Assembly (NCBI GenBank): GCA_947623925.1
Contig: CANQID010000011.1
Location: 1-35,001, forward strand
Direction of reading: 5' to 3'
DNA: 35,001 nucleotides
Origin: an uncultured Bacilli bacterium
Lineage (GTDB): Bacteria > Bacillota_I > Bacilli_A > RF39 > UBA660
Below the pieces are notes generated by a model. It did no database searches. It was given only the letters and a program-made list of their open reading frames with translations, and was not told where the DNA came from. Below, in pieces: positions 1 to 35,001 of this stretch (within the stretch, counting starts at the first letter, position 1; every line of letters begins with the position of its first letter). A program made the translations under genes and the position numbers.

Positions 1-113
1 CCTTCTGACCTGTTATTATACTCCTATCATCAAAAAATACATAATAACCTGGGGTCACTATGTATTGTATAAAATTAAAGTAATAGTTAAATATAGTTAT
101 ATTATTAAATGTA

Positions 114-142
114 TTGACAATTATGAAAAAATATAATAAAAT
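114..142 (+). promoter_or_regulatory. SigA-type promoter for the tandem HTH genes
   Basis: TTGACA at 114-119 and TAAAAT at 137-142 are separated by 17 nt. Transcription should start near 149, giving a leader of about 17 nt before the strong site GAGGGGG (154-160) of the first HTH gene. Positions 1-113 hold no gene that I can support, only an 8-bp inverted repeat (about 13-20 with 42-49) without a T-tract. Confidence 0.7.
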
Positions 143-165
143 ACACGGCTAAAGAGGGGGTTGTT

Positions 166-525
166 ATGAAAAATTATGATAATTATGCCAAATTTTCAGA
201 CAAATTGATAAGTTCAATAATAAGATATTATTTAAATATGGAAGATGGTGTTATTGAACCAATGAGATTAACAGCAGAAAAATTAGGTTACAATGTGTCT
301 ACTATAAGAAAGTTTATTGATTCAATAGACAAAACTAAAGATGTAAATGACAATTATTCAAAGCTATACATATTAATTTTATCACATGTTGAGTTTTCAA
401 AATCACAAAAAGAAGGTTCTAATTATATGAATCAACAACAGTATTTTGCAGATGAAAAAAAGAAAAAAGCTAAGAGAATTGCTCTTTATTTATATGAAAA
501 ACAACAATCTAAAAAGAGAGGTTAA
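166..525 (+). CDS. Small helix-turn-helix protein, SpoIIID-like, first of a tandem pair
   Basis: This 119-residue basic protein has a predicted helix-turn-helix around residues 40-55 (AEKLGYNVSTIRKFIDSID). It ends in a lysine-rich tail. The layout of an N-terminal helix, a DNA-reading helix of the form STIRKFI, and a basic C-terminus recalls the sporulation regulator SpoIIID (STVHKDL). The match is weak and SpoIIID is shorter, at about 90 residues. The downstream neighbour is a clear paralogue sharing the block from GY.xSTIR to the Asp-Lys region. The gene has its own promoter and a strong ribosome site. Presumably it is a cytosolic DNA-binding regulator; its targets are unknown. A phage-type or generic HTH regulator is the alternative. 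Confidence 0.7.
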   Translation: MKNYDNYAKFSDKLISSIIRYYLNMEDGVIEPMRLTAEKLGYNVSTIRKFIDSIDKTKDVNDNYSKLYILILSHVEFSKSQKEGSNYMNQQQYFADEKKKKAKRIALYLYEKQQSKKRG

Positions 526-526
526 T

Positions 527-871
527 ATGAGAAAAAGTTATGAGTTTGATCAATTAACATCAGTTAGAACTGCAAAACTTATATGTAATTATTATTTGTA
601 TAGACAAAATTATGAAAAAGAAACTATATCAGAAATTGCAAATAGACTTGGATATAGCGAATCTACAATTAGAAGATTTATAAATTCCATAGACACAAGT
701 AAAAATATTAATGGAGAATTTTCCGATTTATATAAATCTATATTATTATATACAAAATTTAGAACGAATAGTGTACATTATACAGATCAACGGGAACTAG
801 AATCAAAAGTTAAATATGAAAAAGTTAAGAAGTTGGTTCGTTCAATATATTATGAAAGAAAAGAAAAATAA
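527..871 (+). CDS. Small helix-turn-helix protein, SpoIIID-like, second of a tandem pair
   Basis: This 114-residue paralogue of the preceding gene starts one base after its stop codon. I chose the ATG at 527 because AAGAGAGG lies just before it and the paralogy begins there; the upstream ATG at 446 lies inside the first gene. The HTH reads IANRLGYSESTIRRFINSID around residues 42-61. The C-terminus (KVKYEKVKKLV) resembles the TKxKY-type basic tail of SpoIIID. The one-base gap implies translational coupling, so both proteins are probably made together, perhaps as partners. The pairing looks like a tandem duplication. Its regulatory target cannot be read from the sequence. Confidence 0.72.
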   Translation: MRKSYEFDQLTSVRTAKLICNYYLYRQNYEKETISEIANRLGYSESTIRRFINSIDTSKNINGEFSDLYKSILLYTKFRTNSVHYTDQRELESKVKYEKVKKLVRSIYYERKEK

Positions 872-882
872 TTTCTTTTTTT
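860..882 (+). terminator. Intrinsic terminator after the HTH pair
   Basis: AAAGAAA (860-866) pairs with TTTCTTT (872-878) around a 5-nt loop and is followed by a T-run. The TAA stop codon (869-871) lies in the loop. The stem is A/T-rich, so strength is uncertain. Confidence 0.5.
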
Positions 883-916
883 TATTTTAAATTGTATAAT
901 GTAAGTGGTGATTTAT

Positions 917-2005
917 GTGATAAAATCAATATATATTCATATACCTTTTTGCAACAATATTTGTACATATTGTGATTTTTGTAAAATGTATTATAACAAA
1001 AATTGGGTAGATAATTATTTAAAAGAATTAGAAAAAGAAATACATATAAATTATAAAAATGAAATAGTTAATACATTATATATAGGTGGTGGGACACCTA
1101 GTTGTCTAAATTTAGAACAACTACAAAAATTATTTAATATTATAAGAAAAATAAGAAAAAGTAAAAATATAGAATTTACCTTTGAATGTAATATAGAAGA
1201 TTTAGAAGAAGAAAAATTAAAATTTTTATTTAATAATGGTGTAAATAGATTAAGTATAGGTATTCAAACATTTAATGAAAAATATTTAAAATTTTTAGGT
1301 AGAAAATATAAAAAGAAAAACATAATAAAAAATATTTCTCTAGCTAAAAAAATTGGATTTAAAAATATAAATGTTGATTTAATATATGCAATTTATAGTC
1401 AAACAATAAAAGATGTAGAAAAAGATATAGAAAATATAATAAAATTAAATATAAATCATGTATCTACTTATTCATTAATTATAGAAGAAAATACAAAAAT
1501 ATATATAGATGGAATAAAAAACATAGATGAAGATATCGATTATGAAATGTATAAACTTATAAATAAAAAATTGAAACAAAATGGTTTTATACATTATGAA
1601 ATAAGTAATTATTGTAAAAAAGGATATGAATCTAAACATAATTTAAACTATTGGAATAATAATGAATATTATGGATTTGGACTTGGCGCAAGTGGATATG
1701 TTAATAATATTAGATATGAAAATACAAGAAATTTAAACAAATATTTATCTAGTAATTATGTATATTGTAAAAATGAAGTATCATATAAAGAAAAGATGGA
1801 AAATGAATTTATACTAGGTTTTAGAAAAATAAAAGGAATTAATAAAAAAGAGTTTAATAATAAATATACAAATATTAAAGATATAAAACAAGTTAAAGAA
1901 TTATTAGAAAGTAAGCAATTACTTGAAAATAAAAATAGCATATACATAAATCCAAAATATTTATATACACAAAATCAAATACTTGTTAATTTCATTGATA
2001 CTTAA
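917..2005 (+). CDS. hemW: Radical SAM protein HemW (HemN-like, haem chaperone family)
   Basis: The start is set at GTG 917, which gives the family-typical N-terminus MIKSIYIHIPFC and has GTGGTGA at 905-911; an in-frame GTG at 905 overlaps that site. The product has 362 residues. Cys12, Cys16 and Cys19 form the CxxxCxxC cluster motif that binds the [4Fe-4S] cluster, and YIGGGTPS near residue 59 is the SAM-binding Gly motif. NVDLIYAIYSQT replaces the usual DLIYGLPGQT, a slightly divergent form. HemW proteins are radical SAM enzymes related to coproporphyrinogen III dehydrogenase and are thought to deliver haem. No haem biosynthesis genes are in the window. Activity as a true oxidase is unlikely but cannot be excluded. 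Confidence 0.85.
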   Translation: MIKSIYIHIPFCNNICTYCDFCKMYYNKNWVDNYLKELEKEIHINYKNEIVNTLYIGGGTPSCLNLEQLQKLFNIIRKIRKSKNIEFTFECNIEDLEEEKLKFLFNNGVNRLSIGIQTFNEKYLKFLGRKYKKKNIIKNISLAKKIGFKNINVDLIYAIYSQTIKDVEKDIENIIKLNINHVSTYSLIIEENTKIYIDGIKNIDEDIDYEMYKLINKKLKQNGFIHYEISNYCKKGYESKHNLNYWNNNEYYGFGLGASGYVNNIRYENTRNLNKYLSSNYVYCKNEVSYKEKMENEFILGFRKIKGINKKEFNNKYTNIKDIKQVKELLESKQLLENKNSIYINPKYLYTQNQILVNFIDT

Positions 2006-2023
2006 GTATAAATGTGTTAAAAT
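1995..2023 (+). promoter_or_regulatory. Extended -10 promoter overlapping the hemW stop
   Basis: TTGATA (1995-2000), a 17-nt spacer, and TGT-TAAAAT (2015-2023). The -35 box ends just before the hemW stop codon. The start should fall at about 2029-2030, at the first base of the TAGGTGG ribosome site (2029-2034). The leader would be only about 10 nt. Confidence 0.65.
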
Positions 2024-2038
2024 GAAATAGGTGGTAGT

Positions 2039-2620
2039 ATGAATAAACAAGATGTATTTAAAAGAGAATTTAGTTATATATTAAATTCAAAATATTTAGA
2101 AAATGCTAAAAAATTAGTAGAAATGTTACCAGATTATTTTTTTGAAGTACCTGCTAGTTCAACAGGAAAATATCATCCTAAGTTTTCATTAGGAACAGGA
2201 GGATTAGTAAGACATACTAAAGTAGCTGTAAGAATTGCCTATGAACTTTTAAATAATGAATCTATAGGTAATGTTTTTACTAACGATGAAAAAGATTTAA
2301 TGTTAATTGCTTTAATACTTCATGATGGGTGTAAATCAGGACTTGTTAAAACAGAATATACAGTTGCTAATCATCCGCTAATAGTTTCAAAATTAATAAA
2401 AGACAATAAAGATAAATTAACTCTTACAGAAGGTGAACTTGAATTTCTATGCTCCTGTATAGAAACACATATGGGACCTTGGACAAAAGATTATAAAGGT
2501 AATGCTATTTTACAAGCACCTAAAAATAAATATCAAAAATTTGTTCATATGTGTGATTTTTTATCTTCAAAAAAGTTTCTTGATGTAAAATTTTTAAATA
2601 ATGAAATATCAGAAGAATAG
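2039..2620 (+). CDS. HD-domain metal-dependent phosphohydrolase
   Basis: This 193-residue protein has the HD-superfamily metal ligands in order: an early His in GLVRHT (about residue 60), the His-Asp pair in LILHDGCKSG (about 95-104), a His in VANHP, and a C-terminal H-x-x-x-Asp region in QKFVHMCDFL. HD proteins hydrolyse phosphate esters, often of nucleotides or RNA. It sits 12 bp upstream of thymidylate kinase with only a ribosome site between, so a nucleotide-metabolism role is plausible. The substrate is inferred, not shown. A compact single-domain HD protein of this size could also act on RNA ends or nucleoside phosphates. Confidence 0.75.
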   Translation: MNKQDVFKREFSYILNSKYLENAKKLVEMLPDYFFEVPASSTGKYHPKFSLGTGGLVRHTKVAVRIAYELLNNESIGNVFTNDEKDLMLIALILHDGCKSGLVKTEYTVANHPLIVSKLIKDNKDKLTLTEGELEFLCSCIETHMGPWTKDYKGNAILQAPKNKYQKFVHMCDFLSSKKFLDVKFLNNEISEE

Positions 2621-2632
2621 GAGGGATTAATT

Positions 2633-3337
2633 ATGAAAGCAAAAATAATATTAATAGAAGGTGTTGATTGTTCTGGAAAAGAAACACAATCAAAATTAAT
2701 CGTTAAAAAATTAAATGAAAAAGGAATTAAATGTGAATATTTTTCATTTCCTAATTATGATTCTCCAACAGGTAAAATAATAGGTGGACCATTTTTAGGT
2801 AAACAATATATTTCAAAATCTTATTTTGAAGAAGGAAGTATAAATGTGGATCCTAAAGTGGCATCTCTTTATTATGCCGCAGATAGACTATATAATATAA
2901 ACAAAATAAATGATTTGCTAGATGATGGTATTAATGTTATATTAGATAGATATATATATTCAAATATGGCATTTCAATGTTCTAAAATAAATGAAGAAAA
3001 AGGAAGAAAAGAAATGTACAAGTGGATAGAGCAACTTGAATTTGAATTTTTAAAACTTCCGAAACCTGATATAACATTGTTTTTACATTTGCCTGTAGAT
3101 GTAAGTTTAGAATTACTTAAAAAAAGAGGAGAAGAAGCAGATGGAAATGAATCAAGTAAAGAATATTTAAGTAAATCTGAAAAGTCGTATTTAGAACTTT
3201 GTGATCTATATAGTTTTATAAAAGTTGAATGTTTTAAAAACGGAAATTTAAGAGATATACAAGATATAAATGAAGAACTATTAAATATAATACAAAGTAC
3301 ATTAACTAAAAAAAAATTAATAAAGAAAATTAAATAA
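2633..3337 (+). CDS. tmk: Thymidylate kinase (dTMP kinase)
   Basis: This 234-residue kinase phosphorylates dTMP to dTDP with ATP. The P-loop GVDCSGKETQ lies at residues 10-19, the DRY motif (LDRYIYSNMAFQ) near residue 102 and a basic lid segment KKRGEEADG near residue 160. The N-terminal block PNYDSPTGKIIGGPFLG is a longer insert than in Escherichia coli Tmk and fits the Tmk subfamily with GxDxxGKxTQ loops. The ribosome site GGAGGG lies directly after the HD gene's stop, so the two genes are likely cotranscribed. The lysine-rich C-terminus is unremarkable. A different nucleoside monophosphate kinase is possible, but the DRY motif favours dTMP. Confidence 0.87.
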   Translation: MKAKIILIEGVDCSGKETQSKLIVKKLNEKGIKCEYFSFPNYDSPTGKIIGGPFLGKQYISKSYFEEGSINVDPKVASLYYAADRLYNINKINDLLDDGINVILDRYIYSNMAFQCSKINEEKGRKEMYKWIEQLEFEFLKLPKPDITLFLHLPVDVSLELLKKRGEEADGNESSKEYLSKSEKSYLELCDLYSFIKVECFKNGNLRDIQDINEELLNIIQSTLTKKKLIKKIK

Positions 3338-3358
3338 CATAGAAAGGTGGCCTAAGTA

Positions 3359-4669
3359 ATGAAAGGAATATTATATATTGATTCAATGAATGGCAAATTA
3401 CAATGCTTAGCGCGTTATAGTAATGGTGGTATAACAATTACAAGTAATGATGAAGAAATAGAAGAAGAAATATCTAAAATTATTCCTGATAAAGTAGTAA
3501 AATGGAAAATAGATAAAAATGATGAAATATCTATAAGATTTCCTCATCATATAATAGTTTTAGAAGATATAAATTTATTAAAACATAAGTCTTTATCTAA
3601 ATTAAAGTATGAATTATATAAAAAGTTAGCAGAATATAAAATAAAATATTTAATGAATAGTGGTATTAAATTGGTAAGAGATATTCCTGAAAAAGTAAAA
3701 GGTATTCCTAAAAAAGTTAAAGTTGTTATAGTAGTTTCCGCAGCATCAGTTACTGCTTTAGCATCTGCATCTGCAATGTTAAATTCTTCTGACTTACCTG
3801 AAATGGATAAACCTACACTAACTTATGATGAATTTGATATAAAAAATGAAAAACCTAACTATAATCATATAAGTATAAAGACTGAGTTTAATGAAATAGA
3901 AAATGTTCCTGTAAAAACTGAACAAACTACTACAAGTACCACCACTTTACCTGTTTCCTCTACGGTAACTAAAGAAGAAAAACCGCAAGAAATAAGTAAA
4001 AGCCCACAAGAGATAGTTAGAGATAATATAGTAAGAGAGTATGCAGATATGTATTTTATTGATTATAAAACCGCAAAAAATTTAATTAGTGAAAATTCAA
4101 ATAATATTGATGACAAATCATTTGAATTAGATGTAATAAAAATATTAAGAGATTATCATAATAATGATGATACAATAGATAAAACTCCTATTATTTCACA
4201 ATTATCAGAAACTGAAAAAGAAAGAATAATACTACATTTTGCTAATGTATATGGGATTTACGATGAAGATGAATTGGCTATGTTATTAGCTGCCCATAGA
4301 GTAGAAACAGGTCACGGGACATCAGATGTTTATTTAAACTACAATAATTTTGGTGGTGTTATGGTAGATGGAGAATATTTAAAGTATAAAACTGTAGAAA
4401 TAGGAGCAGAATCATTTGTACGTAATTTTCAAATAATAATGAATAATACTATAGAACATATAAAAAACGGTGATGAAGGATATGATCCAAATATAAGTCT
4501 TGCTCATAATATGGACCGTGAGTATTGTGGTGAAACATATGAAAATGGAGAGCCAACGTGGGGTGATTTGGTTGATGAATTATCTGTTTATGCAAAAGAA
4601 GATGTAAAAGATTTTTGTGAATATGATTCTTCAATATTTGATGAAGAAACGACTTCTAAACATAGATAA
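3359..4669 (+). CDS. Membrane-anchored protein with lysozyme-like (glucosaminidase-type) C-terminal domain
   Basis: This 436-residue protein has an N-terminal cytosolic domain (1-118), one membrane segment (about 121-141, rich in Val, Ala and Ser), a Thr/Ser-rich linker (about 187-206) and a C-terminal domain (about 280-425). The C-terminal motif RVETGHGTS (314-322) followed by YNNFGGV resembles the catalytic-Glu block of lysozyme-fold glucosaminidases (xxESGWGxS...NLFGI), with Glu316 as the candidate catalytic residue. The topology places this domain outside the cell, where it could cut peptidoglycan. It follows tmk by 21 bp with the site AAGGTGG, so it may be in the same operon. I do not recognise the N-terminal domain. 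A lytic transglycosylase is the alternative. Confidence 0.6.
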   Translation: MKGILYIDSMNGKLQCLARYSNGGITITSNDEEIEEEISKIIPDKVVKWKIDKNDEISIRFPHHIIVLEDINLLKHKSLSKLKYELYKKLAEYKIKYLMNSGIKLVRDIPEKVKGIPKKVKVVIVVSAASVTALASASAMLNSSDLPEMDKPTLTYDEFDIKNEKPNYNHISIKTEFNEIENVPVKTEQTTTSTTTLPVSSTVTKEEKPQEISKSPQEIVRDNIVREYADMYFIDYKTAKNLISENSNNIDDKSFELDVIKILRDYHNNDDTIDKTPIISQLSETEKERIILHFANVYGIYDEDELAMLLAAHRVETGHGTSDVYLNYNNFGGVMVDGEYLKYKTVEIGAESFVRNFQIIMNNTIEHIKNGDEGYDPNISLAHNMDREYCGETYENGEPTWGDLVDELSVYAKEDVKDFCEYDSSIFDEETTSKHR

Positions 4670-4688
4670 AACTATATTAAATCATATT

Positions 4689-4717
4689 TTGACAATATAT
4701 TAATAAAATGTTATAAT
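4689..4717 (+). promoter_or_regulatory. Consensus SigA promoter for ysxC
   Basis: TTGACA (4689-4694), 17 nt, TATAAT (4712-4717), with the extended TGT before the -10 box. The predicted start (about 4724) lies inside the GAGGTGA ribosome site (4722-4728), so the leader would be about 11 nt. Confidence 0.8.
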
Positions 4718-4734
4718 TGTCGAGGTGATTGCTT

Positions 4735-5316
4735 ATGAAGATTAACAGTGTTGAATTAACAGTAAGTGCTGTTAGAAGAAGCCAATATCCTACAGATAAC
4801 AAACCAGAATTTTTACTTATAGGAAGATCAAATGTAGGAAAAAGTAGCTTTATTAATACAATTATTGGTAGAAAAAATTATGCTAGAACTTCTGCAACTC
4901 CAGGTAAAACTCAAACAATAAATTTTTATTTAGTAAATGATGAATTTTATTTAGTTGATGCTCCTGGATATGGTTATGCAGCACTAAATAAAACAAAACA
5001 AAAGAAATTCGGACTTATGGTAGAAGACTACTTAACAAATAGAAAAAATTTAAAAAATGTATTTATGTTAATAGATTTTAGACATAGACCAACAAATGAT
5101 GATTTGATGATGTATAACTATTTAAAATATTATCAATTACCTGTTACAATTGTAGCAACAAAAGTAGATAAAGTTGGAGTTACATTACAACAAAAACAAA
5201 GAAGTACAATAATGGAAGATTTAGATTTAGTAGTCGGTGACGACTTTGTAATGTTTTCAAATGTAACAAAAGCAGGTAAAAATGAAATAAGAGAAAAAAT
5301 TGAAAGAACTATTTAA
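4735..5316 (+). CDS. ysxC: Ribosome biogenesis GTPase YsxC/EngB
   Basis: This 193-residue TRAFAC-class GTPase acts in assembly of the large ribosomal subunit. GTPase motifs are in order: G1 GRSNVGKSS, the switch-I threonine in TSATPGKTQT, G3 DAPGYG, G4 TKVDK. The start is ATG 4735, with GAGGTGA 7 bp upstream; the in-frame TTG at 4729 overlaps that site. It has its own strong promoter. Together with der, 0.5 kb downstream, it makes a ribosome-assembly GTPase cluster. Confidence 0.93.
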   Translation: MKINSVELTVSAVRRSQYPTDNKPEFLLIGRSNVGKSSFINTIIGRKNYARTSATPGKTQTINFYLVNDEFYLVDAPGYGYAALNKTKQKKFGLMVEDYLTNRKNLKNVFMLIDFRHRPTNDDLMMYNYLKYYQLPVTIVATKVDKVGVTLQQKQRSTIMEDLDLVVGDDFVMFSNVTKAGKNEIREKIERTI

Positions 5317-5346
5317 TTGTACATTATACTAACAAATTCATACAAT
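5317..5346 (+). promoter_or_regulatory. Promoter with TACAAT -10 box
   Basis: TTGTAC (5317-5322), 18 nt, TACAAT (5341-5346). The start near 5352 coincides with the TAGGTGG site (5351-5357) of the next gene, another very short leader. The match is weaker than that of ysxC. Confidence 0.5.
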
Positions 5347-5362
5347 ACTTTAGGTGGTACAA

Positions 5363-5839
5363 GTGAAGGTTAGTATTGAAGATGAAAACAATTTTATAGT
5401 TTTTTTAAATAATAAAGATTTTGATTTTGAAGATAAAGAGTATTTAGAAAATTATTTTAGACAATTATTTAATATAATAAAATCTAGATATAAATTAGAA
5501 GTAAATGGTTTTTATAACATAGTAGTATATAAAGATAAACTTTATGGTATTATTTTATCAATGAAAAAAGAAAGCATAGAATATTTTGATTATTTTGATA
5601 ATCAAGTCGAAATGAGAATTGCTATATCACCATATGATAAATTTATATATAAGGTAGAAAATAATGATTTGAATTTTCCAATGGATAACTGTAATGTGTT
5701 TTTATATTTAGGAAATATATATTTAATACCAAATAACGATATAAAAAGTGTTGAATTTGGTGAAATACTAGAGTATACTACTGTCGTATATGGAGAAGAA
5801 GCAGATAAAATAATAAAATTTTCAAAAAAAATGAGGTGA
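5363..5839 (+). CDS. Conserved-looking protein of unknown function upstream of der
   Basis: This acidic 158-residue protein is not a family I recognise. The start is GTG 5363, preceded by TAGGTGG at the right distance; the in-frame GTG at 5354 lies inside that site. It has no signal peptide and no membrane segment, and the sequence alternates hydrophobic and acidic stretches, suggesting a mixed alpha/beta cytosolic fold. Its TGA stop (5837-5839) is embedded in the AGGTGA ribosome site of der, so the two are translationally coupled. The pairing suggests a role near ribosome assembly or growth control, but that is context only. Confidence 0.65.
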   Translation: MKVSIEDENNFIVFLNNKDFDFEDKEYLENYFRQLFNIIKSRYKLEVNGFYNIVVYKDKLYGIILSMKKESIEYFDYFDNQVEMRIAISPYDKFIYKVENNDLNFPMDNCNVFLYLGNIYLIPNNDIKSVEFGEILEYTTVVYGEEADKIIKFSKKMR

Positions 5840-5843
5840 TAAA

Positions 5844-7160
5844 ATGAAGAAACCCGTTGTTGCGCTCGTTGGAAGACCAAATGTAGGAAAATCTACATTA
5901 TTTAATAGATTAGTAGGTAGAAAAGTATCTATTATAGAAGATACTCCAGGTATAACTAGGGATAGAATTTATGGTGATGTTGAATATAAAAATTATAAAT
6001 TTCATTTAATTGATACAGGTGGAATAGATATAAGTAATATATCTTTTAATGAAGAAATAAAAATTCAAGCAGAACTTGCTATAAATGAAGCAGATGTAGT
6101 TATATTTGTAGTTGATGCAAAAGAAGGAATTACTACAAATGACAGAGTAGTAAAAGAAATGTTAAAAAAATCAAATAAAAAAATAATAGTCGCTATAAAT
6201 AAAATAGATAGTAAATTATCTAAAGATAACATATATGATTTTTATGAATTAGGATTTGACGAATATATAAATATAAGTAGTGAACAAGATATGGGTATAT
6301 ATGATTTGTTAGATTCAATAACATCAGATTTTCATGAGGTAGAAGAAGAAAAAGATGATACTATAAAATTTAGTGTAATAGGAAGACCAAATGTAGGAAA
6401 AAGTAGTTTAGTAAATGCATTGTTAAACGAAGAAAGAGTGATCGTATCAGATATTAGTGGAACTACTAGAGATGCAATAGATACACAATTAATTTATCAT
6501 GGACAAAAATTTACTGTTATAGATACAGCAGGTATGAGAAAAAAAGGTAAAATATATGAGAATGTTGAAAAATATAGTTTACTTAGATCACTAAAAGCAA
6601 TAGATAGATCTGATGTATGTGTACTTGTAATAAATGCAGAAGAAGGAATAATTGAACACGATAAACATATTGCATCTTATGCTATCGAAGCAGGAAAACC
6701 AATAATAATAGTTGTAAATAAATGGGATTTAATAGAAAATAAAGATGTCGAAATGAAAGAATTTACAAAAAAAATAAGAAATAACTTTCAATTTATTCCA
6801 TATGCTCCAATTGTATTTTTATCCGCACTTACTAAAAGAAGAATACATACATTGATTCCAGAAATAGTAAAAGCATACTCTAATAGTAGAAGACAAATAA
6901 AAACTAGTGTTATAAATGATGTTATAATGGATGCGTATACTCTTAATATACCTCCTTCATATAAAGGTAAAAGATTGAAAATATATTTTACATCACAAGT
7001 TGGAATTTGCCCTCCTACATTTAATATACAAGTAAATAATAAAGGATTAGTTCATTTTTCATATGAAAGATATTTAGAAAATAAAATAAGAGAATCTTTT
7101 GACTTTGAGGGTACTCCAATTGTAATACAATTCAAAAATAAAGGTGAAGAAAAATTATAA
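5844..7160 (+). CDS. der: Double-domain ribosome assembly GTPase Der (EngA)
   Basis: This 438-residue protein has the two tandem GTPase domains and C-terminal KH-like domain unique to Der. Domain 1: GRPNVGKST (10-18), DTGGID, NKID. Domain 2: GRPNVGKSS near residue 180, DTAGMR, NKWD. The C-terminus (about 350-438) carries a conserved PPSYKGKRLKIYF block. Der binds the 50S subunit and is essential in most bacteria. Length matches the Bacillus protein. In Bacillus subtilis der lies just upstream of the gpsA-spoIVA region; here gpsA is missing and spoVIF follows instead. Confidence 0.96.
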   Translation: MKKPVVALVGRPNVGKSTLFNRLVGRKVSIIEDTPGITRDRIYGDVEYKNYKFHLIDTGGIDISNISFNEEIKIQAELAINEADVVIFVVDAKEGITTNDRVVKEMLKKSNKKIIVAINKIDSKLSKDNIYDFYELGFDEYINISSEQDMGIYDLLDSITSDFHEVEEEKDDTIKFSVIGRPNVGKSSLVNALLNEERVIVSDISGTTRDAIDTQLIYHGQKFTVIDTAGMRKKGKIYENVEKYSLLRSLKAIDRSDVCVLVINAEEGIIEHDKHIASYAIEAGKPIIIVVNKWDLIENKDVEMKEFTKKIRNNFQFIPYAPIVFLSALTKRRIHTLIPEIVKAYSNSRRQIKTSVINDVIMDAYTLNIPPSYKGKRLKIYFTSQVGICPPTFNIQVNNKGLVHFSYERYLENKIRESFDFEGTPIVIQFKNKGEEKL

Positions 7161-7217
7161 TATTTAAACTTTAACACTCTATTTAAAATATCATACTATA
7201 TTTTAGGAGGAGTGAAT

Positions 7218-7460
7218 ATGAATTTTTCTGACAATTTTTTTAAAAAAATAGAGAAAAAAACAAATGTAAATAAACAAACTATATTAGATCTTGCTACAAA
7301 ATTACAACAAAATGATTTAAAAAATGAAAACACTTTAAGAGAAGTTATACAGGAACTAAGTAAAATGACAGGTAAAGATATTTCAAAAGAAAAAGAAGAT
7401 AAAATAATAAATGCTGTTGTAAATGATAATGTACCAAAAGATATAGACAAAATGTTTTAA
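7218..7460 (+). CDS. spoVIF: Stage VI sporulation protein F (SpoVIF) family
   Basis: This 80-residue protein matches the SpoVIF pattern: NFFKKIEKKTNVNKQTI at the N-terminus, then L..KLQ.NDLKNE.TLREVI and a SKEKEDKIINAVV block. In Bacillus the family is a small coat-associated protein needed for late spore-coat assembly. The start is ATG 7218 with AGGAGG at 7205-7210; the in-frame GTG at 7212 overlaps the spacer. It lies between der and spoIVA, consistent with a sporulation neighbourhood. I judged similarity from memory of the family, not from a search. Confidence 0.75.
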   Translation: MNFSDNFFKKIEKKTNVNKQTILDLATKLQQNDLKNENTLREVIQELSKMTGKDISKEKEDKIINAVVNDNVPKDIDKMF

Positions 7461-7488
7461 CAAATATGTGTAAACTTTTATAAATGAG

Positions 7489-7518
7489 TTGTTTCAAAAT
7501 AAAATAATGTGTTAAAAT
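7489..7518 (+). promoter_or_regulatory. Extended -10 promoter
   Basis: TTGTTT (7489-7494), 18 nt, and TGT-TAAAAT (7510-7518). The start near 7525 falls at the AGGTGG site (7526-7531) of the next gene. Confidence 0.5.
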
Positions 7519-7536
7519 TAATAATAGGTGGTACAC

Positions 7537-8106
7537 ATGGCACAGGTAGAGGCTTTTTTTCAGTTTTTAGATAATATAAATAGTATTATAGATATTAATT
7601 TAAATAAATCTTTAGAAAAAAATAGTGTTAATTTAGAAGTTGAAATATTAAATTATGTACAACAAAATTGTTCTTCATTGGTTGTTAATAAAGGACCAAT
7701 GTTGGAAATTATAAATAATTCATATAAGCCTGGTACTGATAAATATAAAGATTCGATGAAATTTAAAGTTGCAGATATTAAATATAACTTAAGTTCAGAA
7801 GATATAGATTTAGATAAAAACTTAAAAGAAGAAATAAGAAAATTAAATATTTTATTTAACTCAATAAGTTTAGGAAGTAATATAAATTATTTAGATTGTA
7901 TAAAAAATACACTTGGTAATATAATGAAATATTTAATAGAAAAAAGTAATGGTTCAATCTCATTTGCAAGAAAATCAATGCAAATAAGAAATGACATTGA
8001 AATCATCATAGGTAAATATTTTAAGTTTACTATGAATGATTATGGTGAAGGTTTAAAAGATAGTCTTTTAAAAAGATTTAATAAAGAAAAACAAATAAAT
8101 TTATAG
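7537..8106 (+). CDS. Unknown protein between spoVIF and spoIVA
   Basis: This 189-residue protein is not one I recognise. The start is ATG 7537, 5 bp after AGGTGG. The sequence is mostly helical, with no signal peptide, membrane segment or catalytic motif visible; a Cys in QQNCSS and one in DCIKN are isolated. Position between spoVIF and spoIVA, both spore-coat genes, makes a sporulation role possible, but its promoter looks vegetative (extended -10, SigA-like). A good terminator follows immediately, so it is probably monocistronic. Confidence 0.6.
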   Translation: MAQVEAFFQFLDNINSIIDINLNKSLEKNSVNLEVEILNYVQQNCSSLVVNKGPMLEIINNSYKPGTDKYKDSMKFKVADIKYNLSSEDIDLDKNLKEEIRKLNILFNSISLGSNINYLDCIKNTLGNIMKYLIEKSNGSISFARKSMQIRNDIEIIIGKYFKFTMNDYGEGLKDSLLKRFNKEKQINL

Positions 8107-8107
8107 G

Positions 8108-8151
8108 GAATGTTAAAAATTTAATTATTTATTTTTATAACATTCTTTTTT
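8108..8151 (+). terminator. Intrinsic terminator before spoIVA
   Basis: GAATGTTA (8108-8115) pairs perfectly with TAACATTC (8138-8145), extended by AAAA/TTTT inside, and is followed by six T. It begins two bases after the stop codon of the unknown gene. Confidence 0.85.
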
Positions 8152-8209
8152 GTTCTAATAAAAAAAATAGTAACATATATTTTAATGAATTATGGAAAGT
8201 AGGGAATAT

Positions 8210-9685
8210 ATGGAAAAAACACAAATAATAAAAAGTATTACTGAAAGAACAGGTGGAGAACTTTATTTAGGTGTTGTTGGAGCAGTAAGAACAGGTAAAT
8301 CTACATTTATAAAAAAAGTTATAGAAAACTTAGTAGTTCCAAATATAGCTGATGAGTATGAAAGAAAAAGAGTATTAGACGAGATACCTCAATCTGCTCA
8401 AGGAAAAACAATAATGACTATGGAACCAAAGTTTGTTCCTAGCAATGCAGCTTCAATACAAATAGACGATTTTAGCGCTAATGTTAGACTTGTTGATTGT
8501 GTAGGATATGTAATTCCAGAAGCTAAAGGATATGAAGATGATAATGGACCAAGAATGGTAAAAACACCATGGTATGACGAACAAATACCTTTTGTTGAGG
8601 CAGCAGAAATAGGAACTAATAAAGTTATAAAAGATCATTCCACAATTGGTATAGTTGTTACAACTGATGGTTCTATAGGCGAAATTTCTAGAGAAAATTA
8701 TGTAGAAGCAGAAGAAAGAATAGTGACCGAACTAAAAGAAATTGGCAAACCATTTATAATTGTTTTAAATTCTACGCATCCAACACATTCTGAAACACAG
8801 AATCTATCACAAAGTTTGACAAATATGTATGATGTACCAGTAATACCTATAAGTGTAGAAGATATGTCAGAAAGAGATATGTATTCTATATTAAAAAGTG
8901 CACTTTATGAATTTCCTGTATTGGAAGTTAAAGTTAATATGCCAGATTGGATAGCTTGCTTAGCTCCTAATAATTGGCTTAAAAAAATATACATAGAAAA
9001 AATAAGGGAAAGTGTAGTTGAAATAGATAAATTAAAAGATATAGACACAATTACACAACATTTTACAGACTGTGAATATATTAAAAAAGCATATTTATCA
9101 GATGTCGATACATCAACTGGAATAGTTACAGTTAATTTAGAATGCCCTGATGACTTATATAATCAAGTATTAAAAGATATAATAGGAATTGATATAAACA
9201 GTAAAAGTCAATTGTTAAAATTATTTCAAGATTATGAGGAAGCAAAAAAAGAGTATGATCAAATTAAAGATGCTCTTAAAATGGTTAAAGCAACAGGCTA
9301 TGGAGTTGCCTCACCAAGTTTATCTGATATGAAATTAGATACACCTGAAGTAATAAAACAAGGTGGAAGATTTGGAGTAAAATTAAAAGCAGTTGCTCCT
9401 TCTATACATATGATTAGAGTAGATGTTGAATCAACTTTTGAACCTATTATAGGCTCTGAAATACAAAGTAAGGAACTTATAAATTATCTTATGAAAGACT
9501 CTGATACAGAACCAGATACTATTTGGAAAAGCGAAATATTTGGAAGAAGTTTAGATGTAATAGTTAAAGAAGGAATACAAGCAAAACTATCTTTATTACC
9601 AGAAAACGCTAGACATAAACTTCAAACTACATTATCTAAATTAGTTAATAAAGGTTCAGGAAATTTATTTGCTATTGTCTTATAA
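8210..9685 (+). CDS. spoIVA: Stage IV sporulation protein A, spore-coat morphogenetic ATPase
   Basis: The product has 491 residues against 492 in Bacillus subtilis and is collinear with it. SpoIVA polymerises on the forespore surface using ATP and anchors the basement layer of the coat. Walker A is GAVRTGKST (24-32, Lys30); LVDCVGY, ENGPRM, VVTTDGSIGE and the C-terminal block GFGVKLKAVAPSIHM-like segment (RFGVKLKAVAPSIH) are family hallmarks. The start is ATG 8210, matching the MEK...ERTGG N-terminus and preceded by AGTAGGG; the ATG at 8192 is upstream of that site. Its stop codon lies in the first of two 25-bp repeats that bracket the Fic gene. In Bacillus hup follows directly; here it lies 2.6 kb away. 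Confidence 0.97.
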   Translation: MEKTQIIKSITERTGGELYLGVVGAVRTGKSTFIKKVIENLVVPNIADEYERKRVLDEIPQSAQGKTIMTMEPKFVPSNAASIQIDDFSANVRLVDCVGYVIPEAKGYEDDNGPRMVKTPWYDEQIPFVEAAEIGTNKVIKDHSTIGIVVTTDGSIGEISRENYVEAEERIVTELKEIGKPFIIVLNSTHPTHSETQNLSQSLTNMYDVPVIPISVEDMSERDMYSILKSALYEFPVLEVKVNMPDWIACLAPNNWLKKIYIEKIRESVVEIDKLKDIDTITQHFTDCEYIKKAYLSDVDTSTGIVTVNLECPDDLYNQVLKDIIGIDINSKSQLLKLFQDYEEAKKEYDQIKDALKMVKATGYGVASPSLSDMKLDTPEVIKQGGRFGVKLKAVAPSIHMIRVDVESTFEPIIGSEIQSKELINYLMKDSDTEPDTIWKSEIFGRSLDVIVKEGIQAKLSLLPENARHKLQTTLSKLVNKGSGNLFAIVL

Positions 9686-9696
9686 AGATGAGAAAT
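9672..9696 (+). repeat. 25-bp direct repeat, copy 1 (spoIVA 3' end)
   Basis: Spans the last codons and TAA of spoIVA plus 11 bases after it. It matches 11280-11304 at 24 of 25 positions (G/T difference at 9690). The two copies flank the Fic gene and its control region. Confidence 0.85.
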
Positions 9697-9734
9697 TGTA
9701 CATTTCTAAATGAAGTGAAACAGAAATTATATAA

Positions 9735-9766
9735 AATTAATTCAAGATAATTGAGTTAATTTTTTT
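9735..9766 (+). terminator. Intrinsic terminator downstream of spoIVA
   Basis: An 11-bp stem, 9735-9745 with 9751-9761 (one T-G wobble), closes the loop GATAA and runs into a T-tract. A second, weaker candidate (AAGATA 9805-9810 with TATCTT 9824-9829, then T-run) follows. The rest of 9697-9886 shows no gene. Confidence 0.85.
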
Positions 9767-9886
9767 CTATATGCAACCTTTCTTCATTTGGAGTTGTGTA
9801 ATTTAAGATAGACATAGAAATATTATCTTTTTTTGTTATACATATCTTTCCTAATTTCAATTATTCAGAAATTCTAAACAACTAAT

Positions 9887-10939
9887 TTAATTATTCCATT
9901 TATATTTTGTATACCTTCCACCAGAGATTTTAACAATTTTATCTTTTTTAAGTAATTTATTTAATATTCTTTCAATTGTGGTTTCACTTAAATTAGGACA
10001 CTTATTAATTATAAACGCTTTATCTATTGGAATAATATTTTCTTTAAATATACCTATAATTCTATCATAAGCAGTTATTTTTTTATTTTCAACAATATTT
10101 ATTCTTGAATCAAAATCCTTATAAGCATTTAATATTATTCCTAGATAGTATTCTACAAAATATGAATAATCATTTTCATTATTATTCCATGCAACAGAAC
10201 TTTTTTCTAATGTGTCATAATAACTATCTTTTGTTTCTTCAATAATTTTTTCAATACTGATATACTTTCCTACCATATAATCTGCTTTATATAGTAATAG
10301 TAGAGTAAGTAATCTACTCATTCTTCCGTTGCCATCATTAAATGGGTGTATAGATAAGAAATCTAATATAAATATAGGAATTAAAACTAGTAAATCACAT
10401 GATTCGTTATTAACTAATTCATTATAATTTTTACATAAATCTTCAATTGCAATTGGTGTTTCAACAGGAGATAGAGGTATAAATCTTATTTTCTTTTCTC
10501 CTTTTTCATTTTCTTCTTCAATATAGTTTTGAGAATTTTTAAATTTACCACCATAACTATAGCCTGTATATTTATATAAATCTCTATGTAATTGCAAAAT
10601 TTTATTTTGATTAATATCGATAAAATTGTAGTTCTCATGAATTAAAGATAATACATCTCTATAACCAGCAATTTCTTCTTCATTTCTATTTTTAGGTTCT
10701 AACTTTTTAGTTACAATTTCATTAATTCTTTTATCAGTAGTACAAATGCCCTCAATTTTATTTGATGAAGAAGTACTCTCTATTTTAGCAACTTTTGATA
10801 AAGTATCTAAAGTATCTTTTTTAGTATTTAATAAATATGATTGTTTTCCTTTGTATTCATGTATTTTACTTATTAAACTAATGATATTACCACTAGATAT
10901 AATACTATTATATTCTTCCATCAAATTAAATTTTCTCAA
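9887..10939 (-). CDS. Fic-domain protein with N-terminal inhibitory motif and C-terminal winged helix
   Basis: This 350-residue Fic protein probably transfers AMP from ATP to a target protein hydroxyl. The Fic motif HPFNDGNGR lies at 198-206 (His198 catalytic). SNKIEG at 59-64 fits the inhibitory-helix motif (S/T)xxxE(G/N), with Glu63 as the blocking residue, so this is a self-contained, auto-inhibited Fic. The last 60 residues look like a winged helix, suited to DNA binding. The start is uncertain: in frame only TTG 10939 or ATG 10921 are available, because the better-placed ATG (10946) is one frame off. Four half-site repeats surround its promoter, suggesting autoregulation. It lies inside a bracketed insertion. 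Defence or growth control is a guess. Confidence 0.88.
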   Translation of the reverse strand: MRKFNLMEEYNSIISSGNIISLISKIHEYKGKQSYLLNTKKDTLDTLSKVAKIESTSSSNKIEGICTTDKRINEIVTKKLEPKNRNEEEIAGYRDVLSLIHENYNFIDINQNKILQLHRDLYKYTGYSYGGKFKNSQNYIEEENEKGEKKIRFIPLSPVETPIAIEDLCKNYNELVNNESCDLLVLIPIFILDFLSIHPFNDGNGRMSRLLTLLLLYKADYMVGKYISIEKIIEETKDSYYDTLEKSSVAWNNNENDYSYFVEYYLGIILNAYKDFDSRINIVENKKITAYDRIIGIFKENIIPIDKAFIINKCPNLSETTIERILNKLLKKDKIVKISGGRYTKYKWNN

Positions 10940-11012
10940 ATTGCATCATTCTCCTTTTATTTGCACCATTATATCATCAAATGATGCAATTAACAATATA
11001 TTTGATGCAAAT
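10938..11012 (-). promoter_or_regulatory. Promoter and operator repeats of the Fic gene
   Basis: On the minus strand, TTGTTA (10996-10991), 17 nt, TATAAT (10973-10968). AATTGCATCAT (10939-10949) is a perfect inverted copy of ATGATGCAATT (10981-10991). A second pair, at 10959-10969 and 11001-11012, differs at one base. The four TTGCATCA-like half-sites cover the -35 to ribosome-site region. The winged-helix end of the Fic protein is the obvious candidate binder. Confidence 0.65.
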
Positions 11013-11180
11013 AAATTAGCATTATTAATTATGTGCAATATTACAGATTTTAAATAATATATTACTCAGTGCATAAGTTTTCCTTACATGCTGAACATAA
11101 AGTGTTTTTATTATAATTACAATGTTTTCTTATTTTTAGATTTATGTATTATTTATATCTTAATATTTTGTGATATACTA

Positions 11181-11206
11181 TTCATGTAATTCATGTCCTT
11201 TCATGT
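11181..11206 (+). repeat. Three TTCATGT direct repeats
   Basis: TTCATGT occurs at 11181, 11190 and 11200, so the copies are spaced about one helical turn apart. They lie in the otherwise gene-free stretch 11013-11279. Nothing else in that stretch is recognisable. Confidence 0.4.
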
Positions 11207-11279
11207 TATTGTTTTCGTAATTATACAACTTGAATTACTTTTTTATGTATAAATGTTTTAAATCAATTGTAACACTGTA

Positions 11280-11304
11280 CTATTGTCTTATAAAGATTAG
11301 AAAT
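11280..11304 (+). repeat. 25-bp direct repeat, copy 2 (spoIVA 3'-end remnant)
   Basis: A copy of the spoIVA stop region with one mismatch, followed by AAAGAT/ATCTTT (11292-11297 with 11306-11311) and a T-rich tail. This looks like the original spoIVA terminator left behind after an insertion. Confidence 0.8.
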
Positions 11305-11327
11305 CATCTTTTCTTTTTAAAATTATA

Positions 11328-11336
11328 TGCTATAAT
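11328..11336 (+). promoter_or_regulatory. Extended -10 box for the metallophosphoesterase gene
   Basis: TGC-TATAAT, with the ribosome site TAGGTGG at 11341-11347. The start would fall at the ribosome site. No good -35 box is visible (the upstream 17-nt position is T-rich). Confidence 0.55.
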
Positions 11337-11351
11337 TAGGTAGGTGGAAAT

Positions 11352-12146
11352 ATGAGAATAAGTAATACAAAATATGAAATAAATCATAATTTAAACATTA
11401 AAATAGTTCATATATCTGACATACATTATTGTAATGATTATAAATTAAAAAGATTAGATTTTGTATTAGAAAATATAAAAAAGATAGATCCAAATTATAT
11501 ATTTATTACAGGAGATTTAATAGATACAGCCGATGTAGATGATAATAATTTAAATATATATATGAATTTTTTAGAACAACTTGGAAAAATATGCAAAGTT
11601 ATTGTTATATTAGGTAACCATGATGTTGAACATACTGTAAGAGGTGTTAGAAAATATTTTATAAATAACAATTTTATATCAAAGTTAAGAAATGTAAATA
11701 ATTTATATTTACTTAGAAATGAAATTTATGAAGATGATTTAATAAAGGTATTAGGTATAGAAATTAATTATGAATATTATAAAAATAATATACTTGATAT
11801 AGAAAAAATAAATAATAGTATTAATAAATTAAATGGTAAAATAAACATATTATTAGTACATGATCCTGATGTCATATTAAATAATAAAGAAAAATTCAAT
11901 TTGAGTAATATAGATATAATTTTATGTGGCCATACACATGGTGGGTTAATGCCTGATTTTGTTCCAGGACATAGAGGCTTAATATCTCCAAGAAAGGCAT
12001 TATTTAAAAATAATATGAGAGGTATATATACTATTAATAAAACAAAATTAATTATATCAAGTGGAATAGTTAAATTATCAAAAAGATCTCATCTTTCTAA
12101 ATTAAATGATATTTTTAGTTCTAATATTGTTACAATTATTTTATAA
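11352..12146 (+). CDS. Calcineurin-like metallophosphoesterase (YkuE-type), cytosolic
   Basis: The 264 residues contain the full di-metal motif set: HISDIHY (D-x-H), TGDLIDT (GDx2D), LGNHD (GNHD), LLVHDPD and CGHTHGG (GHxH). Such enzymes hydrolyse phosphodiesters or phosphomonoesters; YkuE relatives act at the membrane. It lacks the N-terminal membrane anchor seen in the paralogue at 20022-20912. The start ATG 11352 has TAGGTGG upstream. It lies between the Fic insertion's second repeat and hup. The substrate is unknown. Confidence 0.87.
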   Translation: MRISNTKYEINHNLNIKIVHISDIHYCNDYKLKRLDFVLENIKKIDPNYIFITGDLIDTADVDDNNLNIYMNFLEQLGKICKVIVILGNHDVEHTVRGVRKYFINNNFISKLRNVNNLYLLRNEIYEDDLIKVLGIEINYEYYKNNILDIEKINNSINKLNGKINILLVHDPDVILNNKEKFNLSNIDIILCGHTHGGLMPDFVPGHRGLISPRKALFKNNMRGIYTINKTKLIISSGIVKLSKRSHLSKLNDIFSSNIVTIIL

Positions 12147-12191
12147 AATTGTAGTAAAATAAAAAAATATATATTAAAATGTCAAAAAGCA

Positions 12192-12220
12192 TTGATTTTA
12201 CTTATTATATATGGTAATAT
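12192..12220 (+). promoter_or_regulatory. Promoter of hup
   Basis: TTGATT (12192-12197), 17 nt, TAATAT (12215-12220) with TGG before it. The leader is about 40 nt, longer than at most genes here. Confidence 0.55.
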
Positions 12221-12268
12221 TAGATTGTAGACAAGATAGCTTGTTTATTAAAATAGGAGGTATGACAA

Positions 12269-12541
12269 ATGTCAAAAACAGATTTAGTAAATTATATTGC
12301 AGAAGAAACAGGATTAACTAAAGCAGATTCATCTCGTGCTTTAGATGCAATGATGAAAGGTGTAATTACAGGATTAAAAAAAGAAAGTAAAGTTACTTTA
12401 ACAGGATTCTGTACATTTACTGCTAAAAAGAAACCAGCAAAAGATGGACGTAATCCAAGAACTGGAGAAACTGTTAAAATCCCTGCAAGAGTTGCTGTTA
12501 CTGTTAAAGCTGGTTCTAAATTAAAAGATGCTTTAAACTAA
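12269..12541 (+). CDS. hup: DNA-binding protein HU
   Basis: The 90-residue histone-like protein bends DNA and packs the nucleoid as a dimer. N-terminal helices (SKTDLVNYIAEETGLTKADS), the FGxF-like segment GFCTFTAK and the beta-arm GRNPRTGETVKIPA, with the conserved Arg-Asn-Pro motif, are diagnostic. The length equals other HU proteins. AGGAGG precedes the start. A strong terminator begins in the stop codon. Placement downstream of spoIVA matches the Bacillus spoIVA-hbs order. Confidence 0.97.
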   Translation: MSKTDLVNYIAEETGLTKADSSRALDAMMKGVITGLKKESKVTLTGFCTFTAKKKPAKDGRNPRTGETVKIPARVAVTVKAGSKLKDALN

Positions 12542-12563
12542 AAGGCTAATGCCTTTTTTTTTG
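12540..12563 (+). terminator. Strong terminator of hup
   Basis: AAAAGGC (12540-12546) with GCCTTTT around TAAT, then a run of T. The stem begins inside the TAA stop codon. Confidence 0.92.
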
Positions 12564-12667
12564 TACATAAATTGTGCTACTTTGATATATTAAAAAATTA
12601 TGAATATTAAAAGAAATTAATCCAGTATTAAATATACAAAATTATTATAAATAAAAATATTGAAATT

Positions 12668-12689
12668 AATTGTGGAAACACAATTTTTT
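12668..12689 (+). terminator. Second terminator with GAAA tetraloop
   Basis: AATTGTG (12668-12674), loop GAAA, CACAATT (12679-12685), T-run. It may be a backup for hup or end an unseen transcript in 12564-12667, where I see no gene. Confidence 0.8.
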
Positions 12690-12703
12690 CATTAATAAAG
12701 TGT

Positions 12704-12732
12704 TTGACAATAATAAATTCATTTTATACAAT
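12704..12732 (+). promoter_or_regulatory. Promoter of cca
   Basis: TTGACA (12704-12709), 17 nt, TACAAT (12727-12732). The leader is about 31 nt. Confidence 0.75.
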
Positions 12733-12769
12733 AATATTATAGTAGCAAACTTACTTTAGAGGTGATAAC

Positions 12770-13858
12770 ATGTATCAAGAAGCTTTGGAAGTTTTAAAAA
12801 AGATAGAATTACATGGATTTAAAGCATATATAGTTGGTGGATTTCCAAGAGATTTATATATTGGAATTGAAAATAAAGATATAGATATATGTACTAGTGC
12901 AAAACCAAACGATGTAATGAAAATATTTGATGTGAAAAGTAAATCAGGTATTAAATATGGTTCAATTATTATAAATTATAAATCAAATAAATATGAAATA
13001 ACAACATTTAGAAAAGAAAAAAAATATAAAAATAATAGAGTACCTGTTGATGTACAATATATAAATAGTTTGAAAGAAGACTTATATAGAAGGGATTTTA
13101 TAATAAATACATTATGTATAAATAGTAGTGGACAGTTTGTTGATTTATTAAATGCTAAGTATGATATTGATAACAAAATAATAAATTCAGTTGGTGATAA
13201 TAACAAGAAAATAAAAGAAGATTCACTTAGAATATTAAGAGCAATAAGATTTGCAACCATACTAAATTTCAAATTGTCAAATGAACTTGAAAATGCTATT
13301 AAAAAAAATAAATCAACTCTAAAGAAATTGTCATATGAAAGAAAGAAGCAGGAATTAGATAAAATATTTTCAAGTAAAAATGTATTATATGGTTTATCAT
13401 TATTAAAAGAATTAGGAATAATGAATGAGCTTAATTTGAATGATATTAGCGTCAATATTACTGAACCTATTGGTATTTGGATACAGTTAGATAGTGAATT
13501 AAAATATCCATATACAAATGAAGAAAAAAGAATAATTAAAAGTGTTAAAAAATTACTTCAACAAGATTTAAATGATAAATATGTATTATATAAAAATAAT
13601 ATAAGAGATTTACAAATAGCTTATCAAATTAAAAATATGCCTGTAGATATGCTTAAGTATGATTATGAAAATCTTGTTATAAAAAATAGAAAAGATATTA
13701 AAATATTACCTTATAAAATATGTGAAATATTAAAAATAGAAAAGAGAACAATTTTAAAAGAAATTTATATAAATTTAGAAAAAAATATATTAAATAAAGC
13801 AGTAGAAAATAATGAGAAAAGTATAAAACAATTTTTAATTAGAGAATATAAAAAATAA
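12770..13858 (+). CDS. cca: CCA tRNA nucleotidyltransferase
   Basis: This 362-residue class II nucleotidyltransferase adds or repairs the CCA end of tRNAs. The head has VGGFPRD (19-25) and the metal-binding DIDIC (38-42), followed by EITTFRKE and, near residue 105, DLYRRDFIINTL, which fit the RRDFTINA motif; EDSLRILRAIRFA and SYERKKQELDKI are the neck motifs. The conserved Arg-Arg-Asp is present. The C-terminus is diverged, as usual. It has its own promoter. A poly(A) polymerase is the only close alternative, and context (near dnaD) matches cca in Bacillus. Confidence 0.93.
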   Translation: MYQEALEVLKKIELHGFKAYIVGGFPRDLYIGIENKDIDICTSAKPNDVMKIFDVKSKSGIKYGSIIINYKSNKYEITTFRKEKKYKNNRVPVDVQYINSLKEDLYRRDFIINTLCINSSGQFVDLLNAKYDIDNKIINSVGDNNKKIKEDSLRILRAIRFATILNFKLSNELENAIKKNKSTLKKLSYERKKQELDKIFSSKNVLYGLSLLKELGIMNELNLNDISVNITEPIGIWIQLDSELKYPYTNEEKRIIKSVKKLLQQDLNDKYVLYKNNIRDLQIAYQIKNMPVDMLKYDYENLVIKNRKDIKILPYKICEILKIEKRTILKEIYINLEKNILNKAVENNEKSIKQFLIREYKK

Positions 13859-13889
13859 AAGCACATATATTTTTATAGGTGCTTTTTTT
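13857..13889 (+). terminator. Terminator of cca overlapping the next gene's ribosome site
   Basis: AAAAGCAC (13857-13864) pairs with GTGCTTTT (13879-13886), then T to 13889; TATA/TATA can pair inside. The 3' arm contains AGGTG (13877-13881), the only visible ribosome site for the next gene, whose ATG is at 13890. Confidence 0.85.
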
Positions 13890-14522
13890 ATGAAAAAATA
13901 TTTTGTTATACTATTATTGCTATTAATTGATATATTTTTGTATACAGATAAAACAAAATTGTCATCTCAATCAATAAATTTAGATCTACAAAAAGATGAA
14001 TTAGCATTAACTATATTTTCTTTAGATAACAGTAAATCTATATTAATTAATAAATCAGAATTATTAATGTTAGAATATATCGATTCATTAGACTTAGAAA
14101 AAATGTTAAATATTTATGGAATAAATGTACTTAAAAATATAATATCAAATAATAATTATACAGTAGATTTAAAAAGTTATGATAAAAAGACAATAAAAGA
14201 TAGAATCAATTTAAATAATATAAGTATTATAAAAAAAGAAAATATAGAAGTTATAAAATATTATGATTACTCTTTTTGTGTATATAAAAAAGGCAATAAT
14301 AAGGATTTGACAAATTGCGATTTCATATATTTTTTAAATATAGATAATTTAGATTTTTCAGATGATGTTTTAGCAGTGTTTTTTGATTCTGATATAGATA
14401 AAGAAGTAATTGAAAAATATTATGATAAATGGGTAGATAGTTATATATTAAATGATAAAACATTATACACATTAAAAATGTCACCATATGACTATGAAGT
14501 AATAGAGGTACCTATAAATTGA
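13890..14522 (+). CDS. Putative secreted or membrane-anchored protein, unknown
   Basis: The 210-residue protein begins with a short basic start and hydrophobic segment (residues 2-17, MKKYFVILLLLLIDIFLY), which resembles a signal anchor. No lipobox Cys or other recognised domain is seen. The rest is rich in Asn, Lys, Asp, Ile and Leu with no catalytic motif visible. It follows the cca terminator with no space, and its expression is therefore unclear. It ends in TGA. A second short hydrophobic stretch is not evident, so an exported or one-pass protein is most likely. Confidence 0.55.
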   Translation: MKKYFVILLLLLIDIFLYTDKTKLSSQSINLDLQKDELALTIFSLDNSKSILINKSELLMLEYIDSLDLEKMLNIYGINVLKNIISNNNYTVDLKSYDKKTIKDRINLNNISIIKKENIEVIKYYDYSFCVYKKGNNKDLTNCDFIYFLNIDNLDFSDDVLAVFFDSDIDKEVIEKYYDKWVDSYILNDKTLYTLKMSPYDYEVIEVPIN

Positions 14523-14543
14523 TATACAAAATATTAAAAATAA

Positions 14544-14552
14544 TGTTATAAT
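14544..14552 (+). promoter_or_regulatory. Extended -10 box for dnaD
   Basis: TGT-TATAAT, with the ribosome site TAGGTGG at 14558-14564 and ATG at 14570. The leader would be about 12 nt. No good -35 box at 17 nt. Confidence 0.55.
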
Positions 14553-14569
14553 ACTTTTAGGTGGTTTTT

Positions 14570-15199
14570 ATGATGGAAAAAGTTGTAAATATAATAAAAG
14601 AAAAAGATTTTGTTGTTCCAAAATTGTTAATGAAGTACTATAAAGATTTTAATATAACTTCTGATGAATTTATACTTATAATATATTTAATTAATAATAA
14701 TGAAGATTTTAATCCTAAAAAAATAAGTACAGAATTAAATTTAGATATTAACGAAACAATGAAATTAATAAATAGTTTAAATTCAAAAGGACTAATATCA
14801 TTAGATGTAGAAAAAGTAAATAATGTTAGATCAGAGTATGTAAATATAGAAAAAATATATAAAAAATTAGTATTTAAAATAATTGATGATGAAGAAAAAA
14901 AAGATAATAAAAACATTTTTGACATTTTTGAAAAAGAATTTGGGAGAACCTTGTCTCCAATGGAATACGAAATAATAAATTCTTGGACTGATAATTTTGA
15001 GGAGGAAACAATTCTTTTGGCACTTAAAGAAGCAGTTTATAACGGAGTAAATAATTTAAGATATATTGATAAAATATTATATGAATGGGGTAAGAAAGGT
15101 ATTAAGACAGAACAAGACATAATAAAAAATAAGAAAAATTTTGTTTCAAAAAAAGATACAAAAGAAACTTTTGATTATGATTGGTTAAATAATGAATAA
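14570..15199 (+). CDS. dnaD: DnaD-family replication initiation protein
   Basis: This 209-residue protein has the DnaD layout: an N-terminal winged helix (about 1-80; LNLDINETMKLINSL is the recognition part), a linker, and the DnaB2-type C-terminal domain from about residue 115 (FEKEFGRTLSPMEYEIINSW ... NNLRYIDKIL). In Bacillus DnaD remodels DNA and helps load the replicative helicase. The start is ATG 14570 or 14573, both supported by TAGGTGG. It overlaps nth by 8 bp, and the dnaD-nth order matches Bacillus. Confidence 0.9.
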   Translation: MMEKVVNIIKEKDFVVPKLLMKYYKDFNITSDEFILIIYLINNNEDFNPKKISTELNLDINETMKLINSLNSKGLISLDVEKVNNVRSEYVNIEKIYKKLVFKIIDDEEKKDNKNIFDIFEKEFGRTLSPMEYEIINSWTDNFEEETILLALKEAVYNGVNNLRYIDKILYEWGKKGIKTEQDIIKNKKNFVSKKDTKETFDYDWLNNE

Positions 15200-15809
15200 A
15201 GAAATTTTTGATTATTTAGATCATTTAATACCTAATCCTAAATGTGAATTAAATTATAACAAAGATTATGAACTTTTGATAGCAACTATGTTAAGTGCCC
15301 AAACAACTGATAAAAAGGTAAATGCAGCAACAAGCATATTATTTAAAAAGTATCCAACAATAAAAGACTTATCAGAAGCTAATGTAGAAGATATAAAAAA
15401 TATAATAAAATCAATAGGAACTTATAATAAAAAATCATTAAATGTTATCGAAATATCAAAAAGATTATATAATGAACAAAATGGTATAGTACCTAATGAT
15501 AGAGCGTATTTAGAAAGTTTGCCTGGTGTTGGTAGAAAAACAACAAATGTTGTACTTAGTAATTTATATGATGTTCCTTGTATTGCAGTAGATACACATG
15601 TAAAAAGAGTAAGTGAAAGACTTGGAATTTCAAATAAAAATGATGATGTTTATATTGTAGAAAAAAAATTAAACAAATGTATTCCAAAAGATAAACTATG
15701 TAGACTTCATCATCAATTAGTACTTTTTGGGAGATATTATTGTAAAGCAATTAAACCGGATTGTTCTAATTGTGGAATAAAAAAATATTGTAAAAAAAAA
15801 ACTAATTAA
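15192..15809 (+). CDS. nth: Endonuclease III, DNA glycosylase/AP lyase
   Basis: The 205-residue base-excision enzyme removes oxidised pyrimidines. The HhH-GPD core shows LPGVGRKTTNVV with the catalytic Lys and VDTHVKR with the catalytic Asp. The C-terminus carries the 4Fe-4S ligands Cx6Cx2Cx5C (CKAIKPDCSNCGIKKYC). It overlaps dnaD and ends with a strong terminator. Confidence 0.96.
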   Translation: MNKEIFDYLDHLIPNPKCELNYNKDYELLIATMLSAQTTDKKVNAATSILFKKYPTIKDLSEANVEDIKNIIKSIGTYNKKSLNVIEISKRLYNEQNGIVPNDRAYLESLPGVGRKTTNVVLSNLYDVPCIAVDTHVKRVSERLGISNKNDDVYIVEKKLNKCIPKDKLCRLHHQLVLFGRYYCKAIKPDCSNCGIKKYCKKKTN

Positions 15810-15816
15810 TGATATG

Positions 15817-15846
15817 AACCACATTTGTTGAATAGATGTGGTTTTT
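15817..15846 (+). terminator. Terminator of dnaD-nth
   Basis: AACCACAT (15817-15824) with ATGTGGTT (15836-15843) and a T-tract. The remaining 15847-15944 holds nothing I recognise. Confidence 0.88.
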
Positions 15847-15944
15847 AAATAATAAAATTAAAAATATTAGAAAAAGAAAAAGTATGTTGTAAGTGAGTTT
15901 TGACTAATATTTTTATAATATATTCTATAACTTGTTATTAATGT

Positions 15945-15976
15945 AAAAAGACACTTCTAACTTCTAGAAGTGTCTT
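15945..15976 (-). terminator. Terminator of the pbp gene, encoding its last residues
   Basis: On the minus strand, AAGACACTTCTA (15976-15965) pairs with its complement (15959-15948), then a T-run. The stop codon (15959-15957) is within the hairpin. Confidence 0.88.
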
Positions 15977-18647
15977 CATTATTATCATTTATTTCTGGAT
16001 TTTCAGGCTCTATTGGATTTTCGGGTTCTACAGGTGTTTCAGGTTCTACTACAGTATTAATTGTTACCGTAGTTTCAACACCACTACTCATATTGCTTTT
16101 AAATATAGAATAAGATGTCTTTACAACATATGTTGTTGTTTGCGATGGAACAGGTAATTCAACAGAATTTCCACTTGTACTTGTTATAAATGTTAAATTT
16201 CCACTAGAATTTTTTGAATATATGTTATAAACAACTGTTCCTATATTACTTGAATTGTAGTTAAGTCTAGAATTTATAAAGCTTGTTTTAAATCCATTAT
16301 CTTGGAATAGTGAACTTGCTAAAGTTTCAATAGATGATCTATTTATAGCATCAGGAGTTGCAATAGGATTCCAACTTAATTTTAATTTTTCTCCAACACT
16401 ACTTCTTAAATTAGTAACATCATTTAATTTAGCATATCTTGGTGAAACCTCAGTAGGTTCTGTACCAGCTTTAAATAATTCAGTTATTTTCATATTACTT
16501 GGAGTATATTCACTTGGTAACATTGCAGGGTTCGTTTCTTTTTCTATTGTAACTTCAACAACACCTTCTGGTTTAGTAAAGTTTTTAGTACCACTAGCAA
16601 AACCTTTTATAACGGCTCTAAATAACCTTAAATTTTGGCCAGATCCATATGTATTATGACCTGTTTTAACATCTTTGTAGCCATACCATAATGCCATTGA
16701 GTAATCAGGAGTTATACCAGCTACCCATAAATCTTTTGTTGCGTTTCCAGGTAAACTATAAGTCTTTTTCGTTTGACTATCAAAATCTGTAGTACCTGTT
16801 TTAATTCCATAAGTAACACCATTAGATACAGAAGAACCATTGTAATATTGAGCAACTGAAGTTAGTATATCTGAAATCATATATGCGGTTTCTTCACTCA
16901 TTACTTTTTCAGGTGCTGATTTTATTTCATATTCTTCATTTGTGTCTCTATAGACTATTTTTGTAAATGAATGAGGTTCTATATAGTATCCACCATTAGA
17001 AAATGCAGAATAAGCAGCCGCTAATGTAAGTGGAGATTCACCATTATATCCACCAATTGAATGTGATTCATATAATACACCGCTTTTAGTATCAGGATTT
17101 AATCCAAGTGATTTAACAAATGATAAAATATTGTTTTTATCAAGTGATTGGAAAGCTTTTAGTGCTGGAACATTTCTTGAAAGAACAATTGCTTGCCTCA
17201 TCGTTAATAAACCATTATATTTTCCATCAGCATTGTTTAATTTTCCACCTCCACTATAGGCATGTGGTTCATCTGAAAATAATTGATAAGTTGACCAGTT
17301 ATTAAATTCAATACCAGGACCATAATCATATAAAGGTTTAGATGTAGATCCAATTTGATTATTAATCATTGTTGCATAATTGAATACTCCTTCACCACTT
17401 CTGTTTTCAATATTATTTCTACCATTACCAACAGCGACTATTTCTCCAGTTGCGGATTTAATTAGAACAACGCCTGCTTGAACTTTATCATTTTCCCATT
17501 TATATGTTTTACCAGACATTATATCATCAATATAGGCTTGCTTGTCTCTATCCATAGTAGTATATATAAGCATAGGAGTTACATAAGGATTTAAACCAGT
17601 TTTTGATTTTACTTCAGCAACTACAGTATCAACAAATCCTTGATAACTATTTGTATTTGAAGAAGAAGTAGTAGGTTGTTTAACAATATCTTCTACTGTC
17701 AATTTAGAAGCAATTTTTCTTTCTTCACTTGTGATATATCCATGTCTTTCCATTAAGTAAAGAACATTTTGTCTTCTAGATTCAGTAGCTTCAGGGTGTA
17801 TATATGGATCATATGCATCAGGTGATTGGAACATTCCTGCAAGCATTGCTGCTTCTGCTAAATTAACCTCAGAAATAGGTTTTCCAAAATATGTTAAACT
17901 TGCTTGTTGAACACCATATGCTCCAGCACCCATATAATATGAATTAACATAAAATTCTAAAATGTCTTGTTTAGTATATTGCTTCTCAATTTTAAATATT
18001 GATAAATAAATATCTGTAAATTTTCTTTTTATACCTTCAAATCCTGATGAAACATTATCTGTATACGCATTTTTAGATATTTGCATTGTAAGAGTGGAAG
18101 CACCACCACCACCATGACCAAGTATTTGACTTATTGATGCTTTAAGGAAACGTGCAGCATCAAATCCATTATGTTGGAAAAATCTTGAATCTTCTGTAGC
18201 AATAATTGCATCTACAAGAACTTGTGGTAAATCTTCGTAGTTTACTTTTTCTCTTTTCTCAACACCTAATTTTTTAATTATTTCACCTTTAGAATCATAT
18301 AAAATAGTTGATTCATTTTTAAATAAGTTATCTGGATTAAATTCAGGTGCAGTTTGAACAATGTACCCTGCAAATATTACACATGCTACGATTAAAAATA
18401 TTATAAATGAAAGCATAATTATTAAAAATATTTTAAATGCTTTTTTTCTCTGTTTTTTATTTTTCTTTTTACCTTTTTTTCCAAATAATTTAGGTAGTAA
18501 AAATAAAACTAAATCTATTACAGCAACTATTGCAAAAGCTTTTAAAAAGCCAATAGCTATAGTACCAACTACAAGTGTTAATATACTTATAACTATAGCA
18601 ATAATTACGAAACTGTTTTTCTTAATAAATTTTTTTATATCTTTCAT
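15957..18647 (-). CDS. Class A penicillin-binding protein (bifunctional transglycosylase/transpeptidase)
   Basis: The 896-residue PBP1-type enzyme polymerises glycan strands and crosslinks peptides outside the membrane. The GT51 domain has ATEDSRFFQHNGFD (catalytic Glu142). The transpeptidase has GSTSKP (SxxK, about residue 430), SRN (SxN) and KTGTT (KTG). The C-terminus resembles a fibronectin-III-like fold followed by a Pro-Glu-rich repeat tail. The N-terminus is unusual: three membrane segments (about 12-32, 33-53 and 71-96) with a highly basic loop between the second and third, where typical relatives have one. AAGGAGG overlaps the recU stop. In Bacillus the neighbour is also recU. Confidence 0.93.
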   Translation of the reverse strand: MKDIKKFIKKNSFVIIAIVISILTLVVGTIAIGFLKAFAIVAVIDLVLFLLPKLFGKKGKKKNKKQRKKAFKIFLIIMLSFIIFLIVACVIFAGYIVQTAPEFNPDNLFKNESTILYDSKGEIIKKLGVEKREKVNYEDLPQVLVDAIIATEDSRFFQHNGFDAARFLKASISQILGHGGGGASTLTMQISKNAYTDNVSSGFEGIKRKFTDIYLSIFKIEKQYTKQDILEFYVNSYYMGAGAYGVQQASLTYFGKPISEVNLAEAAMLAGMFQSPDAYDPYIHPEATESRRQNVLYLMERHGYITSEERKIASKLTVEDIVKQPTTSSSNTNSYQGFVDTVVAEVKSKTGLNPYVTPMLIYTTMDRDKQAYIDDIMSGKTYKWENDKVQAGVVLIKSATGEIVAVGNGRNNIENRSGEGVFNYATMINNQIGSTSKPLYDYGPGIEFNNWSTYQLFSDEPHAYSGGGKLNNADGKYNGLLTMRQAIVLSRNVPALKAFQSLDKNNILSFVKSLGLNPDTKSGVLYESHSIGGYNGESPLTLAAAYSAFSNGGYYIEPHSFTKIVYRDTNEEYEIKSAPEKVMSEETAYMISDILTSVAQYYNGSSVSNGVTYGIKTGTTDFDSQTKKTYSLPGNATKDLWVAGITPDYSMALWYGYKDVKTGHNTYGSGQNLRLFRAVIKGFASGTKNFTKPEGVVEVTIEKETNPAMLPSEYTPSNMKITELFKAGTEPTEVSPRYAKLNDVTNLRSSVGEKLKLSWNPIATPDAINRSSIETLASSLFQDNGFKTSFINSRLNYNSSNIGTVVYNIYSKNSSGNLTFITSTSGNSVELPVPSQTTTYVVKTSYSIFKSNMSSGVETTVTINTVVEPETPVEPENPIEPENPEINDNNEDTSRS

Positions 18648-18649
18648 AC

Positions 18650-19216
18650 TTATACCTCCTTGAAAAATACTTTATCTAATATTTCAATGTAATCAATTTT
18701 AGGGTTATATTTATCTTTAATTATATATCCATTTTCTTCGAAAAAAATTATTGGAATTGATTTTCTACTATTGTTTTTTAAAAAATCAAATAAACTTTCT
18801 GCTGGCAATAAAAATGTTTTGTTTTGTTTTGTAAATCTTACAATTAAAAATGCGATAGCACCATGTCTATATACATTTTTTAAATGTTCTATTTGATGCA
18901 TATGTATATTTGCAAGCGGGAAAAAATTTCTTGTAGTTTCTTTTGCTTCAAAATCTATATATTTTCCTTTATATATACCATTGTAATCTGTAGTAGAAGG
19001 TATTTTAAATCTTGCATCTTCTATTACTGCATCATTTCTACTTTTATAATTTACTTTATGTATAGTTATTGGTGTAGGTTTTTTATATATTACAGCGATA
19101 TCATTTTTTAAATAATAATTGTTAGTATCGTTTAATTCCGCTTCTAAATTCATACCTCTATTTGCGTAATTAATTTTATTTGTTTTTAAAACCTTAACTC
19201 CTGTTGGGTAGTGCAT
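18650..19216 (-). CDS. recU: Holliday junction resolvase RecU
   Basis: This 188-residue protein matches the Bacillus RecU blocks RGMNLEAELNDTN, YLKND.AVIYKKPTP, PSTTDYNGIYKGKYIDFEAK and HQIEHL. The conserved Asp in TTDYNG and the Glu and Lys in FEAKE are the nuclease active-site residues. RecU resolves recombination intermediates during repair and segregation. The start ATG 19216 has GGTGATA close by. The stop and the pbp start are 2 bp apart, so the two are cotranslated, as in the Bacillus recU-ponA operon. Confidence 0.95.
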   Translation of the reverse strand: MHYPTGVKVLKTNKINYANRGMNLEAELNDTNNYYLKNDIAVIYKKPTPITIHKVNYKSRNDAVIEDARFKIPSTTDYNGIYKGKYIDFEAKETTRNFFPLANIHMHQIEHLKNVYRHGAIAFLIVRFTKQNKTFLLPAESLFDFLKNNSRKSIPIIFFEENGYIIKDKYNPKIDYIEILDKVFFKEV

Positions 19217-19231
19217 ATTATCACCAACATA

Positions 19232-19237
19232 ATTATA
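19232..19237 (-). promoter_or_regulatory. -10 box of recU-pbp
   Basis: TATAAT on the minus strand, with the ribosome site TTGGTGATA just downstream. The start would lie at that site. No convincing -35 box. Confidence 0.45.
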
Positions 19238-19323
19238 CTATAAAATATGATTTTTTAAAACCCTATATTTATCTAATATTTTCTAATTTTGTCGAATCAC
19301 AACATTTATGATTTTAATTGATG

Positions 19324-19329
19324 TATTAT
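19324..19329 (+). promoter_or_regulatory. -10 box of the 35-codon ORF
   Basis: TATTAT is followed by GAGGTG at 19336-19341. No good -35 box is seen, so this is tentative. Confidence 0.35.
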
Positions 19330-19347
19330 AGTTGCGAGGTGTAATAT

Positions 19348-19455
19348 ATGCAACAACATCATATAGAAAGTATATTTAATGAAATGATAGAAGATATAAG
19401 TATTATTAAATTTAAATTAAATAAATATGGAGTAAAAAGTTTTAAAATAAAATAG
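19348..19455 (+). CDS. Possible small protein, 35 residues
   Basis: ATG 19348 is preceded by GAGGTG with 6-nt spacing. The predicted peptide starts MQQHHIESIF, is basic at the end (VKSFKIK) and is likely one amphipathic helix. It sits in the divergent gap upstream of recU and shares a bidirectional terminator with the AIM24 gene; the stop codon is inside the terminator stem, the arrangement common to other genes here. I do not recognise it. It could be a chance ORF. Confidence 0.5.
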   Translation: MQQHHIESIFNEMIEDISIIKFKLNKYGVKSFKIK

Positions 19456-19480
19456 AAGTTAAACTTCTATTAATTTTTTG
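19451..19480. terminator. Bidirectional terminator
   Basis: ATAGAAG and CTTCTAT flank TTAAA, with T-rich sequence on both sides. It can end the 35-codon ORF on the plus strand and the AIM24 gene on the minus strand. Confidence 0.7.
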
Positions 19481-19961
19481 TTGAAATATAAGGTGTAATT
19501 CTTCCGGCAAAGTCTTGGAAATTTTGAGATTGTATTATAACTTTTCCAGGGCCAACTAATCTTGTTAAGAAAAGTCCTTCACCACCAAATAATCCTGCTC
19601 CAAATCTTTTAGTAAATACAACATTCATATTTACACTTTGTTGTGCACATAAAAATGCATTTTTTTGAACAATTAATTCTTCTTTAAAATCATCCATGTT
19701 TATAGGTATAATATTTCCTGGAACTGTAGAAGCAAAAGCAACTAATTGATTATCTTCTAAAGCAGTATAATTTGCCATAAACATAGATTCTCCTGCAAAC
19801 ATTCTTCCAAAACCTTTCATTACACCACCACGAGTGTTAGTTTGCATTTCAACACTATTTGTTTCATAAGCCATACCACCAGATTATGTGTACATAGACT
19901 CACCTTTATTAAGTTTAGCCTCAACTAATGGTACAGTTTGACCAATTACTTTGTATTCCAT
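19470..19961 (-). pseudogene. AIM24/TIGR00266-family gene with in-frame stop and missing middle
   Basis: The ideal start is ATG 19961 with AAGGAGG. The first 25 codons (MEYKVIGQTVPLVEAKL...) look like family N-termini, but codon 26 is TAA (19886-19884), where relatives have Glu or another residue after the Tyr-Thr/Ser pair. The frame stays open for 137 more codons with clear family motifs: FGRMFAGESMF, VPGNIIPI, FLCAQ and GLFGGEGLF. Relatives are about 220-260 residues and contain FGGEG twice; here only one copy remains, joined directly to the final GPGKVIIQS block. So an internal deletion of about 70 residues is likely. ATG 19874 could restart translation, but its upstream GGTGGT touches the start codon. 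A recent pseudogene is the simplest reading; readthrough is possible. Confidence 0.7.
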
Positions 19962-20021
19962 AATATCCTCCTTAATCTAACAATATAATTTTACCACAAA
20001 ATTATGCATATGTGTATAATT

Positions 20022-20912
20022 TTATTTTGATATTCTATATAAATTGAATGATGGTCTATTAAATAATCTAAAACTTATAGTAGATGTTCCAATACCACTT
20101 GAAACAAATAAATTTGAATCACCTAACTTATAATATTCATCATGATATTTTTTAGCTTTAGTAGGATTTATTATAGAACCTATATAAGGTAATCTTATTT
20201 GACCACCATGAGAATGTCCTGCAAGTATTAAATTATATGAACTGTAATCTATTTCATCTACATAATCAGGTTCATGTAGTAAAAGTATTTTATAATTATA
20301 ATTAATTTCTTTAATTTCTTCATTTATAGAAGAAATTTTATTTTGTATCAGTTTGTCACTTTTTAAATTAGAGTTTATTCCAATAATCATTATAGGAATG
20401 TTTCCTTTGTTGTATATTAAATCATAAGTATCATTTAAATTATTAAAACCAGACTTGTTTATTATTTCATCAAATTCAGTAAAATCATAATCATGATTTC
20501 CTTTTATTGCATATTTTCCAAGTTTTGCTTCTATTTTACTAAGACTATCTATTATTTCATTTATTTTATTTTCATTTAATTTTGTATCTGAATCAATTAA
20601 ATCTCCTGTAAAAACAACTATATCAGGTTTAGTTTCATTTACTTTTTTAACTAAATAATCTAGTTCTTTTTTATTTGTAGTTCTTCCATAATGAATATCA
20701 GATATATGAGCAATTTTTATTCCATCGAAGTTGTCTGAAATATTTGGTGCATTAACCTTATATTCTTTTACAATAATACCTGTTGTTGCGATAAATCTAC
20801 TATATAAAATTATTCCTACTATTATTATAGATACAATCACAAATATTTTTAAAAATTTAAATAATTTTTTATGATCTTTTTTTTCAATTTCATCATTAAC
20901 TATATCATCCAT
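20022..20912 (-). CDS. Membrane-anchored calcineurin-like metallophosphoesterase (YkuE-type)
   Basis: The 296-residue protein has an N-terminal membrane segment (about residues 20-43) and then the metallophosphoesterase core: AHISDIHYG, TGDLIDS, KGNHDYD, LLLHEPD and AGHSHGG. It is a paralogue of the gene at 11352, which lacks the anchor. It may act at the membrane surface on lipid or envelope phosphates, but the substrate is not shown. Its start overlaps the CPBP stop by one base (TAATG), so both are one operon. Confidence 0.88.
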   Translation of the reverse strand: MDDIVNDEIEKKDHKKLFKFLKIFVIVSIIIVGIILYSRFIATTGIIVKEYKVNAPNISDNFDGIKIAHISDIHYGRTTNKKELDYLVKKVNETKPDIVVFTGDLIDSDTKLNENKINEIIDSLSKIEAKLGKYAIKGNHDYDFTEFDEIINKSGFNNLNDTYDLIYNKGNIPIMIIGINSNLKSDKLIQNKISSINEEIKEINYNYKILLLHEPDYVDEIDYSSYNLILAGHSHGGQIRLPYIGSIINPTKAKKYHDEYYKLGDSNLFVSSGIGTSTISFRLFNRPSFNLYRISK

Positions 20913-21817
20913 TATAATGCTCCTAACATAAATAATAGTACTTCTAATGAAATCATTATTCCATTATGCATTAAGTGTAAACCCGTTGAAACTAAAACAT
21001 TATCTGTTTTATATAAAATATAAGCAAATACAAGACCATGAACAGAGTAAGGAATTAAATATAAAATATCTACCCAGCTATTTATATTTCCTATAACATG
21101 AAGTCCACCAAAAATAAGACCTGAAGTTATTATAAATGCAATAGGAGATGAAATTATATTTCTCAAAGACCTTCTAAATACAAGTTCTTCACAAATAGGT
21201 GCATAAACGATGGCTGAAAAAATTATGTAAATAGGCGCAACTTTAAGAGTTTGTCTTATAGTTTCTTCGTTACCAGCTATATTACCTGAATTTAAAGCAC
21301 TTATTATAAGGTTACTAGTCATCATAATTATTGTTGCAAAAAACCAATATTTAACATATTTTGAAAAATATTTTTTATGATTTTTTTTAATATCTTTTAT
21401 ATCTTTTTTATATGAATTAATGTTTATTAAAATAAGTATTATTAATAAAATTATGCAGTATATTGTTAGAGAAATTGATTTTATTATTTGTGGACTATTT
21501 GAATCAATACCAAATATGCCTAGTATTTCATTTTTAAAAATATTAAATATAAAGTATATACTTATAGTTAAAACACCTATTAGTATATTAGTAAATATTT
21601 GTTTATAATTATTTTTATCTTTTATTGAAAGATAATATATTATAGTTATAGAAATTATTAAAATTTGATATTCAATGTTAAGTACATTTGAACAATCGGT
21701 TATATTTATATTGAAAAATGAAAAAACAAAATTTTTTACTAAGAAAAGTATTAAATATACTGTAATACTACTTATTAATAAAAATAAATTTTTTTCAATC
21801 TTATCGATTTGTTTCAT
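20912..21817 (-). CDS. CPBP-family intramembrane protease (CAAX/Abi type)
   Basis: The 301-residue integral membrane protein has about eight hydrophobic segments. The CPBP signature is complete: ICEELVFRRSL (EExxxR), IFGGLHV (FxxxH) and LHLMHNG (HxxxN). Such proteases cleave in or near the membrane and are linked to prenyl processing, bacteriocin immunity and spore or stress functions. No bacteriocin gene lies nearby, so a housekeeping or regulatory role is possible. The ribosome site GGTGAT follows TATAAT at 21840-21835, again giving a very short leader. Confidence 0.85.
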   Translation of the reverse strand: MKQIDKIEKNLFLLISSITVYLILFLVKNFVFSFFNINITDCSNVLNIEYQILIISITIIYYLSIKDKNNYKQIFTNILIGVLTISIYFIFNIFKNEILGIFGIDSNSPQIIKSISLTIYCIILLIILILININSYKKDIKDIKKNHKKYFSKYVKYWFFATIIMMTSNLIISALNSGNIAGNEETIRQTLKVAPIYIIFSAIVYAPICEELVFRRSLRNIISSPIAFIITSGLIFGGLHVIGNINSWVDILYLIPYSVHGLVFAYILYKTDNVLVSTGLHLMHNGIMISLEVLLFMLGAL

Positions 21818-21871
21818 ATAATCACCATACTATAATTATATCAAAAAATATAAAAAAATATATAAAAAACT

Positions 21872-21899
21872 TTGGTTTTTAAAAAAAATATGTTATAAT
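21872..21899 (+). promoter_or_regulatory. Promoter of the rimP-nusA-infB operon
   Basis: TTGGTT (21872-21877), 16 nt, TATAAT (21894-21899) with the TG extension at 21891-21892. Confidence 0.65.
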
Positions 21900-21904
21900 G
21901 TATT

Positions 21905-21954
21905 TAGTTTGACAGAGAGTGGGAAATCCCACTCTTTATATTTGAGGAGGAGTT
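21905..21954 (+). promoter_or_regulatory. Leader hairpin upstream of rimP
   Basis: AGAGTGGG (21916-21923) pairs perfectly with CCCACTCT (21928-21935) around AAAT, followed by a short T-rich run and GAGGAGG. A hairpin of this form is common before rimP in Firmicutes (the rimP leader of Rfam); I recognise it by position and shape only. It may act as an attenuator or NusA-responsive element. Confidence 0.6.
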
Positions 21955-22203
21955 ATGTTAGAAAAAATAAGAGAATCGATAGAACCTAAAATAAATGAAC
22001 TTGGTTTTATGTTAGATGATATACTATATGAAAAAGAAGGAAATACATGGTTTTTAAGAGTAATAATTGATAATCATGATTTAATAACAGTAGATGATTG
22101 TGTTACAGTATGTAATGGAATAAATCCAATATTAGATAATATTGATTTAATAGAAGAAAGTTATATTTTAGATGTATGTTCAAAAGAGAAAGGAATTGAT
22201 TAA
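21955..22203 (+). CDS. rimP: Ribosome maturation factor RimP, N-terminal domain only
   Basis: The 82-residue product matches the N-terminal domain of RimP (IEPKINELGFMLDDI, LRVIIDN, TVDDCVTVCNGINPILD, ESYILDV). Normal RimP has about 150 residues with a C-terminal SH3-like domain after a (S)SPG motif; here the sequence continues SKEKGID and stops, and nusA begins one base later. There is no room for the missing domain, and the TTG-rich end encodes the nusA ribosome site instead. The function may be reduced or carried by the N-domain alone. The operon position is standard. Confidence 0.75.
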   Translation: MLEKIRESIEPKINELGFMLDDILYEKEGNTWFLRVIIDNHDLITVDDCVTVCNGINPILDNIDLIEESYILDVCSKEKGID

Positions 22204-22204
22204 A

Positions 22205-23347
22205 ATGGACGGTAAAGAATTTAAAAATGCAGTACAACTTTTAGTAAAAGAAAAAGGTATAAGTGAAGATGTTATATATGAGGCTATGCAACTTGCTTTA
22301 ACATCAGCATATAAAAAAAATTATCATTCTTTATCAAATGTTAGAATAAATATAGATAAAGAATCAGGAGAAATACACGTATATTCATTTAAAACAGTAG
22401 TACCAGATAATTATGAAGAATTAGAAGAATGGGATTTATTAGATGAAGAAACAGATGAGGAGATAGAAGAAGAAAAACAACCTTTTATTTTCGATGAAAG
22501 AATACATATACCTTTAGAAGAAGCAAAAAAAATAGTTCCGGGTATAGAAGTTGGAGAAACAATAGAAGAAGAAGTAACACCTAAAGATTTTGGTCGTGTT
22601 GCTGCATCTACTGCTAAACAAGTAGTTGTTCAAAAAATAAGAGAAGCAGAAAGAAACACAATAATAAATGAATTTCAAGATAAACAAGATGAACTTGCAT
22701 CAGGTACAGTTGAAATGGAAGATTCTAAAAATTATTATATTGATTTGGGTAGAACACAAGGAATACTTCCTAAATCAGAGATAATTCCAGGTGAACAAAT
22801 AAAAATGGGAAGTAACATAAAAGTATATATAACAAAAGTAGATAACAACTCAAAAGGACCTATTATACTTTTATCTAGAAGTCATTATGGATTTGTTAAA
22901 AGACTATTTGAACTAGAAATACCAGAAATAAATGAAGGGATTATCCTTGTTTATAGTGTTGCTCGTGAGGCAGGAGTTAGAACAAAAGTAGCAGTTTATT
23001 CTGAAAATTCTAAAGTTGATCCAATTGGAGCTTGTATTGGTGAAAAAGGAATGAGAATTGCTAATATACTAAAAGAATTAAATGGTGAAAAAATAGATAT
23101 AATCGAATATAATAAAGAATCTGAAGAATTTATTAAAAACGCATTAAGTCCTGCAAAAGATGCACATGTATTTATAACAGATGAAAAAAAACAAGAAGCA
23201 TTAGTTGTAGTAGATAAAGATAATTTCTCACTTGCTATAGGTAAAAAAGGATTAAATGTAAAACTTGCATCAAGACTTACTCATTTTAAAATAGATGTTA
23301 AAACTTATGAACAAGCAAAAGAAGAAGGCATTAATATAGTAGGTTAG
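22205..23347 (+). CDS. nusA: Transcription termination/antitermination factor NusA
   Basis: The 380-residue protein has the N-terminal RNA polymerase-binding domain (1-125), an S1 domain with GTVEMEDSKNYYIDLGRTQGILP-type residues (about 135-195), and KH1/KH2 (GACIGEKGMRI, AIGKKGLNVKLASRL). It binds the elongation complex and controls pausing. The start ATG 22205 is one base after rimP. It lacks the acidic C-terminal repeats found in E. coli, as in other Firmicutes. The order rimP-nusA-rnpM matches Bacillus. Confidence 0.95.
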   Translation: MDGKEFKNAVQLLVKEKGISEDVIYEAMQLALTSAYKKNYHSLSNVRINIDKESGEIHVYSFKTVVPDNYEELEEWDLLDEETDEEIEEEKQPFIFDERIHIPLEEAKKIVPGIEVGETIEEEVTPKDFGRVAASTAKQVVVQKIREAERNTIINEFQDKQDELASGTVEMEDSKNYYIDLGRTQGILPKSEIIPGEQIKMGSNIKVYITKVDNNSKGPIILLSRSHYGFVKRLFELEIPEINEGIILVYSVAREAGVRTKVAVYSENSKVDPIGACIGEKGMRIANILKELNGEKIDIIEYNKESEEFIKNALSPAKDAHVFITDEKKQEALVVVDKDNFSLAIGKKGLNVKLASRLTHFKIDVKTYEQAKEEGINIVG

Positions 23348-23355
23348 GTGGGACT

Positions 23356-23613
23356 ATGAAACAAAAAAAAATACCGATGAGAACATGTATTGTAACAAAA
23401 GAAAAGTTACCTAAAAAAGAATTAATTAGGGTAGTTAGGACACCTAATAATGAAGTTATAGTTGATGTAACAGGAAAAGCAAATGGTAGGGGAGCATATT
23501 TAAAAAAAGATTTGAGTGTGTATGAACTCGCTCGAAAATCAAAAGTAATAGATAGACATCTTGAAGTAGAAGTTAGTGATGATATATATGAACAATTAAA
23601 AAATATTAAGTAG
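23356..23613 (+). CDS. rnpM: RnpM (YlxR) family protein
   Basis: The 85-residue protein has the YlxR/DUF448 pattern: RTCIVTKEKLPKKELIRVVR, VDVTGKANGRGAYL and the Arg-Gly-Ala-Tyr motif. In Bacillus the protein modulates RNase P. It lies 8 bp after nusA, in the expected place. Confidence 0.9.
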   Translation: MKQKKIPMRTCIVTKEKLPKKELIRVVRTPNNEVIVDVTGKANGRGAYLKKDLSVYELARKSKVIDRHLEVEVSDDIYEQLKNIK

Positions 23614-23621
23614 GTGATTTT

Positions 23622-24101
23622 ATGGATAAGAGAAAAGATTATATTTCATGGGACGAATATTTTATTTCACTTGCAATATTATCTAGTAAAAGAAGTAAAG
23701 ACCCAAATACTCAAGTAGGAGCTTGTATAGTAGATAAAAATAATAAAATTTTATCAATGGGCTATAATGGTGCTCCTATTGGTATGAATGATGATACAAT
23801 GCCATGGTCAAGAGAAGGAAGTTTTTTAGAAACTAAATATGCATATGTATGTCATGCGGAATTAAATGCAATTTTAAACACTAAAGCAAATTTAGAAGGA
23901 AGTAAGTTATATGTTTATTTATTTCCATGCAATGAATGTGCAAAAGCAATTATCCAAGCTGGAATAAAAGAAGTTGTTTATGTATGTGATAAATATAAAG
24001 ATACAGATTCAGTTATCGCTTCAAAAAAAATGTTTGATGAATGTGGTGTTAAATATAGAGAATATGAAATAAAAGGAAAAGAAATAGTAATAACTGTATA
24101 G
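23622..24101 (+). CDS. dCMP deaminase family protein (ComEB-like)
   Basis: The 159-residue zinc deaminase converts dCMP to dUMP in dTMP supply. The metal motifs are HAE (VCHAELNAI) and PCNEC (PCxxC), and the DPNTQVGAC block near the N-terminus is conserved in dCMP deaminases. The place normally taken by ylxQ (an L7Ae-like protein) between rnpM and infB is taken by this gene. It is 8 bp from rnpM and its stop overlaps infB's ribosome site, so it is in the operon. A guanine- or related deaminase is less likely given the length. Confidence 0.85.
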   Translation: MDKRKDYISWDEYFISLAILSSKRSKDPNTQVGACIVDKNNKILSMGYNGAPIGMNDDTMPWSREGSFLETKYAYVCHAELNAILNTKANLEGSKLYVYLFPCNECAKAIIQAGIKEVVYVCDKYKDTDSVIASKKMFDECGVKYREYEIKGKEIVITV

Positions 24102-24113
24102 GAGGTGCTTATT

Positions 24114-26240
24114 ATGATGACTGTAATGGAATATGCAGAAGATATGAATAAAAAAATAGAAGAAATATTAAATGCTTGCAAAAGTTTAAATATTAATGTT
24201 TCTAATGACTCTGATTTATTATCAGATGAAGACATAACTATATTAGATGGTTATTTTGCTTCAGACAATATAAATGAAAATGATGAAAATTATGATGAAT
24301 ATATTGATGAAGAAATAGATGAAATAGTAGAAGATATAAAAGATACAAAAAAAATAGATGTAGACAATTCTATTTCAAAACAAAAATTGAAAAAGAAAAA
24401 TGATATAAATAAAAATAAAAAAGATTTTGCTCAAAAGAAAAAAGAAATGTATAAAAACAAGAAAAAACTTATATCAAATGCTCCAACTAATAATAGTAAT
24501 ATTGTTTTATACACTGAAAATATGTCTATAGGTGCTTTAGCACATGAATTAGGTGTACCAGCTGCAGAAATAGTAAAAAAATTATTTTCACAAGGATTAA
24601 TGGTTACTATAAATACACCAATAGGTTATGAAAATGCAGAAATACTTGTACTTGATTATGATAAAGAATTAAAAAGAAAAGAAAGTGCAGATGTTACAAA
24701 TTTTGAACAGTTTGAAATAGTCGATTTAGAAAAAGATTTAGTTAAAAGACCACCTGTTGTAACAATAATGGGACATGTAGATCATGGAAAAACAACATTG
24801 TTAGATACTATTAGAAAATCAGATGTTGCATCTACTGAAGCAGGTGGAATAACACAAGCTATAAGTGCATACCAAGTAAAGCATAATAATGAAATTATAA
24901 CATTTATAGATACACCAGGGCATGCTGCATTTACGGAAATGAGAGCAAGAGGTGCTTCTATTACTGATATAGTAATAATAATAGTTGCTGCAGATGATGG
25001 AGTTATGCCGCAAACAAGAGAAGTTGTTGATCATGCTAAAGCAGCTAATGTTCCAATAATAGTTGCTATAAATAAAATAGACAAACCAGGTGCAAATCCA
25101 GAAAAAGTTATGACCGAATTATCTGAATTAGGTCTTACTCCAGAAGAATGGGGTGGAGAAACTTTATATAATAAAATTTCTGCAAAACAAGGTATAGGAA
25201 TAAATGAATTGTTAGATAATATACTTTTAATATCAGAATTAAAAGAATATAAAGCAAATCCTAATAGATATGCTGTTGGAACAGTAATAGAGTCAAGGCT
25301 TGATAAGCATTTAGGTCCAATTGTTACAGTATTAATACAAAATGGTACTTTAAGAATAGGAGATCCTATAGTAGTTGGAAATGCTTATGGAAAAATTAGA
25401 ACACTTAAAAATTCAAATAATGAAGATATTACAAATGCTTTACCTAGCCAACCTGTTGAAATAACAGGTATAAATGAAGTACCAATAGCTGGAGATAAAT
25501 TTATGGCGTTTGAATCCGAAAAACAAGCAAGAGCTATAGGTGAAGAAAGAAAAATGCAAGCTAAATTAAAAGAAAATACAAGTAAAACTGCCCTTACTTT
25601 AGATGCATTATTTTCTAAAATACAAGAAGGTATTAAAGAAATAAATATAATAATTAAAGCAGATGTAAATGGTAGTAGTGAAGCAGTTAAAAATTCACTT
25701 GAAAAAATAGAAGTAGAAGGTGTTAAAGTAAATGTAATAAGAAGTAGTGTTGGTGCGATAACTGAAGGCGATATAGTACTTGCTAAAGCATCAGATGCTA
25801 TAATTATTGGATTTAATGTTAGACCTAATAATTCTATAAAAGATTATGCAGAAGAACAAGGTGTTGAAATAAGGCTTTATGATATTATATATAAAGTAGT
25901 AGAAGACATGGAAGCAGCAATGAAAGGTCTTCTTGATCCTGAATATGAAGAAAATATTTTAGGAAGTGCAGAAATAAGACAATTATTCAAATTTTCTAAA
26001 GTAGGAACTATAGCTGGATCTTATGTTGTTGATGGAATTATTAAAAGAGATTCTAAAGCTAGAGTAATAAGAGATGGAATTGTAATTTATGATGGAAACA
26101 TTGGTTCAGTTCAAAGAGAAAAAGATTCTGTTAAGGAAGTAAAAAAAGGATTAGAATGTGGAATTACTATAGAAAACTTTAACGATATTAAAGTTGGAGA
26201 CATAATTGAATCTTATGAAATGGTAGAAAAGGAAAGATAG
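24114..26240 (+). CDS. infB: Translation initiation factor IF-2
   Basis: The 708-residue GTPase delivers initiator tRNA to the 30S subunit. After a short, acidic, lysine-rich N-domain (to about residue 110), the G-domain has GHVDHGKTT, DTPGH and NKID; domains II-IV follow. The start is ATG 24114 (or 24117), 7 nt after TAGGAGG; the in-frame GTG 24105 lies inside that site. The terminator begins in the stop codon, so rbfA is transcribed separately, unlike in Bacillus. Confidence 0.96.
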   Translation: MMTVMEYAEDMNKKIEEILNACKSLNINVSNDSDLLSDEDITILDGYFASDNINENDENYDEYIDEEIDEIVEDIKDTKKIDVDNSISKQKLKKKNDINKNKKDFAQKKKEMYKNKKKLISNAPTNNSNIVLYTENMSIGALAHELGVPAAEIVKKLFSQGLMVTINTPIGYENAEILVLDYDKELKRKESADVTNFEQFEIVDLEKDLVKRPPVVTIMGHVDHGKTTLLDTIRKSDVASTEAGGITQAISAYQVKHNNEIITFIDTPGHAAFTEMRARGASITDIVIIIVAADDGVMPQTREVVDHAKAANVPIIVAINKIDKPGANPEKVMTELSELGLTPEEWGGETLYNKISAKQGIGINELLDNILLISELKEYKANPNRYAVGTVIESRLDKHLGPIVTVLIQNGTLRIGDPIVVGNAYGKIRTLKNSNNEDITNALPSQPVEITGINEVPIAGDKFMAFESEKQARAIGEERKMQAKLKENTSKTALTLDALFSKIQEGIKEINIIIKADVNGSSEAVKNSLEKIEVEGVKVNVIRSSVGAITEGDIVLAKASDAIIIGFNVRPNNSIKDYAEEQGVEIRLYDIIYKVVEDMEAAMKGLLDPEYEENILGSAEIRQLFKFSKVGTIAGSYVVDGIIKRDSKARVIRDGIVIYDGNIGSVQREKDSVKEVKKGLECGITIENFNDIKVGDIIESYEMVEKER

Positions 26241-26259
26241 AGTTTATACTCTATTTTTT
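26237..26259 (+). terminator. Terminator of the rimP-infB operon
   Basis: ATAGAGT (26237-26243), loop TTAT, ACTCTAT (26248-26254), then T-run. It overlaps the TAG of infB. Confidence 0.88.
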
Positions 26260-26271
26260 AAAAAAATTTTG

Positions 26272-26300
26272 TTGCTTTTAAAATATATATATGATAGAAT
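26272..26300 (+). promoter_or_regulatory. Promoter of the WG-repeat gene
   Basis: TTGCTT (26272-26277), 17 nt, TAGAAT (26295-26300). Confidence 0.5.
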
Positions 26301-26323
26301 ATTTGAAAAAAAGGAGAACATAT

Positions 26324-26701
26324 ATGGAAAATATCAATAAATATAACTTAAAAGAAGAATATTTAGTAATTTGTAATTTTAAAGAAGGATTGGCTAGAGT
26401 TTTAAATAAAGAAGGGTTATGGGGGTATATTGATAGTGAAGCAAAAGAGGTAATTGCTTGTCAATATAAAGGTTCATGTGATTTTCAAGGAGGACTTGCT
26501 AAAGTAAAAAATGAAGATAATTTATGGGCATTTATTGATAAAGAAGGAAAAGAAATAACTTCACATAAATATAAATATGTAACTGATTTTAAAGATGATT
26601 TATCTGTTGCTTTAACACAAGATAATGAGTTAAATTTTATAAATAAAGAAGTTTTATTAGAAAATAGTTTAGATAGTAAAAAAACAAAAGTTTTAAAGTA
26701 G
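26324..26701 (+). CDS. WG-repeat protein
   Basis: The 125-residue protein holds three WG-type repeats of about 30 residues: the first has GLWGYID, the second NLWAFID, and the third is degraded (ELNFIN). WG repeats are usually short beta units in cell-surface or other binding proteins. No signal peptide is visible, so it is probably cytosolic. The start ATG 26324 follows AAGGAGAA; the ATG at 26291 is in the promoter. Its function is not known. Confidence 0.75.
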   Translation: MENINKYNLKEEYLVICNFKEGLARVLNKEGLWGYIDSEAKEVIACQYKGSCDFQGGLAKVKNEDNLWAFIDKEGKEITSHKYKYVTDFKDDLSVALTQDNELNFINKEVLLENSLDSKKTKVLK

Positions 26702-26750
26702 ATAGTATAAGTTTTATTGCTTTAATGATGTTAGTTAATAAATGTAATTA

Positions 26751-26779
26751 AGTAGGAGTTGTGATACTCTACTTTTTTT
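26751..26779 (+). terminator. Terminator between the WG and unknown genes
   Basis: AGTAGGAGT (26751-26759) pairs with ACTCTACT (26766-26773) with one bulged G, then a T-run. Confidence 0.75.
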
Positions 26780-26801
26780 AGGACATATAAAAGGAGAACA
26801 A

Positions 26802-27053
26802 ATGAATACAAATATAAAAAGTAATAAAGATTTGATAATAAATTCATTAATTAATGGTATAAATGAATTAGAACAAATAACAGATGAACAGAAGGAAGCA
26901 ATCAAATTTGGTTTAAATCTTTTAAATTTACATAGAGATGTTACTGATGATGAATTTTTCGAGTTTCAAACTATTTGTCATGATAGTTATTTTGAAACAA
27001 CACCTGTTGAAGATTGCATAAAATTAGTAAAAACAAGTAATTATAAAAGTTAA
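26802..27053 (+). CDS. Small unknown protein
   Basis: The 83-residue acidic, helical protein has a good site AAAGGAGAA. No motif is recognised and no membrane segment is present. It lies directly after a terminator; its own promoter is not clear. Its 3' end abuts the rbfA promoter. Confidence 0.55.
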   Translation: MNTNIKSNKDLIINSLINGINELEQITDEQKEAIKFGLNLLNLHRDVTDDEFFEFQTICHDSYFETTPVEDCIKLVKTSNYKS

Positions 27054-27059
27054 TATATA

Positions 27060-27068
27060 TGGTATAAT
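27060..27068 (+). promoter_or_regulatory. Extended -10 box of rbfA
   Basis: TGG-TATAAT, with TTATAA (27041-27046) as a weak -35 at 16 nt. GAGGTGA (27075-27081) follows, so the leader is about 12 nt. Confidence 0.6.
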
Positions 27069-27086
27069 AAACTTGAGGTGAAACTT

Positions 27087-27428
27087 ATGAGCGTAAAAAT
27101 TGATAGAATTAATAGTAATTTAGTAAAAGAAATAAGCTATATTTTACAAACAGAAGTAAAAGACCAAGATATAAAATTTGTTACAATAACTGATTGTAGA
27201 GTAACAAATGACTTAAGCTTTGCTAAAGTATATTTTACAGTATTAAAAGAAGATAGAAAAAAAGAAACATTACAAGCATTAAAAAATGCAAGTGGATTTA
27301 TAAGACATGAACTTATGGATAGAGTAGATATAAGACATATTCCAGAACTTACATTTGTTTATGATGAATCTATAGAATATGGCAAAAAAATAGAAAATAT
27401 AATAGAATCTATACATGATGAAAATTAA
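27087..27428 (+). CDS. rbfA: Ribosome-binding factor A
   Basis: The 113-residue KH-fold protein helps mature the 30S subunit. Family motifs are RINSNLVKEISYIL, VTITDCRVTNDLSFAKVYFTV, FIRHELMDRVDIRHIPEL and FVYDESIEYGKKIE. The start is ATG 27087, after GAGGTGA; an in-frame GTG at 27078 lies in that site. It has lost cotranscription with infB. Confidence 0.94.
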   Translation: MSVKIDRINSNLVKEISYILQTEVKDQDIKFVTITDCRVTNDLSFAKVYFTVLKEDRKKETLQALKNASGFIRHELMDRVDIRHIPELTFVYDESIEYGKKIENIIESIHDEN

Positions 27429-27457
27429 TTGACATAAATTTATGTATATGTTATATT
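27429..27457 (+). promoter_or_regulatory. Promoter of the T-box transcript
   Basis: TTGACA (27429-27434), 17 nt, TATATT (27452-27457), with TGT before the -10 box. It directly follows rbfA. Confidence 0.75.
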
Positions 27458-27463
27458 TTAATT

Positions 27464-27674
27464 AGTAATTTATATAACGAAGAAAAGTTAGAAGTAATTA
27501 TTTAATTGGAAAAAAGAAAATTAGTGGTGGATGAAAACTAATCAATATTAAATAATGAAATACATACTTTGAGTTATAACGAAAACTCACGTTAAGAGTA
27601 AAAGTGCATAGAATTTCTATGAATTAAGGTGGTACCGCGGGAAAACTCGTCCTTAATTTGTAGGAATTTTTTTT
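27464..27674 (+). promoter_or_regulatory. T-box riboswitch, tyrosine-type specifier
   Basis: Stem I is clear: ATTATTTAAT-type pairing with its downstream complement, a distal element AATTAGTGGTGGATGAAAAC, and the base pairing of TATAAC with GTTATA. In the specifier loop, GAAA-TAC-ATACTTTGAG aligns with the glycine T-box GAAA-GGC-AU..., so the codon is TAC (27561-27563), tyrosine. The antiterminator bulge is GGTGGTACCGCGG (27628-27640). The terminator is an 18-bp stem (27612-27629 with 27651-27668, three wobbles) and a T-run to 27674. Uncharged tRNA-Tyr should open transcription. Downstream is a HAD gene, not tyrS. Confidence 0.92.
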
Positions 27675-27683
27675 GGAGGAATT

Positions 27684-28313
27684 ATGATAAAGAAAATAGT
27701 ATTTGATTTAGATAATACATTAATTATGTGGAAAAGTGAATATATAAGTGCTTTAAAAGAAACAATTGATGAATTTAATTTAAATAGTGATTTATTAGAA
27801 ATGAATGATATTATAGAAAAACTTGAAGTAAATCATGAAATATTATCAAAAGAAATATTATTAGAAGATATAAATAAAAAGTTTAACTTAAATTTAAATA
27901 TGGATTTTGTTAATACATTATTTAAAAAACAATCTTTGTTTGGACCTATAAATGATGAAGTAATAGATACATTAAAATATTTAAAAAATAAATATGAATT
28001 AGTAGTTTTAACAAACTATTTTAAAGAAGTACAAGTAGGTAGATTAAAACATGCAAAAATATATGAATATTTTAATAATGTATATTGTGGGGATGAAGTA
28101 AAAGTAAAACCTAATAAAGAAGCCTTTTTAACATCAATTTATCCAAATAAAATAGAAGAATGCATAGTAATAGGAGATAGACTAGATATGGATATTACAC
28201 CAGCTACAGAAATAGGTTTAAAGGCAATTGTAATAGATTATAAAAATGAGTTACCTAACAGTGATAAATATGTTAAAATAAAAAGTATAAGTGATTTAAA
28301 GGAAATTTTATAG
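27684..28313 (+). CDS. HAD-family phosphatase
   Basis: The 209-residue HAD-like hydrolase has motif I FDLDNTL (Asp nucleophile), motif II VVLTN, a Lys in VKVKPNK and motif IV IGDRLDMDI. It removes phosphate from a small metabolite, probably a sugar or nucleotide phosphate. It begins 10 bp after the T-box T-run, with GGAGGA as ribosome site, and is 9 bp from deoC. Pairing with deoC suggests nucleotide or sugar salvage, though the T-box specificity does not explain this. Confidence 0.85.
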   Translation: MIKKIVFDLDNTLIMWKSEYISALKETIDEFNLNSDLLEMNDIIEKLEVNHEILSKEILLEDINKKFNLNLNMDFVNTLFKKQSLFGPINDEVIDTLKYLKNKYELVVLTNYFKEVQVGRLKHAKIYEYFNNVYCGDEVKVKPNKEAFLTSIYPNKIEECIVIGDRLDMDITPATEIGLKAIVIDYKNELPNSDKYVKIKSISDLKEIL

Positions 28314-28322
28314 GAGGGGAAA

Positions 28323-28970
28323 ATGGAATTAAATAAATATATTGACCATACAAATTTAAAAATGGATGCAACTTTAAAAGATATAAAAAAATTATGTGAT
28401 GAGGCTATAAAATATAAATTTGCAACCGTATGTGTAAATCCTTGTTATGTAGAATATGCAAGCTCATTATTAAAAGACAGTAATATAGAAGTATGTGCAG
28501 TAGTAGGTTTTCCACTTGGAATGAATAAGACAATTACAAAAGAATATGAGGCTATAGCAGCAATAGAAGATGGTGCTTCTGAAATAGATATGGTTATAAA
28601 TGTAGGCGCTGTTAAAGACAATGATTATGACTATGTAAAACAAGAAATAGAAAGTGTAAGAGATGCTATAGATGGACATACATTAAAAGTAATAATCGAA
28701 ACCTCTTTATTAACAGATGATGAAATAATAAAATTAACTAAAATATGTAATGAAACGTTTGTAAATTTTATAAAAACTTCGACTGGATTTGGAAAAAGAG
28801 GAGCTAGTGTACATGATATACAATTAATTAATGAAAATAAAAATGAACTTTTAGAGATAAAAGCAAGTGGAGGAATAAAGACAGAAGAAGATGCATTAGA
28901 ATTAATTAATGCAGGTGCAAGTAGGATAGGCACAAGTTCTGGTGTTGAAATAATAAAAAATATAAATTAA
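28323..28970 (+). CDS. deoC: Deoxyribose-phosphate aldolase
   Basis: The 215-residue TIM-barrel lyase splits deoxyribose-5-phosphate into glyceraldehyde-3-phosphate and acetaldehyde. The Schiff-base Lys lies in FIKTSTGF, the second Lys in IKASGGI and the Asp in EIDMVINVG. N-terminal DHTNL and VVGFPLG are conserved. The ribosome site GGAGGGG is 5 nt from ATG. It is cotranscribed with the HAD gene, hence under the T-box. Confidence 0.95.
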   Translation: MELNKYIDHTNLKMDATLKDIKKLCDEAIKYKFATVCVNPCYVEYASSLLKDSNIEVCAVVGFPLGMNKTITKEYEAIAAIEDGASEIDMVINVGAVKDNDYDYVKQEIESVRDAIDGHTLKVIIETSLLTDDEIIKLTKICNETFVNFIKTSTGFGKRGASVHDIQLINENKNELLEIKASGGIKTEEDALELINAGASRIGTSSGVEIIKNIN

Positions 28971-29098
28971 TAATTGAAAAGATTTGATAATTAATTGTTA
29001 CATATCAATTTATGTAAATATCATAATATTTTATAAGTAAAAGAAATTGTCAAAATGAGTTTATATATATTAAGAAAATATTGCAAAGGAGATGAAAA

Positions 29099-30121
29099 AT
29101 GTTAGAAAGAGATTTTAAAGAAACTTTTGTAAATATAAAAAAAGAAATTATAAGTACTCAAACGCAAATATTAAGTGATGCAAATATTAGATTAATTAAT
29201 TTATATTTTAAATTAGGTAAAATTATAAATGATAATTCTAAATGGGGAGATAAATTTATTGATACATTAGAAGTGGAGTTAAAAATTGACTTTCCAAATA
29301 TAAAAGGTTTTTCGGCTAGAAATTTAAGAAGAATGAAAAAATTTTATCTTGAATATAAAGATGAAGAAATTTTGCCACCGGCAGTGGCAAAATTACCATG
29401 GACACATAATATTATGCTTATAGAAAAAATTAAAGATAAAAATAAAAGGTTTTGGTATGCTAATGAAGCTATTAATGGAAATTGGTCTAAAGTTATCTTG
29501 AATTATCAAATAGATACTAATTTGTATGAAAGAAAAGCATTACCGGATAAAAAAAACAATTTTAAAGATACTTTAGTAGAGCCTCAAAGTGATTTAGCAA
29601 ACGATTTACAAAAAGATCCATATATTTTTAATTTGCCACTTTTAAAGGAAAAGTACATTGAAAAAGAACTTGAAGAATCTATGGTTGAAAGAATACGAGA
29701 TGTATTATTAGAGTTAGGCACTGGATTTAGTTTTATAAGTAACCAATATAAATTAGTAGTTGATAATAAAGATTATTTTATTGATATGTTATTTTATCAT
29801 TTAAAACTTCATTGTTACATAGTTGTTGAACTAAAAGCAGTACCATTTAAACCAGACTTTATTGGACAACTTAATTTTTATTTAACTGCTTTGGATGAGC
29901 AAGTTAAAGATAAAACAGATGCACCTTCTATTGGGTTACTATTGTGTAAAAGCAAAGATAAATTGACAGTAGAATATTCATTAAAAGGAATTGATAAACC
30001 TATTGGAGTAAGTTCTTATGAAATATCAAAATATTTACCAAAAAATTTGGAAGAATTATTACCAACTGAAGAAGATATAAACCTTCATATTAATATAGAA
30101 GATAGTAATAAAAATAAATAA
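29099..30121 (+). CDS. DUF1016 (YhcG)-type protein with PDDEXK nuclease-like C-terminus
   Basis: The 340-residue protein has the N-terminal DUF1016 region (LINLYFKLGKIIND, SARNLRRMKKFYLEY, LPWTHNIMLI) and a C-terminal PDDEXK-like core (about 225-275: FIDMLFYHLKLHCYIVVELK, with Asp and Glu-x-Lys). Such proteins are found near restriction, defence or mobile loci and are predicted nucleases. The gene is bounded by gaps of about 130 and 180 bp. It interrupts the T-box to tyrS stretch, so it may be a late arrival. A GC-rich perfect hairpin lies at 29368-29394 within it. The substrate is unknown. Confidence 0.82.
   Translation: MLERDFKETFVNIKKEIISTQTQILSDANIRLINLYFKLGKIINDNSKWGDKFIDTLEVELKIDFPNIKGFSARNLRRMKKFYLEYKDEEILPPAVAKLPWTHNIMLIEKIKDKNKRFWYANEAINGNWSKVILNYQIDTNLYERKALPDKKNNFKDTLVEPQSDLANDLQKDPYIFNLPLLKEKYIEKELEESMVERIRDVLLELGTGFSFISNQYKLVVDNKDYFIDMLFYHLKLHCYIVVELKAVPFKPDFIGQLNFYLTALDEQVKDKTDAPSIGLLLCKSKDKLTVEYSLKGIDKPIGVSSYEISKYLPKNLEELLPTEEDINLHINIEDSNKNK
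29368..29394 (+). repeat. Perfect 11-bp inverted repeat inside the DUF1016 gene
   Basis: AATTTTGCCAC pairs with GTGGCAAAATT around CGGCA; the inner 9 bp and loop are GC-rich compared with the gene. It encodes ILPPAVAKL just before the conserved PWTHN. Confidence 0.75.
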
Positions 30122-30299
30122 TTGAAATTTAATAGAAAAAATAAATTGTTTTCAAATGTCTATGTTTTAAGCCTTATAGATTTATGAAAATACTATTAGT
30201 ATCTATTTAATAGAAAATTAAGAAGGAAAGTAATTAAAAATGAAAATGCTTTTAAGCATTACTAAATGTTGATAAAAAATATAGAGGAAGTGAAAATTA

Positions 30300-31529
30300 A
30301 TGACTTTATTTGAAGAATTAAAATGGAGAGGATTAATTAAAGATATTGCAGGGGAAGATATAGATAAAAAATTAAATGATGAAAAAATAGCATTTTATTG
30401 GGGTACTGATCCTACTGCAGATAGTTTACATATTGGACATTATTCATCATTAGTAACAGCCAAAAGACTTGCACTTGCAGGACATCATCCTATTTTATTA
30501 GTAGGTGGTGCAACAGGATTAATTGGTGATCCTAGACCTACTGCAGAAAGAGAAATAATATCTTTTGAGGATGTACAAAAAAATTTAGAAGGTATAAAAA
30601 AACAAGTAGAAAAAATATTAGATGGAAAAGCAGAGGTAGTAAACAACTATGATTGGATAAAACAATTTGATTTTATTACTTTTTTAAGAGATGTTGGAAA
30701 GTTTATAAATGTTAATTATATGTTAGATAAAGATATAATAAGTAGAAGATTAGAAACAGGAATAACATTTGCAGAATTTAGTTATACATTAATTCAGGGT
30801 TATGATTTTCTTCATTTATTTGAAGAAAAAAATTGTATTTTACAAGCCGCAGGTTCTGATCAATGGGGTAATATAACAACAGGTCTTGATTTAATAAAGA
30901 AAAAGACAGGGAAAGATGCATATGCTTTTACAATGCCACTTGTATTAGATGCAAATGGAAATAAATTTGGAAAATCTGAAGGTAATGCATTATGGTTAGA
31001 TAAGAATAAGACATCAAGTTATGAATTATATCAATATCTAATAAATAGTGATGATAAAATGGTTGAAAGTTATTTAAAAATATTTACCTTTTTAACTCCT
31101 GATGAAATAATAGAAATAATGAAAAAACATAATGAAGCACCACATTTAAGACTTGCTCAAAAAACTCTTGCTTATGAGATTATAAAAGATTTACATGGAG
31201 AAGATGAGGCTAATAAAGCAATAAAAATAAGTAATAGTTTATTTGATGGAAATATTAAAGATTTAAATTCAAATGAAATAATTGATTGTTTTAAAGATGT
31301 CCCTAGTTTTGAAATAGAAAAAGAATATAGTTTAATTGGCTTATTAGTAGAAAAAAATATTTGTTCAAGTAAAAGAGAAGCAAGAGAATTTTTAAATACA
31401 GGATCTATTTTAATTAATGGCGATAAAGTAACAGATGAGAATATGATTATTAATAAAAATATTGCAATAGATAATAAATTAGTAGTAATTAGAAGGGGTA
31501 AGAAAAAATATTATTTAGGAAAATTTTAG
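30300..31529 (+). CDS. tyrS: Tyrosyl-tRNA synthetase
   Basis: The 409-residue class I synthetase charges tRNA-Tyr. The HIGH motif reads HIGHYSS near residue 42, the KMSKS-equivalent is KFGKSEGN, and the C-terminal S4-like RNA-binding domain (REAREFLNTGSILINGDKV) ends the protein. The start ATG 30300 has GAGGAAG upstream. In many Firmicutes a Tyr T-box lies directly before tyrS; here the leader 30122-30299 has none (no TGGnACCGCG), only a small palindrome at 30245-30260. Confidence 0.96.
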   Translation: MTLFEELKWRGLIKDIAGEDIDKKLNDEKIAFYWGTDPTADSLHIGHYSSLVTAKRLALAGHHPILLVGGATGLIGDPRPTAEREIISFEDVQKNLEGIKKQVEKILDGKAEVVNNYDWIKQFDFITFLRDVGKFINVNYMLDKDIISRRLETGITFAEFSYTLIQGYDFLHLFEEKNCILQAAGSDQWGNITTGLDLIKKKTGKDAYAFTMPLVLDANGNKFGKSEGNALWLDKNKTSSYELYQYLINSDDKMVESYLKIFTFLTPDEIIEIMKKHNEAPHLRLAQKTLAYEIIKDLHGEDEANKAIKISNSLFDGNIKDLNSNEIIDCFKDVPSFEIEKEYSLIGLLVEKNICSSKREAREFLNTGSILINGDKVTDENMIINKNIAIDNKLVVIRRGKKKYYLGKF

Positions 31530-31537
31530 GAGGATTT

Positions 31538-31777
31538 ATGTACGATAATAAAAAATTTGAAATTGAAGAAAAGGTAATAGAATTAAATGAATTAGTAGAT
31601 GATTCTAATATTACACTTACAGAAAAAGAAGATATAAAAAATGTTCTTAAAAATGCAGAATCAATTATAAATGGAAGATATGATTCTATGGATTATGTTA
31701 TACAAGAAAATCAAATTGATCAATGTTTAAATTCACTCAATAACATGATTAAAAGACTTAAAATAAGAAAAAAATAA
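31538..31777 (+). CDS. Small unknown protein in operon with tyrS
   Basis: The 79-residue protein is predicted to be all helix, with heptad-like Leu/Ile and a basic end, possibly coiled coil. AGGAGG overlaps the tyrS stop region, and a terminator follows, so it is the last gene of a tyrS unit. No known family is recognised. Confidence 0.65.
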   Translation: MYDNKKFEIEEKVIELNELVDDSNITLTEKEDIKNVLKNAESIINGRYDSMDYVIQENQIDQCLNSLNNMIKRLKIRKK

Positions 31778-31802
31778 TCGATGCTAAATATCGATTTTTT
31801 TT
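31776..31802 (+). terminator. Terminator after the tyrS unit
   Basis: AATCGAT with ATCGATT around GCTAAAT, then eight T; it starts in the stop codon. Confidence 0.85.
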
Positions 31803-31852
31803 GTAAAGAAAATGTATTTGTTGATAAAAATAAAAATTTTTTTTAAATTATA

Positions 31853-31939
31853 TGCTATACTTAACATAGGGCTTCTATCTATGGTAAGTAAACGGATAAG
31901 GATAAAGTCTACAATATAAAAATTATAAGGAGGAAATGT
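31853..31939 (+). promoter_or_regulatory. Promoter and structured leader of the DUF5684-like gene
   Basis: TGC-TATACT (31853-31861, extended -10) starts a leader near 31868. CATAG/CTATG pairing and ATAG/CTAT alternatives exist at 31865-31883. A 12-codon ORF begins at ATG 31881 (MVSKRIRIKSTI) and ends at 31919. I could not match it to a known riboswitch. AAGGAGG at 31927-31933 serves the next gene. Confidence 0.4.
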
Positions 31940-32839
31940 ATGTATAATTATGATGATTATTATAGTTACTATACAAGTAGTACGGGATCAACTGGTATTT
32001 TTCAAATGTTATCAACATACATGTTGGTAATTTCTATTATATCACTTGCTATTTCAGTAGTAACGATAATAAGTATGTGGAAGATATTTACAAAAGCTGG
32101 AAAAGAAGGTTGGAAGGCTATTATACCAATATATAATATTATAGTTTTATTGGAAATTGTAGAATTACCAGTATGGTATATAGCTTTATTCTTTGTACCT
32201 ATAGCAAATATTTATGCAATGTTTAAAATATACATAGAATTAGCACACAAATTTGGAAAGACAACAGGATTTGGTGTTGCAATGGCGTTTTTCTCATTTG
32301 TATGTATGCCAATTTTAGCATTTAGTAATGCTACTTATAATGGATCAAATAATCAAATGACTTCAAATACATCATCAAGTCAGCCATTTAATAATATTTC
32401 ACAACAACCTGTAGAACAAACAAATAATTTTCAAAATATGAATGGTATGCAACCTATACAAAATCCAATGAATACTCAACAGATAAATAATGATCAAAAT
32501 ATAAATAATATGCAGCAGACAATTAATGCTCAAAATACATCTGAACCACAATCTGTGTCATTAAATTCTGTAAATTCTGTACAACCAAATCTTCAGCAAA
32601 ATGTTGGTTATCAAAATCCAGTTAATGATCAACCATTAGGAACACAACAAAATGTTAATTATCAAAATCCAGTAAATAATCAATCATTAGAAACACAACA
32701 AAATGTTGATTATCAAAACCCAGTTAGTACTCAACCATTAGAAACGCAACAAAATGTTAATTATCAAAACCCAGTTAATACTCAACCATTAGGAACACAA
32801 CAAAATTTAGAAGATACACCACAATCAACACAAGTATAA
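31940..32839 (+). CDS. DUF5684-like membrane protein with Gln/Asn-rich repeat tail
   Basis: The 299-residue protein begins with a Tyr-rich stretch, then three to four membrane segments (about 25-52, 60-75, 78-98, 110-128). The block FTKAGKEGWKAIIPIYN and FGKTTGFGVAMAFF are the DUF5684-type signature. From about residue 140 the tail is disordered, Gln/Asn-rich, and ends with four 17-residue repeats of the type NVxYQNPVNxQPLxTQQ. The tail probably faces one side of the membrane. Its role is unknown. The start is ATG 31940; ATG 31936 is out of frame. Confidence 0.75.
   Translation: MYNYDDYYSYYTSSTGSTGIFQMLSTYMLVISIISLAISVVTIISMWKIFTKAGKEGWKAIIPIYNIIVLLEIVELPVWYIALFFVPIANIYAMFKIYIELAHKFGKTTGFGVAMAFFSFVCMPILAFSNATYNGSNNQMTSNTSSSQPFNNISQQPVEQTNNFQNMNGMQPIQNPMNTQQINNDQNINNMQQTINAQNTSEPQSVSLNSVNSVQPNLQQNVGYQNPVNDQPLGTQQNVNYQNPVNNQSLETQQNVDYQNPVSTQPLETQQNVNYQNPVNTQPLGTQQNLEDTPQSTQV
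32600..32803 (+). repeat. Four 51-bp tandem repeats
   Basis: Copies start at 32600, 32651, 32702 and 32753, each exactly 51 bp and in frame, with a partial fifth after. Differences are mostly single-base. Length is likely to vary between strains. Confidence 0.88.
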
Positions 32840-32990
32840 ATACTTCAATAAAAGAATAAAAAATGTGTCTTAAACATCAAAGATAAATATTAATTTGTCT
32901 TTATGTTTTACGTATGGTATTAAATTGTAAATATTTAAAAAATACAAAGCATGTAAAGATCTTTGTGTAAGTGAAAATTTTTTATTGTAT

Positions 32991-33017
32991 GAAGTAAGAT
33001 TAACTTGCTTCTTTTTT
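32991..33017 (+). terminator. Terminator in the gap after the DUF5684-like gene
   Basis: GAAGTAAG (32991-32998) with CTTGCTTC (33004-33011), one wobble, and a T-run. Two earlier hairpins (about 32872-32910 and 32944-32966) suggest a structured RNA or long 3' end. Confidence 0.75.
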
Positions 33018-33054
33018 GTTACTTAAAATTTTTATATTTTTTAAATTTATACAT

Positions 33055-33083
33055 AAAAAATCTTTCCATAATAAATGGAAAGA
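33055..33083 (-). terminator. Terminator of rpsD
   Basis: TCTTTCCAT with ATGGAAAGA around AATAA, followed on the minus strand by a T-run. Confidence 0.85.
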
Positions 33084-33099
33084 CTTATATTTAAAAATT

Positions 33100-33702
33100 T
33101 TATCTATTATAGAATTCAACTATTAATGATTCATTAATATCAATATTAAGTTCACTTCTTTCTGGATATCTTACATAAGTTCCAGCCATTTTAGCTTCAT
33201 CATAAGTAACATATTCAACACGATTGTTTAAAGATTCTAATGAACTCTTAACGATAGTTAGATTTTTATCACTTTCTTTAATAGCTATTACATCACCAGG
33301 TACACATCTGTATGAAGGTATATTAACTTTTTTGCCATTTACCGTAATGTGCCCATGATTAACAAGTTGGCGAGCACCTTTTCTTGTAGTAGCAAAACCA
33401 ATTCTATAAACTAGATTATCTACACGACTCTCAAGTAATCTTAAGAAGTTTTCACCATGAACACCTTTAAGTTTACCAGCTTCTTCAAATGTTTTTCTGA
33501 ATTGCTTTTCATTTAAACCATACATAAATCTAACTTTTTGTTTTTCTTGTAACTGAACACCATAGTTAGATAATTTTTTTGCTCTTTTTTGCCCATGAAG
33601 ACCTGGAGCGTAAGGCTTTCTAGCAAGTTCTTTTCCATTTTCTAATGTAGAGAAACCTAAACGACGTGATTTTCTATAACTTGGTCCTGTGTATTTTGAC
33701 AT
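33100..33702 (-). CDS. rpsD: 30S ribosomal protein S4
   Basis: The 200-residue primary 16S rRNA-binding protein has [16 protein letters not shown] at the start and the S4 domain with [18 protein letters not shown] and [23 protein letters not shown]. It lacks the N-terminal zinc Cys motif of some relatives. The gene is alone, as is common in Firmicutes, and is preceded by a long structured leader. The start has AAAGGAG. Confidence 0.97.
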
Positions 33703-33870
33703 ATAAATTCTCCTTTCCTTAAAATTACATTAAATCTTAAGGCTTAATTCTAAATTAAAGGGTGTTTATACTAATATCTTCACTTTGCAGCAAAAGCTAC
33801 ATGATAAACCCTATAGGTAATAAACACATTAAAATCTAAATTAAGCGCTGCTAGATGCAATGCATTTATA
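33703..33870 (-). promoter_or_regulatory. Structured leader of rpsD, candidate S4-binding autoregulatory RNA
   Basis: The leader is about 160 nt. Nested stems: GCTTAATT with AATTAAGC, then GTGTTTAT with ATAAACAC, and an inner AGC-TTTT-GCT hairpin; together they form a compact three-way or extended structure. In Bacillus S4 binds its own leader and represses translation. The fold here is consistent but not proven homologous. Confidence 0.6.
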
Positions 33871-33899
33871 ATTATATTATGTTTTATATTATAAGTCAA
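33871..33899 (-). promoter_or_regulatory. Promoter of rpsD
   Basis: On the minus strand TTGACT (33899-33894), 17 nt, TATAAT (33876-33871). Confidence 0.85.
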
Positions 33900-33914
33900 T
33901 GACTTAAATACAGT

Positions 33915-34829
33915 TTAATAAATTTTTTTATTTAAAACTTTATTATAAAATGCAACAGCATTTGATTTTTCCAAAACACTTTGTGTTATATAATCTAGAT
34001 CTTCAGTTATATTTTTATTTGGTCTATGTTGATAAAGTAAATCAAATTTATCAATTAATTTATATGGAAGACCTATTTTTCTTAAATAGTTTAAATATAT
34101 ATAAAATTGTTCAATATTTAAATTTTTAACTTTACCTTGGAATAAATAATTTAATACAATTATACTATAACAAAATAAATCAGAATTTTCATTAGCTACT
34201 ATAAACCCTGGATATTTATTGTCTCTATTTTTAATATATTTTTTTGGTAATTCACCAATTGGGGAAAGTGGAGTTAAGTATCTAGATGCAAAAGGCTTGT
34301 TATTATTAATTTTACAACTATCTAAATCTATACAATTTAATTTACCTGTTGATAAATTAATAATAAAGTTATTTTCATTTATATCATTTAAATAAAAATC
34401 TTTAATATCTGTATTTTTTCTTACGACTTTCATTTTTTCTAAAATTTCACCAATTTGTTTTAAATATTTTATTTTTTCATTATTTGAAACATTTGGATTT
34501 TTAAGTAATAAATCTAAATTTATGTTTTCAATGTATGGCATTGTGTAACCGCATACTTTAGCACCGACAATAGCAATTTTTTCTGGGAAAATCAACTCAT
34601 CTATCCCTATTTTATCTTTTTTATCAATAAGTGAATTTATTGTAAATAATTTATTACTAAAAATATTTCCTTCATCGTTATAAAAAATTTTTAAAACTTT
34701 TGGGAATGTATTCCATTTTAATTTTTCTGGAATTATAAATAGTTTAGCTTCAGTATTAATTATTGAAGAGTCTAATTTCATTTTTTCTAGTTTTTTGAAA
34801 CTATAATTACTAAAAGTAATTGTTTTCAT
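33915..34829 (-). CDS. Protein kinase-like fold protein, unknown substrate
   Basis: The 304-residue protein has kinase-like features: IDELIFPEKI and GYTMPYI resemble the hinge region, YLNDINENNFI carries the catalytic Asp and the Asn five residues later (HxDxxxxN-like), and CIDLDSC takes the place of the DFG Asp. FCYSIIVLNYLF resembles helix F. It could phosphorylate a protein or small molecule, as in aminoglycoside-type kinases. The start has AAGGGGGG. It is upstream of rpsD on the same strand, yet both have own promoters. Inactive pseudokinase is an alternative. Confidence 0.6.
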   Translation of the reverse strand: MKTITFSNYSFKKLEKMKLDSSIINTEAKLFIIPEKLKWNTFPKVLKIFYNDEGNIFSNKLFTINSLIDKKDKIGIDELIFPEKIAIVGAKVCGYTMPYIENINLDLLLKNPNVSNNEKIKYLKQIGEILEKMKVVRKNTDIKDFYLNDINENNFIINLSTGKLNCIDLDSCKINNNKPFASRYLTPLSPIGELPKKYIKNRDNKYPGFIVANENSDLFCYSIIVLNYLFQGKVKNLNIEQFYIYLNYLRKIGLPYKLIDKFDLLYQHRPNKNITEDLDYITQSVLEKSNAVAFYNKVLNKKIY

Positions 34830-34858
34830 TTTTAGTTACCCCCCTTCTTTTGACGGTT

Positions 34859-34887
34859 ATAATAACATAATTTTTAAATAATTTCAA
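34859..34887 (-). promoter_or_regulatory. Promoter of the kinase-like gene
   Basis: On the minus strand TTGAAA (34887-34882), 17 nt, TATTAT (34864-34859), with TGT before the -10 box. Confidence 0.65.
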
Positions 34888-34914
34888 ATTTCTAAATATT
34901 ATGGCCACGCTCAC

Positions 34915-34945
34915 TTGACAAAAATTAAGATAAGTGTGATATTAT
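34915..34945 (+). promoter_or_regulatory. Promoter of the prepilin gene
   Basis: TTGACA (34915-34920); the -10 box is either GATATT at 17 nt or TATTAT at 19 nt. CACTT (34912-34916) and AAGTG (34932-34936) form an inverted repeat across it. Confidence 0.6.
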
Positions 34946-34972
34946 ATAAATAAAGTAGAAAGAAGGAAGTAA

Positions 34973-35001
34973 ATGAGAAAAGGATTTACATTAGTAGAAT
35001 T
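34973..35001 (+). CDS. Type IV prepilin or pseudopilin, 5' end only
   Basis: ATG 34973 follows AGAAGGAAG. The nine visible codons, MRKGFTLVE, are the prepilin leader with the G|FTLVE cleavage and methylation site of prepilin peptidase. The gene runs past the window. ComGC-like competence pilin or another type IV pilin cannot be told apart from this much. Confidence 0.75.

What the first reader, a model, noticed from the sequence alone, without database searches (positions are those of the whole stretch)
9672..11304. 25-bp near-perfect repeats bracket the Fic gene at the spoIVA stop codon
Positions 9672-9696 and 11280-11304 match at 24 of 25 bases. The first covers the spoIVA stop codon, the second looks like a displaced copy and is followed by a terminator-like sequence. 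In Bacillus hup directly follows spoIVA, so the Fic segment (about 1.6 kb) looks like an insert that rebuilt the spoIVA 3' end, as site-specific elements do. No integrase or transposase is present in it.
Basis: partly seen in the sequence, partly recalled or inferred. Interest (0 to 1): 0.75.

Follow-up and report, generated by a model that had tools for sequence, protein, structure and literature searches.

The report
Transposase-less insertion sequence carrying Fic gene
The two 25-base repeats are the scar left when a small jumping element, bounded by the ends of an insertion sequence but carrying a Fic gene instead of its transposase, landed in the terminator of the sporulation gene spoIVA; in a sister species the same Fic gene sits inside spoIVA itself as cargo of a different mobile element.

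Summary
In detail: 9672-9696 and 11280-11304 match at 24/25 bases, far beyond chance, and abut a 1,583-bp insert (9697-11279). It is an insert, but not a site-specific element that rebuilt a gene end. The insert's outer ~130 bp and ~125 bp are the two ends of a ~1.12-kb insertion sequence with several other copies in this genome. Related complete copies carry different 25- or 26-bp direct repeats, so the repeat is a target-site duplication. The IS transposase (IS481-like, with IS1202-like traits) is missing; its interior is replaced by a Fic gene with its operator region. This matches a mobile insertion cassette. A same-genus genome has the empty site with one repeat copy inside an intact spoIVA terminator. 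Fic is 98% identical to that species' Fic (dS 0.05, against 0.33-0.80 for neighbouring genes), so it moved recently between lineages. In the sister species that Fic lies in an apparently undescribed skin-like element splitting spoIVA. The window Fic's upstream flank matches only Fic loci of that kind, so such an element is the likely donor. Whether Fic was aboard when the IS transposed, or replaced the transposase afterwards, is not shown.

The parts
8192..9685 (+). spoIVA, intact here (host gene at whose terminator the element sits)
   Evidence: Open frame 497 aa, 91% identical to G001
9672..9696 (+). Left target-site duplication copy; keeps the ancestral G at 9690
   Evidence: 24/25 match to 11280-11304; empty site of G002 has G
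9684..9696 (+). 5' arm and loop of the spoIVA terminator, cut off from its 3' arm by the insertion
   Evidence: G002 empty site AAAGATGAGAAATCATCTTT folds as an 8-bp stem
9697..11279 (-). The whole element, 1,583 bp: an IS-bounded, transposase-less cassette; its internal orientation (transposase sense, Fic sense) is minus
   Evidence: IS-end homology at both sides and TSD
9697..9722 (-). Right-end terminal inverted repeat TGTACATTTCTAAATGAAGTGAAACA
   Evidence: Compared with TGTACATTTGTAAATGATGTGAAACA of the complete IS in G002
9697..9848 (-). IS right end: C-terminal codons of the transposase and its terminator
   Evidence: 89% to the IS right end over 9699-9826, 85% to 9848
9734..9766 (+). 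IS-derived terminator-like hairpin that may replace the interrupted spoIVA terminator
   Evidence: Stem-loop in the fold of 9676-9790
9887..10939 (-). Fic gene, 350 aa, TTG start; HPFNDGNGRMSR motif intact, inhibitory motif SNKIEG
   Evidence: Pfam Fic 6.9e-16; motifs; PADLOC SoFic 126 bits
10941..11010 (-). Fic operator region: TTGCATCA at -71 and -50, TGATGCAA at -9 (a fourth site at -29 in several relatives), about 21-bp spacing
   Evidence: Positions recur in most of 20 Bacilli homologues in unrelated contexts
11054..11156 (-). 5' flank found otherwise only upstream of Fic genes lying inside split spoIVA; resembles the 3' end of the endonuclease III-like gene that precedes Fic in some of those
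   Evidence: blastn to L054, L059, L060, L068, L069 but not to the other Fic loci
11155..11279 (-). IS left end: upstream region and first ~10 codons of the transposase (MNSISQN)
   Evidence: 88% to the IS left end over 11155-11276; alignment
11254..11279 (-). Left-end terminal inverted repeat, partly decayed: TACAGTGTTACAATTGATTTAAAACA
   Evidence: Compared with TGTAGTGTTACAATTGATGTGAAACA
11280..11304 (+). Right target-site duplication copy, one substitution (T at 11298)
11292..11311 (+). Displaced spoIVA terminator, one stem mismatch

Best explanation
9697-11279 is a derivative of a ~1.12-kb insertion sequence (IS481-like DDE transposase, IS1202-like features) in which the interior of the transposase gene has been replaced by a Fic module (about 1.3 kb: the Fic gene, its operator and ~100 bp of donor flank). 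It sits in the spoIVA terminator, flanked by a 25-bp duplication of the target made by staggered transposase cuts. It encodes no transposase, so movement would need a transposase supplied in trans by the related IS copies of the same genome: a mobile insertion cassette. The Fic module was recently acquired, most likely from a serine-recombinase-type element that interrupts spoIVA in related species. spoIVA lost its own terminator to the insertion, and an IS-derived hairpin may replace it. Shown by sequence: IS ends, TSD, empty site, loss of the transposase interior, recent transfer of Fic, donor-type flank. Inferred: mobilisation in trans, and that Fic was already aboard when the IS landed (about 60%; the alternative is replacement of the transposase in situ). 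Function of Fic: probably an auto-inhibited AMPylase-type solitary toxin or defence gene that represses itself through the TTGCATCA repeats (inferred). The confidence given is for the structural claim (IS-bounded cassette with a target-site duplication), not for the inferred steps.
For: Both ends match other sequences in the same genome: C10, C20, C4, C39, C1. C10 carries the transposase C-terminus and C4 its N-terminus. A complete copy in same-genus G002 has a 324-aa DDE transposase between ends that align with the window's. TSDs anchored on the TGT...ACA ends: window 25 (24/25), own-genome copy across contigs C20/C1 25, G002 25, seven related copies 25 or 26, all with different sequences; four further near-complete copies have none. 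Empty site with one copy in G002, intact terminator; G001 also lacks the insert. Fic dS 0.052 against 0.33-0.80 for eight neighbouring genes between the same two genomes. Fic groups with the G002 Fic (98/99 support). The flank -115 to -217 is shared only with spoIVA-internal Fic loci. G002's Fic lies next to a 528-aa serine recombinase (Resolvase plus Recombinase domains), with spoIVA split at codon ~127.
Against: Only one copy of the Fic-bearing form was found, so cassette transposition is not demonstrated. The left terminal repeat has decayed (TACA for TGTA; GATTTAAAACA for GATGTGAAACA), so it may be immobile now. Its ends are only 88-89% identical to the other IS, so it derives from a different or older IS copy. 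No complete transposase gene is assembled in this genome, only copies broken at contig ends. No other cargo-bearing derivative was found; the one candidate (G042 C27) turned out to be a decayed IS.
Confidence: 0.9

Rival explanations
1. Replacement in situ: an ordinary complete IS landed at the spoIVA terminator and made the 25-bp duplication; later its transposase interior was replaced by the Fic segment through illegitimate recombination, so the Fic unit never transposed.
For: Same final structure; only one copy known; the Fic/IS junctions show short similarity stretches; the likely Fic donor type lives in spoIVA only 1.2 kb away.
Against: Fic lies opposite to spoIVA here but in the same direction as spoIVA in the spoIVA-internal elements, so a simple local deletion does not give this structure. 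Mobile insertion cassettes are an established outcome for other ISs (MIC231, cited in PMC2266710 and PMC6542083).
Confidence: 0.35
2. Site-specific (integrase-type) element: the 25-bp repeats are attL/attR and the insert rebuilt the spoIVA 3' end.
For: Direct repeat covers the gene end; genuine att-flanked elements exist inside spoIVA in relatives.
Against: Elements with the same kind of ends carry different repeats at other sites; both ends are IS ends; no recombinase in the insert; the repeat is absent from the spoIVA-internal att sites.
Confidence: 0.02
3. Chance or vertically inherited repeat, with Fic native to this locus.
For: None found beyond the possibility of a duplicated terminator.
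Against: Zero such pairs in 30 simulations; empty sites in both same-genus genomes; Fic found in 10 of 193 family genomes in varied contexts.
Confidence: 0.01

Closest known systems
Mobile insertion cassettes (MIC231 of Bacillus cereus, from IS231 of the IS4 family)
   Same: IS ends bound one or more passenger genes, transposase gene absent, target duplicated, related transposase-bearing IS in the same genome
   Different: Different IS lineage (IS481/IS1202-like), 25-bp TSD, Fic cargo; mobility in trans not shown
IS481 family
   Same: Transposase best matches NCBIfam IS481 (175 bits, E 1.9e-51); ~1.1 kb; TG...CA ends
   Different: Below the curated cut-off of 224 bits; 25-26-bp TSD where PMC10045372 reports mostly 6 and some ~15 bp for prokaryotic IS481 members
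IS1202 family (Harmer et al. 2023, PMC10132070)
   Same: Long TSD (IS1202 27 bp, ISSeq2 28 bp), TGT...ACA ends, ~26-bp imperfect TIRs, Q at E+7 in most of the related transposases examined
   Different: Transposase 313-324 aa against 394-507; IS 1.12 kb against 1.3-1.75 kb; E+7 is N in the copies closest to the window's
IS481EU elements of parabasalids (PMC10045372)
   Same: IS481-type DDE core with ~25-bp TSD among the TSD classes
   Different: Eukaryotic; TSD length varies within one element family (about 4, 15, 25)
SoFic-type solitary Fic proteins
   Same: PADLOC SoFic 126 bits; Fic motif HPFxDGNGRxxR; inhibitory motif (S/T)xxxEG; PDB 8uqu 265 bits over nearly the full length
   Different: NCBIfam SoFic equivalog scores far below cut-off (46 of 550)
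Sporulation-gene intervening elements: skin (sigK), SPbeta (spsM), gin (gerE, PMC5595907), yin (yabG, PMC10747680)
   Same: Relatives' spoIVA is split by serine-recombinase elements with att sites that would restore the frame on excision; the window's Fic most likely came from such an element
   Different: Target is spoIVA; elements carry Fic or other cargo; excision during sporulation not tested. The window insert itself is not of this kind

Membership tests
Mobile insertion cassette (MIC) | Both ends are ends of an IS, including terminal inverted repeats | tested here: met
   88-89% to both IS ends; left repeat partly decayed
Mobile insertion cassette (MIC) | Transposase gene absent, passenger gene present | tested here: met
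   Only the first ~10 and last ~35 codons of the transposase remain; Fic between them
Mobile insertion cassette (MIC) | Target-site duplication of the length made by the parent IS | tested here: met
   25 bp; 10 of 14 copies, the window included, have 25 or 26 bp
Mobile insertion cassette (MIC) | Related transposase-bearing IS in the same genome | tested here: inconclusive
   Ends and transposase fragments at contig edges; no complete transposase gene assembled
Mobile insertion cassette (MIC) | Moves as a unit when transposase is supplied in trans | not testable with these tools
   Single copy only; needs a bench assay
IS481 family (parent IS) | Transposase passes the family profile | tested here: not met
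   175 bits against cut-off 224, but best of all families
IS481 family (parent IS) | TSD mostly 6, some ~15 bp (PMC10045372) | tested here: not met
   25-26 bp
IS1202 family (parent IS) | TSD 3-5 or 16-28 bp (PMC10132070) | tested here: met
   25-26 bp
IS1202 family (parent IS) | Q at the seventh residue after the catalytic E | tested here: inconclusive
   Q in L099, L100, L101, L103, L104, L106, L109; N in L047, L094, L095, L096
IS1202 family (parent IS) | Transposase 394-507 aa, IS 1.3-1.75 kb | tested here: not met
   313-324 aa; 1.12-1.14 kb
Integrase-type site-specific element | Constant att core shared by all insertions | tested here: not met
   Repeats differ between copies
Integrase-type site-specific element | Recombinase gene | tested here: not met
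   None in 9697-11279
Auto-inhibited Fic protein (N-terminal inhibitory helix) | Fic motif and (S/T)xxxE(G/N) before it | tested here: met
   HPFNDGNGRMSR and SNKIEG, present in all 22 proteins compared
Auto-inhibited Fic protein (N-terminal inhibitory helix) | AMPylation activity relieved by removing the inhibitory Glu | not testable with these tools
   Needs biochemistry

The most novel reading that the evidence does not exclude
One self-regulated Fic module moves between two unrelated kinds of mobile DNA that both sit at the sporulation gene spoIVA: serine-recombinase-type elements that split spoIVA at codon ~127 in several genera (excised in sporulating mother cells like skin, restoring spoIVA), and an IS481/IS1202-type cassette at its terminator. 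spoIVA would then be a developmental integration site for elements carrying defence-type genes.
Probability: 0.4. Interest if true: 0.65.

Novelty: new variant of a known kind. Interest (0 to 1): 0.5.

Why it matters
It shows how a solitary Fic gene (defence-type by similarity) is spread without its own mobility genes: as cargo of an att-flanked element in one species and between IS ends in a sister species. The parent IS combines a short IS481-like transposase with the 25-26-bp target duplications otherwise listed for IS1202 and the eukaryotic IS481EU elements, which makes the question of how these transposases set TSD length testable within one bacterial family. The search also exposed spoIVA as an apparently undescribed target of skin-like elements.

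Tried and rejected
Site-specific element reading: rejected by copy-specific repeats. Second cargo-bearing derivative: an end-pair search in 30 IS-positive genomes gave one candidate, G042 C27 7936-12327, which is a decayed IS plus an unrelated end. Fic or transposase relatives, or the IS/Fic junction, in viral contigs: none. Plasmids: only distant Fic genes. Hairpin or terminator preference of the IS: folds of ten joined targets gave no consistent signal.

Full report
OBSERVATION. The pair 9672-9696 / 11280-11304 is real (24/25) and beyond chance: thirty order-3 Markov versions of the window had no such pair within 3 kb. The core 18-mer has no other exact copy in the genome. The segment between the repeats, 9697-11279, is 1,583 bp long and holds one gene, a 350-aa Fic protein on the minus strand.

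THE ENDS ARE IS ENDS. Searching the own genome with this segment gave its significant matches in its outer parts: 9695-9826 matches C10 and C20, and 11155-11356 matches C4, C39 and C1, mostly at contig edges as expected of a repeated element; the few inner matches are short and weak. C10 carries the end of a transposase reading frame and C4 its start. Same-genus genome G002 has a complete copy (C18) of ~1.12 kb with a 324-aa transposase. Its best profile is NCBIfam IS481 (175 bits, cut-off 224), with Pfam rve domains. The window's outer parts are 88-89% identical to the two ends of that IS. Alignment puts the left junction after the first ~10 transposase codons and the right junction at about the last 35 codons. 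So the transposase interior has been replaced by the Fic module.

THE REPEAT IS A TARGET DUPLICATION. Anchoring on the TGT...ACA ends, direct repeats were measured for 14 copies: the window 25 bp (24/25), an own-genome copy spanning contigs C20/C1 25 bp (GAAAAATACTAACTTTCTTTAAATT), G002 25 bp, three further copies of 25 bp and four of 26 bp, every sequence different; four copies had none. In G002 the spoIVA 3' end and the following metallophosphoesterase are joined with a single copy of the repeat. The sequence there, AAAGATGAGAAATCATCTTTTTTT, is a perfect spoIVA terminator. G001 has no insert either. The insertion cut this hairpin one base into its 3' arm; the left copy keeps the ancestral G, the right copy has a T. 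An IS-derived hairpin at 9734-9766 may terminate spoIVA transcripts now.

WHERE FIC CAME FROM. Between window and G002, Fic has dS 0.052 while eight neighbouring genes have 0.33-0.80, so Fic was transferred after the species split. The closest Fic is G002's (tree support 98/99). In the genome collection, 27 loci encode relatives. In at least seven, spoIVA pieces flank or adjoin the Fic gene: an N-terminal part of ~127 codons before it and/or the C-terminal part after it, with a serine recombinase (L054, L059, L066, L070) or a Mob_Pre relaxase (L060, L068, L069). The breakpoints carry att-like halves: CCATGG|GAAGTTTACCCAAAAGTGATACC on one side and GGTATCACTTTTTAGGTTCACGG|TGGTATGATG on the other. 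Joined, they restore CCA-TGG-TAT in frame, and the element side forms an inverted repeat GGTATCAC...GTGATACC. The window's Fic shares its -115 to -217 flank only with L054, L059, L060, L068 and L069, all spoIVA-internal; other Fic loci share only the operator region or a little more. Hence a spoIVA-type element is the likely donor.

HOW IT WORKS. Shown: IS ends, TSD, empty site, loss of transposase interior, recent horizontal acquisition. Inferred: mobilisation by transposase in trans, as for mobile insertion cassettes such as MIC231 (cited in PMC2266710, PMC6542083). Not decided: whether Fic was aboard at landing (about 60%) or replaced the transposase in situ (about 35%). The opposite orientation of Fic relative to spoIVA argues against a simple local origin. 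The left terminal repeat has decayed, so the unit may be immobile today. Fic keeps its catalytic motif and the SNKIEG inhibitory motif, and its promoter region carries TTGCATCA/TGATGCAA half-sites about 21 bp apart that recur in most of the 20 Bacilli homologues; with a weak winged-helix-like match at the C-terminus (TrmB, E 0.025) this suggests autoregulation. PADLOC places it with SoFic (126 bits), a candidate defence gene; function is not tested.

COMPARISON. As a structure it meets the sequence criteria of a mobile insertion cassette. The parent IS is intermediate: IS481-like in transposase size and profile, IS1202-like in TSD length, TGT...ACA ends and, in most of the related copies, Q at E+7 (PMC10132070). 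It passes neither family's full set of tests. According to PMC10045372, prokaryotic IS481 members have mostly 6-bp and some ~15-bp TSDs, IS1202 members up to 24-29 bp, and the eukaryotic IS481EU ~4, ~15 or ~25 bp; that paper places IS1202 inside IS481. The present IS fits that link.

LIMITS. All genomes are metagenome-assembled, as far as their titles show; IS copies break contigs. G002's spoIVA halves lie on two contigs (C38 and C12), so its element is not fully assembled. No paper on spoIVA intervening elements was found in the held library, which is not the whole literature. Excision during sporulation is untested.

Noticed in passing
L054, L059, L060, L066, L068, L069, L070; G002, G004, G023, G048, G054, G150, G153, G171, G219, G230, G251: spoIVA is split at codon ~127 (att core CC(A/T)TGG|TAT) by serine-recombinase-type elements, one of them about 5 kb on a single contig (G219, L166, without Fic). 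An apparently undescribed skin-like integration site in this family of Bacilli MAGs; in a few of these genomes the break coincides with a contig end.
   Followed up: partly
G011, G083, G245, G252: spoIVA is split on two contigs near codon ~404-413 instead, suggesting a second integration site in the same gene.
   Followed up: no
L054 upstream of Fic (about 190-240 bp before the start): An attP-like hybrid (GGATATCATGAAAACAGAGTATTGG...GTTGAATAAGTGATAC) precedes Fic in G002, suggesting two spoIVA elements in tandem.
   Followed up: partly
window 10941-11010 and upstream of 19 homologous Fic genes: Regular TTGCATCA/TGATGCAA half-sites at about -71, -50, -29, -9: likely operator of a self-repressing Fic.
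   Followed up: partly
G037, G169, G051, G081 and others: The parent IS family occurs in many copies, mostly at contig edges, so it is probably active and a main cause of assembly breaks in this family.
   Followed up: no
L064: A Fic relative lies directly upstream of an intact spoIVA, a third arrangement of Fic at this gene.
   Followed up: no
window 32627-32790: Tandem direct repeat with a unit of about 51 bp.
   Followed up: no
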